Part shown: one piece after another, positions 1 through 64,000 of the stretch
Numbering within the stretch: position 1 is the stretch's first letter
Layout: every line of letters starts with the position of its first letter
Assembly: GCA_029287455.1 (NCBI GenBank)
Contig: JARFRB010000033.1
Coordinates: 1 to 64,000, forward strand
Source of the DNA: Pelagibius litoralis
GTDB taxonomy: Bacteria > Pseudomonadota > Alphaproteobacteria > Kiloniellales > DSM-21159
Direction of reading: 5' to 3'
DNA: 64,000 nucleotides
The notes under the pieces: model-generated
What the model was told of the DNA's origin: nothing
Database searches by the model: none
The model's input: the letters and a program-made list of their open reading frames with translations, nothing else
Position numbers and translations under genes: made by a program

Positions 1-30
1 TCGGCAGCGTCAGATGTGTATAAGAGACAG
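1..30. other. Illumina Nextera adapter remnant at contig end
   Basis: The first 30 bases match the Nextera read-1 transposase adapter, lacking only its first three bases. Bases 12-30 are the 19-base Tn5 mosaic end. This is library-construction sequence, not biology, so genomic sequence starts at about base 31. It gives the first gene an artificial C-terminus (LSLIHI followed by a stop). Confidence 0.97.
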
Positions 31-477
31 CACGGGGGCTTCCTCGATAAGATCCAATAGCGCCGTATCGACCGCCTGCTGATCCACGTGCAACGCGCGG
101 ATTCGTGCCCAATCCGCTGCGTTTCGCTTGAAGTAGGCCTCGGCCTTGGTGGCCCAGACTTGCTTGACCGCCTCAAGACGATCCAGGTCCAGGGCATGAA
201 CGGACCCCTGCGTCGGCATCAAGTCGACAATAAGGCGCGCCAGATCGCCTTGCCCACGCCCTTGAGCCAGCCGGTAATAAGCCCAGCTGCCTTCCTGCTG
301 GCGTTCCAGCAAACCGGCCTCCACCAGGAGCTTTAGATGCCGGGAAACGCGCGGTTGGCTCTGCCCCAGGATGTCCACGAGCTCGCTAACCGTGAGCTCG
401 GCGTGCGCGCAAAGGCCAAGGATCCGCAATCGGGTGTCTTCGGCGGCCGCCCGCAATCCTTGCAGCAAAATGTCCAT
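31..477 (-). CDS. ArsR-family regulator with SAM-dependent methyltransferase domain (3' truncated by contig end)
   Basis: The N-terminal ~90 residues are an ArsR-type winged helix with the recognition stretch SELVDILGQSQPRVSRHLK and a GLLERQQEGSWAYYRL wing. The rest is the beginning of a region that in full-length homologues (about 330 residues) is a SAM-dependent methyltransferase. That domain is almost wholly missing because the gene runs into the adapter at base 30. The ATG at 477 is preferred over the in-frame TTG at 495 because a GGGGTG stretch lies just before it. The family is associated with SAM/SAH-responsive control of methionine-cycle genes in alphaproteobacteria; that assignment is inferred from architecture only. 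The gene is divergent from the aldolase at 685, and a palindrome at 514-527 sits in the shared promoter region. Confidence 0.85.
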
Positions 478-513
478 CGCACCCCAAAGAGTCAAAATTG
501 ACTGATAAATACA

Positions 514-527
514 GATATCAAGATATC
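514..527. promoter_or_regulatory. Candidate ArsR-type operator GATATCAAGATATC
   Basis: Two GATATC palindromes are separated by AA, so the 14-base element is itself an inverted repeat apart from the central AA/TT. It lies 37 bases upstream of the regulator's ATG at 477, inside an AT-rich stretch (about 495-550) that stands out from the GC-rich surroundings. Placement and symmetry suit an autoregulatory operator for the ArsR-type protein. Binding is inferred, not shown. Confidence 0.5.
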
Positions 528-684
528 CTTATTTCTTGATTTTTGCAAGGATTTTCTGCACCTCAGCTGGCCGCTTTAGCCGCCGCCCCCAACGGAATCC
601 GGAAAGCTTGCGAAACGCGTCCGGATCGGCACATGCTCTGGCCTGCCCGCCCGGCGAATCATCCCGGAATTGGAGGAAAACCGA

Positions 685-1458
685 ATGGCCGAGTTGCCAA
701 GGAACGAGTTCAAACGAGCGCTAGAGGAAGGGCGCCAGCAGATTGGCCTTTGGTCGAGCCTCAATAGCCCGATCGTGGCGGATATCCTTGGGGAGGCGGG
801 TTTCGACTGGATCGTGCTCGACAGCGAGCATGCAATCAATGAACTGCCCGAGACCATGCTTCAGATGATGGCGTTGCGCAGCGGAACCGGTGAGCCTGTG
901 ATTCGCCCTCCCTGGAACGATATGGTCATGATAAAGCGGTTTCTGGATGCCGGTGCCCGGACCCTGCTCATTCCAATGATCGAGTCTGCGGAGGAAGCGC
1001 GGGCGGCGGTTGCTTCTACCCGCTATCCGCCCGACGGCGTAAGGGGCGTGGCGACCTCTGTACGGGCAAGCCGCTATGGCCTCGTCCCGAATTATCATGC
1101 CCGAGCCGCCGAAGAAATCTGCGTTCTGCTGCAAGTGGAGACCCGCAAGGGTATGGACGCAATCGACGAGATCGCGGCGGTAGATGGCGTTGACGGCATC
1201 TTCATCGGCCCGTCGGATCTCGCCGCGGCCCTCGGGCATCTGGGCAACCCGACCCATCCCGAGGTGCAAGCAGCGATTTCCCATTGTCTTGCGCGCTGCA
1301 AAGCCGCGGGAAAGCCGGCCGGGATTCTGACGAGCCAGGAAGACCTTGCGCGGGGCTACGCGGAAAGCGGTTTTCTCTTCGTCGCCGTGGGCAGCGACAC
1401 GGGCCTGCTATTGCGAAATGCCAAAGAGCTCGCCGCCCGCTTTAGGCCCGATTCGTAA
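685..1458 (+). CDS. HpcH/HpaI-family class II aldolase (2-keto-3-deoxy acid aldolase)
   Basis: A 257-residue class II pyruvate aldolase. Members reversibly split 2-keto-4-hydroxy acids into pyruvate and an aldehyde using a divalent metal. Family motifs are intact: WIVLDSEHA with the catalytic His (about residue 49), QVET with a metal-binding Glu (about 152), and GIFIGPSDLAAALG with the second metal ligand Asp (about 178). The ATG at 685 follows a GGAGGAA ribosome-binding site and is better than the in-frame TTG at 670. The substrate cannot be decided: 4-hydroxy-2-oxoheptanedioate, 2-keto-3-deoxy-rhamnonate and similar compounds are all possible. No catabolic partner lies next to it. Its last ~100 bases overlap the tail of the opposing lipoprotein gene. 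Confidence 0.9.
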   Translation: MAELPRNEFKRALEEGRQQIGLWSSLNSPIVADILGEAGFDWIVLDSEHAINELPETMLQMMALRSGTGEPVIRPPWNDMVMIKRFLDAGARTLLIPMIESAEEARAAVASTRYPPDGVRGVATSVRASRYGLVPNYHARAAEEICVLLQVETRKGMDAIDEIAAVDGVDGIFIGPSDLAAALGHLGNPTHPEVQAAISHCLARCKAAGKPAGILTSQEDLARGYAESGFLFVAVGSDTGLLLRNAKELAARFRPDS

Positions 1459-1646
1459 GCGAAGGCATCCAGACAGCGGCCCTGGGACTTGGCTTCGGCC
1501 AAAGCCTCGGCCGACAGCAGCCAGCAATCCTCCACCTTCTTGTCGGCGGGGCGTTGAACACATCCCGAGAGCACGGGCAAAGCCAGCGCGAGGAAGAGGA
1601 ACGCCATCCGCCCTGGCGCCCTCGAAACGAAATCCAGCCACGTCAT
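1356..1646 (-). CDS. Small predicted lipoprotein coupled to the ankyrin ATPase gene
   Basis: A 96-residue protein whose signal peptide ends in a lipobox, PVLSGC, with acylated Cys at about residue 29. The mature part is only ~68 residues, contains two more Cys (VEDCWLL and GRCLDAF), and matches no family I recognise. The ATG overlaps the stop of the upstream AAA-ankyrin gene as ATGA, indicating translational coupling and one operon. The 3' end runs about 100 bases antisense into the aldolase gene. The last ~30 residues are therefore composition-poor, and the true protein could in principle end earlier if a frame error exists. The lipobox and the coupling are the main support for calling it real. 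Confidence 0.6.
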   Translation of the reverse strand: MTWLDFVSRAPGRMAFLFLALALPVLSGCVQRPADKKVEDCWLLSAEALAEAKSQGRCLDAFAYESGLKRAASSLAFRNSRPVSLPTATKRKPLSA

Positions 1647-3589
1647 CTAATGCTTTCGGCCCCCTGAAGCATTCTGATCGTATCGGCGGTTCCCCGGCGC
1701 TCCGCGAAATCCACAGCCGACATCCCTTGCGAATTGCGCAAGTTCGGGTCGGCGCCGGCCGCCAGCAGCCGCGCCACCACCTTTCTGTGCCCGACGGCCG
1801 CCGCATACATCAGCGCCGTCGTGTTTTGCAGACCCAAGGCATCGACCGCTACGCCAGCGTCCAGCAAACGTTCCACGATCGCCAATTCGCCGCGCATGAC
1901 AGCCGCCATCAAAGCCGTGCGCCCATCCCGATTGCCCAGATGCGGATCGGCACCTGCGGCAAGCAAGACCTCGACGCTGGCCTCGTCGCCGTTCCAGGCG
2001 GCATACATCAAGGCCGTGGTTTGCTGATCGTTCCATTGGTCCGGATTCGCGCCTTGCCCCAACAGCCGACGCACTTCCTCGGACTGCGCAGCCTTGGCCG
2101 CTCTGATCAAGGGTGTGGACCCTTGGGCATCGCGGCGCGTTAGGGCTGCGTGCTGGGCGCGGCCGAACTCGGCGGGGCGCTTCAACCCAGGCCGGGGCGC
2201 GACTGAGGGGCGATCGGGCGCGGTCGCCCTATCCACTGACGGCTCGGGCCGGGTGGACCGCTCCACAACGGAGTTAGGAACCTCATCATTCCGGGAGTAG
2301 CCCGGCGAGATCGTGGAGCGCTCCGCCTCGAATCCGCTGGACTTCAGCCCCGGATGCACCTCAGACACTTCCACGGTCGGCAGTGGCGCCAAATCCTCCC
2401 CAATGGGTCCGCTCGTGGTGGCGCGAACACCCTCTTGCGTCTCCGATTCCGGCAGCGCGGCACCACGGCGATCTTCCCGTGCATCCGAGACCAGGGCGAA
2501 CCAAGCCGTGGCGGCGGCCACCACAATCCCACCCGTCCAACCCGCGAGACGGCGAAACCTCAGCCGCGGCGCCTCAGGGGCTTTCGACATGGCGAAACCC
2601 GCCGCGGCGGCCGGCCTTTTCGCGCCGCTTGACAGGGTTCGGAGTGCCTCGCGGTCGGGGCCATCGACCGCGATCGCCTTCGCCATGGTGTCGAGCCGCT
2701 TTGACACGGCTCGGCCTTTCTGGCGCTCTGCACGCAGCGGCTCCGGCCGCGATTCAGGAAGCGCAGGCCCGTCGGCCGAAGGCTCTTCCGGCGGCGGCAC
2801 TTTAACCAGAAGGTCGGACCAAGCTTCGCCGTGAACGCGTGCCACCCGCCGGTCGACGCTTCCCAAGCGATCGAAGGCCGCGATCACGTCGGTCAGCTTC
2901 ACGAGATTGCTGGATCTCGAACGCGCCTGCCCGCACGCCGCCTTCGCCAAGCAAACTAGTCGCCCGGGCGCGCCCTCGGCGCGCCTCAGGATTTCGGCCC
3001 GCGCGTTTGAGGAGACGGTGAAAGGGTCTTGCCCGTCCCCGGAATGAAAAACCCGGTCGAGCAGGCTTCCCGCCTCTTCCTCACCCAGCGGGTAGAGCCG
3101 GTAGGCGGTTTGACACTCGCTGGGGATCTTGCCGGATGCCCGCTTGAAGCGCTCTTCCGCGTCGAGGGAGCCCGCGAGAACGAGGTGTCCATCGCGGGCC
3201 AGGATCGCGGTCTCGATCAAGTCGACAAGGATCGCGAGGTCACCGTCAGCCAGCCGGTCCGCGTCATCGATCAGTAACACCGCGCCGCCGCGGCGAGCGC
3301 GAGCGACCAAGCGCTCCAGAAGCGATTTGTCCAGCGCGGGAGCCGAAACGTAAAGGGGCTCCACGGCTCCGCCGCCATGACCCAGAACAGCCGCCAAGCG
3401 CTTAAGCGCGGCGGTTTTCCCCATGCCGCATGCACCCAGAACGAAGCTCACCCCGCCGCCGCCAGGCGGCGCGCTTTCATCGCCCCGCTCCCGAACGATT
3501 GAGGCGACGAAACGATCGAGCCACTCGGGATCTTTCCAAAGGGGGCTCTCCTGCCCCAGCCGCGTCCCGGCGCTTCCCATCCTTGGCAT
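1643..3589 (-). CDS. AAA ATPase - transmembrane - ankyrin-repeat protein
   Basis: About 648 residues. Residues ~15-265 form an ExeA/TniB-like AAA ATPase with Walker A GACGMGKTA (52-60) and Walker B AVLLIDDADRL (103-113). A low-complexity charged linker follows, then one transmembrane segment (about 350-367, GWTGGIVVAAATAWFALV) preceded by basic residues, which predicts a cytoplasmic ATPase and a periplasmic C-terminus. After a Pro/Ser/Thr-rich stalk come five ankyrin repeats (~490-648, for example TALMYAAWNGDEASVEVLLAAGADP). ExeA/GspA proteins of type II secretion share the ATPase-TM plan but carry a peptidoglycan-binding domain outside; here ankyrins take that place. The start at 3589 is chosen because translation from the more upstream codon gives an unlikely leader; its ribosome-binding site is weak. 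The gene is coupled to the lipoprotein gene downstream. Function unknown. Confidence 0.8.
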   Translation of the reverse strand: MPRMGSAGTRLGQESPLWKDPEWLDRFVASIVRERGDESAPPGGGGVSFVLGACGMGKTAALKRLAAVLGHGGGAVEPLYVSAPALDKSLLERLVARARRGGAVLLIDDADRLADGDLAILVDLIETAILARDGHLVLAGSLDAEERFKRASGKIPSECQTAYRLYPLGEEEAGSLLDRVFHSGDGQDPFTVSSNARAEILRRAEGAPGRLVCLAKAACGQARSRSSNLVKLTDVIAAFDRLGSVDRRVARVHGEAWSDLLVKVPPPEEPSADGPALPESRPEPLRAERQKGRAVSKRLDTMAKAIAVDGPDREALRTLSSGAKRPAAAAGFAMSKAPEAPRLRFRRLAGWTGGIVVAAATAWFALVSDAREDRRGAALPESETQEGVRATTSGPIGEDLAPLPTVEVSEVHPGLKSSGFEAERSTISPGYSRNDEVPNSVVERSTRPEPSVDRATAPDRPSVAPRPGLKRPAEFGRAQHAALTRRDAQGSTPLIRAAKAAQSEEVRRLLGQGANPDQWNDQQTTALMYAAWNGDEASVEVLLAAGADPHLGNRDGRTALMAAVMRGELAIVERLLDAGVAVDALGLQNTTALMYAAAVGHRKVVARLLAAGADPNLRNSQGMSAVDFAERRGTADTIRMLQGAESIR

Positions 3590-3765
3590 GCGTGTTTCCC
3601 GCTGATTCTTTCCGCGCACGGAATTATGACCAAGGCACAAAACGCCGTCAGGCGGACAAGGCGAGGTAACTCGCCTGAAAAGCAAGGCGCGTTCGGCATA
3701 AGCCGAGGAACCACGCTCAAACAGTGCGAAGCAGCCGGGGAGGCCCCGGTCGATGAAGCGGCGAG

Positions 3766-4350
3766 CTAGTGCAGGGCCTCGGAAACGGGCGCGATTGCGT
3801 GGCGGACCCGCTCTACGGCAACCTCGCCATGAAGCTGTTCGACGAGCCAGAGGCCCATATCCACCGCGGCAGCCGCCCCAGTGCAGCTCAGCAAGCGGTC
3901 ATCGCAAAGGAAGCGCACACCCTCCACCACCTCGGCACCTCCCAAGACCCGCAAGCTGGCCACCTGTGCCGGGTGGGTGGTGATGCAATGCCCCGCCGCC
4001 AAGCCCGCTGCCACCAAGGGAAAAGCGCCGCAGCCGACGGTGGCCAGAGTGCGGCAGCCAGGGCCGCAGGCCGCCAGCCAGGCGAGTATTCGCGGATCCT
4101 CCGCCGCCCGAAGCGCCCCGGATCCGCCGGGGATGAGAAGGATATCCGGTTGCGCCAGTTCATCGAGCGTACGGTCGGAGAGGATGCGTAGGCCGCTTTC
4201 ACAGCTGACCTCGCCGCCATCCAGAGACACCGTGAGGATCCGTAAGGCCTCACCCTCGCCCGGCCGGGCCGCGGCCAACACTTGTATGGGGCCGACGATA
4301 TCCATTTCCGCCGCGTCTTCGAACACCAAAACGGCGACGGTGAGGGTCAT
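3766..4350 (-). CDS. DJ-1/PfpI-family protein (class I glutamine amidotransferase-like)
   Basis: A 194-residue single-domain alpha/beta protein of the DJ-1/PfpI superfamily, close to the amidotransferase-like half of GlxA-type regulators but with no DNA-binding domain. Visible motifs are VAVLVFEDAAEMDIVGP at the N-terminus, DILLIPGGSG, and the nucleophile elbow TVGCGAFPLVAAG with Cys at about residue 107 (most relatives have CTGAF here). The Cys suggests hydrolase, chaperone or glyoxalase-like chemistry, but the exact activity cannot be told. The ATG at 4350 follows a GGGGGAG site. It stands alone between the ankyrin ATPase and the L,D-transpeptidase, all on the minus strand. Confidence 0.82.
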   Translation of the reverse strand: MTLTVAVLVFEDAAEMDIVGPIQVLAAARPGEGEALRILTVSLDGGEVSCESGLRILSDRTLDELAQPDILLIPGGSGALRAAEDPRILAWLAACGPGCRTLATVGCGAFPLVAAGLAAGHCITTHPAQVASLRVLGGAEVVEGVRFLCDDRLLSCTGAAAAVDMGLWLVEQLHGEVAVERVRHAIAPVSEALH

Positions 4351-4488
4351 CGCGCTCCCCCATGTCTCACAAGCCAAACTCGCTTAGTATCACCACGGCG
4401 TGCAGAGTGAGACAACGGCGAAATTCGCAAAGCCCCCTTGCGACCGCGCCGCGAGGGCGCGGTGGGGGCCCGGGGTTGGGTCCGGCCC

Positions 4489-5064
4489 CTAGGGCAAGAT
4501 GACGATGGTCGTACCATCGTCCACCATGCGCCAGATCTCCTCGATCTCCGCATTGGTGACCGCGATGCACCCCTCGGTCCAGTCCCGCTGGGGATGCTCC
4601 ACGTAGCGGGCGCTAAACCCATTAGGAAGGCCATGGATCATGATCAGTTCGCCGGGGGAATGACCGGCCTCCCGGGCGCGGGCGATATCGCTGACAGCCG
4701 GATAAGAGATATGCAAGGAGAGATGGAAATCGCTATCCGGGTTGCGCCAATCGATGATGTACTGGCCCTCCGGCGTGCGCCCGTCACCTTGGCGCTGCTT
4801 CGGACCATCCGGATTGCGCCCCAGGGCCACCCGGTAATGACGAAGCAACTCCTGCCCGTGCCAAAGCTCCAGCCGGCGCTCCCCCTTTCGAATCAAAACC
4901 AGATCAGCTTTATTAAGACTACTGTTATATGATAGCCGTGGGGTATCCGCATGAACGCCAGAGGGCTGCGCGATCAGCGCCATACCAAGACATGCTGCTA
5001 GCGCCGCGCCGCCCAAAGGGAAGATCGCGAGAAACCTTCGAAAACACCGCAACATTTGCCCCAC
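4489..5064 (-). CDS. L,D-transpeptidase family protein (YkuD/YafK-like)
   Basis: A 191-residue exported protein: an N-terminal hydrophobic segment (about residues 11-33), then a YkuD catalytic domain. The active-site signature is HGLPNG (His 144) followed by DWTEGCIAVTN (Cys 166); Thr-Glu replaces the more usual Ser-x before Gly-Cys, as in YafK/DpaA-like members. The domain order fits a periplasmic enzyme that makes, or in some members hydrolyses, bonds to meso-diaminopimelate in peptidoglycan stems. It is divergent from a second, differently built L,D-transpeptidase at 5159, and an Lpp-like lipoprotein gene lies 1.1 kb away. Whether it is a transpeptidase or a DpaA-like amidase cannot be settled from the sequence. 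Confidence 0.85.
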   Translation of the reverse strand: MGQMLRCFRRFLAIFPLGGAALAACLGMALIAQPSGVHADTPRLSYNSSLNKADLVLIRKGERRLELWHGQELLRHYRVALGRNPDGPKQRQGDGRTPEGQYIIDWRNPDSDFHLSLHISYPAVSDIARAREAGHSPGELIMIHGLPNGFSARYVEHPQRDWTEGCIAVTNAEIEEIWRMVDDGTTIVILP

Positions 5065-5158
5065 CCAAAAAGGTCACACAGAAACTTCGACTCGCACGCA
5101 AAGTATAGCATCAATGAATTAGCAAATGTCTAATCATCGTTTAGAAGGCTACTTGGGA

Positions 5159-6037
5159 ATGTCACGGGCTCTTGCTTCGATTTTGGCGGCGCTTCTTTTA
5201 CAGGCGGCACCCGCCCATGCGGGGGCGATCGGCGAAATGGGCAGCTATTCCGCCGCGCATGAAGACACGCTGATGGATATCTCTCGGCGGTTCAACCTGG
5301 GTTTCGTGGAACTGCGTGCAGCCAATCCGGAGGTCGACGTGTGGCTGCCGGGCGATGGCACGGAGGTTCTGCTTCCCAGTTGGCACCTTCTGCCCAATGC
5401 CCCCCACGAAGGGATCGTTATCAATCTTTCGGAGATGCGGCTCTATCATTTTCCGAAGAACGGCGGACCCGTGGAAACCTTCCCGATCGGCATTGGCCGC
5501 GACGGGCGCCTCACGCCGGTCGGATCGACAACGGTGGTGCGCAAACTTAGCGACCCGACCTGGTACCCACCCGAATCGATCAGGAAAGAGAAGCCCGAGT
5601 TGCCGAGCGTTGTTCCGCCCGGCCCCGAGAACCCTCTTGGCCGCCACGCCCTTTATCTCGGCTGGCAAAGCTACTTGATCCACGGGACCAACCAGCCTGA
5701 CGGCGTGGGGCGCAGAATCAGCGCGGGCTGTATCCGTATGTACCCCGAGGATATCGAGCGCCTGTTCGCCACGGTAGACCCGAGCACGCCGGTCACCGTG
5801 GTCGATCAGCCGGTCAAGCTCGCGTGGATTGACGGGGAACTCTACATGGAGGTTCACCCCAATCAGGAGCAGGCCGATCAGATCGAGATGGACGGCGCGT
5901 TCGACCTCAAGTTGCCAAAGAACGTCATAGGGCAAGTCATTGAGGTTGCTGGGGAAGATTCCAAACGCCTGAACTGGCGCGCGATCGAGAATGCCGCGGT
6001 CGAGCGCAGAGGATATCCCCTACGCATCACGCGCTGA
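5159..6037 (+). CDS. L,D-transpeptidase with LysM-like domain (ErfK/YbiS type)
   Basis: About 292 residues with an Ala-rich signal peptide ending near AHA-GA. A LysM-like peptidoglycan-binding region (roughly 30-75, EDTLMDISRRFNLGFVELRAANP) precedes a YkuD domain with YLIHGTNQ (His 175) and RRISAGCIRMYPEDI (Cys 191), the classic HGT...SxGCIRM signature. This is the architecture of E. coli LdtA/B/C, which attach Lpp to peptidoglycan. The ATG at 5159 puts the signal peptide right at the N-terminus; an upstream ATG at 5126 has no ribosome-binding site and adds a charged leader. The gene is divergent from the other L,D-transpeptidase and convergent with the Lpp-like lipoprotein gene. Confidence 0.92.
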   Translation: MSRALASILAALLLQAAPAHAGAIGEMGSYSAAHEDTLMDISRRFNLGFVELRAANPEVDVWLPGDGTEVLLPSWHLLPNAPHEGIVINLSEMRLYHFPKNGGPVETFPIGIGRDGRLTPVGSTTVVRKLSDPTWYPPESIRKEKPELPSVVPPGPENPLGRHALYLGWQSYLIHGTNQPDGVGRRISAGCIRMYPEDIERLFATVDPSTPVTVVDQPVKLAWIDGELYMEVHPNQEQADQIEMDGAFDLKLPKNVIGQVIEVAGEDSKRLNWRAIENAAVERRGYPLRITR

Positions 6038-6118
6038 GGACGCGATAAACCCGGTGGGCCGTCCCGGGCACTCCAACCCGAACGGGCCAAGCTGAATTGG
6101 CCAAGCCGAACGGGGTGA

Positions 6119-6136
6119 CCGGCCTAGCCTGGCCGG
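6119..6136. terminator. Stem-loop between convergent ldt and lpp-like genes
   Basis: CCGGCC - TAGCCT - GGCCGG forms a 6-bp GC stem with a 6-base loop. It lies in the 139-base gap where the transpeptidase gene (plus) and the lipoprotein gene (minus) end facing each other. There is no T-run, so it is at best a weak terminator. Confidence 0.35.
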
Positions 6137-6176
6137 CACCCGCTGGAGCAATCGGAAACCCCGTGCTCGGGATAAG

Positions 6177-6452
6177 CTACTTGCGAATGCTGCGCTGGTA
6201 GGCCCGCTCGGCCTCTTCGGCAGAGGTGTTCGCGCTGTTGGCGGCCGTTTCGGCGCGCGTGGCGGCGTTTTCAGCCCGTGTCGCGGCCGTGTTGGCGCGG
6301 GTCGCCGCGTCTTCCGCCCGGTTGGCGGCGTCGCGGGTTTGTTCGAGAAGCGCGCGATCATCCTCGTTTAGGGTGCTGCTGCAAGCCGAAAGCCCAGCGG
6401 TCGAAACCGCGATGACCGCGACGGCCGCGAGCTTAGTAAATTTCGATGCCAT
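6177..6452 (-). CDS. Alanine-zipper outer-membrane lipoprotein, Lpp/OprI-like
   Basis: A 91-residue precursor with a lipobox at AGLSAC (Cys 24). The mature 68-residue chain is almost all heptads of Ala-rich helix (DAANRAEDAATRANTAATR and onward), the alanine-zipper pattern of Pseudomonas OprI and related to E. coli Lpp. It ends in SIRK. A C-terminal Arg-Lys is the feature by which Lpp and OprI are joined to the diaminopimelate of peptidoglycan by ErfK-type L,D-transpeptidases, and such an enzyme is encoded directly across the intergenic gap. Likely role: outer-membrane to peptidoglycan tether. Cross-linking in this organism is inferred. Confidence 0.85.
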   Translation of the reverse strand: MASKFTKLAAVAVIAVSTAGLSACSSTLNEDDRALLEQTRDAANRAEDAATRANTAATRAENAATRAETAANSANTSAEEAERAYQRSIRK

Positions 6453-6677
6453 TAAAATTCCCCTTTCTTTTCAGCTTGTGGGCACCGGCCCACGAGGTCG
6501 GCCCATGAAGTTGGCCCGGAGACGGCGAAACGGCGCGCTCCTGTGGTCGTGTACACCCGTGAACGATAAAGGTTCCCGAACAATCGAAAATTCTCCCCCT
6601 TCGCGCCTTCCCGCGCCGGAACTTTGTGCTATTCAGGGCGGCAACAACGACGATGAGTGGATGATGGAGGCTCGGCA

Positions 6678-7382
6678 ATGCCCCAGCTTGTTTTGCTGCG
6701 ACACGGTCAAAGCACCTGGAATATGGAAAATCGTTTCACCGGATGGACCGATGTCGATCTGAGCGACAAAGGCCGGGCGGAAGCGATGGAAGCCGCGCGG
6801 CTGATGCAGGCAAATGGGATCATTCCCGACGTCTGTTTCACCAGCGTGCTTAAGCGCGCCATCCGTACTCTGTGGATTGCCTTGGACGAGCTAGACCGCA
6901 TGTGGCTGCCGGTGACGCGCTCTTGGCGCCTTAACGAACGCCACTACGGCGCCTTGCAAGGTCTGAACAAAGCCGAGATGGCCGCCAAGGTGGGCGAGGA
7001 GCAGGTACATATCTGGCGCCGCAGCTACGACGTGCCCCCGCCCCCCCTGGAAAGCGACGACGCCCGCAGCGCGGCGCAGGATCCGCGCTATGCGGCCTTG
7101 GCGCCCGATCAAATTCCAGCCACGGAAAGCCTGAAAGATACCGTCGCGCGCGTTCTGCCGTACTGGCACGAGGCGATTAAGCCAGAATTGCTCGCCGGCC
7201 GAACCGTCTTGATCGTCGCGCACGGCAATAGCCTGCGGGGCTTAATGAAGTATCTGGAAGATATCTCGGACACGGAAATTCCGGGTGTCGAAATTCCCAC
7301 TGGCCTGCCCCTCTCCTACACCTTGAACGGCGATCTAGAGGTTGTCAGCAGGCGCTATCTGAACGAAAGCGCATCCGTGTAG
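6678..7382 (+). CDS. gpmA: 2,3-bisphosphoglycerate-dependent phosphoglycerate mutase
   Basis: A 234-residue cofactor-dependent phosphoglycerate mutase that interconverts 3- and 2-phosphoglycerate in the cytosol (glycolysis and gluconeogenesis). The phospho-histidine motif [10 protein letters not shown] (His 9), the substrate motif [13 protein letters not shown], the [13 protein letters not shown] block and the second catalytic His in VAHGNSLRG are all present. The ATG at 6678 follows a GGAGG site; an upstream in-frame ATG at 6657 would swallow it. Length and motifs are typical of the dPGM family rather than the broad phosphatase clan. It is convergent with the aspartate dehydrogenase gene, 15 bases away. 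Confidence 0.95.
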
Positions 7383-7397
7383 CCCAGGGCCAAGCCC

Positions 7398-8213
7398 CTA
7401 GGTCCCCACCTGCAGAGGATCGGCGAAGCGGCGCAGGCTTGCGATCACGCTTAAAGGCGTGATCAGTCCGGTTCGCGGATTCTCCGGCGAGGGCACGTTC
7501 TCGATCGTCATCTCAAGGCGCGCGCTCTCGGCCTCCACAATGACGGTGTGCGTATTGCGCGTGACACCCGGATCGGCCCAAATCTCCAGAGTTGTCGCGT
7601 CCGGGCCGATCCCGGCGAGGCTTAAGGCTGCCGCTACGTTCACGTTCGCGGGAAAGCCCTCGGCGCCCGCGCGGGCCGTGCCCTCGAAAACCTTCAAGGG
7701 CTCCGCGAGGCCCTCGAGCTCGATACCGTGCCGCAGAAGATATGGCGCCCCCGCCAGCCCCCCCGGCGGCTTGCGTGTCACCAAGGACACCCGGTCGACC
7801 TTACCCTGTGCCGCGGCCCGGACGGCGTCCAGGCCCAGCAGCGCCCCGGTCGGCACCACGATCCTGGCGCCGGTCTCGCGGGCGAGGTCAACCAGGTCCA
7901 TCCGTGGCAATAGGGCGCCGACGCTTACAGTCACGAAGATCTTGCCGCGGCCAATCACGCTTCTGGCCAGGTCCTCGAAAACCGCCGCTGGAGTGCACTC
8001 GACCACGATGTCGGCGGCCTCAGCCAAAGCATCGAGGGTAAGCAGCGGAACGGGATGCTGAAAGCCGGCCAGCTTGGCTTCAGCCTTTTGCCGGTCGCGG
8101 GCGGAGACCCCTACCAAGTCGAGCCCCTCCGCCTGGGTGTCGAGCCAACGCGCCACCTTCTCGCCGATGGCCCCAAGTCCCGCCACCGCGACGCGCTTGC
8201 GGTCGGATTTCAT
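7398..8213 (-). CDS. nadX: L-aspartate dehydrogenase family protein
   Basis: A 271-residue NAD(P)-binding protein of the aspartate dehydrogenase (NadX/DUF108) family. It has an N-terminal Rossmann motif VAVAGLGAIGEKVARWL, then VVECTPAAVF, VPTGALLGLDAV (dinucleotide and substrate contacts) and the late NTHTV containing the family's conserved His. The family oxidises L-aspartate to iminoaspartate or oxaloacetate plus ammonia. No nadA/nadC genes adjoin it, so a catabolic rather than NAD-biosynthetic role is as likely. It is divergent from the tctCBA-ggt cluster, 271 bases away, which invites the guess that it handles amino acids released from an imported compound. Confidence 0.85.
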   Translation of the reverse strand: MKSDRKRVAVAGLGAIGEKVARWLDTQAEGLDLVGVSARDRQKAEAKLAGFQHPVPLLTLDALAEAADIVVECTPAAVFEDLARSVIGRGKIFVTVSVGALLPRMDLVDLARETGARIVVPTGALLGLDAVRAAAQGKVDRVSLVTRKPPGGLAGAPYLLRHGIELEGLAEPLKVFEGTARAGAEGFPANVNVAAALSLAGIGPDATTLEIWADPGVTRNTHTVIVEAESARLEMTIENVPSPENPRTGLITPLSVIASLRRFADPLQVGT

Positions 8214-8484
8214 CTCACCTCTCCCTTTTTTCTCGCGTTCTCCGGGCCCGGGCCCGTGATCGTTCTCTCGAGCGTTTATCTACACGCTTGGCGCCCCTCG
8301 GCCCAAGGCATTCCGCCGCCCTCGCCAATCCCGGCGCGCCCGAGGGCCCGTTGCAATCCCTTCGGGGTTGCATTATCGGCCGCGAGGTGCTGCTTTAGCT
8401 GTCAAACGTGGGTTCGGCCCCAAGTCGGGTGCCGGGCGCGGAAACGATCAATACCCGACTCTGTCACTATGGAGGTTTCACGAC

Positions 8485-9459
8485 ATGAAGAAAATCAAGC
8501 TGCTTCAAGCAGCAGCCGCTGCGGCGATCTTGGCCGCGGTCGCCCTTCCCAGCCAAGCGCAAGCGGTTGATCTGCCCTGCCGCACGGCGAAGCTGATCGT
8601 TCCCTGGGGAGCCGGTGGCGGCACCGACGTCATCTTCCGCACCTTTGTCGAGGCGGTGAACGAGGCCGGCGCGGACCCTGAGCTGCAAGTGGTCAACATC
8701 GGCGGACAGGGCGGCAACAAGGGCGCGAAGGAAGCCAAGGACGCGAAGCCGGACGGCTGCACCCTCTTCGCGATCCATCAAAGCGCCATTTCCAGCTACC
8801 TCAACGGTCGCGTGGACTTCACCTACGACGCCTTCGAGCCGATCGCGCTCTTGACCCGCACGCCGGCCATCTTCGGCGCGAATCCGGATGCGCCCTTCAA
8901 CGATCTGACTGAAATGACCGCCTTTGCGAAGGAGAATCCGGGTGCCATCAACGTCGGGGCCACGTTGGGCTCGACGAGCCACTTCATCTACCTGCTGCTG
9001 GCCGACCGGACCGGGGCGGAGTTCAATTACGTCTCCTATGACGGCACCCGCGAGCGGATGACGGCGCTGCTGGCCAAGAACATCCACATGGGCGAGATCA
9101 ATCTCGCGGCGGCCACGAAGTACATCACCAGCGGCGAGCTCAAAGCCCTTGGCATCACCACCCCGGAAAGAAACGAGCAGATTCCGGACGTGATGACGGC
9201 CTCGGAGCAGGGCGTGGAGCTGATTTACGGCACCGACCGCGGCGTGATGGCCCCCAAGGGCACCCCGGATGAGATCATCGACTACTACGAGGCCTTGTTC
9301 CAAGCGGCGGCGGAGAACCCGGCCGTAGTGGAAGCCATGGCGGGCAAAGGCACGGAAGTTCTCTTCCTGCCCTCCGAGGAGTTCCAGGCCTATTTGAACG
9401 AAACCTTTACCGACTGGAAGCGCATCGCGACGCAGGTCGGCATGTACAAGGGCGAATAA
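8485..9459 (+). CDS. tctC: TTT transporter periplasmic substrate-binding protein (TctC/Bug family)
   Basis: A 324-residue exported solute-binding protein with a clear signal peptide (MKKIKLLQ then an Ala-rich core, cleavage after SQAQA). The first mature strand ends TAKLIVPWGAGGGTDVIFR, the hallmark loop of Bug proteins that grips a carboxylate group, and a second family loop is seen at NVGATLGSTSHF. The ATG at 8485 has the ribosome-binding site GGAGG; longer in-frame starts would hide the signal peptide. It begins a tctC-tctB-tctA-ggt run. The ligand is some carboxylated compound. The adjacent gamma-glutamyltransferase suggests a gamma-glutamyl compound, but this is inference. Confidence 0.92.
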   Translation: MKKIKLLQAAAAAAILAAVALPSQAQAVDLPCRTAKLIVPWGAGGGTDVIFRTFVEAVNEAGADPELQVVNIGGQGGNKGAKEAKDAKPDGCTLFAIHQSAISSYLNGRVDFTYDAFEPIALLTRTPAIFGANPDAPFNDLTEMTAFAKENPGAINVGATLGSTSHFIYLLLADRTGAEFNYVSYDGTRERMTALLAKNIHMGEINLAAATKYITSGELKALGITTPERNEQIPDVMTASEQGVELIYGTDRGVMAPKGTPDEIIDYYEALFQAAAENPAVVEAMAGKGTEVLFLPSEEFQAYLNETFTDWKRIATQVGMYKGE

Positions 9460-9600
9460 TCGCCCGCTGAAGTTCGGCGGAGGCAAAGGAACGTTCCCTT
9501 TCGGAGGAATACACCCTTGCCTCCGCCTCTTCCCCGCCTGTGTTCCGGCCCGCCTGTCCGCAAGGCCTGACACCGGCGGGCGATAGGGGGGAGGTACCCG

Positions 9601-10086
9601 GTGGGTCGAATAAACCGTGACGTGATCGTCGCCTTGCTGTTACTGGCCGGCTGTGGCGCTTTCTTCCACGCCTCCTTCCAGATCGAGGAAACGAACTACG
9701 GGACCATTCAGTCCTGGGTTTGGCCCCGAATCGTTCTGACCGCGCTAACCGGCGCCTGCCTCTTGCTACTGGGCCAAGCATTGCTGCGCGGCGCGGAGAC
9801 CGTGGAGAAGCGCCGAGGGGGCTTTCTGGCCTGGGCCGGACGCTACCGCAATGCCGCCTACGTCTACGGCTTGTTCTTCCTCTTCCTGGTCACCCTTCCC
9901 TACCTGGGAATGCTGCTTGGCGGTGTCCTATTCGTCTTCGTGACCTTGACGGTCCTCGGGCGTCCACAGGCCTCGCTGGTGCCGCTGCATCTGGCGATCG
10001 CCATCGGCTCAATCGGCGCCATGTGGGCAATCTTCACCTTTGCCTTGAGGGTCATCTTGCCCCAAGGCGTCATTCTGCCCTTCTGA
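9601..10086 (+). CDS. tctB: TTT transporter small membrane subunit (TctB family)
   Basis: A 161-residue integral membrane protein with four predicted transmembrane segments (about residues 9-25, 42-62, 78-108 and 128-150), the size and topology of TctB. It starts at a GTG preceded by a GGGGGGAGG ribosome-binding site. The 140-base gap after tctC is larger than the other spacings in the cluster and could allow higher expression of the binding protein. It partners TctA in sodium- or proton-driven uptake of the compound bound by TctC. Confidence 0.88.
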   Translation: MGRINRDVIVALLLLAGCGAFFHASFQIEETNYGTIQSWVWPRIVLTALTGACLLLLGQALLRGAETVEKRRGGFLAWAGRYRNAAYVYGLFFLFLVTLPYLGMLLGGVLFVFVTLTVLGRPQASLVPLHLAIAIGSIGAMWAIFTFALRVILPQGVILPF

Positions 10087-10104
10087 GCTGAAAGCGAGCC
10101 CGTC

Positions 10105-11766
10105 ATGATCATCGAGAACGTAATCGGGGCTTTCGGCGACGTCTTCCAGCTCCACAACCTGCTGCTGATGGTGATCGGCGTCTCGGCGGGATTGATCGCC
10201 GGCGCCATTCCTGGCTTCACTATCACCATGGCGGTGGTGCTCACTCTGCCCTTCACCTTTGGCCTCAGCGCGGTTGAGGGGCTGGCCACTATGATCGGCG
10301 TGTTCGTGGGTGGTCTGTCCGGCGGATTGATGTCCGGTATGCTGACCGGAATACCAGGCACGCCCTCTTCAGTGGCGACGACCTTCGACGGGTTTCCACT
10401 CGCCCGCAAAGGCCAGCCTGGCCTCGCCCTGGGGCTTGGCGTGTGGTCTTCTTTCTTCGGCGGGATCATCTCCGCGGTGATCCTTGTCGCCCTGGCGCCC
10501 CGGCTGGCGCGGATCGGCCTCGAATTCGGACCTTGGGACTATTTCGCACTGGTCCTTTTCGCGCTCACCATAACCGCGAGCCTGTCCGGCGAGAACCTGG
10601 TGAAAGGGCTGATTGCCGGGCTCATGGGCCTATTGGTTGCGGCGATCGGAGAGGATGAGATCAACGGCGTGGCCCGGCTGAATTTCGGCGTCGACTCCCT
10701 GGAGCAAGGCTTCTCGTTTCTGCCGGTCTTGGTTGGCTTGTTCGCCTTCTCGCAATTGCTGAGCGATATCGAGGATCGGGACCGCGCGCGCCAGCCCATG
10801 ACGGACACGCACGCGGAAGCCGTACGCGTACAACATTGGGCAGCGATAAAGACCATCGTGGGGCGCTGGGTGAACCTTATCCGCTCGTCCCTGATCGGCG
10901 TCTTTACGGGCATGCTTCCGGCCGCGGGTGGCTCGATCTCAAACATTCTGGCCTACGATCAAGCCAAGAAGGCCTCCAAGACGCCCGGGGATTTCGGCAG
11001 CGGCACACCGGACGGGATCATCGCGCCTGAAGCCTCGAACAACGCGACCGCCGGCGGCGCGCTGATCACCATGATGGCGCTGGGTATTCCCGGCGACGTG
11101 GTGACGGCCGTGATGCTGGGGGCGCTGTTGATCCATAACGTCCAGCCGAGCCCCAGCTTCATCATCGAGAACGCGCAGCTCGCTTACGCGATCTTCATAG
11201 CCTTCTTCCTCGCGCATTTCATCATGGTGGCCGTGCAAGCCGTCTGCCTGCGCGCGTTCCTGAAGATTGTCCGGCTGCCGATGTACGTGCTGACGGCCGT
11301 GATCCTGGCCTACACAGCCATAGGCGTCTTCGCGCTCAACAACGTCACCTTCGACATCTGGTCGATGTTCGTCTTCGGCATCATCGGCTACACTATGCGG
11401 TTGCTCGGATTTCCCCTGGCGCCGATGATCCTGGGCGTGGTGCTGGGGCACATCGCCGAGCTCAATCTCTCCCGCGCGATCTCGCTGAGCGACGACCCCA
11501 CCCTTTTCGTGACACGCCCCTGGTCGCTGTTCTTCCTTGTGGTGGCAGCCTTTTCCTTGGTATTTCCTTGGTACCAGGCAGCAGCCGGCAAACGCCGCTG
11601 GACGCTTGCCTTCCTGCCGGCCTTCGCTCTTGCCTTGTCGGTCCCGCTCTTCATGATGGGCGGGGTCGTGAGGCCGATCATCGGCGGTGTCTTAATCCTG
11701 ATTGGCCTGCTGATGCTCTGGCGGGCCCATATAAAGGGCTGGGCCACGACGGAGGCGGCACCCTAG
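10105..11766 (+). CDS. tctA: TTT transporter large membrane subunit (TctA family)
   Basis: A 553-residue polytopic permease with the characteristic duplicated TctA blocks: GLIAGAIPGFTITMAVVLTLPFTFGL with GLMSGMLTGIPGTPSSVATTFDGFP in the first half, and GMLPAAGGSISNILAYDQAKKASK with ALGIPGDVVTAVMLGALLIHNVQPSPSF in the second. It is somewhat longer than the common ~500 residues because of extra C-terminal membrane segments (about residues 480-545). It starts 18 bases after tctB and is followed 50 bases later by the gamma-glutamyltransferase gene, so all four are probably co-transcribed. It forms the translocation channel with TctB. Confidence 0.93.
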   Translation: MIIENVIGAFGDVFQLHNLLLMVIGVSAGLIAGAIPGFTITMAVVLTLPFTFGLSAVEGLATMIGVFVGGLSGGLMSGMLTGIPGTPSSVATTFDGFPLARKGQPGLALGLGVWSSFFGGIISAVILVALAPRLARIGLEFGPWDYFALVLFALTITASLSGENLVKGLIAGLMGLLVAAIGEDEINGVARLNFGVDSLEQGFSFLPVLVGLFAFSQLLSDIEDRDRARQPMTDTHAEAVRVQHWAAIKTIVGRWVNLIRSSLIGVFTGMLPAAGGSISNILAYDQAKKASKTPGDFGSGTPDGIIAPEASNNATAGGALITMMALGIPGDVVTAVMLGALLIHNVQPSPSFIIENAQLAYAIFIAFFLAHFIMVAVQAVCLRAFLKIVRLPMYVLTAVILAYTAIGVFALNNVTFDIWSMFVFGIIGYTMRLLGFPLAPMILGVVLGHIAELNLSRAISLSDDPTLFVTRPWSLFFLVVAAFSLVFPWYQAAAGKRRWTLAFLPAFALALSVPLFMMGGVVRPIIGGVLILIGLLMLWRAHIKGWATTEAAP

Positions 11767-11815
11767 CCGATCGCTCGGCGTGAAGCCGGCTGACGAATAG
11801 AGGAACCTTGAACCG

Positions 11816-13408
11816 ATGCGGAATCTCGAACTGCCGGGCCGGTCCCCGGTCCGCTCAACGGGCGCCATGGCGGCGACGTCCCACCCCCTTTCCACTCTTA
11901 CAGCGATCGAAGTCTTGCGCGCGGGCGGGAACGCCATCGACGCGGCCATCGCTGCCTGCGCCGTGCAGGGCGTGGTCGAGCCCCAATCCACGGGAATCGG
12001 TGGTGACTGCTTTGCCCTGATGTCCCTTGGCGGCAGCGACGAAATCATCGCCTTTAACGGCTCCGGCCGTGCCCCGGCGGCGGCGGCAGGCGGTTGGTTC
12101 CGGGAGCAAGGCATCCACAAGATCGAACGGCTTTCCCCCCACGCGGTCACCATCCCGGGGGCCGTCGATGCTTGGGAGAAGCTTCTCGCCGCGCACGGCC
12201 GCAAGAGCCTTGGTGAACTTCTGCAGCCGGCGATCCGCTATGCCCGGGAAGGCTACGTCGTGCTCAATCGTGTCGCCTTTGACTGGTCTCATGAGGTCGA
12301 GGCCTTGCGGTATGACGATGGGGCTGCCGCGGTTTTCCTGCCCAATGGCCGCCTGCCTCGTCCAGGGGACGTTCATCGCCAGCCCGCCCTCGCCGCCACT
12401 CTCGAACTCATCGCCGAGCAAGGCCGCGATGGCTTCTACAAGGGCCGCGTGGCGGAAGACATGGTGGCGCACCTGCAGGGCCGTGGCGGTCTGCACACAA
12501 TGGAAGACTTCGCCACGGCCGAAGGGGACTATGTCCAGCCCATCCACGGAAGCTATCGCGGCCACGAGGTCTACGAGTGCCCACCGAACGGCCAGGGAAT
12601 CGTGGCTTTGGAGATGCTGAACATCCTTTCCGGCTACGACCTGGCGTCCCTCGACGCCCTGTCGGCAGAACGGCTCCATCTTGAGATCGAGGCTGGGCGC
12701 CTGGCCTACAACAACCGTGACGCTTGGCTCGCCGACCCGGCGAAGGCTCCCGTCCCTGTCGAGCGCTGGCTCTCGAGCGCCCATGCCGACAGCTTGCGCG
12801 CCCAGATCGATCCGCACCGCGCCCTTGGCGCGCTGCCGCCCACGGGAATGGCCGCTTATGGCGACACAGTCTATCTCTGCGTGGTGGACGAGGACCGAAA
12901 CGCGGTCAGCCTAATAAACTCCATCTTCAGCTCCTTCGGAAGCTGCCTCATGTCGCCGGAAACCGGGGTGCTGTTCCACAATCGCGGCGCGGCCTTCGTG
13001 GTCGAGGAGGGTCACCCCAACGAGATCGCGCCGGGCAAGCGTCCCTTGCACACCATCATACCCGGCATGCTCTGCCGGGATGGCAAGGCGGTCATGCCCT
13101 TCGGGGTCATGGGGGGCCAATACCAAGCGGTCGGGCACACGCACCTTCTAACCAACCTCTTGGACTACGGAATGGACCCCCAAGAGGCCATCGACTGCCC
13201 GCGCCTCTTCCCGATCCCCGGCGGCCCCGTGGAGATCGAGAGCGGCATTCCCGAAGAGGCGGCCCGCGGCCTGCGCGAGATGGGACATGACCTCGCCCCG
13301 GCGGAAAAACCCATCGGCGGCGCGCAGGCAATCCACATCGATTGGGAGACCGGCGTGCTTACCGGTGCGTCCGAACCTCGCAAGGATGGCTGCGCATTGG
13401 GGTATTGA
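11816..13408 (+). CDS. Gamma-glutamyltransferase family protein (Ntn hydrolase)
   Basis: A 530-residue GGT/YwrD-type autoprocessing amidohydrolase. The probable nucleophile is Thr 351 in YGDTVYLCVVDEDRNAVS, aligning with the catalytic Thr of E. coli Ggt. Downstream are SIFSSFGSCLMSPETGVLFHNRG and the oxyanion Gly-Gly in MPFGVMGGQYQ. Family members split gamma-glutamyl bonds of glutathione and similar compounds, or act on related amides. No signal peptide is seen at the N-terminus (MRNLELPGRSPVRSTGAMAA), so it probably acts in the cytoplasm on imported material, unlike secreted GGTs. It closes the tctCBA run and ends 3 bases from the convergent histidine kinase gene. Confidence 0.9.
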   Translation: MRNLELPGRSPVRSTGAMAATSHPLSTLTAIEVLRAGGNAIDAAIAACAVQGVVEPQSTGIGGDCFALMSLGGSDEIIAFNGSGRAPAAAAGGWFREQGIHKIERLSPHAVTIPGAVDAWEKLLAAHGRKSLGELLQPAIRYAREGYVVLNRVAFDWSHEVEALRYDDGAAAVFLPNGRLPRPGDVHRQPALAATLELIAEQGRDGFYKGRVAEDMVAHLQGRGGLHTMEDFATAEGDYVQPIHGSYRGHEVYECPPNGQGIVALEMLNILSGYDLASLDALSAERLHLEIEAGRLAYNNRDAWLADPAKAPVPVERWLSSAHADSLRAQIDPHRALGALPPTGMAAYGDTVYLCVVDEDRNAVSLINSIFSSFGSCLMSPETGVLFHNRGAAFVVEEGHPNEIAPGKRPLHTIIPGMLCRDGKAVMPFGVMGGQYQAVGHTHLLTNLLDYGMDPQEAIDCPRLFPIPGGPVEIESGIPEEAARGLREMGHDLAPAEKPIGGAQAIHIDWETGVLTGASEPRKDGCALGY

Positions 13409-13411
13409 GCA

Positions 13412-15415
13412 TCAGCCCATCTCACCCGGTTTCTCGCCAAGAGACATTTCGCCGTCCAGGACGAGGCGGACGATATCCGCCATTTTCCGGGCGTTCAGGG
13501 GTTTGCGCAAGAAGGCGGCGGCGCCCGCGGCTGAAGCCGCCTCCTCGTTAATGGTTTCGCTGAAGCCGGTCATGAGGATGACCGGCAGCCCGGGATATCG
13601 ATCCTTTACCTTGTGCAACAGTTCCGCCCCGGTCATGACCGGCATGGTCTGATCGGAGATCACAATGTCAAAGGGCTTGCCCGTGTCCCGCGCGAAGTCG
13701 AGGAGCCTTAGTCCCTCGGCCCCACCCTCAGCCACCTCCACCCGGTAGCCCAGGCGCCGCAACCCAATCGACATGACCTCGCCGACGTGCGGCTCGTCAT
13801 CCACGACAAGCACCCGCTCGCCCCGGCCCCGCAAACCCGGCTTCGACGCGGCCCTCAGCTCGATCGCGGCGGCGGAAGCTTTGGCAAGTGGGATGATGAC
13901 GTTGATCTTCGTGCCCACGCCACGCTGGCTGTCTATGGAAAGCGCGCCCTTGTGGCTCATCACGATGCTATGCACCGCGGCCAAACCAAGCCCCGTTCCC
14001 TGGTTCTGGGCCTTAGTCGTGAAGAACGGCTCGAACATGTGCAAGAGCACGTCATGGCTGATTCCGCAGCCGTCGTCGGTGACGGAGAGTTTGAGGTGAG
14101 GCCCCGGGGATCCTAGAACGCCCACCAGCATGCGCGACCCGCCCTGAGGCGTGGATGCCATCTCGAACCGCCCGAGTGGGGCCTTCTCCGGCAGATTCAT
14201 CATCCCTCGTGCCCGGCCGCCGTCGATGAAAACCTGTTTGACCTCGATGTGAATCTTGCCCCGTTCCTGCTCGATCGCTTGGCGCGCATTGACAGCAAGA
14301 TTCATCAGAACCTGCCCGATCTGCGTTTCGTTGGCCTCGAGCAACAAGGGCTCGGATTCCATTTTGCAGGTCAACTCGATGGTCGCCGGCAGGGTGGCGG
14401 TGAGCAACTCGATGGTTTCCTCGACGATATCGCGCGCATCAATGAGCTTCTTCCCGCCCACCTGCGCACGGCTGAAATCGACGATCTGCTGCACCAGTTC
14501 GCGCGCCCGCTCACCGCCTTGGAAAACCTGCCGGGCGAAGTCCAACTCCCGCGAATCCTGAGGCAGATCCTCGATCAGCAGGGCCGCATAGCCAAGGATG
14601 GAAGCCAGGATGTTATTGAAGTCGTGCGCGATGCCCCCGGCCAGGCGGCCGATCGCCTCCATCTTCTGCGCTTGATAAAATTGCGACTGCAACCGCTCCC
14701 GTTCACGGTCGGCTATGCGGCGGTCGGTGATGTCGCACATCACGCAAATGCATCCCTGATTCCCCATAGCGGTCAAGGAGAGCTCAAGATCGAAGCCCTT
14801 CCCCGCCGGGTTCACTGCCCGTGCATCGGCGTGCCAAAGCCCTTTCTCGCGCATCGTCGGCATGGCGGTCTGGCTGAGCATCTCAACGCTTTCCTGCTCG
14901 AAGAGCACAGCCACCCCGCGCCCAAGCAACTCGCCCCGCCGCCCATAGCCGAACAGCGCGACAGCCGCCTCGTTGAGATAGGTGAAGCGCCCATCCGCAT
15001 CGCAAATCGCGATGCCATCGGCGGAAGCCTCGGTTGCCGCCAGCCGCTCTCTCAGCAAATTCTCATAGCGCCGAAAGCCCGTCACATCCGTGACCAGCGA
15101 AACCGTGCCGCCATAAGCTGTGCGCATCTCCTTGACCACCAGGCACCGGCCATCGGAGAGGTTCTGCTCAAAGGGACCCTTGGGATTGCGCAATTGCACA
15201 AGACGCCGGTCAACAAACTCCTCCAGCACGAGTTCATCGCTGAATTGGCGGCGCTGCGCGCTCAACATGCAGAGCTCTTGAAACGTCGCACCCGGCACGA
15301 TCCGGTCGGAAATCGTGGGATACATCTCTTTGTAGCGGGTATTCGCCAGTATAATCCGCTCCTGAGCATCGAGCAGCAGAAAGCCCTCCGAGATGATCTC
15401 CACCGCGTCCGCCAA
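13412..15415 (-). CDS. Hybrid sensor histidine kinase, kinase part (PAS-PAS-HisKA-HATPase-REC)
   Basis: 667 residues from a TTG at 15415: a PAS-like region (EGFLLLDAQERIILANTRYKEMYP), a second PAS (ASADGIAICDADGRFTYLNEAA), HisKA with the phospho-accepting His in GGIAHDFNNILASILGYA, an HATPase domain (N-box LMNLAVNARQAI, G-boxes DDGCGI and GTGLGLAAVHSIV), and a C-terminal receiver with phospho-Asp in VISDQTMPVMTGAELL. The TTG is probably not the true start. The frame stays open upstream and reads FYRQARDSKSLAERTSAAEL, a typical juxtamembrane helix that belongs after the membrane segment encoded in another frame at 15462-16115. Sensor and kinase therefore look like one gene cut by a frameshift near 15497-15510. 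The signal sensed is unknown. Confidence 0.9.
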   Translation of the reverse strand: MADAVEIISEGFLLLDAQERIILANTRYKEMYPTISDRIVPGATFQELCMLSAQRRQFSDELVLEEFVDRRLVQLRNPKGPFEQNLSDGRCLVVKEMRTAYGGTVSLVTDVTGFRRYENLLRERLAATEASADGIAICDADGRFTYLNEAAVALFGYGRRGELLGRGVAVLFEQESVEMLSQTAMPTMREKGLWHADARAVNPAGKGFDLELSLTAMGNQGCICVMCDITDRRIADRERERLQSQFYQAQKMEAIGRLAGGIAHDFNNILASILGYAALLIEDLPQDSRELDFARQVFQGGERARELVQQIVDFSRAQVGGKKLIDARDIVEETIELLTATLPATIELTCKMESEPLLLEANETQIGQVLMNLAVNARQAIEQERGKIHIEVKQVFIDGGRARGMMNLPEKAPLGRFEMASTPQGGSRMLVGVLGSPGPHLKLSVTDDGCGISHDVLLHMFEPFFTTKAQNQGTGLGLAAVHSIVMSHKGALSIDSQRGVGTKINVIIPLAKASAAAIELRAASKPGLRGRGERVLVVDDEPHVGEVMSIGLRRLGYRVEVAEGGAEGLRLLDFARDTGKPFDIVISDQTMPVMTGAELLHKVKDRYPGLPVILMTGFSETINEEAASAAGAAAFLRKPLNARKMADIVRLVLDGEMSLGEKPGEMG

Positions 15416-15461
15416 GAGGCCGCGGACTTGCCAGCTCTCAAGCTCGGCGGCACTTGTCCGC

Positions 15462-16115
15462 TCAGCGAGGCTCTTGCTGTCCCGCGCCTGCCGGTAGAAG
15501 CAGGACGAAAACGGAGATGCCGGAAAGAAAGATCACCGATCCGCCAAAGAGGGTTAAGGAGGACAGTTGGCGGAACAGCCGATGCTCCAACGGCGCAAGC
15601 CCCATGGCGTCAACCGCCTCGCGCAACTGCGTCGTTGGGGCCCGCAGGCGCTCGATGCGCTCGCCCACCTGATCGAAATCCGGGCCACTCTCGCGTTGAG
15701 GGCCGGCGAGCGCGCGCTCCAACTCCGCCATCGCCATCTTCACGCGGATCAGGGCAAGGTTGAGTGCTTCTTGATCCTCGAACTGGGGCAAAGCCTTATT
15801 ATCGATGCCTGAAGGCAGTGCCTCCCGCAATGCCTCCCACGCCAGAATGAGCTCCGGATCTGCAATTTCACTTCTGGGAGTGGCTGTGGACAGCGCGGCG
15901 GCGCGAAGCCGCTCATAGGCGTCCTCGAAGCCCCTGACATCCACCGCGAAGTCATGGTACGCAACGAACGCCGCGCGGCCCTCGTCAATAAGGCGCAGAG
16001 ACAGAAACAAAGACGCCGTCAAAAAAACAACAAGCAACCCGACGATCGCACGGCGCCTATCCATTCTCCACGGGGCCGAGCGCCTTGTTAGGCCGGGATG
16101 CAACGTCTCTGTCAT
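15462..16115 (-). CDS. Membrane sensor part of the same histidine kinase (frameshifted)
   Basis: 217 residues: cytoplasmic N-terminus, transmembrane segment 1 (about 24-42, AIVGLLVVFLTASLFLSL), a ~135-residue mostly helical periplasmic domain, and transmembrane segment 2 (about 184-206, LSSLTLFGGSVIFLSGISVFVLLL). It then stops after an atypical tail, PAGAGQQEPR. This is the usual input module of a two-TM sensor kinase and makes no sense alone. The kinase reading frame continues immediately beyond TM2 in the +1 frame. Either this is a recent one-base indel, a sequencing error, or (less likely) programmed frameshifting. The periplasmic domain matches no named sensor fold that I recognise. Confidence 0.75.
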   Translation of the reverse strand: MTETLHPGLTRRSAPWRMDRRRAIVGLLVVFLTASLFLSLRLIDEGRAAFVAYHDFAVDVRGFEDAYERLRAAALSTATPRSEIADPELILAWEALREALPSGIDNKALPQFEDQEALNLALIRVKMAMAELERALAGPQRESGPDFDQVGERIERLRAPTTQLREAVDAMGLAPLEHRLFRQLSSLTLFGGSVIFLSGISVFVLLLPAGAGQQEPR

Positions 16116-16344
16116 TTCCGCTTTGCATCATCGCGAATGAACAGCAATCATTGATATAATACGCTTCTATATATTCTATTTAAAATAGTACAAGAGCACA
16201 TTGGGGGTGGGTAGCGCCAAAACGCCCGCGCGTAGGGTCCGGACCGAGGCGAATCCTCCGGCCCGCCCCAAAATAGAGATCACTTTGTAAAGGTTTGCCT
16301 TACTCGAGGATGCTTTGGCTGCGCATTCGAGGATGCCGAACGGG

Positions 16345-16755
16345 TCAGACCTTCCAGAAACAGAACCCGATCCAAGCCACCGCTATGGCCAAAGGAAACC
16401 ATAGCGGCGCCGTAATCAATCCGAGCCAAGCGATAAAAACATAGGCGGACCCGAGCAAACCGATGAAAAGCCGGTCACCGCGGGTCGTTTCCAGCCCGAG
16501 AATCCCCAGCCGCTTGTCGCCGCCCGGCCGGCGAATCTCAAGGATGGCCATGACCGCTATCATGGCGAAGATCACGATAAAGAAGGCGAGCGTCGCCCGG
16601 GTCCAGGCCATCCAGAACCCGGAGAACAGGGGCTCGGTCCACCACTTCGCTAAGGAGAACGCCTCTTCTTGCGCCTGGCCTACATTGCCCCAGCCGGCCT
16701 GCTGGGCATAGGCCACGCCGGGGATGAGGAGAATCAGGGATGCCAGCTTCTTCAT
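16345..16755 (-). CDS. glpU: Small integral membrane protein of the glycerol ABC transporter locus (DUF2160, GlpU-like)
   Basis: 136 residues with a cleavable-looking N-terminal hydrophobic stretch (MKKLASLILLIPGVAYA), then a WWTEPLFSGFWMAWTRATLAFF segment, a cytoplasmic loop with EIRRPGGDKRLGILGLETTRGDRL, and two more membrane helices near the C-terminus. This matches the DUF2160 family, found almost exclusively with rhizobial-type glycerol ABC transporters. Its role in transport is not defined. The ATG shares one base with the stop of the glpQ-like gene (TGATG), so it is translationally coupled as the last gene of the operon. Confidence 0.85.
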   Translation of the reverse strand: MKKLASLILLIPGVAYAQQAGWGNVGQAQEEAFSLAKWWTEPLFSGFWMAWTRATLAFFIVIFAMIAVMAILEIRRPGGDKRLGILGLETTRGDRLFIGLLGSAYVFIAWLGLITAPLWFPLAIAVAWIGFCFWKV

Positions 16756-17552
16756 CACACCCTCCCCAGGGCGAAGCCCTTGGCGATGTAATTGCGCACG
16801 AAGTAGATGACGATGGCCCCCGGGATGATCGTCAAAACCCCGGCGGCCGCCAGCAAGCCAAGCTCGTAGCCCGCGCTTGACGCCGTTCGAGTCATGACCG
16901 CGGCGATGGGCTTGGCTTCCACCGCCGTCAGGGTCTTGGCCAACAGAAGCTCGACCCACGAGAACATGAAGCAGAAGAACGCGGCGACCCCCACACCGGC
17001 CTTGATGGTGGGAATGAAGACGGTCACGAAGAACCGCGGGAAGGAATAGCCGTCCACATAGGCCGTCTCGTCCAGTTCCTTGGGAACGCCCGACATGAAC
17101 CCTTCGAGAATCCACACGGCGAGTGGGATGTTGAACAGACAGTGCGCAAGCGCGACCGCCAAGTGCGTATCGAAAAGCCCCACCGCGGAGTAGAGCTGAA
17201 AGAACGGCAAGGCGAAGACGGCGGCGGGCGCCATGCGGTTTGTGAAGAGCCAGAAAAAGAGGTGCTTGTCCCCCAGGAAGCTAAAGCGCGAGAAGGCATA
17301 GGCCGCGGGCAAGGCCGCCGCCAAGGAAATCACCGTGTTCATGGACACGTAGATGATCGAGTTGATGTAGCCCCAGTACCAGGTCGGATCGGTGAAGATG
17401 GTGAGATAGTTGTCGAAGGTCCATTGTTGCGGGAACAGCGAGAACCCGCCCAGGATCTCGTTGGTCGTCTTGAAGCTCATGGCGACGAGCCAATAGATCG
17501 GCAGGAACAGGAAGATGATATAAAGCAGGGGAACGAGGCTGCGCGGTCTCAT
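16755..17552 (-). CDS. glpQ: Glycerol ABC transporter permease, GlpQ-like
   Basis: A 265-residue inner-membrane permease of the MalG type with about six transmembrane segments. The EAA-loop, which contacts the ATPase, is seen as VPKELDETAYVDGYSFPRFFVTVFIPTIKAG. Start is an ATG overlapping the stop of the glpP-like gene (ATGA). Assignment to glycerol rests on the gene set: glpR, glpD, a large binding protein, two ATPases, DUF2160 and divergent glpK, as in the GlpSTPQUV system described in Rhizobium leguminosarum. Confidence 0.9.
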   Translation of the reverse strand: MRPRSLVPLLYIIFLFLPIYWLVAMSFKTTNEILGGFSLFPQQWTFDNYLTIFTDPTWYWGYINSIIYVSMNTVISLAAALPAAYAFSRFSFLGDKHLFFWLFTNRMAPAAVFALPFFQLYSAVGLFDTHLAVALAHCLFNIPLAVWILEGFMSGVPKELDETAYVDGYSFPRFFVTVFIPTIKAGVGVAAFFCFMFSWVELLLAKTLTAVEAKPIAAVMTRTASSAGYELGLLAAAGVLTIIPGAIVIYFVRNYIAKGFALGRV

Positions 17553-18409
17553 GACTCGTCCTTCGTCATCAAGGTGTAGAAAAGCCAGGAAACCGCCAAG
17601 GTGATGGCGAAATAGATCAGGCTCATGGCCGCCGCGGGCCCAAGGTCGAATTGCCCCAGGGCCACCTTCACCAGATCGATGGACAGCAGCGTGGTCGAGT
17701 TACCGGGTCCGCCCCCGGTCAGGACGAAGGGCTCGGTATAGATGTTGAAGCTGTCCATAAAGCGCAGAAGAACGGCAATGGTCAGCACGCGCTTCATCTT
17801 GGGCAATTGTATGTAGCGGAACACGGACCAGTTCGACGCCCCATCGATCTTGGCGGCCTGATAATAGGCCTCGGGGATGGAGATCAAACCGGCGTAGGCG
17901 AGCAGAACCACCAGCGAGGTCCAGTGCCAGACATCCATCACAATGATCGTCGCCCAGGCGGCGACCGGGCTCTGGGTCATGTTGTAGTTGATGCCGAGGG
18001 TGGTGTTCAGCGTGTATCCCAAGAGGCCGATATCAGGCAGCGTGAAAATGTTCCACATCGCGCCCACCACGTTCCACGGAATGAGCAAGGGTAACGCCAT
18101 CAGCACCAGACAAACCGGCACCCAAATACCCTTCCGCGGCATCGCGAGCGCAATCGCGACCCCCAATGGCACCTCAATCGCCAGGATCGTCGCCGTGAAG
18201 AACAATTGGCGGCCCAGGGCGGCGTGGAATCTCTCCGAGCGCAGAATGTCCGAGAACCAACCCAGCCCGTGCCAGAAGAACTGATTGTTCCCGAAGGTCT
18301 CTTGAACCGAGTAGTTAACCACGGTCATCAAGGGGACAAGGGCGTTGAAGGCTACGAGCGCCAGCACCGGCAGCACGAACAGCCAGCCACGTTGAGTCTC
18401 GGTCTTCAT
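17549..18409 (-). CDS. glpP: Glycerol ABC transporter permease, GlpP-like
   Basis: A 286-residue MalF-type permease. The N-terminal membrane helix is WLFVLPVLALVAFNALVPLMTVVNYSVQE, and the EAA loop reads IPEAYYQAAKIDGASNWSVFRYIQLPKM. It pairs with the GlpQ-like protein to form the membrane channel for glycerol. It starts 2 bases after the stop of the glpT-like gene and its stop overlaps the next start, so the four genes are tightly coupled. Confidence 0.9.
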   Translation of the reverse strand: MKTETQRGWLFVLPVLALVAFNALVPLMTVVNYSVQETFGNNQFFWHGLGWFSDILRSERFHAALGRQLFFTATILAIEVPLGVAIALAMPRKGIWVPVCLVLMALPLLIPWNVVGAMWNIFTLPDIGLLGYTLNTTLGINYNMTQSPVAAWATIIVMDVWHWTSLVVLLAYAGLISIPEAYYQAAKIDGASNWSVFRYIQLPKMKRVLTIAVLLRFMDSFNIYTEPFVLTGGGPGNSTTLLSIDLVKVALGQFDLGPAAAMSLIYFAITLAVSWLFYTLMTKDES

Positions 18410-18411
18410 GG

Positions 18412-19482
18412 CTACCCTTTCTCCGTTGCGATCCAGCCGTCCGCGTAAACCCGCGTTTGCGCCGGCTCGAAGCCCAGATGCACCTCTTCACCCACCTGGG
18501 GCGGTTCCGAGGAAATGATCGCGTTGACGGTCTCGTCACCGGCGCGCGCCTCAACGACCGTATGGCGCCCGATATCGGCGACCCTCTCGATGACCGCCGG
18601 AATGCCTTCCGACTCGATCTTAACGAACTCGGGACGAACGCCGATCTCCATCCGCGCGCCTGAACCGGTGATGGGGCCTTCGAGCGCGACCGGGTGCCCG
18701 CGGAAAACAGCGCGCCCACCCGAAACCTCACAAGGCAGGATGTTCATGCCTGGCGAGCCGATGAAGTGACCAACGAAGGTATGCTGCGGCCGCTCGAACA
18801 GCTCGACCGGCGTCCCGATCTGCACGACCACCCCGTCCTGCATGACCACCACTTGATCGGCGAAAGTCAGGGCCTCTGTCTGATCGTGGGTGACGTATAT
18901 CATGGTGACAGCGATCCGCTGATGAAGCTCCTTGAGCTTCGAGCGCAGCTTCCATTTCAGCTCGGGGTCGATGACGGTCAGCGGTTTGTCGAACATGATG
19001 ACATTCACATCGTCGCGAACCAGCCCGCGGCCCATCGAAATCTTTTGCTTGTTGTCCGGCGCAAGATTCGAGGCGCGCACCTTGAGCCAATCGCCCAGTT
19101 CGAGCATCTCGGCGATCTCACGCACGCGGGTGTCCACAGCGTCATGCGCCACGCCGCGATTGCGCAAAGGAAAGGCCAGATTGTCGTAGACCGACATCGT
19201 GTCGTAGATCACTGGAAACTGGAACACCTGGGCAATATTGCGCTTGTCGGGCGGCAGGCTCGTCACGTCCTCGTCGTTGAACAGCACCTGGCCCTCGCTT
19301 GGCACCAAAAGGCCGGAGATGATGTTGAGTAGCGTGGACTTGCCGCAGCCCGACGGGCCAAGCAGCGCGTAGGCGCCGCCATCCGCCCACTCCAGGTCGA
19401 TCTCCTTCAAGGCGTAATCCTCGGGCGACGAGGGCGCCTTCATGTAGCTATGCCGCAGCTTCCTGAGCGCGATTCTAGACAT
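18412..19482 (-). CDS. glpT: Glycerol ABC transporter ATP-binding protein, GlpT-like, with degenerate catalytic motifs
   Basis: A 356-residue MalK-type ATPase with a C-terminal TOBE-like domain. Walker A is good (GPSGCGKST) and the switch His is present (YVTHDQTEAL). The ABC signature is not LSGGQ but LAPDNKQKISMGRGL. The Walker B region reads VIMFDKPLTVID, so the catalytic Glu (normally DEP) is Lys. The signature change appears to be common in GlpT relatives; the Glu-to-Lys change is unexpected and equals a single G-to-A difference in the codon. It overlaps the upstream glpS-like gene by 8 bases. The partner GlpS-like ATPase carries the complementary intact signature. Confidence 0.9.
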   Translation of the reverse strand: MSRIALRKLRHSYMKAPSSPEDYALKEIDLEWADGGAYALLGPSGCGKSTLLNIISGLLVPSEGQVLFNDEDVTSLPPDKRNIAQVFQFPVIYDTMSVYDNLAFPLRNRGVAHDAVDTRVREIAEMLELGDWLKVRASNLAPDNKQKISMGRGLVRDDVNVIMFDKPLTVIDPELKWKLRSKLKELHQRIAVTMIYVTHDQTEALTFADQVVVMQDGVVVQIGTPVELFERPQHTFVGHFIGSPGMNILPCEVSGGRAVFRGHPVALEGPITGSGARMEIGVRPEFVKIESEGIPAVIERVADIGRHTVVEARAGDETVNAIISSEPPQVGEEVHLGFEPAQTRVYADGWIATEKG

Positions 19483-20557
19483 GATCGCGCCCCTTAGCCG
19501 CCAGTTCGCCGTTCTCGGCGAAGTAAAAGCACTGACCAGGGATCATGTGGAACTCATGCTCCTCGCCAACCCGATATGCATGGATCCCGGTTGCCAGACT
19601 TACCCACGTCTGCTCCCCGATCGCGAAGTGCGCGATGCTCTCGGACCCGCTGAGCTCGGTGATCTGGACCCGCCCGCGAAGTGCAACCGAGCGGTCGAGG
19701 GGCTCCGTCGGGGTGACGAAGTGCGGCCGGATTCCCACGGTGTAACTCCCGTCCGGAAGCGCCGCCGCTTTCTCGAACACGGTCCAGCTCAAATGCTCGC
19801 CCAGGAAGACGCGGTCGCCGCGTTTCGTCACCGGCGCGAGATTGATCGGCGGGTCCGAGAAGACCCGCGCCGACGTCAGGTTCGAAGGGGTTCGATAAAT
19901 CTCCGTCGTCCCGCCCATTTGGGTAATCCGCCCCTCATAGACCAAGGCGGTCCGCCCGCCGAGCAGAAGTGCTTCGGTCGGCTCGGAAGTCGCATAGATG
20001 ACCACCGTGCCCCGGCCGCTGAGAAGCGCCGGCAACTGCTCGCGCAGTTCTTCGCGCAGTTTGTAGTCGAGATTGGCCAGGGGCTCGTCCAGAAAAATCG
20101 CCTTCGATTTTTTCACGATCGCCCGGGCGAGAGCCGTGCGCTGCTGCTGGCCACCGGAGAGTTCTTGCGGCCTGCGCTTCAGCATGGGGCCAAGCTGGAG
20201 AATATTAGCGGCCTCCTCCACACGGGCTTCGACCTCGGATTTGGCGATACCTTGAACGCGAAGCGGAGACGCGATGTTCTCGAAAACCGTCATGTGGGGA
20301 TAATTGACGAAGAACTGATGGACGAGCGCGATGTTACGCTTTTGCGGACTGACACCGGTGACGTTATCGCCATCGACCCAGACCTCGCCGCTGCTGGGCT
20401 TTTCCAGCCCGGCCATGAGCTTGATCAGCGTTGACTTGCCAGCGTTCGTCGCGCCGAGGAGGATGTTGAAGCCGCCGACATCGAACGAGATGCTCGTCTC
20501 GTAGATGTGGGTTTCGCCCCCGACTTTCTTCGTAACGTTCCTGAGTTCGAGCGACAT
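19475..20557 (-). CDS. glpS: Glycerol ABC transporter ATP-binding protein, GlpS-like
   Basis: A 360-residue ATPase: Walker A GATNAGKST (slightly unusual), intact signature ELSGGQQQRTALARAIV, intact Walker B AIFLDEPLANLD, but the switch-loop His is missing (YATSEPTEAL where most have THDQ). A regulatory C-terminal domain follows (about residues 240-360). With the GlpT-like protein it would form an asymmetric heterodimer. The ATG at 20557 is used because it precedes the conserved MSLELRNVTKK start; an upstream in-frame ATG at 20578 lacks support. It is separated from the binding-protein gene by a 127-base gap with a strong stem-loop. Confidence 0.9.
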   Translation of the reverse strand: MSLELRNVTKKVGGETHIYETSISFDVGGFNILLGATNAGKSTLIKLMAGLEKPSSGEVWVDGDNVTGVSPQKRNIALVHQFFVNYPHMTVFENIASPLRVQGIAKSEVEARVEEAANILQLGPMLKRRPQELSGGQQQRTALARAIVKKSKAIFLDEPLANLDYKLREELREQLPALLSGRGTVVIYATSEPTEALLLGGRTALVYEGRITQMGGTTEIYRTPSNLTSARVFSDPPINLAPVTKRGDRVFLGEHLSWTVFEKAAALPDGSYTVGIRPHFVTPTEPLDRSVALRGRVQITELSGSESIAHFAIGEQTWVSLATGIHAYRVGEEHEFHMIPGQCFYFAENGELAAKGRDHV

Positions 20558-20629
20558 GTCCGCACCCCGACAGATCACGCGCCGTTTCAGGCGTGTCAGC
20601 TACCGGTCCATAAATTCTTGATCGGAGTG

Positions 20630-20655
20630 GCCGGGGCGCCCCAAGGCGCCCCGGC
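20630..20655 (-). promoter_or_regulatory. Strong intercistronic stem-loop between glpV-like and glpS-like genes
   Basis: An 11-bp GC stem (GCCGGGGCGCC / GGCGCCCCGGC) with a 4-base loop follows the binding-protein stop within the minus-strand transcript. There is no T-run on that strand, so it is unlikely to be a full terminator. By analogy with the malE-malF region, such hairpins protect the upstream message from 3' decay or cause partial termination. This would give more binding protein than ATPase or permease. Confidence 0.65.
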
Positions 20656-20684
20656 GCACTAATTTGGATCCTTCAGCGGATCGC

Positions 20685-22421
20685 TTATTGGGCCCAACGT
20701 TCGACAAGCTTGTCGTAGTTGACCGTCTCGCCCTGGGGCTTCTCGTTGTCGAGCTTCGCCTTGGGGCCGTCCGGCTTGCCCAGCCACTCGGCCGGATCGA
20801 TCGGATCGTTCAGGCGCGGGCCGCAGCCGCCGTAGACGCCGGCCGCTTCGTCGGCCTGCTGCATACGAGCCATGACCAGGTCCATCTCCTCGGCCAAGCG
20901 GTCCATGGCTTCCTGCGGGGTGAAGGCACCGGAGTTCACGTCCCCGATCTGCTGCCACCAGATCTGCGCCAGCTTCGGGTAGTCCGGTACGTTGATCCCC
21001 GTCGGCGACCAGCGCACACGGTCCGGGCTGCGGTAGAACTCAACCAGCCCGCCAAGGTAAGGCGCACGCTCGGTGAAGCTTTCATGCCGGACAGTGCTGT
21101 CGCGGATGAAGGTCAGCCCGACGTGGCTCTTGGCCGTGTCGACAGTCTTCGAGGTCACGAACTGAGCGTAAAGCCACGCGGCCTTCGCACGATCCTCGGG
21201 CGTGGACTTCAGGAAGGTCCAGGAACCGGCATCCTGATAACCAACCTTCTGTCCTTCCTGCCAATAGGGACCGTGGGGCGAAGGCGCCATCCGCCAAAGC
21301 GGGGTGCCGTCTTCGGCCACGGTGTTGTTGCCCTCGGACTTCGGCTTCACCATGTCGGCGGTGAAGGCGGTGTACCAGAAGATCTGCTGGGCCACGTTGC
21401 CTTGGCTCAGCGCCGGCAGCGACTGATAGAAGTCGTAGCTCGCCGCCCCCGGAGGCGCGTACTTGCGAAGCCACTCGTCCCACTTGCGGATCGCGTAGAC
21501 GGCCGCCGGGCCATTGGCCTCGCCGCCGCGGCTCACCGAAGCACCAGCCGGGTTACAGGAACCCGCTTCCATGCGGATGCCCCACTCGTCGATCGGAACG
21601 CCGTTCGGCTCGCCCTGCGTGCCCGCGCCGGCCATGGCGAGCCAAGCGTCGGTCATGCGCCAGCCAAGGTCGGGCGCGCGCTTGCCGTAGTCCATGTGGC
21701 CATAGACACGCACGCCGTCGATCTCCTTAACGTGGTCCGTGAAGAACTCGGCGATATCTTCGTAAGCGGACCAGTTCACCGGCACGCCAAGATCGTAGCC
21801 ATAGAGTTCCTTGAACTTGGCCTGAAGATCCTCGCGGTCGAACCAGTCTTTGCGGAACCAATAGAGGTTCGCGAACTGCTGGTCGGGAAGCTGATAGAGC
21901 TTGCCGTCCGGACCGGTGGTGAAGCTGCGGCCCATGAAGTCCTCGACATCCAGGCCCGGGTTCGTCACGTCGGCCCAGGGCCCATCCATCATGTCGCTCA
22001 GGGGATAGGCGAGCTGCAGGCGCGCGTGGGTCCCGATCAGATCGCTATCGTTAATGTAGCCATCATAGAGATTACGCTGGGTCTGCATCTGAGTCTGCAC
22101 GGCCTGGACGACTTCGCCCTCGCCGAGAAGCTGATGGTTCACCTTGATGCCAGTGATTTCCTCAAAGGCTTTGGTCAGCGTTTCCGACTCGTAGGTGTGC
22201 GTCGGAATCGTCTCCGACAACACGTTGATTTCCATTCCGGCAAAAGGTTGGGCCGCGTCGATGAACCATTGCATTTCTGCAAGCTGTTCATCACGGCTCA
22301 GCACGGATGGCTGGAATTCGTTATCTACCCATTTCTCAGCCGCCGCCATGTCCGCCATGGCGCTCGGCGAGGCTGCGATCACGGCTATTGCCGCTACCGC
22401 GCAGCAAAGACTGTTCCGCAT
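20685..22421 (-). CDS. glpV: Glycerol ABC transporter periplasmic binding protein, GlpV-like
   Basis: A 578-residue exported binding protein, long for the class as is usual for GlpV. The signal peptide is MRNSLCCAVAAIAVIAASPSAMA. The early mature region has INVLSETIPTHTYESETLTKAFEEITGIKV, typical of MalE-like folds, and the later segments are rich in Trp/Tyr as in sugar and polyol binders. It is encoded between glpD and the ATPase genes. In the rhizobial arrangement I recall, the binding-protein gene comes last; here it precedes the membrane components. It is likely co-transcribed with glpD, after a 158-base gap. Confidence 0.9.
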   Translation of the reverse strand: MRNSLCCAVAAIAVIAASPSAMADMAAAEKWVDNEFQPSVLSRDEQLAEMQWFIDAAQPFAGMEINVLSETIPTHTYESETLTKAFEEITGIKVNHQLLGEGEVVQAVQTQMQTQRNLYDGYINDSDLIGTHARLQLAYPLSDMMDGPWADVTNPGLDVEDFMGRSFTTGPDGKLYQLPDQQFANLYWFRKDWFDREDLQAKFKELYGYDLGVPVNWSAYEDIAEFFTDHVKEIDGVRVYGHMDYGKRAPDLGWRMTDAWLAMAGAGTQGEPNGVPIDEWGIRMEAGSCNPAGASVSRGGEANGPAAVYAIRKWDEWLRKYAPPGAASYDFYQSLPALSQGNVAQQIFWYTAFTADMVKPKSEGNNTVAEDGTPLWRMAPSPHGPYWQEGQKVGYQDAGSWTFLKSTPEDRAKAAWLYAQFVTSKTVDTAKSHVGLTFIRDSTVRHESFTERAPYLGGLVEFYRSPDRVRWSPTGINVPDYPKLAQIWWQQIGDVNSGAFTPQEAMDRLAEEMDLVMARMQQADEAAGVYGGCGPRLNDPIDPAEWLGKPDGPKAKLDNEKPQGETVNYDKLVERWAQ

Positions 22422-22579
22422 CCTGTTCCTCCCTGATTAGGTGTGTTGATCGCTGTCTCATGCAGCAAGAGATTGTTGGTACCGCCGCGGCGGCGTGTCA
22501 ACGAAACAAAGTCAATTCGGTGTGGTCCGGGCGGCCCTCCCCTTTAGCTGTTGAAACTCTCGATGTCGCAATCTCGGTC

Positions 22580-24127
22580 TCATCGCGCGGCCGCCTGGCC
22601 CAACGGGCTCGTCCGCGCATGATCGAGGTAACCGGTGAGGCGCCCCTCGGTGCCGTCCGGCACGTGCAGGCCCAGCTTCGAACGGCGCCAGAGGATGTCA
22701 TCGGCTGTCATTGCCCACTCGGCCCGGCGCAGATAATCGACCTCCGCGCGATAAAGCCCGCCGCCCAGGTCCTCGCCCAGATCCGATAGCCGCCGCGCCC
22801 CGGACAGCAGGTCATCGACCCTCGTGCCATAGGCGCGCAGATAACGACGCAAAAGAGGCCCGGGCAGCCACTCCAGATCCTTCGTGCGCGCCGCCAGATA
22901 AGCGTTGAAATCCGCGCCAGGCATATCGCCACCCGGAAGGACAGCGGATTTCGTCCACTCCCCTTGCGTAAAGCCAAGATGCGGACGCAGCTTCTCCATG
23001 GCGTGCTCGGCCAGCTTGCGATAGGTCGTGATCTTGCCGCCGAAGATAGACAGTAGAGCCGCTTGGCCCTCTGGTGCATCCACATCAAAGACGTAATCGC
23101 GCGTGACCGCCGAGACGTTCGCGCTGGCGTCGTCGTAAAGTGGGCGCACCCCCGAATAGCTCCAAACCGCCTGCTCGGGACTAATTGGAGTCCTAAGGTA
23201 GCGGTTTATCGCGCGGCAGATGTAGTCAGCCTCGGCGGGGGAAATCGCCACCGCTCCCGGATCGCCCTCGTAGCCTTCGTCAGTGGTCCCGACCAGAGAG
23301 AAATCACCTTCGTAAGGGATGACGAAAACGATCCGCCGGTCGTCGTTTTGAAAGATGTAGGCCTGGTCGCCGTCGTAGAGCTTCGGGACGACCAAATGGC
23401 TGCCCTTGACCAGGCGCAAGCCGCTTGGCTTGTTCACGCCGGCGACCTTTCCAAGCACCTCCGTGACCCAGGGACCGGCCGCGTTCACAATGGCCCGAGC
23501 GGAGACGTTGTGAACCGATCCGTCCGCATCCTGAAGCGTGGCCAGCCAAATCCCGCCTTCCCGCCAAGCTGCGACACAGCGCGTGCGCGTGAGCACCCTC
23601 GCGCCCCGCGCCGCGGCATCCATGGCGTTGAGCACGACCAGCCGAGAATCCTCAACCCAGCAATCGGAATATTCGAAAGCTTTGCGAAGATCGCTTTTTA
23701 AAGGCGCGCCGACCGAATCACGGGAAAGGTTGACCGAGCGCGAGCCAGGCAAACGCTTGCGGCCGCCGAGATGGTCATAAAGGAAAAGCCCAAGCCGTAC
23801 CATCCAAGCAGGGCGCAAGCTCGATTCATGAGGAAGGACGAAGCGCAACGGCCAGATGATATGAGGCGCTGCCTCCAGCAACACCTCCCGCTCGATCAGG
23901 GCTTCGCGCACTAGGCGGAATTCGTAGTACTCGAGGTAGCGCAGGCCACCGTGGATTAGCTTAGTGGACGCCGAAGAGGTTGCATGGCCCAGGTCTTCGG
24001 CCTCGCAAAGCGTCACCGACAACCCGCGCCCCGCGGCATCGCGCGCGATGCCCGCGCCGTTGATGCCACCACCAACGACCAGCAAGTCAATCTGGCCGGA
24101 ACCTTCGGACACCTCGCCTCCCTCCAT
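22580..24127 (-). CDS. glpD: Glycerol-3-phosphate dehydrogenase (FAD-dependent, aerobic type)
   Basis: About 515 residues. The N-terminal FAD-binding motif is DLLVVGGGINGAGIARDAAGRGL, then SSASTKLIHGGLRYLE (family signature), the mid-chain SGVRPLYDD block, and the C-terminal LSIFGGKITTYRKLAEHAM. It oxidises glycerol-3-phosphate to dihydroxyacetone phosphate at the inner membrane, passing electrons to quinone, and so completes the pathway started by the uptake system and glpK. Start is uncertain: ATG at 24127 is given, but a GTG at 24112 has the better GGAGGGAGG ribosome-binding site and would start VSEGSGQIDLL. It follows glpR after a gap with a candidate operator. Confidence 0.94.
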   Translation of the reverse strand: MEGGEVSEGSGQIDLLVVGGGINGAGIARDAAGRGLSVTLCEAEDLGHATSSASTKLIHGGLRYLEYYEFRLVREALIEREVLLEAAPHIIWPLRFVLPHESSLRPAWMVRLGLFLYDHLGGRKRLPGSRSVNLSRDSVGAPLKSDLRKAFEYSDCWVEDSRLVVLNAMDAAARGARVLTRTRCVAAWREGGIWLATLQDADGSVHNVSARAIVNAAGPWVTEVLGKVAGVNKPSGLRLVKGSHLVVPKLYDGDQAYIFQNDDRRIVFVIPYEGDFSLVGTTDEGYEGDPGAVAISPAEADYICRAINRYLRTPISPEQAVWSYSGVRPLYDDASANVSAVTRDYVFDVDAPEGQAALLSIFGGKITTYRKLAEHAMEKLRPHLGFTQGEWTKSAVLPGGDMPGADFNAYLAARTKDLEWLPGPLLRRYLRAYGTRVDDLLSGARRLSDLGEDLGGGLYRAEVDYLRRAEWAMTADDILWRRSKLGLHVPDGTEGRLTGYLDHARTSPLGQAAAR

Positions 24128-24176
24128 CCGGGCCCAATGAACCCTCGCAAAGGACCCTTGCGGCGTTTTCACTGAT

Positions 24177-24215
24177 TTTCGATTTCGATGATAAACGAAA
24201 ATTTTAATTTCGAAA
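24177..24215. promoter_or_regulatory. Candidate GlpR operator / glpD promoter region
   Basis: An AT-rich stretch between glpR and glpD with repeated TTTCG/CGAAA half-sites: TTTCG at 24177-24181 and 24183-24187, CGAAA at 24196-24200, and the palindrome TTTCGAAA at 24208-24215. Read on the minus strand, it contains the inverted pair TTTCG-N8-CGAAA. DeoR-type glycerol repressors recognise TTCG/CGAA-like half-sites, so this is a reasonable operator for the adjacent repressor. The glpD and transport operon would then have its own promoter here. Confidence 0.5.
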
Positions 24216-24236
24216 GTGAAAATTGCGCGCTTTCGC

Positions 24237-25037
24237 TTAAGCGGTCGCCGCCGTCCCGCTTTCGGCGGAATCCGCCGCGCCGCTGTAGACCGCGACCCCG
24301 GCGGCCTCCAGCATGGCGCCCATCTCCGCCGAGGGGGCGCGGTCGGTGAAAAGCGAGTGAATCTGGTCGACGTGCCCGAGCCTCACCATGGCATCTCGGC
24401 CAAACTTCGTGTGATCGGCCACCAGACAGACTTCCCGCGAGTTCTCGATGATCGCCTGCGCCACCCGGACTTCCCGGTAATCGAAGTCCAGTAAGGAGCC
24501 GTCCAAATCGATTCCGCTGATACCGATGATCCCGTAGTCCAGCTTGAACTGTTTGACGAAGTCGATTGCGGCCTCGCCCACGATTCCGCGGTCGCGGCTG
24601 CGTACAAGACCGCCCGCCACGATGATCTCGAAGCCGGGATTTCCGCATAAGATATTCGCAACGTTGAGATTATTCGTGATCACCCGCAATCCTTCATGCG
24701 CCACGAGCGCTTGGGCAACCGCCTCTGTGGTTGTTCCGATATTAAGGAACAAAGACGCCCGATCGGGAATATGCGCCGCGGCCAACTCGGCGATGCTCCG
24801 TTTCTCCTCGGGCATGGTCACCTGCCGGGCATCATAGGGCGTGTTTTCCACGCTGGACGGCAAGCCGGCACCGCCATGATAGCGGCGCAAAAGCTCGCGT
24901 GCGCAAAGTTCGTTGATGTCGCGCCGGATCGTCTGTGGCGTTACGGAGAAGCGCTCCGCCAACTCGTCGATACTGACGAAACCTTGGCCGTGAACCAAAG
25001 TCATGATGCGGGTCTGGCGCGCCGAAATCTCTGCCAT
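24237..25037 (-). CDS. glpR: DeoR-family transcriptional repressor of glycerol genes
   Basis: A 266-residue DeoR/GlpR protein. The N-terminal HTH reads TRIMTLVHGQGFVSIDELAERFSVTPQTIRRDINELC, followed by LLRRYHGGA, the usual hinge. The effector-binding domain has the phosphosugar-isomerase-like motif LFLNIGTTTEAVAQAL and the GISGIDLDGSLLDFDYREVRVAQAII block typical of GlpR. Glycerol-3-phosphate is the expected inducer. The ATG at 25037 has an AGGAA site upstream; longer starts would add an unlikely leader. It is divergent from glpK, 158 bases away. Confidence 0.92.
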   Translation of the reverse strand: MAEISARQTRIMTLVHGQGFVSIDELAERFSVTPQTIRRDINELCARELLRRYHGGAGLPSSVENTPYDARQVTMPEEKRSIAELAAAHIPDRASLFLNIGTTTEAVAQALVAHEGLRVITNNLNVANILCGNPGFEIIVAGGLVRSRDRGIVGEAAIDFVKQFKLDYGIIGISGIDLDGSLLDFDYREVRVAQAIIENSREVCLVADHTKFGRDAMVRLGHVDQIHSLFTDRAPSAEMGAMLEAAGVAVYSGAADSAESGTAATA

Positions 25038-25079
25038 TGGATTCCTGATTTTTACCCGGACACCCGTATTCTGCCGATG

Positions 25080-25091
25080 TTCATATGTGAA
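25080..25091. promoter_or_regulatory. Near-palindrome TTCATATGTGAA in the glpR-glpK intergenic region
   Basis: A 12-base imperfect palindrome (arms TTCA/TGAA) in the AT-rich middle of the 158-base gap between divergent glpR and glpK. It could be a regulator site shared by both promoters, but it lacks the TTTCG half-sites seen at 24177-24215. Its connection to GlpR is therefore uncertain. Confidence 0.3.
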
Positions 25092-25195
25092 AGTCAAATC
25101 GGCGAAAGGAGCTAGCGTCCCCTTGGCGTGCCTGCTATTCAAAATGCGAAGGTGGCGCCAAGCCGCTCGCAAGCAAGCTCACGAAGGGGGGACCA

Positions 25196-26680
25196 ATGGC
25201 ACAGCGGAACCTGATTCTCGCGATCGATCAAGGCACCACGAGCAGCCGGGCCATTGTCTTCACCGGTGAGGGCGAGCCCGTGGCGCAGGCTCAACAGGAG
25301 TTTCCGCAACACTATCCTAACGACGGGTGGGTCGAACACGATCCGGAGGACATTTGGCGCAGCACCGTGGCGGTTTCAGCGGCCGCGATCGAAGAGGCGC
25401 GCTCCCACGGTGAAACCGTCGAGGCCATCGGCATCACAAACCAGCGCGAAACCACCCTGATCTGGGACAAGGAAACCGGAGAGCCGATCTACAACGCGAT
25501 CGTCTGGCAGGACCGCCGCACCAGCGAGCTTTGCCGATCCTTACGCGAGGGCGGCGCCGAACCGGAGGTTCGCGAGAAGAGTGGCCTTCTGGTCGACCCC
25601 TACTTTTCGGCAACCAAGGCCGCTTGGATACTCGATAACGTCCAGGGCGCGCGCGCGCGGGCGGAGCGCGGAGAGCTTGCCTTCGGGACCGTGGACAGCT
25701 TCCTGCTTTGGCGTATGACGGGCGGCGCCAGCCATGCAACCGACGCCACGAATGCAAGCCGCACCAATCTTTTCAACATCCATAAACTGGACTGGGACGA
25801 GGACCTGCTGCGTCTCTTCGGGGTGCCCCGCGCCTGCCTGCCGGAGGTCAAAGACTGCGCCGCCGATTTCGGCGCCACCAGGCCGGAGATCCTCGATGGC
25901 GCCTTGCCGGTGCTAGGGATCGCGGGCGATCAGCAAGCCGCGGCGATCGGACAAGCCTGCTTCGCGCCAGGCACAATCAAAAGCACTTATGGCACGGGGT
26001 GTTTCGTCATCTTGAACACCGGCCAACAGCCGATCCTATCGAACAACCGGCTGCTGACCACGATCTGCTATCGCATCGACGGCAAGCCGACCTACGCGAT
26101 CGAGGGATCGATCTTCGTGTCCGGAGCGGCGGTGCAGTGGTTGCGCGACGAGCTTGGGATCATCAAGTCGGCGGCGGAAACCGAGGCCCTTGCCAAACAG
26201 CTCGAAAGCAATGCCGGTGTCTATCTGGTGCCGGCTTTCACAGGCCTTGGGGCCCCACATTGGAACGCTGAAGCGCGCGGCGCGATCTTTGGCCTGACAC
26301 GCGGAAGCGGCCCGGCCGAATTCGCCCGCGCCGCCTTGGAGTCGGTATGTTACCAAACCCGCGATCTCTTCCGGGCCATGGCGGAGGATGGCGTCGCGCC
26401 GAAGGAACTGCGGGTCGACGGCGGTATGACCGCCAACGCTTGGCTGATGCAGTTTCTCGCAGACATTCTCGATCTTCCGGTGGACCGCCCAGCCGTCAAC
26501 GAGACCACGGCCTTGGGGGCCGCCTGCCTGGCGGGCCTGCAGGTCGGCATTCACGGCTCCCTGGAAGACTGCGCCAAGATGTGGCGCCGGGATGCGCGTT
26601 TCACGCCCAGCATGGACGAGAACACCCGCAAGCTCTTGCTCACAGGCTGGGATGCGGCTATCGCACGCACGATGTCCTGA
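25196..26680 (+). CDS. glpK: Glycerol kinase
   Basis: A 494-residue FGGY kinase. It has the N-terminal ATPase motif [16 protein letters not shown], then [31 protein letters not shown] (glycerol-contacting region with Arg and Glu), [23 protein letters not shown], and the C-terminal adenosine motif [19 protein letters not shown]. It phosphorylates incoming glycerol to glycerol-3-phosphate. The ATG at 25196 follows a GGGGGGA site. It is divergent from glpR and the rest of the glycerol cluster and probably shares repression by GlpR. It ends 21 bases from the convergent Na/Pi gene. Confidence 0.97.
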
Positions 26681-26701
26681 AGCGGTTGAGCGCCCCTTCC
26701 C

Positions 26702-28405
26702 TCACTCAGCCGCGGCGCCGCTTGAAGCCGCCTCGTCGCCCGACCGGCGTTTTCCGTTGTAAAGCTCGGTGCGGGCGATCTTGCGGCAAAGGCGATGGAT
26801 GCGCGAGTAATTGTCCATGACATCCATGAAGCCGGCAAATCGCGGCGCCCCCACCCCGCCCGGAACCACAAGCCGCTCGAAAGTCTCGGCGGTGAGTTTC
26901 CGCGCCGCGGCGTGGATTTCGTGCTTGGACTGCCGCACAGCCTCCGCCAGCACGGCGTCTTGGGTTCGCACACTCTCGATCGTCCGGTCCAGGTCGCGCA
27001 GGACAAGAGACTCGAGGCCGCGCGTATCCGAGAGGGTTTGGGCGGAGGGGTGCTGATTTGCTTCGAGCCGGCGATAGCCCAAGCGCACCATATTCGTTGC
27101 GACGATGTCCGCCACTGCCTGGAAATTCCCGGCCGACTGCAAGAGGTCGGTGATCTCGTCGGCCACTTTGCCGCCGGTCTCGCGTTGTTGGGTCTGGGCC
27201 AGGTAGCGCAAAATTGCGTCGTAGAGCAGATCGATATCCCCAAGCCGCTCGGAAAGTCGCGCAAGGTCCTCGGCGGTTCCCCCCACGATGATGCCCAATG
27301 CATCGGCCACCATGTCCCTTGCGTGCTTACCCAGACGCGCGATTTCCAAGCGGGCGGCATTGGCCGAGAGCGCGGGCGTGTTCAGCAAGTCCGTGTCAAG
27401 AAAGCGCGGGCGGGCCGCCTCGGGAATAACAATCGGCTTGTCCGGAAGAAACCGCGTGACCAGAGCCGCGATCTGCGGTGTGAACCAGATGAAGAGAAAG
27501 GTGTTCGCGATATTGAAGATCGTGTGGGCATTGGCTACCTGCCGCGGCGTCTCGGCGGCGATCCTGGCTTGCCCCACGAGTCCGTCGGCGGCGGGCGAGA
27601 TCGCCCGGGACAGATCGGCCAACCAGGTCAGCAGAGGAATCCAGAGCAACACGCCGACCACATTGAACAGGACATGCACCACAACGAGCCGCGTTGCTTC
27701 CCGCGGCTTTCCGATCGCGGACAAACCCGCGGTGACGCAAGTGCCGATGTTGGCCCCGAGCGCAATCGCGATGGCGCCCTCCAGCGATATCAGCCCCTGC
27801 CCCGCCAGAACGATGACGATGCCCGTGGTCGCTGCGGAGGATTGAACGATGCCGGTGAAGACGGCCCCCAAGGCCACCGCCGCCAAGGGCCGGTCCATCC
27901 GCTCCATCATCTCCAGGAATTGCGGATACTCCCGCAGCGGCGCCATGGCCTCGCTCATCAGCCCCATGCCGAAGAACACAAGGCCAAGCCCCAGCAGGAA
28001 GGATCCGAACTGCCGCCAGCTTTCCTGCTTGCCGAGGAAGGAGAGCGCGAAACCAGGCGCGATCATTGGCAGGGCGAGCGCCGTGACGTTGAATGCCAGG
28101 ACCTGGGCGGTCATGGTGCTGCCGATGTTGGCGCCCATCACCACCGCGATGCCTTGCGCGAAGGTCATCAGCCCGGCGGAGACGAACCCCACGAGCAAGA
28201 CCGTGGTGACCGAAGAGGAATTGATGATCGCGGTGATCGAGGCGCCGGCGAAAACCCCGAGAAAACGGTTCGCCGTTAGGCGGCCAAGCCAGGTCCGCAA
28301 ACGGTCGCCCGCGAGCACCTTGAGCGCCCGCGTGAGAATGTCCAATCCGAAAAGGAAAAGCGCCAGGCCGCCGAGCAGACCGGACCAGAGCTCAAAGCCA
28401 TTCAT
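26702..28405 (-). CDS. Na/Pi-cotransporter family protein with PhoU-like domain
   Basis: About 567 residues. The N-terminal ~350 residues are membrane-embedded with the inverted-repeat QSSA/SSS motifs of NptA/PNaS transporters: ASITAIINSSSVTTVLLVGF with AVVMGANIGSTMTA, and VFTGIVQSSAATTGIVIVLA with ALGANIGTCVTAGLSAIG. The C-terminal ~200 residues are helical and PhoU-like (LARLSERLGDIDLLYDAILRYLAQ). This is the YjbB-like plan, associated with sodium-linked phosphate export or uptake. The ATG at 28405 is preferred to a GTG at 28447 because it begins directly before the first membrane segment; neither has a convincing ribosome-binding site. It is not obviously part of the glycerol operon. Confidence 0.87.
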   Translation of the reverse strand: MNGFELWSGLLGGLALFLFGLDILTRALKVLAGDRLRTWLGRLTANRFLGVFAGASITAIINSSSVTTVLLVGFVSAGLMTFAQGIAVVMGANIGSTMTAQVLAFNVTALALPMIAPGFALSFLGKQESWRQFGSFLLGLGLVFFGMGLMSEAMAPLREYPQFLEMMERMDRPLAAVALGAVFTGIVQSSAATTGIVIVLAGQGLISLEGAIAIALGANIGTCVTAGLSAIGKPREATRLVVVHVLFNVVGVLLWIPLLTWLADLSRAISPAADGLVGQARIAAETPRQVANAHTIFNIANTFLFIWFTPQIAALVTRFLPDKPIVIPEAARPRFLDTDLLNTPALSANAARLEIARLGKHARDMVADALGIIVGGTAEDLARLSERLGDIDLLYDAILRYLAQTQQRETGGKVADEITDLLQSAGNFQAVADIVATNMVRLGYRRLEANQHPSAQTLSDTRGLESLVLRDLDRTIESVRTQDAVLAEAVRQSKHEIHAAARKLTAETFERLVVPGGVGAPRFAGFMDVMDNYSRIHRLCRKIARTELYNGKRRSGDEAASSGAAAE

Positions 28406-28522
28406 GACCGAACGATAGCTTTGTGACAGTTTCTTTACCAGTGCCACGGATAGGCATCTGCAGCTTTGCTATTCTTAGCATTCCTGTTTTGGCTGAAGAC
28501 CGGCCAAAAGCGCGCGTGACAA

Positions 28523-29392
28523 TCAAACGGCGTCGATAGGGATCTTGATATAGCTTCGGCCGTTCCCCTCGGCCGGTGGAAAGACGCCGGCGCGAATGTT
28601 CACTTGAACGGACGGTAGCAAGAGATTCGGCACGTCCAGCTTCTTGTCCCTCTCCGTCCTGAGCGCGACAAAGTCTTCCTCGCTCACGCCGTCATGCGTA
28701 TGCAGATTCTTGTCCCGCTGTTCGCCCACGGAGGTTTCCCAGGCGAAGACGTCCCGGCCAGGGGCCTTGTAGTCGTGGCACACGAAGAGCCGTGTCTCGC
28801 GTGGAAGCGCGAGGATTTTCCGGATCGAGCGGTAGAGTACACGCGCGTCCCCGCCCGGGAAATCGCAGCGCGCGGTTCCAAAATCCGGCATGAAGAGCGT
28901 ATCGCCCACAAAGACAGCGTCGCCGATAAGATAAGAGACGCAGCCCGGAGTGTGCCCCGGTGTGGCCATCACGGTGCCTGAAAGCTCTCCGGCGGAAAAT
29001 TCGGCGCCATCCTCGAACAGTACATCGAATTGCCGGCCATCAGTCGGAAACTCCGGCCCCAGGTTAAAGAGCGCCGCAAAGTTGCGCTGCACCGCCGTCG
29101 TGCCGGCGCCGATGCCAACCTTTGCCCCCAAACGATCCTTAAGATAGGCGGCGCCGGTAAGGTGATCGGCGTGGATGTGAGTCTCCAAGATCCAATCCGC
29201 ACTCAAATCGTTCCGCGTGACGAAATCGGCGGCCGCCTCGGCGGACCGTGTCGATGTCCGTCCGGAATTCGCCCGGTAATCGAGCACCGGATCGATCACC
29301 ACGCAGTGCCCGCCCTGCTTGTCATAGACGACATAACTGACGGTAAAGGTGGTCTCGTCGAAGAACGCTTGAACGATGGGCGCGCGCGACAT
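28523..29392 (-). CDS. MBL-fold metallo-hydrolase (persulfide dioxygenase/glyoxalase II-like)
   Basis: About 289 residues of metallo-beta-lactamase fold with the metal motif THIHADHLTGAAYL, a second His in TPGHTPGCVSYL, the metal-bridging Asp in GTARCDFPGGDA, and a late His in FVCHDYKAPGRD. This set is typical of ETHE1/Blh-like enzymes, which act on glutathione persulfide or related thioesters. Start is set at ATG 29392, because GGAGG lies 6 bases upstream and the ATG at 29398 would abut that site. No sulfide-responsive regulator or sulfurtransferase gene is nearby, so the substrate is open. Confidence 0.87.
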   Translation of the reverse strand: MSRAPIVQAFFDETTFTVSYVVYDKQGGHCVVIDPVLDYRANSGRTSTRSAEAAADFVTRNDLSADWILETHIHADHLTGAAYLKDRLGAKVGIGAGTTAVQRNFAALFNLGPEFPTDGRQFDVLFEDGAEFSAGELSGTVMATPGHTPGCVSYLIGDAVFVGDTLFMPDFGTARCDFPGGDARVLYRSIRKILALPRETRLFVCHDYKAPGRDVFAWETSVGEQRDKNLHTHDGVSEEDFVALRTERDKKLDVPNLLLPSVQVNIRAGVFPPAEGNGRSYIKIPIDAV

Positions 29393-29494
29393 GCTCATCC
29401 TCCGATCCGCCAGCGGTGTAGGAAAGGGAGAGGTGGCGGGGCCGCACCCATGGTCCGATGTTAAGAACCCTCGCGCAACCCCCGCATCCCCAGC

Positions 29495-31366
29495 TCAGGG
29501 TTCACGTATTGGAGCCGCCACGGCCTCTTCGGGAACGAATTCCACGCCACCCGGCGCTGGCTGGCTCTGCGTGGGTACAGGCTCCAGAAAGCCGAAGACC
29601 GCTGGTGGCGCCCATTCCTCCGGGACCGAACATACGCGCCAATCGGCAAGAAATCGGCCAAGCCGGGGGTTCGAGGTCGCCACGGTTAAGGGTATCGCCA
29701 AGAGCAGCCCCAGCAAAAGCGGCGCCGCGAAGGGAAGCACGCTCGGCATAAGCGCCACGAACACCGCTGTTGCCGCCACGCCCATCGAGAACTGCGGCCA
29801 GAGTCCGCGCCAAGCTTCGGCGAAGGAAATCGCGTGCCCATCCCTGTTTTGGCCGTTCCAGGTGATCTGGCGGCCCAAAAAGAGGCCGACAATAAAAATG
29901 CTCTGCGCCACGGCGATCACCGGCGCCAGAAGCATGGAGAACACGATCTCAACGAGGCCCGCCCCAAACGCGCGCCAGCCGCCGCCATAGGCTCGGCGCT
30001 TGCGCGCGCTGGTGATCACGTCCAAGAGGCCCATCACCCGCGGCGTGAAGGTCATACCCATCATCGCGATGAAGAGCCCAAGGCCCACGCCGGCACCCAG
30101 TTCCCCCCAGAAAGTCACCGCCGTGCCGCTTGCCAGGCCGAAGCTTTCGAAGATCACCTGGCTAAAACTCAACAGCAGAAAGCCAATCCAGAAAGGCGCG
30201 CCAAGATACATCAGGATCGCAAGTCCCAGCTGCACGCGCCCAAGCGCACCGATCCCAGGCAAGCCAAGCAAACGAAAATACTGCATGTTGCCCTGGCACC
30301 AGCGCAGATCGCGCTGGATGAAGTCCGGCAAGGTCGGGGGATTTTCTTCGTAGCTTCCCTCTTCAACCGGCAGCACGCGCACCTCATAGCCGGCGCGCCG
30401 CATCAGCACGGCTTCGACCTGGTCGTGACTCAGGACGTCGCCGCCCAACGGCGGACCCCCGGGCAGCCGCGGCAGATCGCAATAAAGCCGAAATGGTTCA
30501 AGGCGCAGAATCGCGTTGTGCCCCCAATACGGTCCTCGATCCCCCTGCCACCACGCGCTTCCATAGGTGTAGCTGCGCATGCCTTGGCGCATGCCGAACT
30601 GAAAGATTCGCGCGAAGGCGCTGTCGCTGGGCAGCCCCACCGCCAGGGACTGCAAAATCCCAAAGCGTGGGTTGCGCTGCATGAGCCGCGCCAGACGCAC
30701 GATGGCCTCCCCGGACATCAGGCTGTCCGCATCCAGCACCACCATGAAATCGTAATCCGGCCCGTGAGTGTCGCAGAACTCGCGCAGATTGCCTGCCTTG
30801 TACCCGCGATTTTCGCTCCGCCTGCGATAATGCAGGCGTTCGGGAGCCGGGTGACGGCGGCGCCAGGCGTTGAAGGCGCGCTCTTCCCGCGCCGCGAGTT
30901 CGGGGTCTTGCGTGTCGCTCAGCACGAAGAATTCGAACTGCTCGGACCAGGGGCCGGATTCAAGGCTTCGGGAAATCGCGTCAAGGTGCTGGAAAACACG
31001 CTGGGGTGATTCGTTGAAAACCGGCATGACGATCGCCGTGCGTGCCCAAATCGGCTCATCTTCTCCGCCCCCCGCCACGAAGGGGCATACCGCCTTCAGC
31101 GGGTCACGGGCGAATTTCAGGAGGAAAAGGCCGATCAGCGCGTTCCAAAACCCGATGGCGATCCACGGAACGGTCATCGCGAAGCACAGAACCATCGCGG
31201 CTTCGACCCAGGTTAGGCCGCCCCGACCTAGGACCGCGGACATGAACCCCACCATGCCAAACCAGGTCAACACTACAAGCGCCAGGAACGCGTAGCGGCG
31301 CGCGGACAAACGCCTCCGCTCATTGCCGCTTTCGGCCTCCAAGGTCGGAACGAAAGTTGAAACCAC
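29495..31366 (-). CDS. opgH: Glucans biosynthesis glucosyltransferase MdoH/OpgH
   Basis: About 623 residues with N-terminal membrane helices, a cytoplasmic GT2 domain and a C-terminal bundle of membrane helices. Processive glucosyltransferase motifs are visible: IVMPVFNESPQRVFQHLDAI, VVLDADSLMSGEAIVRLARLMQ (DxD), and the FIQRDLRWCQGN (QxxRW) acceptor-binding motif. It polymerises UDP-glucose into the backbone of osmoregulated periplasmic glucans. A GTG at 31366 with GAGGA seven bases upstream is a better start than the adjacent TTG at 31370-31372. The usual partner, an OpgG/OpgD protein, lies 26 kb away at 57965 rather than in the same operon. Confidence 0.93.
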   Translation of the reverse strand: MVSTFVPTLEAESGNERRRLSARRYAFLALVVLTWFGMVGFMSAVLGRGGLTWVEAAMVLCFAMTVPWIAIGFWNALIGLFLLKFARDPLKAVCPFVAGGGEDEPIWARTAIVMPVFNESPQRVFQHLDAISRSLESGPWSEQFEFFVLSDTQDPELAAREERAFNAWRRRHPAPERLHYRRRSENRGYKAGNLREFCDTHGPDYDFMVVLDADSLMSGEAIVRLARLMQRNPRFGILQSLAVGLPSDSAFARIFQFGMRQGMRSYTYGSAWWQGDRGPYWGHNAILRLEPFRLYCDLPRLPGGPPLGGDVLSHDQVEAVLMRRAGYEVRVLPVEEGSYEENPPTLPDFIQRDLRWCQGNMQYFRLLGLPGIGALGRVQLGLAILMYLGAPFWIGFLLLSFSQVIFESFGLASGTAVTFWGELGAGVGLGLFIAMMGMTFTPRVMGLLDVITSARKRRAYGGGWRAFGAGLVEIVFSMLLAPVIAVAQSIFIVGLFLGRQITWNGQNRDGHAISFAEAWRGLWPQFSMGVAATAVFVALMPSVLPFAAPLLLGLLLAIPLTVATSNPRLGRFLADWRVCSVPEEWAPPAVFGFLEPVPTQSQPAPGGVEFVPEEAVAAPIREP

Positions 31367-31849
31367 GTGCAATCCTCACAAAAAATGCCCGGGAGAGCCG
31401 GTCTCGGGGGCTAACAATCTGGAGCGCATACAAAACGATATCCCGTGAAATGGTTCATCCAGCAAGGGCGAAAAGCCTTGCACACGAAGAATTTAGATCT
31501 CGCGAGGTGGCCGCGAGGCCCAGGATTTGCGCGAAGACCGCGATGCAAATGACTCAATTTTCGCATTTCGCAACATCAATCCGGGCTTGGCGAGTATGAG
31601 AAAGCGCCGCCTGAATCACCGCGCGACGGCTTAGGCCATCGCCGTCCACCCACCGGCCCCGGGTCGGTCGCCGATCCCCAAAAACATAAGTGTGACAAAG
31701 GCTAAGGCGTTACAGGTGGCCCGTATATTGCGTTCCGGATTCCATGAAATTCCGAGCCTTTGAAAAAAATTTTTCTCCATATCTGTCAATTGGCATTCCT
31801 CTTGCGAGATACCCCCTATGTCGGCCCAAGTGGTATCGGAGAATCAAGA
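31367..31849. other. Intergenic region between opgH and the LuxR-type regulator
   Basis: This 483-base gap holds no convincing gene. The left half is GC-balanced and featureless. From about 31740 it turns AT-rich, with GAAAAAAATTTTTC, a likely bent stretch, just ahead of the sigma-54-type promoter at 31791. No tRNA or riboswitch was recognised. Confidence 0.6.
31791..31806 (+). promoter_or_regulatory. Sigma-54 (RpoN) promoter candidate
   Basis: TGGCATTCCTCTTGCG carries the -24 GG and -12 GC elements of RpoN promoters at exact spacing (consensus TGGCAC-N5-TTGCW). The expected transcription start is near 31817, giving a ~33-base leader before the ATG at 31850. An A/T tract at about 31763-31775 lies just upstream, where IHF or an enhancer-binding activator might act. 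No RpoN activator gene is in the window. Confidence 0.65.
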
Positions 31850-32506
31850 ATGCGTATCCTTTTGATTGAAAACGAAAATCTTCTCAGGCAGGCGGAGAGC
31901 CTGTTGCTTTCCAACGTTCTTCCGGAAGCGCAAATCGACGCAGAGGACTATTCCTTTAGCCTACAATGCGATGCATTTTGCGCGGACGTTCTGATTTTCG
32001 GCATGCATCACGCCGAGACCGAATCGCTGAACGTTCTCCGACAAGTTGTCGAGAACGCCGGAGATATCCCAGTGGTGGTCTTGGGAGCGCGGCCGAATAC
32101 GTACGGTGCTATCGTGAAGGCAGGCGCACGCGGCGTAATCAGCGGCCATAGCGCGCCCGCCGCCGTCAGCCACATCTTGTCGCTTGTCGCCGCCGGAGAG
32201 AGCGTCTTCCCGGCTATCCCGCAGGAGCCCGCGCCCATCGCCCGGCCTCATGACGTCAAGGGTATGGAGAGCGATTCCGGCGAAGAGCAGAATCTCAACC
32301 TGACCGAACGCCAGCTGGCAGTAGTGCGCCTCGTGGCCCGGGGCCTGTCGAACAAGGCCATCGCCCGCGAATTGGATATTTTCGAGGGCACGGTTAAGGC
32401 GCACCTGCGCTCCGTCACCACGAAGATGGGTGTGAGCAACCGCACCGAGCTGGCGCTGCTCGCCGCGTCCCACGGCCTCAGCCCCGACATGCGGATGGCC
32501 GGTTAA
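31850..32506 (+). CDS. LuxR-type response regulator with aspartate-less receiver domain
   Basis: A 218-residue NarL/FixJ-like protein. The first ~120 residues have receiver-like secondary structure (MRILLIENENLL, DIPVVVLGARP, IVKAGARGVISGHSA), but where the phospho-Asp should be the sequence reads ADVLIFGMHHAE, so that residue is missing. The C-terminal HTH is intact: LTERQLAVVRLVARGLSNKAIARELDIFEGTVKAHLRSV. It probably binds DNA without classical phosphorylation. The ATG at 31850 has GGAG upstream and follows the sigma-54-type promoter at 31791. It sits just ahead of the exopolysaccharide genes and is a likely regulator of them, though this is inferred from position. Confidence 0.87.
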   Translation: MRILLIENENLLRQAESLLLSNVLPEAQIDAEDYSFSLQCDAFCADVLIFGMHHAETESLNVLRQVVENAGDIPVVVLGARPNTYGAIVKAGARGVISGHSAPAAVSHILSLVAAGESVFPAIPQEPAPIARPHDVKGMESDSGEEQNLNLTERQLAVVRLVARGLSNKAIARELDIFEGTVKAHLRSVTTKMGVSNRTELALLAASHGLSPDMRMAG

Positions 32507-32531
32507 GCGACGCGCTCTTGATTCTCTGTCG

Positions 32532-32566
32532 CGTGGAAGCGCCGAAGCGAAACCGGCGCTTCCACG
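32532..32566 (+). terminator. 13-bp stem-loop after the LuxR-type regulator gene
   Basis: CGTGGAAGCGCCG and CGGCGCTTCCACG form a perfect 13-bp stem with a 9-base loop, starting 26 bases after the regulator's stop. No T-run follows, so it may rely on Rho or act as an mRNA 3' end protector. It probably separates the regulator transcript from the exopolysaccharide genes. Confidence 0.65.
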
Positions 32567-32569
32567 TGA

Positions 32570-33077
32570 TACTGGCGGACTTAATACTGGCGGATAGACT
32601 CCTCCAATCGATCAAATTCTGCGCTCCTCGGGCGCGATCATCCGGCGGCCGACGCCTTATTTCGCACTTCGTGACCCTTCCCAGACCCTTCCCTGCGTCT
32701 ATTACTTTCGGACAGAATTCCCGCATTAAGCGGTGCGCCTGAGCGGCTTTTCCATTAAAAAGCGCAACTAACTATCCTTTATTTCCATTTTTTCTTAGTC
32801 AAAAGGTTTAGCCCCCCCGCGTGCTTGATTTGCCCTGCGCCTCCGGCACTTTCTGGGATCGGAAAAAGATAGTTTATACCGACTGTCCAAAGACTTACGA
32901 TCGTACGATCAAACCTCTTCGCAAGCGGCTGGCAGGGACCGTTGGCAAGACGCTTGTAGTTCGGCAGGCAGCTTGGAAGGCAATTGCCCGCAGCACTGAG
33001 GTTGGTAGAGAACACTTAGGGGATAGGGCACCTTCCTGCTCGGGTGACCCCTGGGTGCCTTAGGGAGACTGTTGCTG
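32570..33077. other. Leader region upstream of the exopolysaccharide operon
   Basis: This stretch has no convincing gene. It holds two copies of ATACTGGCGGA about 17 bases apart (about 32569-32597), an AT-rich patch near 32750-32805, and a perfect 12-base palindrome GATCGTACGATC at 32899-32910. The priming transferase gene begins at its right end behind a GGGAGA ribosome-binding site. The length suggests a long regulated 5' region. Confidence 0.55.
32899..32910. promoter_or_regulatory. 12-base perfect palindrome GATCGTACGATC
   Basis: The palindrome lies 168 bases before the start of the first exopolysaccharide gene, with AT-rich flanks. Its dyad symmetry fits a dimeric HTH regulator such as the upstream LuxR-type protein. 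There is no direct evidence of binding. Confidence 0.4.
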
Positions 33078-34565
33078 ATGGCAATGCGGGCGTTCGAGCA
33101 GCCAGGAACAACGCGTTCGGATCCCATCGCGGAGCCTTCCTCGCGCCCCATCGCCCTCTCGAACATCTCGACCCTCCTGATTTCGGCGGAAATTTTGATC
33201 ATCGTCTTGACGGCGGTGGCGGCCCTGCAATTCGACCCTAGGCACGTAGCGTTCCAAATCCTGGCCGAATTCCTGCTGGCGGTCGTGGCTGCGATGGCGA
33301 TTTCCGGCTTCCTGATGCCGCTGAGGCCGAAAACGATCATCGAGCAAGTCGGCGGCGGACTGGGCGCGGCGGCGAAGCGAACGCTGGTCGTCGGACTGGG
33401 CGCGTTGCTTGCGGTGGCCGGCGCCGAGTATCTCGCCGTCGGACCGAGCGAAGCGGCCTTGGGCTGGCTCCCGGGCTGGGGGGCGTTGCTGCTGTCCTGC
33501 TTGCTAGCCTTCCACCTTTGCCTCTTGGCGATTGCTCGCCGGGCCAACCTGCTCGAACGCGTTCGCCGCCGGATCGCCGTGTTCGGCCAGGGCCGGCCTT
33601 TGGAGGATTATCTCGGCAGTCTGGCCAAAGCCCAGGACTCGATCCGACTGGTCGTCGCCTGCGCCGACCTGCCAGAGAGCGTTTTCGCCAAACGCGGCCT
33701 GACCATCGATTGGCCGCCCATCCCAACGGACCGCTTGGAGAGCTTCATCACGGAGTCCAGGCATCACGATCTGGATGAGATCGTTCTTTGCCTGGAGCCC
33801 GCCCAATTTTCGGTCCTGCGCGGGCCGCTTACGGAGCTTGGCGCGCTCCCCGCCAAGCTGAGCCTGTTCATGGGCCGTCACAATTCCTTCCTGGCGAGCG
33901 AGCACACGGAAACAAGTGCCGCCTTGGAAACCCTCACCCTCTCCGACCGGCCGCTCAGCAGCTCGCAGGCTCTGGCCAAGCGAGTCGTCGACCTGGTGGG
34001 CGCGGGCACGCTTCTGCTGCTCCTGGCGCCATGTTTCCTCGTTCTCGCCGCGCTCATAAAGCTCGACTCTCCGGGTCCTGTCTTCTTCGCGCAACCGCGC
34101 CGAGGGTACAACCAGTTCGTCTTCCGCATGATCAAGTTCAGAACGATGCGCGACGACCACAGCGATCATCTGGCCGAAGTCTTGACCACGCGAGACGACC
34201 CGCGCGTCACCCGGATTGGGCGCTTCATGCGCCGCACCAGCCTGGATGAGCTTCCACAGCTGCTCAACGTCCTGCGCGGTGACATGTCGCTGGTCGGCCC
34301 GCGCCCTCACCCTTTGCTCGCGCGCGCCGGAAAGACCCTCTATCAGGAAGTTCTCGGCGAGTATTCCTTCCGATCCCGCATGAAGCCCGGCATGACAGGC
34401 TGGGCGCAGATTCATGGATGGCGGGGCACCACCGAAACCGAGGAACAACTCGTCAACCGCATCCGCTACGATCTGGAGTACGTCGACCAATGGTCGATGC
34501 GCCTCGATTTTTACATACTATGGCGAACGTTATTCGTTTGCGCGGAGGGCGAGAATGCCTACTGA
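33078..34565 (+). CDS. Undecaprenyl-phosphate sugar phosphotransferase (priming glycosyltransferase, WbaP/WcaJ-like)
   Basis: About 495 residues. Four to five N-terminal membrane helices and a middle domain (~160-300) precede the bacterial sugar transferase domain: [77 protein letters not shown] and the terminal [13 protein letters not shown]. The enzyme loads the first sugar-phosphate onto undecaprenyl phosphate at the inner membrane, starting each repeat unit. The ATG at 33078 lies nine bases after GGGAGA; an ATG at 33084 is also possible. The sugar is unknown. It heads a four-gene plus-strand operon. Confidence 0.92.
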
Positions 34566-34607
34566 CCTCGGAATGGCTCGCGGCCAGTGGCGCCTGGAAG
34601 ACGGGTG

Positions 34608-35888
34608 ATGTTGATCCTGGTCCTCGCGGCGGCTGTGGGCTTTTCCCTTCATCTTCCGGGCATAGCGCTGGCCAGCCTCGGCGGTATCGCCTTGCAGCCA
34701 GTTCTGATCCTGTCAGCGATGTATGTTGCCATCGCCGTTATCGGGCAGCGGCGGATTCCCTTGGGCATCGTCGGCTGGATCATGATCAACGTCGCGGCGC
34801 TCGCCATTTGCACCGTCATGGCCGTCGATGCCGGCCATCCGATGAACTATCTGGCGATCCACATTGCCTACCTGCTGGTCTTCGCTCTGGCATTCGGAAT
34901 GATATTGACCGATCCCCTGCATCGACATCTCTTCTTGCACGCCTATATCGCTGGCGCGCTTGTGGGATCCGCGGTGGCCCTGGCTCAGTTCGCTAGCTCG
35001 ACCTTCCTCGGAATCAAGTTCCTGGTGACGAACAACGAAAACTTCTTCTTGATCGCGCCGCCGGGGCGCGGCGTGGGCTTCACGCCCGAAGCTTCGATCC
35101 TGGCCACCTTGCTGTTGCCAGCGTTCGTCATTCTTTACGCGGAAATCAGGGAGAAGCGCTCTTTCCTCAACCGGCGCTTTAGGACACTCCCAGTGCTTGG
35201 TTTTCTCGGGGCCGGGCTCTTGGCCACCAAATCGTCGAGCATCATGCTGCTCCCGGTCATCATTCTGGCTTACGAGATCGTGATCAGCCGGAGCATTCTG
35301 GTGTTTATTGGGCGCAACCTAAAAAACGCGATCATCTTCGGGCTGCTCGCCTTGGCTTTCATACCGCTCTACCAGACCCGTCTGGCGACCGACGACGCGC
35401 AGTACTCCTCGCTCTATCGCCTGGAGAAGATGGAGGTGGGGCTGAGGATCTATCAGGATTATCCCGTCGCCGGCGCCGGCCTCGGCCGGGTCTCGGACAC
35501 GATCTTCTTCGAGAGGTATCTTGATCCGACGGTGGATTGGGATTGGCTTGGCGAGCATGCTTGGAAGGGTGTCGATAGTTGGGTGATCCGCACCATGGCG
35601 GAAACGGGAACCCTTGGGCCGCTCGCGCTTTACTTACCTCTTCTGATCTTCTTCCCGAGCTATTGGCGGCTATCCAAGTATCCTGAATTTCGTCCCTTAC
35701 TTGTCATGACGCTGTCCTTTGTTTTTTGCCAAGCTCTGGTAAGCGGCTATCGGGATCTGCCGTTCTTCTACCTACCCATGACCATCGCCACGCTCGCCGG
35801 CACGGGCGCCCTCACACCCTCGCTCGTCCCGCGCCGCCGCGCTGAACCGCCGGTTCGCGGGACTTCGGAAAGACTAACGCATGCATGA
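34608..35888 (+). CDS. O-antigen-ligase/Wzy-like polysaccharide polymerase
   Basis: About 426 residues with 10-12 predicted membrane helices and one larger external loop (around LRIYQDYPVAGAGLGRVSDTIFFERYLDP to WVIRTMAETGTLG). The loop pattern, with its Gly-rich GAGLG and the SWVIRTMAETG-like helix, is characteristic of O-antigen ligase/Wzy proteins. It probably polymerises lipid-linked repeat units in the periplasm. The start could be ATG 34608 or GTG 34587. The 3' end overlaps the start of the co-polymerase gene by 8 bases. Sequence alone cannot separate polymerase from ligase, but the neighbouring Wzc and Wzx support polymerase. Confidence 0.82.
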   Translation: MLILVLAAAVGFSLHLPGIALASLGGIALQPVLILSAMYVAIAVIGQRRIPLGIVGWIMINVAALAICTVMAVDAGHPMNYLAIHIAYLLVFALAFGMILTDPLHRHLFLHAYIAGALVGSAVALAQFASSTFLGIKFLVTNNENFFLIAPPGRGVGFTPEASILATLLLPAFVILYAEIREKRSFLNRRFRTLPVLGFLGAGLLATKSSSIMLLPVIILAYEIVISRSILVFIGRNLKNAIIFGLLALAFIPLYQTRLATDDAQYSSLYRLEKMEVGLRIYQDYPVAGAGLGRVSDTIFFERYLDPTVDWDWLGEHAWKGVDSWVIRTMAETGTLGPLALYLPLLIFFPSYWRLSKYPEFRPLLVMTLSFVFCQALVSGYRDLPFFYLPMTIATLAGTGALTPSLVPRRRAEPPVRGTSERLTHA

Positions 35889-38127
35889 CGCGGCATCATC
35901 TCAGCCACTCCAGGAACCGGGCACTCCCGGTGCGATTTCCCTTTCGGAGATCGTATCGCTTCTGAAGCGGCATACCTTGCGGCTTCTCGTCATCGGCCTG
36001 GTTGCCGGCGGACTGGCCTACGCCGCCTGCCAGGTGGTGACGCCTCGCTATACCGGCATCGCGACAATCCTGGTCGAGAACATCGATCCCTATCTGCCGA
36101 CCGAAGGCACCGCTCAACCGCAAGGCAAGGCAATTGACTCGAGCTTCATGAACAATCAGGTCGAGTTGCTGGCTACCTGGACCTTGCACGAGAAAATCGC
36201 GGATCGCCTGGACCTTTACAGCGACCCGGAGTTCAACACCAGCCTCGTGCCCCCGGAAGAGCGGCCCCTCCTTACCCAAGCCATGGATTGGCTGGACATC
36301 AAGGTAGACCTCTTAAAAGAGGCGCTCCTGCCGCCGGAGCCGGAACTGCCGCAACTCGAGGGCGTGGATCCGGCACGTCTGGGTACCATTGATGCTGTTG
36401 GCGGAGCTCTGGTGGCAAACGTCAGGGGCGGATCTCACGTCATCGCGATCGAGGCCACGTCCGAGGCACCGGCCAAGGCGGCGCTGCTGGCGAACACCAC
36501 GGCGGAATTGTTCCTCGAAAGCCAAGTGGAACTGAAGAATCAGCGCTTGAACGAGAGCGAAGGCTGGGTGGGTGAGCGCATCGGCGAACTACGCGCCGAC
36601 ATGGAAGCGGCGGAAGCGGCGGTCGGCGAACAGCTGCGGCAGATGGAGTTCTTCGACGGCGACACGAAGAGCATTCTGAACGAACAGCTTTCACGGATTT
36701 CCTCCGAGATCCTGACCGTCCGCGAGGAGCGCATCCGCGAGGAGGCCAAACTTCGCCGCTTGCGCTCGCTTTTGCAGAGCGGCGGTGCGATCGAAAACAC
36801 CGAGGAAACAATGACCTCGCCGGTCATTCAGAACCTGAGGGCCCAGGAGACGGGTCTGCTGTCGCAGCGCGCGGAGTTGAGCAGCCGCTACGGTCAGCGC
36901 CATCCCACAATGATGGCCGCCGAATCCAGCCTGCGCAGCGTCCGCCAGAAGATCCAGACAGAAATTTCGCGTATCGCGGAAAACCAGATCGACAAGGTGC
37001 GCGTGGTGCGCGACCGGGAGGCCCAGCTATTGGCGGAGCGCGGCGGCCTGCAGGATCAGATTTCCGCACAAAGCGAGGAATTGCCGGCCTTGCGTGTCCT
37101 TGAGCGTGACGCGGAAACCAAGCGCCTGGTCTACGAGCAATTCTTGTCGCAAGCGCTGCAGGTTGCGCGGGTGGAAGAAATGCAGGCGCCCGATGCCAGA
37201 ATTCTCGCCATGTCGATTGTCCCGCGCGCTCCCGCGTTCCCGCAGACCAAGCTGATCTCCGCCCTTGCCGCCTTCGCGGCTATCTCGATCGCTTTTCTCA
37301 CGGTGTTGGTGCGGGAGTCCGCCGACAAGGGCGTCCGCAGCTCGGAGCACACCGAACGCCTGTTCGGCTTGCCGACGCTCGCGATGATCCCCCGCGTGAC
37401 CGGCAAGCGATTTCGGGAGCGCCCGGAAGACGCCATCACGGAGCTGCCGCGCTCCGCGGCGTCGGAGTCGGTGCGCAGTCTCTTTACGTCCTTGCAGTTG
37501 ATCGAGGTGGACGAGCACCAGCCGCGCACCATGCTGATCACCTCCAGCGTTCCCTTCGAGGGCAAGACAATGGTGTCGATTTCCCTGGCGCGCCAAACGG
37601 CGCTCGCCGGGTACAAGACGGTGCTGGTGAACATGGACCTGCGCCGCGACAATTCGCGCTACCGCAAACCACCGGAACGCCGGAACGTCTCCTCGCACAA
37701 CGCCCTGATCCAGCAGGGGCCGCTGCTTGACGAATGCCTGGAGATCGAAGAGGACACGGGCCTTGTGAAGCTTGTCTTTCCTTCTTCCCTGCGCAATCCG
37801 GCGGAGTTGCTCAACTCCGAGCAGATCGACGGGCTGATCCAAGACTTGAGCCGGCGGTATGACCGGGTCATCATCGATTCCCCGCCGGTTCTGGTGGTTC
37901 CCGACGCGCGCTTCCTGGCACGAATTGCCGACACGACTATCTACGTGGTGCGCTGGGCTCATACGCCCAAGGACAAGGTTGTCGAGGGTCTGCGCATCCT
38001 GCGCATGTCGCATGCCAGGATCGGCGGCATCGTACTCAGCCAGTTCGATCCGCGATTGCACTCGAAGTACAGCTATCGGGACTCCGGCATGTACCATGGC
38101 TCCGCGGGCGGTTATTACGTGCAATGA
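35881..38127 (+). CDS. Polysaccharide co-polymerase / BY-kinase (Wzc-like)
   Basis: 748 residues: an N-terminal Wzz domain with TM1 (about 35-50), a long periplasmic coiled-coil (~200-430), and TM2 (~455-475). A cytoplasmic BY-kinase domain follows with Walker A SSVPFEGKTMVS, Walker A' TVLVNMDLRRDN, Walker B RVIIDSPPVLV and a C-terminal Tyr cluster (KYSYRDSGMYHGSAGGYYV). Walker A' reads NMD where VDxD or IDxD is usual, a possible weakening of kinase activity. Such proteins control chain length and, by cycles of autophosphorylation, export. Start is ATG, 8 bases inside the polymerase gene; the stop overlaps the next gene as ATGA. Confidence 0.92.
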   Translation: MHDAASSQPLQEPGTPGAISLSEIVSLLKRHTLRLLVIGLVAGGLAYAACQVVTPRYTGIATILVENIDPYLPTEGTAQPQGKAIDSSFMNNQVELLATWTLHEKIADRLDLYSDPEFNTSLVPPEERPLLTQAMDWLDIKVDLLKEALLPPEPELPQLEGVDPARLGTIDAVGGALVANVRGGSHVIAIEATSEAPAKAALLANTTAELFLESQVELKNQRLNESEGWVGERIGELRADMEAAEAAVGEQLRQMEFFDGDTKSILNEQLSRISSEILTVREERIREEAKLRRLRSLLQSGGAIENTEETMTSPVIQNLRAQETGLLSQRAELSSRYGQRHPTMMAAESSLRSVRQKIQTEISRIAENQIDKVRVVRDREAQLLAERGGLQDQISAQSEELPALRVLERDAETKRLVYEQFLSQALQVARVEEMQAPDARILAMSIVPRAPAFPQTKLISALAAFAAISIAFLTVLVRESADKGVRSSEHTERLFGLPTLAMIPRVTGKRFRERPEDAITELPRSAASESVRSLFTSLQLIEVDEHQPRTMLITSSVPFEGKTMVSISLARQTALAGYKTVLVNMDLRRDNSRYRKPPERRNVSSHNALIQQGPLLDECLEIEEDTGLVKLVFPSSLRNPAELLNSEQIDGLIQDLSRRYDRVIIDSPPVLVVPDARFLARIADTTIYVVRWAHTPKDKVVEGLRILRMSHARIGGIVLSQFDPRLHSKYSYRDSGMYHGSAGGYYVQ

Positions 38128-39512
38128 GCGCCGATGCGAAGGCGTCTTCGCCTCGCTCCACAAGCACGGCCACCGAGGACTCGCGAGGTGCGGGGCGGCA
38201 GAGCCGCAAGGCGCTGATCGTTAGCTCAAGCTTCCCCTACCCCAAGGATATCGGGCGCAAGGTGATGCTCGGGGGCATGGTCGATTTCCTCGTCCAGGAA
38301 CTTGGGCCGGAGAACGTCTGTTTCGCCTCCCTCTCCTCCACGCCGGACGCGACGCTGCCGGAGGTGGCATTCCGGGTGGCGCCAATCGATATAGGGCCCG
38401 CCTCGCGCCGGATCCTGGCCATGGTAGGCGGCTCCCTTTTGCTTCGCCGTCATGCGCTGCAGGAAATGGCGGTCTATTCCCCGAGGGCCAAGCGAGAACT
38501 GGCGGCCCTTACGCGATCCTGGCAGCCGGGCCTGGTGCTGCTGGATACGCTCAGGATGGCGCCCTATGCATCGGCCTTTTCCCCTCGCCAGGCACGCCGC
38601 GTCCTCTATCTCGACGATCTTTATTCCGAGCGCTATTTGCGGATTCTGGACTCGATGAAGCGCTTCCCGGACGCGGATATCGACGCCTTGGGGACCTTCG
38701 CCCGCTTCCTGCCCGCAGCACTCTCGCGCATGGCCAAGGACGGCTTTCTTGCCCGGCGCTTGCTTACCGGTGAGTCGAAGCTCATGGCAAAGCAGGAGGT
38801 ACTGGCGCCAAGCCTCTTCGACGACGTTCTGCTGATCAGCGATCATGAAGCGGAGAAACTGCGCCTGAAAACCGGGGCAACGAATATCCGGCGCATCAAT
38901 CCACGGCTGAACGAGCCATCGCGCGTGGCCGCCCGGAGCTTTGACGGCCGGCCCATCTTCGTGTTCCTGGGCAACTTCGATTATCCGGCCAACGCGCAGG
39001 CCTTACGGCACTTCCTAGCGAAGGTCATGCCCGGCGCGATCGAACGCATTCCCGATCTGCAGCTCGAAGTCATCGGCAAGGGCGTTCCGCAAGATATTCT
39101 AAATCTTGGCGACTCCTTCGGGAAGCAGGTGCGCTTCCTGGGCTTCGTCCCCGACCTCGCCGGCGCCTTGGCCCGCGCAGCGGGAATGGTCGTTCCGCTT
39201 CTGATCGGCACCGGCGTCAAGCTAAAGACCATCGACGCGCTGGCGCACGGCCTGCCGATCATATCTACGCCGTTGGGGATCGAAGGGACGGTGCTGCGCG
39301 ACGGCCTGGGTTGCCTAATTGCCGAGCGGCCCGAGGAGTTTCCCCCATTGATGGCACAGGCTTTGGATCCCGAAACCAATGCCCGGCTTTCCAACGACGC
39401 CCGACGAATCTTCGAAGCGGAATACTCGGCCGAAGCCCTGCAGGCATCCTACCGCGCGATCTTCATGGGCGGAGCGGCCTCCGAAGGTTCAGCGCCGAGC
39501 AGCTCCTCGTAG
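38124..39512 (+). CDS. Glycosyltransferase family 4-like protein
   Basis: A 462-residue cytoplasmic GT-B glycosyltransferase. The N-terminal half starts after a polar leader at KALIVSSSFPYPKDIGRKVMLGGM. The C-terminal half has IFVFLGNFDYPANAQALRHFL, VRFLGFVPDLAGALARAAGMVVPLLIGTGVKLKTIDALAHGLPIISTPLGIEG, the nucleotide-sugar binding region of family 4. It is translationally coupled to the co-polymerase gene (ATGA). Donor and acceptor are unknown. Its 3' end overlaps the next, convergent glycosyltransferase gene by 64 bases. Confidence 0.87.
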   Translation: MSADAKASSPRSTSTATEDSRGAGRQSRKALIVSSSFPYPKDIGRKVMLGGMVDFLVQELGPENVCFASLSSTPDATLPEVAFRVAPIDIGPASRRILAMVGGSLLLRRHALQEMAVYSPRAKRELAALTRSWQPGLVLLDTLRMAPYASAFSPRQARRVLYLDDLYSERYLRILDSMKRFPDADIDALGTFARFLPAALSRMAKDGFLARRLLTGESKLMAKQEVLAPSLFDDVLLISDHEAEKLRLKTGATNIRRINPRLNEPSRVAARSFDGRPIFVFLGNFDYPANAQALRHFLAKVMPGAIERIPDLQLEVIGKGVPQDILNLGDSFGKQVRFLGFVPDLAGALARAAGMVVPLLIGTGVKLKTIDALAHGLPIISTPLGIEGTVLRDGLGCLIAERPEEFPPLMAQALDPETNARLSNDARRIFEAEYSAEALQASYRAIFMGGAASEGSAPSSSS

Positions 39513-40714
39513 AACCCCCACAAGGCGCGATCGAGCGATTCTTGATCGAAGCCTTTCTCGACCGCCGCGCGCCCAGCCTTACCCATCCTGGGCAGCAGCG
39601 CGGGATCGTCCGCCAATGCCGCTAGGTGCCGCGCCAAGGCTCCGACGTCGTGCTCCGGCGCCAGCAACCCGCTGACGCCGTCCTCCACCAACTCGGGAAT
39701 CCCGCTGTGCCAGGTAGCGACGACCGGAAGCCCGCGGGCCATGGCTTCCATGATCGATACCGGTATGCCCTCGCGCTCGCCGTTCGACGCGGTCACGCTG
39801 GGATGGAAGAAAGCATGCGCGTCCTCGAGCACGCGCACGACCTCATCGCGAGGCCGGGGCCCGAGAAACGCCACACTATCGGTAAGGCCGAGTTCGCGTG
39901 CCTGGGCGCGCAGCGCGCCCTCCAGCGGGCCATCGCCCACGATCGAGAAGCCAAGCGGGACGTCAGGCCGCTGTTCCCGGAGCATCGCGATCGCTTGAAT
40001 CGCAACTTCAAGCCCCTTCTTCTCCGCAAGCCTGCAGACCGTGGCCAGACGCAAAGCCTCACCCGGCGCGCGCGCTCTCTCCTTGAAGGCGAATCTGCGG
40101 GTGTCGATGCCAACGTGGTGCACGCGCAGCTTTTCTTGTGGGCAGCCCATGTCGGCCAGCTTGCGCGACCAGAACTCGCTAATCGGCAAAAAGGCGTCGC
40201 CAAGCTCGAAAAGCCGCCGCAAAGGCTCGACACCGACGATGTCGTCAGCGCCATGCAAAGTCGCGACCAAGCGTCCTTCAATTAACCCGGCCTCCCGCAG
40301 GAAGGCCCCTCTCAAGGCGCAATCGCCGAAATGGCAATGTACGATGTCGAACCGCCGGGACGCGGGCAAGGCTCCGGTCGCCGCGTAAAGCAGGTCAAGA
40401 TTGGCCGCGGTTCTTCCCCAGCGACCCGCGTCGAGGGCCGCCAATGCGGCCGGCAGGCGCCGCCGGAAAGCTGCCGACGCTAAGCGCTGCGCAAGCCCCG
40501 CCACCCGTGGCCATCGCCGCGCGGGCTGGCCCGAATACCATGTCTTTTCTCGCAAGCCGTAAGTCTCGATCTCGGGATGCACGGTCGATTCCGCACGCGG
40601 CCGGTGCGCGAGAACCGTGACCTCCGCTCCCCTGTCAAGCAGGCTCGTGACATGCGAAAGGATGAAGGTTTCCGAGAGCGCTGGAAACTCGCTCACAACG
40701 ATTGCGATTTTCAT
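39449..40714 (-). CDS. Glycosyltransferase family 4 protein (colanic-acid-type)
   Basis: A 421-residue GT-B enzyme beginning MKIAIVVSEFPALSETFILSHV, the start typical of WcaL/AmsK-like transferases. Other motifs are RFDIVHCHFG, LVATLHGADD, RLATVCRLAEKKGLEVAIQA, and the donor-binding EGIPVSIMEAMARGLPVVATWHSGIPELVEDG. It adds a sugar to a lipid-linked intermediate on the cytoplasmic face. The start overlaps the stop of the upstream minus-strand glycosyltransferase gene (ATGA). Confidence 0.9.
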   Translation of the reverse strand: MKIAIVVSEFPALSETFILSHVTSLLDRGAEVTVLAHRPRAESTVHPEIETYGLREKTWYSGQPARRWPRVAGLAQRLASAAFRRRLPAALAALDAGRWGRTAANLDLLYAATGALPASRRFDIVHCHFGDCALRGAFLREAGLIEGRLVATLHGADDIVGVEPLRRLFELGDAFLPISEFWSRKLADMGCPQEKLRVHHVGIDTRRFAFKERARAPGEALRLATVCRLAEKKGLEVAIQAIAMLREQRPDVPLGFSIVGDGPLEGALRAQARELGLTDSVAFLGPRPRDEVVRVLEDAHAFFHPSVTASNGEREGIPVSIMEAMARGLPVVATWHSGIPELVEDGVSGLLAPEHDVGALARHLAALADDPALLPRMGKAGRAAVEKGFDQESLDRALWGFYEELLGAEPSEAAPPMKIAR

Positions 40715-41955
40715 CTTTCCGCCATGCTCTTCGTTCGCGGCGCACCTTGAGCCGTCTGCGCGGCCTGGGGAGCGAGGGCCGAATAGAGGTCGATGTAGGC
40801 CGCCGCCATCCGCTCGCGGCCCCCACTCCGCGGAGCCGCCGCCGCACCTTGGGCAAGTTTCTCCCAGCTTTGCCGATCGCCCAGAAGGCCATTCAGAATC
40901 CCAGCAAGCTCCGACGGATTTTCGGGATCAAACGTCATCCCGCTTATGCCGGCCTCGATAAGTTCGGGAGCACCGCCACGCTTTGGCGCCAACACGGGAA
41001 GACCCCAGAAGCCCGCCTCGATAATCGTCATGCCAAGCGGTTCGTCCCAAAGGGATGGAACGACCAATAGATCGGTGCTCGCGAAGAAGTCCTCGGGCCG
41101 GGTCCAAGGAAGCCAGTCCACCGGCAGCCCCGCACCACGTGTTTTCAGCGCCGATAGATAGTCGTCGCTTCCACGCCCCGCTACACTAAGGCGCCACCCC
41201 TCCTTCGGCAGAGCGTGGCAGGCGTCGAGCAAGGTCTCGATTCCCTTCGTATGGTGCAGCCTGCCAAGGTATCCAAGCCGTATCGGCTCTTCGGAGCCCC
41301 GCGCTCGCCGCGGCGGCGCGTCGCCGGAGGTATGATCGGTGAGGATTACGCGCCGCTCCGCCGCCTTGGCGAAGTATCCCGCATCAAGGTGCCTGTTGAG
41401 CACGAATTGGCTGATCCCAACCACGGCATCGACACCGTTCGAGGCCCAGCGTCGCCGCGACGTGGCGAGGCGGCACTCCGGGCACTGTGCCAGGCACCGG
41501 CGATCTCCCTTGAACATCGTGCCCCGGATACATAGCAGGCCGTAATCCTGCAGGCTGTGCACAATCGGCAGCCCGAGCTGTCGGCAAGCCCCCCAGATGC
41601 CCGTGCCGAGACCGGTCAGGTTGCTGCTATGCACCAGGTCCGGTTCGAATTCGCCAATGAGCGCCGACAGGGATCGTGGCGCCTTGGGGTTAATCTCGCC
41701 AATGAGATGCCAGGCGACCTTGCGCCAAGCCGTCCGATTCGGCTGCAGCATCAAGTTGCCCATGGGATGGGCTTCAAGAAACCAGACCTTGAGCCCGGAA
41801 GATTCCTGGCGGGAATCCGCCGCGCCCTCCGCCAAGCTGGCGACGCCGACCTCTAAGCCTTTCGCGAGGAGGCCTTCGGCCAAAGCATGCATCATGATCT
41901 CGGCGCCGCCGACCACATTTGGCGGAAAAAGGTTTGAAACCAACAAGACACGCAT
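40711..41955 (-). CDS. Glycosyltransferase family 4 protein
   Basis: About 414 residues, starting MRVLLVSNLFPPNVVGGAEIMMHALA, the usual N-terminus of family 4. The middle holds RLGYLGRLHHTKGIETLLDACHALP, and the donor site is VPSLWDEPLGMTIIEAGFWGLPVLAPKRGGAPELIEAG. A Cys-rich stretch near residues 140-175 (CIRGTMFKGDRRCLAQCPEC) resembles the optional metal-binding insert seen in several family 4 enzymes. ATG 41955 is chosen over longer starts because the family motif begins there. It forms a two-gene operon with the downstream glycosyltransferase gene. Confidence 0.88.
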   Translation of the reverse strand: MRVLLVSNLFPPNVVGGAEIMMHALAEGLLAKGLEVGVASLAEGAADSRQESSGLKVWFLEAHPMGNLMLQPNRTAWRKVAWHLIGEINPKAPRSLSALIGEFEPDLVHSSNLTGLGTGIWGACRQLGLPIVHSLQDYGLLCIRGTMFKGDRRCLAQCPECRLATSRRRWASNGVDAVVGISQFVLNRHLDAGYFAKAAERRVILTDHTSGDAPPRRARGSEEPIRLGYLGRLHHTKGIETLLDACHALPKEGWRLSVAGRGSDDYLSALKTRGAGLPVDWLPWTRPEDFFASTDLLVVPSLWDEPLGMTIIEAGFWGLPVLAPKRGGAPELIEAGISGMTFDPENPSELAGILNGLLGDRQSWEKLAQGAAAAPRSGGRERMAAAYIDLYSALAPQAAQTAQGAPRTKSMAER

Positions 41956-42301
41956 TGCCTGGGTGCTCTCCCGAATTCGGCTCAAATCCACCTGGTTCGA
42001 ACGTCCGCCGCCAGAACTCAAAATCGAATCGAGAGATCACCACCCAAGCGCGCAAGCAGTGCTCAAACCCACTCGTTAATCAAGTAAAAGTGGCGGGCAA
42101 AGTCGTTGAGAACACTCGCTTGAACGCATTCTGAACACCATTAGCCAAGAGGAATGTCGCATACTCACATCGTAAGGATATAGCTCTAATGCGTGGACCC
42201 TATCCGATCCCCCAATTTTGACACTCATAAGCGGCTCACGGTTTTGGTGGCGGCGCGAACACTATTTCAGTAGACTATTCCTGGTCGCAATATAGCGCTG
42301 T
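41956..42301. other. Divergent promoter region between glycosyltransferase genes
   Basis: This 346-base gap holds no convincing gene or RNA. It is AT-rich from about 42060 to 42300, clearly different from the surrounding coding DNA. It should contain the promoters for both the minus-strand pair (41955) and the plus-strand GT2 gene (42302). I see no clear sigma-54 site or strong palindrome. Confidence 0.5.
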
Positions 42302-43339
42302 GTGCCTTCGAAAGACATTTGTGAAATGTTTAACAATGAAGTTTCAAGCGGCAGGCCACACGTCACGGCAGTGACGGTTTTTTACAATCGGTCAAAATAC
42401 GTACCGGATTCTGTTGAGAGTCTTATTCAACAAGACTACCCGAATTTGGAAATACTTCTTGTCGACGACGGGTCAACGGACGGCACGCTCGCGGCATTGC
42501 AGCGATACGCGCACGACCCGCGTGTTCGAATTCTGACGCAAGGTAACCGCGGCTTCACCATCGCGCTGAAGGACGCCATCGAGCAATCCAGCGGCGAGTT
42601 CATTGCGTTCCACGACGCCGGCGACGTATCCTATCCCACCCGCATCACCCGCCAGGTCGAAGCGCTGATGGGCCATCCCAAAGCCGTTCTCTGCAGTTCC
42701 TTTGTGGATAACGAGGACAGCTACACGGGAAAGGTGACGATCCACAAGCCGCGGATCGATTCGACACTGATTGAGACCCTGTTGCGCGACAACCCGTTCT
42801 ACCACGGGGAAATGATGTACCGCAGGGACGCGTATGAGAAAGTCGGCGGATACCGCCGCTTCTTCCGTTTCTCGCAGGACTACGATCTCTGGCTGCGGAT
42901 GAGCTTGCTGGGCGAAGCAGTGATCGTCCCGGAGGTCCTTTACCACCGGCCTCTCATCCCGGGCTCCATCAGCATGGACCCCAAAAAGATTCTCCTGCAG
43001 ACCCTGCTTGCCGAGTTCGCAAGGCAATGCCTTCTGGCCCGGCGTAGCGAAGGAATGGACATGCTGGACCGGCATGGCCCGGCCGGGGTTCTGCTGCGCC
43101 AGCGGTCCCCCAGAATCGCCAACAAACTGGCGGGCAAGGGAACGATGCTGATGGTGAAAGGGCAGCAGGAATTCGGCGCGACGTTCTTGCGGGCAGCGCG
43201 CCAAGAATGCGTGACGCCGCGCACCTGGCTGCTATCGCACCTGATCTGGCTCGAGCGCATCCCCTTCCTCTGGGAACACAGCATCGCGCCAATCCTGCAT
43301 CACACCTATCTGCGGCGCTCGCGCCGGGAAGGCGCTTAA
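42302..43339 (+). CDS. Glycosyltransferase family 2 protein
   Basis: About 345 residues with a GT-A fold. Motifs are VTAVTVFYNRSKYVPDSVESLIQQDYPNLEILLVDDGSTDGT (UDP-sugar binding), FIAFHDAGDVSYPTRITRQ (DxD-type region; here HDAGD), and a later FSQDYDLWLRMSLLG likely acting as the catalytic-base segment. The first ~60 codons are noticeably more AT-rich than the rest. Start is uncertain: GTG at 42302 or ATG at 42326, neither with a clear ribosome-binding site. It stands alone on the plus strand and its stop overlaps the convergent flippase gene by four bases. Confidence 0.87.
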   Translation: MPSKDICEMFNNEVSSGRPHVTAVTVFYNRSKYVPDSVESLIQQDYPNLEILLVDDGSTDGTLAALQRYAHDPRVRILTQGNRGFTIALKDAIEQSSGEFIAFHDAGDVSYPTRITRQVEALMGHPKAVLCSSFVDNEDSYTGKVTIHKPRIDSTLIETLLRDNPFYHGEMMYRRDAYEKVGGYRRFFRFSQDYDLWLRMSLLGEAVIVPEVLYHRPLIPGSISMDPKKILLQTLLAEFARQCLLARRSEGMDMLDRHGPAGVLLRQRSPRIANKLAGKGTMLMVKGQQEFGATFLRAARQECVTPRTWLLSHLIWLERIPFLWEHSIAPILHHTYLRRSRREGA

Positions 43340-44661
43340 GCCCCTTTGCCTGGGCGAATTTTCCGCAAGATATCGCCGAACAGTTCGCGCAGCTGCGTGA
43401 CTGCAAGCTTGATGTCTTCCATGCGCGGAAACGTCATTTGAAGCAGTGAAACATCCCGCCCCCGACAGTAGAGAAGCACCAAGAGAAGACTTCCGCCCAG
43501 ATAGCTGATCGTCGTAGCCATCCCCGCCCCTTCGCCTTGGTACCGGGGAATCAGGATAAAGTTGAGCGCTATGTTCCCTATCAGGGCGGGCACGGTGGCT
43601 ATGACCGGATACCACGGCTTACCATCGCCGGTCAGAGCGGTTTGTACGATTTTGAAGACCGCGAACCCAGCAACTCCCGGAAGCATCCAGCGCAGCATGG
43701 GTGCGGTTCTGTCAAAGGCCGTCCCATAGACGATTTCAACCAGATAGGGAGCCACTATGCCGATCCCAATGGCTGCACACACGCTCGCAAGCAAAGCCAG
43801 GCGCGTAATTTGGGGCACCAGTCTTGCAAACTGGCCCTTCGCCGTGTCGCGGGCCGTGCGCATCATGACGACAAGCCCGATTGCGCCGGGAATCTGCCAA
43901 AGCAGCTCGGCGATATTCACGGCCAGTGAATAAGCACCCGCTTCCTCTAGTGTGCTCATGCGTTCGAGCATCAGGACGTCGACTCGATAAAGCGCCGTCA
44001 GCAGGAAAACGGAGAACGACAAGGCAAGGCCGAGACGCAGCAGCAGCCCCACCACCGACCAATCTATCCGCCTGCCCCGCAAGGTAAGCCCCTGGCCGCG
44101 CAGCAAGACAAAGGCGACCCAGGCGAAACTGATCGCTTCGGCCAGCACCGCCCCCTCGACACCCATACCCAAGGCCCAGACAAACACGCCTATGAGGACA
44201 AGCCGCAGCGGGGGAACCATCCAAAGGCTGCGATTGAAACGGTCGAGCTGCGAGCGGCCCAGAAATATGCCGCGTGCGTAGGCGTGAACCATGTGGATCG
44301 AAAACAAGGCTGCCGCCAGAAACAGCAGTTGGGAAGAAAGCTCCGTTTCAACGATCAGCTGAATCAGACCGAGGATCAGCAGGTTCCCAACTGTGAGGGT
44401 GATGCAGAACAAGACCAGCAGCGCCGGCATCAATTCTTCTTCAGACGCCTGCTTGCGCCCCAGCACGTAGACAATGGAACGGTTCGCTCCGAGATCGCAT
44501 AGGGGAATCAGCATGTAGGGAATAGCCAGCAGCGCGGCCATGAGCCCCTTGCCCTCGGGGCCCAAAAGGCGCGCCAACACAATCCCGCCCAAGAAATTGA
44601 ACAAGAAAGCGGCAACGGTGGATGACATGACGCTTACCGCGTCGCGGCGGAATCTACTCAT
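43336..44661 (-). CDS. Wzx-like lipid-linked oligosaccharide flippase
   Basis: About 441 residues with 12 or more predicted membrane helices of the MATE/MVF-type polysaccharide flippase fold. The N-terminus FRRDAVSVMSSTVAAFLFNFLGGIVLARLLGPEGKGL carries the conserved RLLGPEGKG turn. It should flip undecaprenyl-linked repeat units to the periplasm for the Wzy-like polymerase at 34608. ATG 44661 is used; a GTG four codons earlier overlaps the GGGGGGAG ribosome-binding site. It lies 18 bases downstream of the GT-C-like gene, so the two are probably co-transcribed. Confidence 0.88.
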   Translation of the reverse strand: MSRFRRDAVSVMSSTVAAFLFNFLGGIVLARLLGPEGKGLMAALLAIPYMLIPLCDLGANRSIVYVLGRKQASEEELMPALLVLFCITLTVGNLLILGLIQLIVETELSSQLLFLAAALFSIHMVHAYARGIFLGRSQLDRFNRSLWMVPPLRLVLIGVFVWALGMGVEGAVLAEAISFAWVAFVLLRGQGLTLRGRRIDWSVVGLLLRLGLALSFSVFLLTALYRVDVLMLERMSTLEEAGAYSLAVNIAELLWQIPGAIGLVVMMRTARDTAKGQFARLVPQITRLALLASVCAAIGIGIVAPYLVEIVYGTAFDRTAPMLRWMLPGVAGFAVFKIVQTALTGDGKPWYPVIATVPALIGNIALNFILIPRYQGEGAGMATTISYLGGSLLLVLLYCRGRDVSLLQMTFPRMEDIKLAVTQLRELFGDILRKIRPGKGA

Positions 44662-44679
44662 CACTCCCCCCACATTTGG

Positions 44680-46395
44680 TCATTGCCTTTCAGAAGCCTG
44701 GCAACCAAGCGCCCCCTGCCCGGGTGCTAGGAAGAAAATGACCTTGCTGTTCGAAACGTGAGCGCCTTGATGATCGCTCAAATCGATTTCGACGGCCTCG
44801 AACCCATGGTCCTCAGCGTAGTCGGCGAACTGCTTTTCGGAGGCGATCTGGCTTCGGGTCAAGATTGCCTTGACATCATTCGCCTCAAGCCAATCGTAAA
44901 CCTCTTCAGGCGCGAGACCGTTCAATACACGCAACCGCTCGGCGGGATAGATGTCGTTCACGCGAAAGAAGAAAGGCGCCGCCGCGAGTTCGGGAAAGAT
45001 GTTGAACCCCGCATCGATCGCGTAGACGTTCAGCACCGTCGCCACGCGGACCTCGCGGTCTTCCTCGCACAGCGGCGCGCGAAGATTCTCCCGTATCCGC
45101 GCCATCCTGCGGTCCGCCCAGAACTCGCCCGGCGCTTCAGCCAAGCGAAGCATCCGAAAATAGGCGCCCTTGTAGGTCGGCCACATGTCCACCGGGTTCC
45201 AGAGCGCGACCGCCAGGATGCCAGCGCAGACCGCGACGGTCCCCACCCGGAACAGCCGAACGCCACGCTGTCCAACAGCGAACATCACTCCGCGCAATTC
45301 GGCGGCGCCCGCGGCGAATCCAAGCGCCAAAAAGGGCAAGAGCCCCGCCAGATACTGCGGGTGCTGCGGCCGCGGCATCAGGCAAAGCGGCAGCGCGAAG
45401 GCCAAGCCCAGAATCGCCAGTAAGAGGCCGCTGCCTTCCCGGTCATCCGGCCCGGCAAGGCTCCTCCAGCCCGCAATGGCCACCCGCAGCGCCAGTCCAC
45501 AGAGAAAGACAAGGAGAAGGAAAAGCGTGGTGCCGCCGATGATGAATTTCGCGGAACGGATCACCGTCCATCCCCACTCCGCGTGCTTGGGCTGAGCGCC
45601 CAGTCCGCGCGCGGCGGAGACGGGGTGGGAAGTCGCGTGAAACTCAGCCACGGAGAAGACGAAGTTCGACCAACTCTCTGACGCGAAAACCAAGATGGGA
45701 AGGACTCCGGCCAAGCCCCCGAGGCCAAGGGGAACGATTAGTAAGCCGATCCGGCGCGTCACTCGGAATTCGGGGGGCTGCAGCAGAAGAAACGCGGCGG
45801 CAACGGGAAACAGAAAAAAATAGGACTGCTTCGCGCCGGCGGCTATCGCGATGCAAAGTCCACACAGGAACGCCACGCAAGCGCCCCAACCCGCGTCCCG
45901 CGGGCGGGACAGATACAACAGGCAGAGCGCGGCCAGCGTGCCCCACGCAAGGCCCATCATGTCGTTGCGCAGCACCGATTGAGCCAAACTGATCATGACG
46001 CTTCCACTGACGGCGAAAACCGCGACAGCGCCCAGGAACCACGAGCGAGCCAAGTACACGCAGCCAATCCAAAGGCCTGTGTAAAAAAGGAGTGTCCAGA
46101 CCAGGTTGAAATATCGCCCCGCCATGTAGGGCGAGGTCACGGGGATAAGGTCGCTCCACCAGGACAACCCGATCGCGAAGTATGGCGTCTGGGAATAGAT
46201 GAAGTCTCGATAGAACGCGAGCTCCGGCCACAGGTGCGAAGCCACGATGTATTGGGATTCGTCATGGCTAGCGGTCGCGTGAAGACCGTAAGCCGACATG
46301 CAAAAGCACGTGAATGCGAACAGAAGAAAGCCTGAAGTGCGATCCAGTAGTTTCTCTCCCGGCGGAGGCGCAATCGCCAGTGCTGTCTCGTTCAT
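44680..46395 (-). CDS. Glycosyltransferase 39/GT-C-like integral membrane protein
   Basis: About 571 residues with ~11 membrane helices and a C-terminal ~150-residue soluble domain. A short acidic motif soon after the first helix (ATASHDESQYIV) fits the periplasmic catalytic Asp/Glu loop of PMT/ArnT-like GT-C enzymes, which use lipid-phosphate-linked sugars. It may decorate the exopolysaccharide on the periplasmic side. Specific donor unknown. It precedes the flippase gene by 18 bases. Confidence 0.75.
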   Translation of the reverse strand: MNETALAIAPPPGEKLLDRTSGFLLFAFTCFCMSAYGLHATASHDESQYIVASHLWPELAFYRDFIYSQTPYFAIGLSWWSDLIPVTSPYMAGRYFNLVWTLLFYTGLWIGCVYLARSWFLGAVAVFAVSGSVMISLAQSVLRNDMMGLAWGTLAALCLLYLSRPRDAGWGACVAFLCGLCIAIAAGAKQSYFFLFPVAAAFLLLQPPEFRVTRRIGLLIVPLGLGGLAGVLPILVFASESWSNFVFSVAEFHATSHPVSAARGLGAQPKHAEWGWTVIRSAKFIIGGTTLFLLLVFLCGLALRVAIAGWRSLAGPDDREGSGLLLAILGLAFALPLCLMPRPQHPQYLAGLLPFLALGFAAGAAELRGVMFAVGQRGVRLFRVGTVAVCAGILAVALWNPVDMWPTYKGAYFRMLRLAEAPGEFWADRRMARIRENLRAPLCEEDREVRVATVLNVYAIDAGFNIFPELAAAPFFFRVNDIYPAERLRVLNGLAPEEVYDWLEANDVKAILTRSQIASEKQFADYAEDHGFEAVEIDLSDHQGAHVSNSKVIFFLAPGQGALGCQASERQ

Positions 46396-46401
46396 GGGCA
46401 C

Positions 46402-47220
46402 CTGGCCCCGCTGGGGCGGCGAGTTCCCTTTGTCTTCCGAATCCGCTCCCTGGTTCCACGCGATGGAGGGAGATTAGTCTCGTGCGAGCGGTTGTGAAAG
46501 CTATACACTTGATCGCGCGGGCCGTGGAGGAGCTATCAGGAGAAAACCCCCGAAACCCCGAGGCTCCCAAGTACCAAAGGCCCCTGGGAACCCAGACCCA
46601 TCGCCCCCCCATATCCGGCCAGTGATCGGTTATCGCGATTTAGACTCGCTTGGCGCGCCTCTTCCATACCTCCTTGAAGGCATCGATAAGCGCCATCGGG
46701 AGATGCGGGCAGCGTCACTCCGCCCTTTAGGGAGTAACTAAAATGATTTGAATGAAGCGAAAGCGCCGCTGAACGCGAGGTTTCCCGGATTTTCTATTGC
46801 GGCCGAAAGTCACTTTGTCGAGAGCTCCCGCCCTTCCCCCAAACGACTCTATAGGAGAGGGCGGTCACCGGACGCTCTACGTCCCCACGCCGATCTTCTG
46901 ACGTTCGTGTACCTGTAATTCATTCTGATGCGCTTCTTGAACCGCATGAAGGGCCGTTGAGAGATCGAATAGACGCGCTTGAAGCAAATACCCGTCGGCG
47001 ACATTCTCGAAGCCCTAAGGCGCTCGTAACTGCAATAATCCAGATAAACGCCCGCCTCGTCAGCGCAAGAATCCACCCCTCTCCACCTCTAAGTCCAGCG
47101 CTTGTTTCTTGCTTATCCCCGCCGGTTTGATTATGACTCAGGTCACAATTCGAGAACGCCTATCAAGATATGCAGAAATCGTCTTTTACACTGACAATTA
47201 CTCGCAAAAGGGGCGTTTGA
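46402..47220. other. Long intergenic region, no supported gene
   Basis: About 820 bases without a convincing gene, RNA or insertion-sequence end. A 75-codon frame on the minus strand (46849-47076) has no ribosome-binding site or recognisable motif. A start-less plus-strand frame covers the same DNA from about 46857 to 47131 and may be decayed coding sequence. From about 47110 the sequence becomes AT-rich and leads into the sugar dehydrogenase gene. Confidence 0.55.
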
Positions 47221-48987
47221 ATGGTGACAAACTCGCAAATTTTCAAATATCTGTCCCTCTTTGCTATCTTAATTGTACTCGTATTTGGCGCCTTTTTCTC
47301 TGGCTATTTATTCCGTCATATGACGGAATTTACTGACAATCCAAAAATTCATGAAATAACGCGCTTTATAAATGATAATTTTTCAAAACTTAAAAATACA
47401 GCTGTTGGAAACGACAATTTCTTTAAAGAGAATTTTCGCGATTACGGCACTCAACTTTATTCAACCTTCTTTCCGATCTCCATGACCGCGTTGCAACTTC
47501 CCGAGCGCGGGCGGCCTGGGCGTGGGGGCGGTCTCACATCCGTTGGCGATCAAGTCCTGCTGCTGACCCATGACGGCCAGATCTATATGGCCCATTCGCG
47601 TGACGGCTTTCGGCTCTCCGGCATTGAGCCCCCGATCAATAACTTTCGCGAATACAAGGCGGCGTTCAAAACTCCAGCCTATGAGAATTTCAATCCGGAC
47701 TTCGACACGTTTCGCTACAACGACATCCTTTTTCTCAGTTTCGGGGGCCGCGATAAGCTCGCTGCCTCGTTCACCAAGTGGCGGCCGGATGAAGAGTGCT
47801 TCGTTAACGCTGTGAGCGTTGCGGACGTTAGCGATCTTGGCCCCGATCCCAACGAATGGGTTTTGGGCGCCAATGACTGGGAGACCCTTTTCGAAGCTTC
47901 TCCATGCATCGTTTTGGACGAGCGGCACACAGGCCTCGGCTACAACCACGGTGGGCGCATCACCTTCGACGGACACGCGAATCTCTACCTGACCAATGGC
48001 GATTTCGGGCGCAATCTGCCTAAGAACGGCTCCGCTGAAGCGGGCTCCCCGGTTACTTCCATGGCTCAGGATCCGTCGACCGAGTACGGAAAGGTCATTC
48101 GCATCGATCTTGCTAGCGGGAGCGGAACGATCGTCAGCCGTGGCCACCGCAATCCCCAGGGGATCGCGATCGACGACTTGGACCGTCTGTGGGTCGTCGA
48201 GCACGGCATGAACGGCGGGGACGAGCTCAATCTCATTCGCATGGGGAACAACTACGGTTGGCCCCTCGAAACCTACGGCACGCAGTATTCCGGGTTCCCG
48301 TTTCCCGGGACTAAGGAAGTTGGCGCCCACAGCGAGTTCGTACGTCCGGAGCTTGCCTGGCTGCCATCGATCGCGCCGGGCGGACTCACAGTCGTGCGCG
48401 GGTTTCATGAGCTCTGGGACGGGGACCTGCTGATAGGAACCTTGCGCTCAAGAAAGCTGGTCCGTGTGAGGATACGCGATGGGCGCGTGGTCTTCACCGA
48501 GGATGTTGATGTCGGCCTGCGTATCCGCTACGTGTTGCAGCATGACACCGGCGAGATCGTGCTTTGGACAGATGACGAAAACAAGCTGATCTTTCTTTCT
48601 CCATCTTATGCCGCGGTCGGAGAGGGCTACGTTATTGCCGAAGCTTATCTTTCGAACGAAATGCAGCTGGATTCCGGCTTGAAGGGGCGCGTCGCGGCAT
48701 CACTCGGCGCCTGCATGGAATGCCACTCGCTCGACGCCGGCAATAATGTAAACGCACCCTCTTTGGCAGGCATTTACGGCGCCCCGATCGGCAAAAGCTC
48801 TTTCGCGGGCTATTCGGATGCGATGCGCGATGCCTCGGGAACCTGGACGCGGGAGCTTTTGCTTGCCTATCTCGAAGACCCGGACTCCGTCGTTTCCGGG
48901 ACGGCGATGCCAAATCCGAACCTCGCCGATCCCGCCGTCAGGACCGCCTTGGTCGATCTACTGGCCGGCATATCGTCGAAGAACTAG
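47221..48987 (+). CDS. PQQ-dependent sugar dehydrogenase-like protein with C-terminal cytochrome c domain
   Basis: 588 residues: one N-terminal membrane anchor (about 8-30), a linker, a six-bladed glucose/sorbosone-dehydrogenase-type propeller (~85-480), and a class I cytochrome c domain. Propeller motifs include LGYNHGGRITFDGHANLYLTNGD and SRGHRNPQGIAIDDLDRLWVVEHGMNGGDELNLI. Heme attachment is CMECH (Cys 498, Cys 501, His 502), with Met 563 in GTAMPNP the likely axial ligand. It is probably anchored in the membrane with the domains in the periplasm, oxidising a sugar or glycan end and passing electrons to the attached heme. The first ~80 codons are about one-third GC, unlike the rest. An alternative function as a non-PQQ glycan-binding propeller cannot be excluded. 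Confidence 0.85.
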   Translation: MVTNSQIFKYLSLFAILIVLVFGAFFSGYLFRHMTEFTDNPKIHEITRFINDNFSKLKNTAVGNDNFFKENFRDYGTQLYSTFFPISMTALQLPERGRPGRGGGLTSVGDQVLLLTHDGQIYMAHSRDGFRLSGIEPPINNFREYKAAFKTPAYENFNPDFDTFRYNDILFLSFGGRDKLAASFTKWRPDEECFVNAVSVADVSDLGPDPNEWVLGANDWETLFEASPCIVLDERHTGLGYNHGGRITFDGHANLYLTNGDFGRNLPKNGSAEAGSPVTSMAQDPSTEYGKVIRIDLASGSGTIVSRGHRNPQGIAIDDLDRLWVVEHGMNGGDELNLIRMGNNYGWPLETYGTQYSGFPFPGTKEVGAHSEFVRPELAWLPSIAPGGLTVVRGFHELWDGDLLIGTLRSRKLVRVRIRDGRVVFTEDVDVGLRIRYVLQHDTGEIVLWTDDENKLIFLSPSYAAVGEGYVIAEAYLSNEMQLDSGLKGRVAASLGACMECHSLDAGNNVNAPSLAGIYGAPIGKSSFAGYSDAMRDASGTWTRELLLAYLEDPDSVVSGTAMPNPNLADPAVRTALVDLLAGISSKN

Positions 48988-49008
48988 AGCCCGGTAAACG
49001 CATCTGGC

Positions 49009-50013
49009 TCAGAAACCCGCGGAGCTCTTGACCTCGATATTGGTCGCACCGCCGTTAGCGATGCCGCCTTTCTTGGCCCCATAGCAGATCGACCCGTCGA
49101 TCCGTACGTTGTTGATCCGTGCTTTTCCGCCACCGGGCTCCAGACTGAGGCACACCCCTGGGCGTTTCGCCGAGGTATCCTCCACGGTTACCCAATGCAG
49201 CAGCAGGAACTCCACAAGGCCCCTGTTCTGGGTATGGACGCGCATAATGTCCGGCGTCTCCTGACCTACGGCGGAGAGCTCGCTGTATTCTATTTGCAAC
49301 TTGCTGATCTTGCTGTCGCCACCGCCTTTGTTGGAAAGGTTCTCAATGAAGAAGGCGTGCCCTTTGATGTTCCGCGTTTCGATGTTCGACCAGATTGTCT
49401 CATTCACGAAATTGTTCTTGCCCTTAGCCGGGAGCCGCACGACGAACCCGTGCCGGTCGATGTGTTCGCACTTCACGTCTTGGACGCGCAGGTTCTCGAT
49501 CCAGGCCCATTCGCGCATCGGTTCGGCCACCAGGCAATCCCCGCCGTTGCCCTGCACGTAGACATCCTCGATGTGCCCGTAATCCCCGACGCTCACCCAG
49601 ATCACCCGGTCCAGCCCGGGATTCCCGAGAATGCGAAAATGCTCCAAACGGCTTCCGAATAAATCTTGGCCCCGGTCACCGCCCTGCCAACCCGCGATTT
49701 GGATGCACACATCATCCATCCGGCACTCCAGCACTGGCAAACCCAGCCCGGTGAGGCGCTTGTTCTCAAGCACGACGCGGCTATCGAGCGTGTAGGTTCC
49801 CATTGGGACGAGCACCAGCCCATTGCGGGGCACGGATTCCAGGGCTGCCTTAAACGCCGCGCTGTCGTCCTGGCCATCGTCCGGCACCGCCCCGAAGTCA
49901 AGCACCGTGGGCGCTAATGGCGAGGCGCTTAGCGCCAGTGGCGGCGCGGCCGCCAGGCAGGTGAGCGCAACAACGAGAAACCCCATTAAACTAATGCTTT
50001 CCCGCCAATTCAT
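49009..50013 (-). CDS. Exported right-handed beta-helix protein (pectate-lyase-3-like)
   Basis: 334 residues with a signal peptide (MNWRESISLMGFLVVALTCLAAAPPLALS). The mature start VLDFGAVPDDGQDDSAAFKAALESV is the characteristic opening of pectate_lyase_3/GH28-like beta-helices. The following region is rich in short strands typical of parallel beta-helix coils. The ATG at 50013 has a GGGGGAG site. Such proteins bind, cleave or epimerise polysaccharides in the periplasm or outside; position at the end of the exopolysaccharide locus suggests polymer trimming. No catalytic residues can be assigned with confidence. Confidence 0.78.
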   Translation of the reverse strand: MNWRESISLMGFLVVALTCLAAAPPLALSASPLAPTVLDFGAVPDDGQDDSAAFKAALESVPRNGLVLVPMGTYTLDSRVVLENKRLTGLGLPVLECRMDDVCIQIAGWQGGDRGQDLFGSRLEHFRILGNPGLDRVIWVSVGDYGHIEDVYVQGNGGDCLVAEPMREWAWIENLRVQDVKCEHIDRHGFVVRLPAKGKNNFVNETIWSNIETRNIKGHAFFIENLSNKGGGDSKISKLQIEYSELSAVGQETPDIMRVHTQNRGLVEFLLLHWVTVEDTSAKRPGVCLSLEPGGGKARINNVRIDGSICYGAKKGGIANGGATNIEVKSSAGF

Positions 50014-50345
50014 GGCTGGCTCTCCCCCGATCCAGTGACTCGCTTTTGGATTTACGCGAAGACAATTCCCTACCATGTGGACCCGCCCCGAATGAATCCA
50101 TACCACCTTGTGAACCCCAGGCGTGGTGCCTCTAAAGAGTGCCTCCACTCCACACCGCTGCCGCCGCGCTTTCAAAGGGTCCAGGGCATCCGCGCGCGCC
50201 GACGTCAGACGGCAAGGACAAGCGTTGGCGCGTGCGGTGCTTGCGGCCCTTGCGCTTGCACTCAGGAGCCGCTATCAGCCCCGATGGCGGTGGCGTTCGT
50301 TGACGCAGCGCCAGATTCCCTAACCCCAATCGCAGGAGGCTGATC
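50014..50345. other. Intergenic region between beta-helix and homospermidine synthase genes
   Basis: 332 bases with promoters expected for both divergent genes. No gene, RNA or strong repeat recognised, apart from the GGAGG ribosome-binding site at the right end that fixes the TTG start of the synthase. Confidence 0.5.
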
Positions 50346-51761
50346 TTGCCCGATGCCACGCACAAGATTCCGTTTTCCGGCCGCATCGTAATGATCGGCA
50401 GCGGTTCGATCGGACAAGGGGTTATTCCCCTTCTGCGCCAGCACATCGACATGCCGGCGGACCGCGTCCAGGTGATTTCCGCAAACGCTGGGGGCCGCGA
50501 GGTCATGGAGAGCCACGGCGTAGGCTTCTTGGAGCAAACCTTGACTCCCGGCAACTATCAGGACGTTCTGAAGCCCCAACTCGAAGCCGGCGATTTCCTT
50601 CTCAACCTCTCCGTTGACGTGTCCTCCGTGGCCCTGGTCGAACTCGCTCAGGCCGCGGGCGCTCTTTACTTAGACACCTGCATCGAGCCCTGGCTCGGCG
50701 GATATACGGACGCCAAGCTCTCTCCGTCCCTGCGCTCGAACTACGCCCTCCGCGAAACCGCGCTTAAGCTTAAGGGCCACGGAAAGCCAACCGCGGTGCT
50801 CACCCACGGCGCCAATCCCGGCTTGGTGTCTCATTTCGCCAAGCGCGCGCTCTTGAACATCGCCCAGGACACCGGGTTCGCCGTGGAGCGGCCAAAAACC
50901 CGGGAAGATTGGGCGGCCTTGGCCCGCGATCTTGGGATCAAGGTGATCCACGTAGCCGAGCGCGATACCCAGGTTTCCGACCGCCCCAAGGAAGTCGGCG
51001 AGTTCGTCAACACTTGGTCGGTCGACGGCTTCATCGGCGAAGGCTGTCAGCCCGCCGAGATGGGCTGGGGCACCCATGAGAAAATACTGCCAGAGGACGG
51101 TGCCCACCACGCCTTCGGCAGCGATGCCGCGATCTACTTGAACCGGCCGGGCGCCTCGGTGCGGGTTCGAACATGGACTCCCCTGGAAGGCGCTTTTCAC
51201 GGCTTCCTGATCACCCACAACGAGTCGATCAGCCTAGCGGACTTCCTGACCCTGAAAGACTCCCAAGGGGTCGCGGCCTACCGTCCGACGGTGCACTACG
51301 CCTATCACCCTTGCGATGCGGCCGTGAACAGCATGCACGAGCTCGCGGGCAAGAACTGGGTGGCCCAGGAGCGCCACCGGCTGATCGTTGACGAGGTGAC
51401 GTCGGGGATCGACGAACTGGGCGTCCTGCTTTGCGGACATGCGAAGAACGCCTATTGGTATGGCTCTCAACTCTCGATCGAGGAAGCCAGGGACCTGGCT
51501 CCCCACAACAACGCGACCTCGCTGCAGGTGACTGCGCCCGTGCTGGCCGGAATGATCTGGGCAATGGAGAACCCGGATCGCGGTGTTGTCGAGCCAGAGG
51601 AGATGGATCACGAGCGCGTGCTGGAGTTGGCCGGCCCTTATCTGGGCCCGGTGGTGGGCGCCTACGGCGACTGGACTCCGCTAGAGGGGCGCGAGACGCT
51701 GTTCCCCGAAGATCTGGATCGCGACGATCCCTGGCAATTCAAAAACGTCCGGGTGATCTGA
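50346..51761 (+). CDS. hss: Homospermidine synthase
   Basis: A 471-residue NAD-dependent enzyme that joins putrescine units to make sym-homospermidine, a main polyamine of many alphaproteobacteria. Visible are the Rossmann motif RIVMIGSGSIGQGVIPLL, FLLNLSVDVSSVALVELAQ, ALYLDTCIEPWLGGY, VLTHGANPGLVSHFAK, and the later VTSGIDELGVLL. The start is a TTG, six bases after AGGAGG; no in-frame ATG lies near it that would keep the conserved IPFSGRIVMIG region complete. The gene looks monocistronic. Confidence 0.95.
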   Translation: MPDATHKIPFSGRIVMIGSGSIGQGVIPLLRQHIDMPADRVQVISANAGGREVMESHGVGFLEQTLTPGNYQDVLKPQLEAGDFLLNLSVDVSSVALVELAQAAGALYLDTCIEPWLGGYTDAKLSPSLRSNYALRETALKLKGHGKPTAVLTHGANPGLVSHFAKRALLNIAQDTGFAVERPKTREDWAALARDLGIKVIHVAERDTQVSDRPKEVGEFVNTWSVDGFIGEGCQPAEMGWGTHEKILPEDGAHHAFGSDAAIYLNRPGASVRVRTWTPLEGAFHGFLITHNESISLADFLTLKDSQGVAAYRPTVHYAYHPCDAAVNSMHELAGKNWVAQERHRLIVDEVTSGIDELGVLLCGHAKNAYWYGSQLSIEEARDLAPHNNATSLQVTAPVLAGMIWAMENPDRGVVEPEEMDHERVLELAGPYLGPVVGAYGDWTPLEGRETLFPEDLDRDDPWQFKNVRVI

Positions 51762-51852
51762 GCCTGAATGCTTCGAAACGCAAGGATTGGAGCGCGGCGA
51801 CGTTCGATAGTATGTTTAAAGAAACACGGATCGAATAAGGGAGACGCTGCCA

Positions 51853-52548
51853 ATGCTTGGCAAGGGAGGAAGGCTTCTGGCCCTAGGGGCAATGCTCTTT
51901 ATGATGCCCTACGGCTGGGGGGTCGCGGCAGCGGACTGCGATGACAACGCCAAACCCGGCGTGAACTGGGAGGGCTGCGACAAATCGCGTCTCATCCTGC
52001 GGGGCCGGGATCTGACGGGGGCCAATCTCGAGCGCAGCGACCTCAGCAAGAGCGACCTGAGCAAAGCCACCTTCGTGGACGCGGAAATGACGCGGGCAAA
52101 CCTATCACGGTCCTTGCTCGACAAATCCGATCTCAGCGGCGCCAACCTCACCAAGGCGCAGGGCGACCGGGCAAGTCTCGTGGCGGTCAACCTGTCGGGC
52201 GCGAACCTTGAGAAAGCGGAACTTCCGCGCACCGATCTTTCGGAATCGACGCTCACCGACGCCAACCTGGCGAAATCGGACCTGGGCAGAACGGTTCTGG
52301 AAGACACGGACCTCACCGGCGTGAACTTCACTTATGCGATCATGGCCCGCGCCGACCTACGCGGGGCCAAGCTAGAGGGCGCCGACTTCACCGGTGCTTA
52401 TCTCTACCTGACACGCATCGAAGGTGTCGACCTATCCTCCGTTACCGGCTTGACCGCGGAGCAAATCAGCATCGCCTGCGGCGACGGCGACACCGCACTC
52501 CCGGACGGGCTCCCGCCGCCCGCCGAATGGAAGTGCGGTGATAACTGA
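51853..52548 (+). CDS. Exported pentapeptide-repeat protein
   Basis: 231 residues with an N-terminal signal peptide (hydrophobic core LLALGAMLFMMPYGWGVA, cleavage near AAA-DCDD). About 30 tandem A(D/N)LXX-type pentapeptides follow (from RDLTGANLERSDLSKSDLSKA onward), giving a right-handed quadrilateral beta-helix. A short Cys-containing tail ends in AEWKCGDN. Two Cys near the mature N-terminus (DCDDN...EGCDKS) and two near the C-terminus could form cap disulfides. Function unknown; a secreted form argues against the DNA-gyrase mimic role of cytoplasmic members. Confidence 0.85.
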   Translation: MLGKGGRLLALGAMLFMMPYGWGVAAADCDDNAKPGVNWEGCDKSRLILRGRDLTGANLERSDLSKSDLSKATFVDAEMTRANLSRSLLDKSDLSGANLTKAQGDRASLVAVNLSGANLEKAELPRTDLSESTLTDANLAKSDLGRTVLEDTDLTGVNFTYAIMARADLRGAKLEGADFTGAYLYLTRIEGVDLSSVTGLTAEQISIACGDGDTALPDGLPPPAEWKCGDN

Positions 52549-52580
52549 GCGGACGGCGCGCGCGCCCCTCTAGATCTGGC

Positions 52581-53282
52581 TTAACTGGCCGCCGACCGGC
52601 TGACGAGCGTCCGGGTGTCTTCGCCGGACGAGAAATCGCTGTCCATCCAATCGCCGCGCAGCGAGCTGATTCGATCGAGCATATCGATACCCATGAGCCA
52701 GACGCGGCGTCTGCCTCTCTCGGTCGGCTGAACGTCGGCGGCGTGGCCCAAGAGTTTGCCAACGGCCTTTCCGAAGGCCTCGTCATCCGCCTCGACAAAG
52801 CGCGAAATCACCCCGTTCAAGGCCGACAGGAACGGCGAGGCGGAAGCCTTGCCGCTCGCCAACACACCCAGCAACTCATTGCTCGACGCACAGGCCAAGG
52901 AGGGCCACCCATGCAGCAGGACTTGGGCGGTTTCGCTCTCACGCGCCGTACCGCTGCCAAGCAAGGCCCGCAAACCGGCCGGCGCGACGTCCTCAAGCAC
53001 CGCGTCGAGCAGCAGGGCACGCCGCTCGCGGTCGGCGGTATCCTGTGTGCCCACGATCACCGGGGCGAAGGGCTTCAGCAGTTGCCGGCAATCGTCCGGC
53101 AAGCAGTCGTTCAGCGCGACGGCGTAGCCGCGAACCACCGGCGATGCGCAGATCGGGCGATCTCCATGGGCTTCACCAGCCAACTCCGCGACCAGCGACA
53201 TCACGCAAAGGCGCCGGGCCTCGCGCTCGCCGACGCAGGGAACCAGAACCACCTCTTCGAGCAGACGTTCCTGCAGCTTCAT
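52581..53282 (-). CDS. Conserved uncharacterised protein
   Basis: 233 residues, soluble, Leu/Ala-rich and mainly helical. A recognisable block, CVMSLVAELAGEAHGDRPICASP then YAVALNDCLPDDCRQLLKPFAPVIVGT, resembles a family of unknown function that I have seen in actinobacterial and proteobacterial proteins. I cannot name a domain with certainty. It is encoded 37 bases downstream of mreB in the same direction and may be co-transcribed with it. Start is ATG 53282 with a GGAG ribosome-binding site (GAGGAGATCACG) upstream. Confidence 0.75.
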   Translation of the reverse strand: MKLQERLLEEVVLVPCVGEREARRLCVMSLVAELAGEAHGDRPICASPVVRGYAVALNDCLPDDCRQLLKPFAPVIVGTQDTADRERRALLLDAVLEDVAPAGLRALLGSGTARESETAQVLLHGWPSLACASSNELLGVLASGKASASPFLSALNGVISRFVEADDEAFGKAVGKLLGHAADVQPTERGRRRVWLMGIDMLDRISSLRGDWMDSDFSSGEDTRTLVSRSAAS

Positions 53283-53319
53283 CGTGATCTCCTCTCACTT
53301 CCAAAGAGCGGTCTTCCAC

Positions 53320-54423
<1,104 letters not shown>

Positions 54424-54604
54424 TTAAGGCGACTGTCTCCAGCATCAAAAGGGGTATTCCTGTATGTCTTATTGGGCAGCACTCCCCGTCCGCCGCGAGT
54501 CTTTGCTGCCCCACACCCCTAAAAAGATAAAAGTTCGAAGATCTGGCCCATCGTGGGCTTTCCGCCCGGCAAAACCGCCCGCCCGCCAGGGCTCATCGGC
54601 GGTC

Positions 54605-55309
54605 TCACGCCACCGCCGTACGGGCGGGAGTGGCCTCCGCTAAACCACCGAATAAGCCTAGCATGCGTGCCCGCCAGGCCACGATGGGATCGTCATCCTC
54701 CAGAAGAGCTTTGGCGGAGGCGACCCGAGCCCATTGGAAGGCCCCAAAGACGATGTAATCGGCGAAGCTCGGCATCTCACCGCCAAGATAGGGCTGCTGG
54801 GATACGGTCATCCGCAAGGGCTGCAATGATGCACGGAATTGAGGAAGGCTCGCATCGGCCTCCGCGCCGAAAGCCTCCAGGGTACAGCCGAAACGCTTCT
54901 CGCGGGTTTCGCGGAAATAGGCCTTATCGCCTTCGTGCAGGATTTCGAATAGGTCCAGGAGGATCTGGCGGACGATGCCGGGGTGCAGAACGCTTTCGGC
55001 CCAGGATTTCACGAAGAAGGCATGTGCCGTACCCTGCGGCCCGCCCAGCAAAGCCGGCGCATCGGGATAGGCTTCATCCAGATAGACGGCGATCTTCCAG
55101 GAATCGACCACGACGCGCTCGCCGTCCACCAGCACGGGAATGGCACCTTGCCCGGAAAAGGCAATAACATCCTTCTCGGTGAACCGCCACGCCTCGGTTC
55201 GGAAATCCAGGTCCTTGTGCGCCAAGGCCATGCGCGCGCGCCAACCATGCGGGCTGAACAACACCGCGTCGTCCTGTCCGGCCAAGTCGTAAAGAACCCG
55301 CTCCACCAT
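54605..55309 (-). CDS. Glutathione S-transferase family protein (beta-etherase-like)
   Basis: 234 residues: an N-terminal thioredoxin-like domain (LYDLAGQDDAVLFSPHGWRARMALAHKDL, then IPVLVDGERVVVDSWKIAVYLDEAYP with the cis-Pro and the GSH-contacting Asp-Ser) and an all-helical C-terminal domain. The N-terminal Ser-Pro-x-x-W-R in place of a Cys or Tyr motif recalls LigE/LigF-type enzymes. Cytosolic; likely conjugates or cleaves ether- or halide-bearing compounds using glutathione. No pathway neighbours. Confidence 0.85.
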   Translation of the reverse strand: MVERVLYDLAGQDDAVLFSPHGWRARMALAHKDLDFRTEAWRFTEKDVIAFSGQGAIPVLVDGERVVVDSWKIAVYLDEAYPDAPALLGGPQGTAHAFFVKSWAESVLHPGIVRQILLDLFEILHEGDKAYFRETREKRFGCTLEAFGAEADASLPQFRASLQPLRMTVSQQPYLGGEMPSFADYIVFGAFQWARVASAKALLEDDDPIVAWRARMLGLFGGLAEATPARTAVA

Positions 55310-55523
55310 GTCCCGCTTCCTCCCCTCCCCGAGTCGCTCACCCTAACTCTGGCAGACCAGCAGCCACCGGGGAAGAGGGGCATCCAGTTGGCGCAATGTG
55401 AAAAACGGGAATAGTAATCAAGAGTCGCTGCGAAGGACGTAGACGGCGGCATTTCGGGCTTTCGCTGGCCTCGCCCCAAGAGTTGGAATAATATTCGAGC
55501 GTCGTCGGCGACATGCGAACATT

Positions 55524-57944
55524 GTGTCGAGCAGGCGAGGTGCGTCTTATTCCGTGCGGCGGGAGCGGCTGTTGGGAATTCTTCGGACAATTCTCTTTCT
55601 TGGGTGCATTGCACTCTTCACGTCCAGTTACGCCAACGCGCAGATGACGCCGCCCGCCGAACCGCAAGGGTGGAACGCGGAAGACACGGCGGAAACCCTT
55701 GGAGAACTCACGCCCGCCGAGCGCGCCGAACTCCTTTCAAGGCTGAGCGACGAGCAGGCGCGTGATCTGCTGCTGGCTTACCTCGGCACGCGCGGGGCTG
55801 GCGCCGATGGCCTGGCGCCCGAAAGCATGCTGACGGAGCTCAGCGCGCAATCCCAGACGATCCGGAAGAATCTCGACGCGCTCCTGGCCGAGTTCAAGAA
55901 CCTGCCCAGCGTTCCGTCCTTCGCCGTGGAAAAGCTTCTCGCCGGCCGGACACCGATCCATTTGCTGTGGATTGTCCTTGCGCTGGCCGGGCTTCACCTG
56001 CTCGGCACGGCCGCCGAGTGGCTATTTCGCCGCAAGACCTCCGAACAGTTCGAACAGCTAAGAGCGGCCGAACCAGAGGACCTGGGCGGAAAGCTGACGA
56101 CCCTGCTGACCTTGACGGCATTCCGTTTCATCGGGCTGGCGATTTTCGCGGTCGCCACACTCGCCGGCTTCTTCGTGCTGTATCAGGGGCATCAGCCAAG
56201 CCGCCTGCTGTTCATGACCTATCTCTTCGCGGTTCTGATCGTTCGTTTCGCCGACTTTTCCTCGCGCTTTCTGGTATCACCGGCAGCCCCGGATTTGCGG
56301 CTAATCCCGCTGGATGATGAAGCCGCCAAGCGTCTGCATAACCGGGTCGTGCTGCTATTCGCGATTGGCGCTTTCGGGTTTCTCGGGTGCAGCTTCTTCA
56401 ATCTTCTGGGCTTGGATCCCGAGCTTCATTCCTTGATGGTGACCCTTGTCGGCCTGGTGCTCAGCGTCGCCGCAATCATTTCCGTATGGCAGCTCAGACA
56501 GCCCATCGGCGCGCTAATGCTGCGCCCGAACGAGGCCGGGCGGCCCCCGGGGCCCCTTGTCAAACTCTTTGCGAGAACTTGGCACCTGCCGATTATCCTC
56601 TACATCGCCGGCGTCTTTATCGTCGCGGTCGTGAAGTCCTTGGCCAACCAACCGGTGGGGGCCGCCACCGCTCTCGCCAGCCTTTTCCTCATCCTCGCGG
56701 TGCCCATCGTGGACGCGGCCGTGGGCGCGCTGATCGACGCGCTTGGTCGGCGGACGAGCGAGAACCGGAAAGTAGCAAGCCAGGAGGAAGAGCCCCTCGA
56801 AGTTGAAGGCGAAGGTGAAGGTGAAGCCGAGAGCGAGGCCGAGGCCGTTGCCATGGCCGAGGAGCACGAAAATCTCGACTTTATCCGCATTCTGCGGCGG
56901 GCATCGCGGATCGTGTTGGCCCTGGTGGTGGTCCTGCTCTTCGCCAGCCTTTGGGGTGTGGACCTGCTCAGCCTCAGCCAGCGTGGCGTGGGCGCCGTGG
57001 TCATGCGCGTGGCGCTGGACATCGGTTTCACGCTGCTTGTCGCTTATGTGGCGTGGGAAGTCGTCCGCATTGGCATCGACCGACAGCTTGCCAAGGCACC
57101 CGGTGGTGGCGAGCCCGCGGAACGGGGCAGCGAAGGCTCCGGCGCCGGAAGCCGGTTATTGACGCTCTTGCCGCTGTTTCGCCGTTTCTTCCAGATCGCC
57201 ATCGCCGTGCTCGCCGCGATGATCATCCTCTCCGCGCTCGGGGTGGACATCGGCCCGCTGCTCGCCGGCGCGGGCGTGATCGGCCTTGCCATCGGTTTCG
57301 GGGCGCAGACCCTTGTGCGGGACATCGTCTCCGGCGTCTTTTTCCTGCTGGATGACGCCTTCCGGCTTGGTGAGTATGTCGACGTTGGCGACGCCAAGGG
57401 GACGGTAGAGGCCATCAACGTCCGCTCGCTGGTGCTGCGCCACCATCGCGGCCCGCTGCACACGATCCCCTTTGGCGAGATCAAGTACCTGACGAACTTC
57501 AGCCGCGACTGGGTGATCATGAAGTTGGAGTTCCGAGTGCCTTACGACACCGATATCCAGAAGGTGAAGAAGATTTTCAAGCAGATTGGCGCCGAGCTTC
57601 TGGATCACCCGCTCTATGGAGATAACTTCCTCGAGCCCGTGAAGTCCCAAGGCGTGATGCGCATGGAAGATTCCGCCATGATCCTGAGGGCGAAGTTCAT
57701 GGCCAAGCCGGGTACGCAGTGGCCCCTGCGCCGGGAGGTCTTCACGCGGGTTCAACAGGCCTTCAAGGAAGCCGGCATCGAATTCGCGCGCAAGCGCGTC
57801 GAGGTGGAACTGCCACCCGACCTCAAGCTCGACGAAGAGCAGGCCCGCAAGCTCGCCGAAGCCGCCGGCGCCGCCGCGGCCGCAGCGGAGGAAGACGAGA
57901 ACGCCCAACAGCCGCAAGGCACACCGAAAGCCGCGACGAGCTAG
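55524..57944 (+). CDS. Large mechanosensitive channel, MscS family
   Basis: 806 residues: a signal peptide (to about SYANAQ), a short periplasmic domain, around ten transmembrane helices, and an acidic Glu-rich linker (~425-455, with EVEGEGEGEAESEAEA). The MscS core follows with pore helix and beta domain GPLLAGAGVIGLAIGFGAQTLVRDIVSGVFFLLDDAFRLGEYVDVGDAKG, then the FGEIKYLTNFSRDW segment and the C-terminal vestibule. It releases solutes on hypo-osmotic shock. Start is a GTG at 55524 with no good ribosome-binding site; later in-frame starts would shorten the signal peptide. It ends 20 bases from the convergent glucan gene, a meaningful osmotic-stress pairing. Confidence 0.92.
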   Translation: MSSRRGASYSVRRERLLGILRTILFLGCIALFTSSYANAQMTPPAEPQGWNAEDTAETLGELTPAERAELLSRLSDEQARDLLLAYLGTRGAGADGLAPESMLTELSAQSQTIRKNLDALLAEFKNLPSVPSFAVEKLLAGRTPIHLLWIVLALAGLHLLGTAAEWLFRRKTSEQFEQLRAAEPEDLGGKLTTLLTLTAFRFIGLAIFAVATLAGFFVLYQGHQPSRLLFMTYLFAVLIVRFADFSSRFLVSPAAPDLRLIPLDDEAAKRLHNRVVLLFAIGAFGFLGCSFFNLLGLDPELHSLMVTLVGLVLSVAAIISVWQLRQPIGALMLRPNEAGRPPGPLVKLFARTWHLPIILYIAGVFIVAVVKSLANQPVGAATALASLFLILAVPIVDAAVGALIDALGRRTSENRKVASQEEEPLEVEGEGEGEAESEAEAVAMAEEHENLDFIRILRRASRIVLALVVVLLFASLWGVDLLSLSQRGVGAVVMRVALDIGFTLLVAYVAWEVVRIGIDRQLAKAPGGGEPAERGSEGSGAGSRLLTLLPLFRRFFQIAIAVLAAMIILSALGVDIGPLLAGAGVIGLAIGFGAQTLVRDIVSGVFFLLDDAFRLGEYVDVGDAKGTVEAINVRSLVLRHHRGPLHTIPFGEIKYLTNFSRDWVIMKLEFRVPYDTDIQKVKKIFKQIGAELLDHPLYGDNFLEPVKSQGVMRMEDSAMILRAKFMAKPGTQWPLRREVFTRVQQAFKEAGIEFARKRVEVELPPDLKLDEEQARKLAEAAGAAAAAAEEDENAQQPQGTPKAATS

Positions 57945-57964
57945 CTTCGATCGTTCAGCAGCGC

Positions 57965-59554
57965 CTAGGCGGGAAACTCAGGCTGGAACTGGTAGAGCCA
58001 AGTCTCCGTCAAGGGGCGATCCCCAAGGCGAAGATAAACGCGCATCTCCACCGGTTCGGCACCCTCGGCCGCAAGGTCGAATTGAATGCGCCACCTGCGC
58101 TTCGTATCCGGAACAGGCTCGTTGAAGACATAAGAGATTTCGCCGCGCGAGGTGCTGATCACCGCCTCCGGCTCGTCGTCGGGCCCAATCGCGTCGAGCG
58201 CTTCGCCCGCGAACTCCAGCATGAACTTTGTCACGCCCTCGGGCCGCGCCCGGCCGGGCTGCCCCCCTCGCCCAATCCGCGTCGCCGTGTTCACGGCCAC
58301 ATTTTCCGCCGGATAGGGTTCCTGGTCGACCCAGAACAAGCGGTAATTGAAGCTGTAGGCATTCCCTGCCACCGCGGGCGCCTTCGGAACCCAGAACGCA
58401 CCGATATTGTCGTGGATCTCGTCGTTCGTTGGGATCTCGACAAGCTGCACCGCACCCTCGCCCCATGGCGAAAGCGGCTCGCACCAAAGCGTCGGGCGCT
58501 TGTCGTAGTGCACGCCATCCAGATAGTGCTCGAAATTCCGGTCCCGCTGCAAAAGCCCGAAGCCACGCGGATTCTCGTCCAGGAAGCTGGAGGTGATCAC
58601 CCGGTCCGGATTATTAAGGGGCCGCCACAGACGCTCCCCGCCGCCGGTCCAGATCGCCAAGCCGTCGGAGTCATGAATCTCCGGCCGCCAATCCTCGCGG
58701 AAGCGGCGATTGTACTCGGCGTACCAGAACATCGAGACGATCGGCGCGATGCCAAGGCGATAGATGTCCTTGCGCAAGAAGATGTGCTGCTCCACCTCCA
58801 TCACCACCGCTTCGGTGCGGTGCAAGGAAAAGCGGTAAGCGCCGACGACACTCGGCCCGTCCAGCATAGCGCTGATGATGACCGGGTCCTCCGCGTTCTC
58901 CGCGGATTCGATATAGAACTCGGTGAAGTCGGGAAACTCCTCAGGCTGCGGTGCGGCCACGTCCACTGCCAGCCCCCGCGCCGACAATCCATACTGATTC
59001 AGTTCCCCAATCGCACGGAAGTAGGACGCGCCAAGAAACGCGATCCAGTCTTGCGTCTTCCAGTCGGAGCGTTTGCGGGATTCGTGCAGCTTGAAGCCCG
59101 CGAACCCTGAGTCGCTCGGCAACTGGCGGGCAATACTATCCTCGGGCATGTCGAAATAATCGGGCGAATACAGGATCTCGCGCGACCAGCCGCGCTCGAC
59201 CGCATGCATCTTCACTGCCTTGGGAAAGAAGTTGCCGAGGTGAAAGAAAGTCACCGGGAAAGCCGCCGGGCCTTCGCCGAACAAGGCCTTCGCCGTATCG
59301 AAACGGATCTTCCCATGGACCTCGTAATCGATGCGCGACACCACCTCGGGCATGGGCTGGTAAGGCGGCTGATAGGGACGCGTGGACATATCCCGCGCCC
59401 GGTCCACCAAGGCCTCGAATTCGAAGGGCTTTAGAGGCCCGAAATTCAGACCGGCCGCGCGCGCGCCGGCGATATCGAGTTGGCCCGAAAAGAGCAACGC
59501 GAGTGCGCTGGCCGCGCCGCCGCGAAGCAGGGTTCTACGCCCAAGATTTTTCAT
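57965..59554 (-). CDS. opgD: Glucan biosynthesis protein OpgD/OpgG (MdoG family)
   Basis: 529 residues of MdoG-family beta-sandwich protein with a twin-arginine-type signal peptide (NLGRRTLLRGGAASALALLFS), which argues for OpgD rather than the Sec-exported OpgG. Conserved segments include VSRIDYEVHGKIRFDTAKALF, FPVTFFHLGNFFP, SMFWYAEYNRRFREDWRPEIHDSDGLAIWTGGGERLWRPLNNP and YAFDKRP-like HYDKRPTLWCEPLSPWGEGAVQLVEIP. It modifies or branches the glucan chain made by OpgH in the periplasm. The ATG at 59554 is chosen because it places the RR motif near the N-terminus. OpgH is encoded at 29495, far away. Confidence 0.92.
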   Translation of the reverse strand: MKNLGRRTLLRGGAASALALLFSGQLDIAGARAAGLNFGPLKPFEFEALVDRARDMSTRPYQPPYQPMPEVVSRIDYEVHGKIRFDTAKALFGEGPAAFPVTFFHLGNFFPKAVKMHAVERGWSREILYSPDYFDMPEDSIARQLPSDSGFAGFKLHESRKRSDWKTQDWIAFLGASYFRAIGELNQYGLSARGLAVDVAAPQPEEFPDFTEFYIESAENAEDPVIISAMLDGPSVVGAYRFSLHRTEAVVMEVEQHIFLRKDIYRLGIAPIVSMFWYAEYNRRFREDWRPEIHDSDGLAIWTGGGERLWRPLNNPDRVITSSFLDENPRGFGLLQRDRNFEHYLDGVHYDKRPTLWCEPLSPWGEGAVQLVEIPTNDEIHDNIGAFWVPKAPAVAGNAYSFNYRLFWVDQEPYPAENVAVNTATRIGRGGQPGRARPEGVTKFMLEFAGEALDAIGPDDEPEAVISTSRGEISYVFNEPVPDTKRRWRIQFDLAAEGAEPVEMRVYLRLGDRPLTETWLYQFQPEFPA

Positions 59555-59789
59555 TGGTTCTCCGATGGCTCTCACGAAGTGAAATTTTACGTATACAATT
59601 GTAATGGGCCGGGTTTCTGTCAATGCCAGACCCACCAAGGGGCTCAAGGCACACCGGCGGGCGACCCTATTGTGCGGCGCCCCGTGCGCAAGCGTCACGG
59701 GGCGAGGTCGGGAAAAAGTCACGGGGGAGGCGTGGAGAGCAAGCCGGAGGGTGCTGGCGCAACAGCCTTACGGCAGCCGCCCGCCAGCT

Positions 59790-61376
59790 CTACGCGAAGG
59801 CGTCGGGCATGGAGTCCTTGCGCTTGGCAATAAACTCCAGCAAGGCCTCGTCGATGGCCGGGTCGATGCTTGGAGCCTCGTAGCTCTCCAGCATCTTCTT
59901 GTAGAGCCCATTGGCGCGCCTGGCAGCGTCCTGGGACCCTTCGGCCTCCCACTGTTCGTAGGAGTTATTATCGGCGGTCTTTGAGCGGTAGAAGGCGGTT
60001 TCGAAATTCGCCTGGGTATGGGCACAACCCAAGAAGTGCTTGCCGGGGCCGACCTCGCGGATCGCATCCATGGCCTGGCCGTTCTCGCTGGTATCGATCC
60101 CGCTGGCCATCACCTGCATCATTCCGAGTTGGTCGGCATCCATGACGAATTTCTCGTAGGAGCTCACCAGCCCCCCTTCCATCCATCCGGCCGAATGCAG
60201 CACGAAGTTGACACCGCCGAGCAAGGTCGGCAGCAGGGTCTGAGCACTTTCGTACGCGGCCTGGGCGTCCGGGGCCTTCGAACCGCAGAGCGAGCCACCC
60301 GAACGGAAAGGCACGCCCACGCGCCGCGCGAGCTGCGCCATACCATAGAGTGTCAGCGCCGGCTCCGGCGTGCCGAACGTGGGGGCGCCGGACTGCATCG
60401 ACATGGAGCTAGCGAAGGAGCCCATCACCACCGGCGCGCCCGGGCGCACAAGCTGTGCCAAGGCCATGCCGGCCAATGCCTCCGCCAAGCTCTGGATCAG
60501 AACGCCGGCCACCGTGCAGGGCGCCATGGCACCAGATAGAATAAAGGGCGTGCAGATCACCGCTTGATTATGACGGGCATAGGTCTTCAAAGCCCCCACC
60601 ATGGTGTCGTCCCAAACCATCGGCGAGTTCGCGTTGATCAGGCTGATCATCACGGTATTGTTCTCAACGAAGTCCTCCCCGAAGAGAATCTTCGCCATGG
60701 CGATGCTGTCGGCCGCCCGCTCAGGCGCAGTGACCGAGCCCATGAAGGGTTTGTCCGAGTAGCGCATGTGGCTGTAGATCATGTCGAGGTGACGCTTATT
60801 CACCGGGATGTCCGTGGGCTCGCAGACCGTACCGCCAGAGTGATGCATGGCCGGCGCCAAATAGGCGAGCTTCACGAAATTCTGGAAATCCTCGATCGTG
60901 GCGTAGCGCCGGCCACCATCCAGATCGCTCACGAAGGGCGGGCCGTAGACCGGCGCGAAGACCGTCGAGCCTTCCCCGATCCGCACGCTTCGCTCGGGAT
61001 TGCGCGCATGCTGGGTGAAGGCCTTCGGTGCGTTCTCGGTCACGAGCTTGCGGCACAGCCCCTTGGGAAAATGAACGCGCTGGCCCTGAACGTCGCAACC
61101 AGCATCGCGCCAGAGGGCCAAAGCTTCCTCGTCGTCGCGAAATTCGAGGCCGATCTCCTCCAGCACTTGGTCGGCCTTGTGCTCGATCGTCTCGATTTCA
61201 TCGTCGCTCAAGACCTGGAAGACGGGGATCTTCCGGGTGATATAGGGCAGCGCGTGAACGCCACCGCCCCGCCGCGCGGCGCGCCTTGCGTCGGCACCGC
61301 CCCCGCCACGCTGTCGGCGGCCGCGCCGCTCTCCCCCCTCGGCGGCAGTTTCGCTCTGGCTGGTCGAATCACCCAT
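59790..61376 (-). CDS. Trimethylamine methyltransferase (MttB) family protein, non-pyrrolysine
   Basis: 528 residues. After an Arg/Gly-rich ~40-residue N-terminus comes the MttB-type TIM-barrel: VLSDDEIETIEHKADQVLEEIGLEF, VFAPVYGPPFVSDLDGGRRYATIEDFQNFVKLA, GGTVCEPTDIPVNKRHLDM, and the C-terminal REVGPGKHFLGCAHTQANFETAFYRSKT. The frame contains no in-frame amber codon at the pyrrolysine site, so it belongs to the MtgB-like group that demethylates quaternary amines such as glycine betaine rather than trimethylamine itself. A corrinoid-protein partner is needed but none is encoded in the window. It is divergent from the flavoprotein gene at 61696. Confidence 0.9.
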   Translation of the reverse strand: MGDSTSQSETAAEGGERRGRRQRGGGGADARRAARRGGGVHALPYITRKIPVFQVLSDDEIETIEHKADQVLEEIGLEFRDDEEALALWRDAGCDVQGQRVHFPKGLCRKLVTENAPKAFTQHARNPERSVRIGEGSTVFAPVYGPPFVSDLDGGRRYATIEDFQNFVKLAYLAPAMHHSGGTVCEPTDIPVNKRHLDMIYSHMRYSDKPFMGSVTAPERAADSIAMAKILFGEDFVENNTVMISLINANSPMVWDDTMVGALKTYARHNQAVICTPFILSGAMAPCTVAGVLIQSLAEALAGMALAQLVRPGAPVVMGSFASSMSMQSGAPTFGTPEPALTLYGMAQLARRVGVPFRSGGSLCGSKAPDAQAAYESAQTLLPTLLGGVNFVLHSAGWMEGGLVSSYEKFVMDADQLGMMQVMASGIDTSENGQAMDAIREVGPGKHFLGCAHTQANFETAFYRSKTADNNSYEQWEAEGSQDAARRANGLYKKMLESYEAPSIDPAIDEALLEFIAKRKDSMPDAFA

Positions 61377-61695
61377 TGTCCCGGTCTTTCTTACTCGTCA
61401 CGCGTAGAGGCCTGTTTTCGGCCGCGTGCCTCGCCCGCGCTAGCGAGGCAGCGACAGGGAAACGCGCAATCGCGGCAGCCTTTCCGGGAGGCGCCGCCAC
61501 CTAGGGCAAGCACTGCGGCAAAAAGCGCCGGAAAGCTATACTGGCACAAGGCATGTCGGAATCCATGCGCGGCGTGTCGCAATCCGATTTGACCCCACCC
61601 CGCTCTTTCGCCAAGTTCGAGCGCATCCGCCAAATCGCGAGGATGCCGACGGGGTCGCTCGGACCTCGCCACCGCCTCAGTTTCGGAGAGTACGC
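61377..61695. promoter_or_regulatory. Divergent promoter region of mttB-like and dehydrogenase genes
   Basis: 319 bases between the start codons of the two divergent genes. It should hold both promoters. No small gene or strong palindrome stands out. One partial sigma-54 match near 61542 has a -24-like TGGCACA but no proper -12 element. Confidence 0.5.
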
Positions 61696-64000
61696 ATGGC
61701 AGAGTTCCCGGAGAAAGCGCAAGTCGTCATCGTTGGCTTGGGGGGGATCGTGGGCGCCTCGGTTGCCCACCATCTCATCGAACGGGGCTGGAGTGACATC
61801 GTCGGTATCGATAAATCCGCGATCCCGACGGACATCGGCTCCACGTCTCACGCTTCGGACTTCTGCTATGGGACCAGCCACGACTTCCTGACCTGTTGGA
61901 CCACACGCTATTCCATCGACTTCTATGAGAAGATGGGCCACTACGCCAAGGTGGGCGGTCTCGAAGTGGCCCGGGTCGGCGACGACGCCCGCATGGACGA
62001 AATCAAGCGCAAGGTCGCCTCTGGCAAGGCCTTCGGCACCGGCGCGCATCTCGTCACCCCCGCCGAGATCAAGGAGAAGTTCCCGCTGATCGAGGAAGAC
62101 ATGGTCCAAGGCGGCATGTGGGACCCCAATGCCGGGCTCGTGGTGCCCCGCTCCCAGGTGGTCTCCGGCATCCTGGTCGAGAACGCTGAGAAGACGGGCA
62201 AGCTGAAATCCTTTGCCAACACGCCCGCCACCGGCTTCGTCATAGAGAACGGGCGGATCAAGGGTGTTGAAACCCAGCGCGGCACGATCATGGCCGACCG
62301 TGTGGTGATCTGCGCCGGGCTTTGGGGGCGGCTGATCGCGGGCATGGCCGGCGAGGATCTGCCGGTCATGCCGGTGGATCATCCCCTGCTCTGGTTCGGC
62401 CCCTACGAGGAGTTCGCGGGCACGGGTAAGGATATCGGCTACCCGCTGCTGCGCGATCAGGGCAACTCGGCCTACATGCGCGACACCGGCGACCCCAAAA
62501 CCACCGAAGGCGGCATGATCGAGTGGGGCTACTACGAAGAAACGGAGCCGCGCCTGTGCCACCCGCGCGACCTCCTGGAAAAGACCGAAGCCCGCCTCTC
62601 GCCCTCGCAGCGCGACCTGGACATCGAGCAGGTCATGGAGCCCCTGGAGCGCGCGATGGAACTGACCCCGATCCTCGCGGAGCTCGGCTACGACGAAAAG
62701 CGCTCCTTTAACGGCCTGCTGCAGGTGACCACCGACGGCGGCCCCTCGATCGGCGAAAGCCAGAAGGTGCGCGGCCTGTGGTACGCGGTGGCGATCTGGG
62801 TCAAGGATGGCCCTGGCATGGGCAAGCTGCTTGCCGATTGGATGACCGATGGGCGCACCGAGATCGATCACCACGCCATCGACTACGCGCGCTTCTATCC
62901 CTTCCAGACCGACGAAGCCTTCATCCATGCCCGTTGCACCGAAACAGCGATGAAGATCTACAATCCGGCAGTCCACCCGCGCGAACCCTTCGCCGGCGGC
63001 CGGGACATCCGCCGCAGCCCCTTCTATGAGCGCGAGAAGGAGCTTGGTGGCTATTTCATGGAGCTTGGCGGGTGGGAGCGCGCCCACGGCTACGCCAGCA
63101 ACGAGCACCTGCTGGCGAAATACGGCAACCAAGTGCCACAGCGCGAAAACGAGTGGGACTCCCGCCATTTCTGGCGTGTCTCCAACGCCGAGCACCTGGA
63201 GATGAGCGCCAACGTCGGCATGATCAATCTTTCGCACTTCGCGATCTACGACGTGACCGGACCGGACCACGTCAAGTTCATGGAATATCTCTGCGTCGCG
63301 AAGGTCGGCGGGGATAACCAGGTCGGCAAGGGCATCTATACCCACTTCCTCGACGAGCAGGGCATGGTCAAGGCGGATTTCACGGTCTTTCGCCTGGCCG
63401 ACCGCTTCCGCTTCGTCGACGGGGCGGACGCGGGCAACCGGGACTTCGTGTACATGAAGCACATGGCCGAGGATCTGGGCTATGACGTGGAGATCACCGA
63501 CGTCTCGACCGAGTTCACCACAATCGGCCTCTGGGGACCGAACGCCAGGGCAACGCTGCAGAAGCTTGTGGAGGATCCCGACAGCCTCACCCACGAGAGC
63601 TTCCCCTTCGCCTCCATCAAGCCCATCGCCATCGCGGGCAAGGATGTGGCGGCTTTCCGCATTTCCTACGTCGGTGAACAGGGCTGGGAATTGCACATGA
63701 AGTACGAGGATGGTCTGGCGGTGTGGGATGCCATCCGCGCGCTGGGCGTCATGCCCTTTGGCGTGGAGACCTATGCCAACTCCCGCAGGATGGAAAAGAG
63801 CCTGCGCCTGCAGAACGCGGACCTGTTGACCGAGTACAATCTCTTGGAAGCCGATCTTGCGCGCCCCAAGGTCAAGGAGGCGGATTTCGTCGGCAAGGCC
63901 GCCTATCTCGCGCAGCGTGCCCGGGATCACCAACCGGCGACGCTCTGCACCTTGGTGATATCGGAAAACCGGGATTCCCAAGGCGTGGACCGCTACCCGG
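61696..64000 (+). CDS. Dimethylglycine/sarcosine dehydrogenase-like flavoprotein (3' partial)
   Basis: At least 768 residues; it runs off the window. The FAD-binding start is VVIVGLGGIVGASVAHHLIERGW, then SDFCYGTSHDFLTCWTT. A DAO-type core ends around NGLLQVTTDGGPSIGES and KDGPGMGKLLADWM. The rest is the FAO_M and GcvT-like folate-binding domain (SNAEHLEMSANVGMINLSHFAIYDVTGPD, GLWGPNARATLQKL, ISYVGEQGWELHM). Family members oxidatively demethylate dimethylglycine or sarcosine, passing the one-carbon unit to tetrahydrofolate. ATG 61696 follows GGAGAG. A very long open frame antisense to it is a shadow. With the divergent MttB-like gene it suggests stepwise demethylation of betaine or a similar compound. 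Confidence 0.9.
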   Translation, partial: MAEFPEKAQVVIVGLGGIVGASVAHHLIERGWSDIVGIDKSAIPTDIGSTSHASDFCYGTSHDFLTCWTTRYSIDFYEKMGHYAKVGGLEVARVGDDARMDEIKRKVASGKAFGTGAHLVTPAEIKEKFPLIEEDMVQGGMWDPNAGLVVPRSQVVSGILVENAEKTGKLKSFANTPATGFVIENGRIKGVETQRGTIMADRVVICAGLWGRLIAGMAGEDLPVMPVDHPLLWFGPYEEFAGTGKDIGYPLLRDQGNSAYMRDTGDPKTTEGGMIEWGYYEETEPRLCHPRDLLEKTEARLSPSQRDLDIEQVMEPLERAMELTPILAELGYDEKRSFNGLLQVTTDGGPSIGESQKVRGLWYAVAIWVKDGPGMGKLLADWMTDGRTEIDHHAIDYARFYPFQTDEAFIHARCTETAMKIYNPAVHPREPFAGGRDIRRSPFYEREKELGGYFMELGGWERAHGYASNEHLLAKYGNQVPQRENEWDSRHFWRVSNAEHLEMSANVGMINLSHFAIYDVTGPDHVKFMEYLCVAKVGGDNQVGKGIYTHFLDEQGMVKADFTVFRLADRFRFVDGADAGNRDFVYMKHMAEDLGYDVEITDVSTEFTTIGLWGPNARATLQKLVEDPDSLTHESFPFASIKPIAIAGKDVAAFRISYVGEQGWELHMKYEDGLAVWDAIRALGVMPFGVETYANSRRMEKSLRLQNADLLTEYNLLEADLARPKVKEADFVGKAAYLAQRARDHQPATLCTLVISENRDSQGVDRYP

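Follow-up and report, generated by a model that had tools for sequence, protein, structure and literature searches.

A lysine-ended lipoprotein beside an L,D-transpeptidase in Pelagibius litoralis is a candidate OprI-type outer-membrane tether

Genes and motifs at the locus

The window, by which we mean the whole 64,000-nucleotide stretch of Pelagibius litoralis DNA that was analysed, contains the three open reading frames (ORFs) under study between positions 4489 and 6452 (Table 1). The ORFs, domain matches and motifs bear out the earlier sequence-only reading, which had described an Arg-Lys-ending alanine-zipper lipoprotein beside an ErfK/YbiS-type L,D-transpeptidase, and the ORF coordinates and a YkuD match likewise support its claim of a second, YafK-like enzyme divergent from the transpeptidase. 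The lipoprotein gene is convergent with the transpeptidase gene at a spacing of 139 bp, and the spacing between the two divergent enzyme genes is 61-70 bp, depending on the start of the YafK-like gene, which, judged by eye from the sequence, is probably at 5055 (ATG) and not at 5064 (GTG). Genes for a DJ-1/PfpI-family protein and a phosphoglycerate mutase flank the trio, and a promoter and terminator scan of 4300-6800 yielded no signal exceeding that of shuffled sequences.

Table 1. Positions of the three genes and their motifs in the window
Feature	Position	Strand	Remarks
YafK/DpaA-like YkuD-domain protein	4489..5064	-	191 aa; candidate for the release step; has a signal sequence and a catalytic domain
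Motif T-E-G-C-I-A, Ala at Cys+2 in place of the transpeptidase Arg	4561..4578	-	From the YafK-like protein alignment
ErfK/YbiS/YcfS/YnhG-type L,D-transpeptidase	5126..6037	+	303 aa; candidate for the attachment step; signal sequence at the N-terminus
Catalytic motif S-A-G-C-I-R (SXGChR type)	5720..5737	+	From the transpeptidase alignment
Alanine-zipper lipoprotein	6177..6452	-	91 aa; candidate outer-membrane tether
Lipobox LSAC, residues 21-24	6381..6392	-	From the lipoprotein sequence; Cys24 is the predicted lipidation site
C-terminal Arg-Lys (end SIRK)	6180..6185	-	From the lipoprotein sequence; Lys91 is the proposed acceptor

The lipoprotein passed the cut-off of the Pfam Alanine_zipper family PF11839 (28.6 versus 23.1 bits) and is the only protein of its kind above that cut-off in the genome. 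It has a lipoprotein signal with a lipobox Cys, which was assigned by reading the sequence rather than by a signal-peptide program, an Ala-rich repeat, and the C-terminal Lys of an Lpp/OprI-type tether. Its score of 31.9 bits against NCBIfam NF040598 (Lpp/OprI) is below the cut-off of 43, and it was therefore not assigned to this family; a relative from Sneathiella exceeded the same cut-off with 43.9 bits. In two alignments of lipoproteins, the lipobox Cys and the terminal Lys were both invariant (16/16 and 36/36 rows), and 34 of 36 tether relatives matched PF11839, while only one matched PF04728 (Lpp) at E<=0.01.

The transpeptidase matched YkuD with 93.9 bits and carries the SXGChR motif of the ErfK/YbiS/YcfS/YnhG enzymes, in which S199, G201, C202 and R204 were invariant in all 18 aligned rows. 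Its best NCBIfam match was LdtE, at 207 bits against a cut-off of 480, and it was also below the cut-offs of PRK10190 (181 versus 517) and PRK10260 (171 versus 583), scores by which it is predicted to be a relative of these equivalogs and not one of them. The structure closest to its predicted model (mean pLDDT 88) was the Klebsiella L,D-transpeptidase 4lzh, with a TM-score of 0.80 on the query. Four YkuD matches were found in the genome: this enzyme, the YafK-like protein, a YcbB-like protein of 564 aa with scaffold and peptidoglycan-binding domains (309 bits versus a cut-off of 425), and a protein of 194 aa without an NCBIfam match at E<=0.01.

The YafK-like protein exceeded the YkuD cut-off clearly (75.4 versus 23.4 bits) and, as in DpaA/YafK, its YkuD domain is without Arg at Cys+2. 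This position is Ala in 26/26 aligned rows, in which T163, G165, C166 and A168 are all invariant; Ala or Asn is found here in most DpaA-like proteins, according to the available text of PMC8263019. The protein was far from reaching the cut-off of NCBIfam NF040599 (DpaA/YafK), with 48.8 versus 365 bits.

Conservation of the gene pair

Among 57 relatives of the order, a strong transpeptidase match was present in 17 (a tally of 20/58 also counts the genome of the window and two weak matches), and a zipper lipoprotein lay within approximately 0.8 kb of the enzyme in 13 of these 17. It was on the same contig at a distance of approximately 10 kb in one relative (G010) and on another contig in a second (G018); in two others (G033 and G025), a zipper lipoprotein was looked for near the transpeptidase and not found. 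All 15 order-level lipoproteins end in Lys, four of the 13 adjacent ones (G012, G050, G045 and G039) having been found with a filter that required Lys. A YafK-like gene was near the pair in only two of the 17 relatives (G028 and G039); four genomes of the window's family possess the lipoprotein, and in all of them the YafK-like gene was on other contigs. The trio is thus ruled out as an invariant unit: only the pair is conserved in the window's family, and the lipoprotein of G010 lies apart.

In an even draw of 289 genomes of the class, the transpeptidase was detected at E<=1e-40 in 38 and not found at this threshold in 251. PF11839 matched 30 of the 289, 22 above the cut-off, and 11 of the 30 matches were in frames of more than 300 aa and, therefore, not small lipoproteins. 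A lipoprotein profile, A4, matched 29 genomes at E<=1e-4, the sequences behind it being lipoproteins that had been detected together with this enzyme, some of them from a few of the 289 genomes themselves; in 24 of them, including that of the window, the match was within 1 kb of the transpeptidase when coordinates were compared by hand. These 24 adjacent pairs cover 15 family labels, one match (G192) being interrupted by a stop, and 14 of the 38 transpeptidase-bearing genomes had no A4 match beside the enzyme. These counts place the pair system in a minority of the class. Together with the low dN/dS of related lipoprotein genes (0.03-0.12 across five pairs that do not include the window's own gene, the fifth printing as 0.0 with saturated synonymous changes), the conservation of the pair across part of the class indicates that the ORFs are more than chance, and a chance or mis-called ORF was ruled out.

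Terminal Lys was present in 24 of the 25 intact small lipoproteins among the A4 matches, including a non-adjacent one (G136), after the stop-interrupted G192 and four matches that were not small lipoproteins (G116, G225, G131 and the first match of G087) had been excluded. The exception, the second match of G087 (L287), is a small lipoprotein ending in KAD; its score is weak (E 2e-5), and its genome has no match to this transpeptidase. In Azospirillum brasilense, the lipoprotein beside the enzyme ends in RKTRS, as read in two records, and two further records are identical to the first (100% across residues 1-85); a record of this species annotates an "alanine-zipper protein" beside an L,D-transpeptidase. 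Terminal Lys is, therefore, not universal. For A. brasilense, there are three readings: linkage through an internal Lys, trimming of the end, or no linkage at all. Relatives lacking the terminal Lys, which the sequence-only reading had named as evidence against a tether, were encountered beside the enzyme in this one species, and the residue is kept almost everywhere else.

A GTDB scan with the window transpeptidase gave 573 confirmed relatives, the best 80 of which were examined; at least two of these 80 loci repeat genomes of the order-level set, and counts over them concern related sequences rather than independent events. An Ala-rich small lipoprotein was found in 33 loci with no condition on its last residue (one antisense ORF in L132 was excluded), and nine more were added by a profile from which the final three residues had been left out. 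All of these 42 zipper-type lipoproteins, which were found without a Lys-requiring filter and lie within 0.8 kb of the transpeptidase, end in Lys, and 31 end in Arg-Lys; as a yardstick, Lys ends 37 of 568 long ORFs in the best 80 loci. According to record titles, 32 of the 42 loci are alphaproteobacterial, seven gammaproteobacterial and two from Deltaproteobacteria, with one title naming no group; one of the seven is a gill symbiont that we count as gammaproteobacterial. In 21 of the best 80 loci, a candidate lipoprotein was looked for nearby and not found.

A YafK-like gene shared the locus in 15 of the best 80, 14 of which also have the lipoprotein; six of these 14 are Geminicoccaceae by record title. 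Their gene orders were yafK-lipoprotein-ldt (10), lipoprotein-yafK-ldt (three), and ldt facing lipoprotein and yafK (one), so that the trio of the window represents a fourth. In one further locus (L128), the two enzyme genes are divergent like those of the window, and a lipoprotein was not found. The neighbourhood is, therefore, conserved as a pair in many families of Alphaproteobacteria and as a trio in only these 14 of the best 80 of 573 loci.

Counterparts of the pair were also found in the phylum at large, in which NF040598 matched 99 of 397 genomes at E<=1e-5. Within 1.5-kb flanks of the best 30 NF040598 loci, 20 had a window-type transpeptidase and 10 a YafK-like gene, with five having both and five neither. 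Eight of the loci (L247-L250, L254, L255, L257 and L258) are Pseudomonas-like OprI loci with a convergent transpeptidase, as in the window, and a YafK-like gene was not detected within their 1.5-kb flanks. We assume the Pseudomonas naming because we recognised the OprI sequence, aided by the match of the L248 lipoprotein to PDB 9tz4, titled "Major outer membrane lipoprotein"; the L248 enzyme is 84% identical to PDB 9tyw and 41% identical to the window transpeptidase. Presumably, oprI also adjoins the LdtPae2 gene in P. aeruginosa itself.

Short lipoproteins and the C-terminal register

In 17 of the best 80 of 573 loci, a different, short lipoprotein is encoded downstream of and convergent with the transpeptidase. 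Fifteen were found without a Lys filter and two (L112 and L152) with a filter requiring Lys; 14 of 29 listed ORFs, none of which ends in Lys, were excluded because they are unlike the short lipoprotein and looked, by eye, unrelated or antisense, and one locus with a weak profile match (L093, E 0.043) was counted with the short rather than the zipper type. We refer to this lipoprotein as Micavibrio-type because five of the 17 locus titles say Micavibrio or MICAV; in some other Micavibrio-titled loci among the best 80, it was not found. Its mature length is 35-61 residues, it is not a zipper, and neither of the two sequences scanned had a Pfam match.

The C-terminal end of the short type, A-E-R/P-V-F-x3-Q-x-K, was compared with that of the zipper type, A-D-R-I-F-x3-L-R-K, using a position matrix built from zipper ends with the last residue left out. 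The mean score was 2.7 for the 16 distinct Micavibrio-type ends versus -17.6 for the 568 long-ORF control ends, at least one of which is itself a lipoprotein, since the lipoprotein frame extends upstream in L135 and L144 and qualifies as a long ORF; one control end scored 27.7. Shuffling the letters of the Micavibrio-type ends gave -15.7 (SD 1.5, 2000 shuffles, best -10.7). Individual ends scored from -9.0 to 10.5, the lowest value being reached by 58 of the 568 controls and the median by two. By these scores, the zipper and the short lipoprotein, which differ in other respects but adjoin the same enzyme, share a register around the final Lys. Such a register would be a prediction of the acceptor site of the enzyme and hints at an acceptor signal for these transpeptidases; descent of the short type from a shortened zipper would account for it too.

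Proposed anchoring system and comparison with known systems

We propose, with a probability of roughly 0.75, that the trio constitutes an outer-membrane anchoring system of the OprI/Lpp type, the YafK-like protein of which probably hydrolyses the link. This model draws on the gene content, motifs, neighbourhood and C-terminal conservation described above, and takes lipidation, localisation, covalent linkage and release from relatives. The lipoprotein would carry its lipid on Cys24 and form an alanine-zipper rod located in the outer membrane. The transpeptidase would take a peptidoglycan tetrapeptide stem to form an acyl-enzyme through Cys202, and would then transfer meso-DAP to the side-chain amine of Lys91. 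The YafK-like protein, which is without the transpeptidase Arg, would probably hydrolyse the meso-DAP-Lys91 bond.

The sequence-only reading had regarded the three genes as a self-contained module for attachment and detachment. The attachment half is strongly supported by the adjacency of the pair in many families, the retention of Lys, the convergent pair at OprI loci and deletion data from P. aeruginosa, in which LdtPae2 (PA14_27180) anchors OprI, and also Lpp in E. coli, according to the available portion of PMC10434034; linkage of the lipoprotein by the window transpeptidase is thus considered highly likely. The detachment half is plausible from the Ala at Cys+2, from DpaA/YafK being the sole NCBIfam match, and from the locus shared in 14 of the best 80 of 573 cases. 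As for self-containment, the YafK-like genes on other contigs in four same-family genomes mean that it applies only sometimes.

Even if the transpeptidase and lipoprotein form an anchoring pair, the YafK-like protein may instead be an L,D-carboxypeptidase of the Csd6/Pgp2/Bd1075 type, trimming stem peptides, and not a protein-releasing amidase. Its structure model, which is of moderate confidence (mean pLDDT 74), was matched by Foldseek to Bd1075 at ranks 1-2, Pgp2 at 3-5, B. subtilis YkuD at 6-7, DpaA (8ikr) at 8 and Csd6 at 11; on this model, the fold resembles L,D-carboxypeptidases no less closely than it does DpaA, and both groups are without Arg at Cys+2, as described in the accessible text of PMC8263019. 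However, sequence comparisons point to DpaA: DpaA/YafK was the sole NCBIfam match for 26/26 aligned relatives, a PDB sequence search at E<=0.01 matched 8ikr (titled DpaA) alone, which also had the highest identity among the Foldseek matches (31%), and the YafK-like gene recurs beside the tether gene. Because the fold matches are mixed and the missing Arg is shared, release of the lipoprotein-peptidoglycan bond by this protein is favoured by a slight balance of the evidence, and the carboxypeptidase role keeps an appreciable, lesser probability.

A second explanation, in which the transpeptidase is mainly an LdtE-like 3-3 cross-linker and the lipoprotein is a zipper protein that is not linked and is encoded nearby because of a common role in the envelope, is unlikely. 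LdtE is the best NCBIfam match, and the LdtPae2 lineage mixes anchoring and cross-linking enzymes in the part of PMC10434034 that was available; however, the near-invariant terminal Lys and the same register in an otherwise different lipoprotein beside the same enzyme both argue against it, as does the presence, in the same genome, of a scaffold-bearing YcbB-like enzyme, which is predicted to be available for 3-3 cross-linking. Linkage through the N-termini of beta-barrels of the outer membrane, which is the Brucella arrangement, with the lipoprotein incidental, is a type reported for Alphaproteobacteria in the accessible text of PMC10787603 and PMC12729407, but leaves the conserved adjacency and C-terminal Lys unexplained and is very improbable.

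The data provide a candidate lipoprotein tether for Alphaproteobacteria, with a candidate release enzyme adjoining in some loci; the pair is real and probably works as an OprI-type tether plus the enzyme that attaches it, and the third protein is perhaps a release enzyme. More tentatively, at somewhat less than even confidence, Lys-tipped lipoproteins may be a general anchor across many Alphaproteobacteria other than the rhizobial ones, with the length of the tether free to change during evolution: in the Micavibrio type, a short lipoprotein that retains nothing of the zipper but its C-terminal recognition end would stand in for the rod and be linked by the same transpeptidase, and a dedicated release enzyme would be part of the cluster in several lineages. 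In the peptidoglycan of Rhodobacter sphaeroides, Tri-Lys-Arg accounts for approximately 4% (4.3% in a table and 4.2% in the text), with its source protein given as unknown in the available text of PMC10470522; a lipoprotein like the present one, with its C-terminal Arg-Lys, would readily suggest itself as that source. A description of an alphaproteobacterial lipoprotein/transpeptidase pair was not found in the open-licence literature, and nothing on point was found there for PA2853/PA2854, Rhodospirillales Lpp or Micavibrio tethers.

Regarding known systems in Alphaproteobacteria, the beta-barrel links of Brucella and Agrobacterium are likewise outer-membrane links made by L,D-transpeptidases (accessible parts of PMC10787603 and PMC12729407), but they involve barrel N-termini, whereas the candidate of the window involves a lipoprotein C-terminus. 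Brucella and related Rhizobiales are described as being without lpp in the former source. The contrast with barrel linkage drawn in the sequence-only reading is, thus, consistent with these sources; a candidate tether of the OprI type is, however, present in many families of the class and is not confined to this genome.

The E. coli system of Lpp, LdtA/B/C and DpaA (YafK) resembles the trio in the proposed C-terminal Lys-meso-DAP chemistry and in an Arg-less YkuD protein to undo it, and differs in that Lpp belongs to PF04728, whereas the tether relatives mostly belong to PF11839. The available text of PMC8263019, in which Lpp was surveyed as PF04728 only, confines it to a subset of Gammaproteobacteria, and reports that many Lpp-free bacteria have DpaA-like proteins, whose substrate is left open in that survey.

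The OprI, LdtPae2 and LdtPae3 proteins of P. aeruginosa correspond to an Arg-Lys zipper lipoprotein, a transpeptidase of the ErfK/YbiS lineage and a YafK-related enzyme, respectively, LdtPae3 having been assigned to release from its sequence and the absence of other activity (PMC10434034, available in part). The sequences have diverged, the window lipoprotein being under the NF040598 cut-off. In the Pseudomonas-like oprI loci, the transpeptidase is convergent beside the lipoprotein as in the window; the window has a YafK-like gene inside the cluster, and the 1.5-kb flanks of the eight Pseudomonas-like loci showed none. This is very probably a Pseudomonas-like tether arrangement, of a known kind, now in a class most members of which are said, in the accessible text of PMC10470522, to be without Lpp homologues.

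Short lipoproteins beside the transpeptidase

Among the loci of the best 80 of 573 GTDB relatives of the window transpeptidase, 17 encode a short non-zipper lipoprotein of 35-61 aa in its mature form. All 17 end in Lys, two of them having been found via a Lys filter, and most share an APYA..ERT block; the two that were scanned had no Pfam match.

Features discussed in this section
Feature	Location	Strand	Remark
680-aa protein, ATPase-like region and C-terminal ankyrin repeats	window 1643-3685	-	domain matches
Short non-zipper lipoproteins	L093, L097, L098, L103, L107, L112, L114, L119, L124, L127, L130, L137, L139, L145, L147, L152, L155		convergent, downstream of transpeptidase
Lipoprotein match	G192:C11:37865-38128 (L279)		adjoins transpeptidase; TAG stop inside
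Azospirillum brasilense zipper lipoprotein	L288:2603-2866; L290:1103-1366		adjoins L,D-transpeptidase

Other relatives and the ankyrin-repeat protein

Klebsiella accounted for 77 of the 138 plasmid-collection records carrying a relative of the transpeptidase, with 41-42% identity among those listed; the matches listed include chromosome-sized records, which were possibly misfiled. In the 680-aa ankyrin-repeat protein of the window, STAND/AAA matches to the ATPase-like region were below the cut-off.

Variant lipoprotein ends

In G192, one of the 289 class genomes, the interruption of the match could reflect either gene decay to a pseudogene or an error in sequencing. The A. brasilense zipper lipoprotein ends in SRSQRKTRS and overshoots the expected Lys by three residues. 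Gammaproteobacterial zipper lipoproteins at L156, L160, and L169 carry two Cys just short of the C-terminal end (e.g., AERCDRMMGKAMAK), and these pairs might form disulfides.
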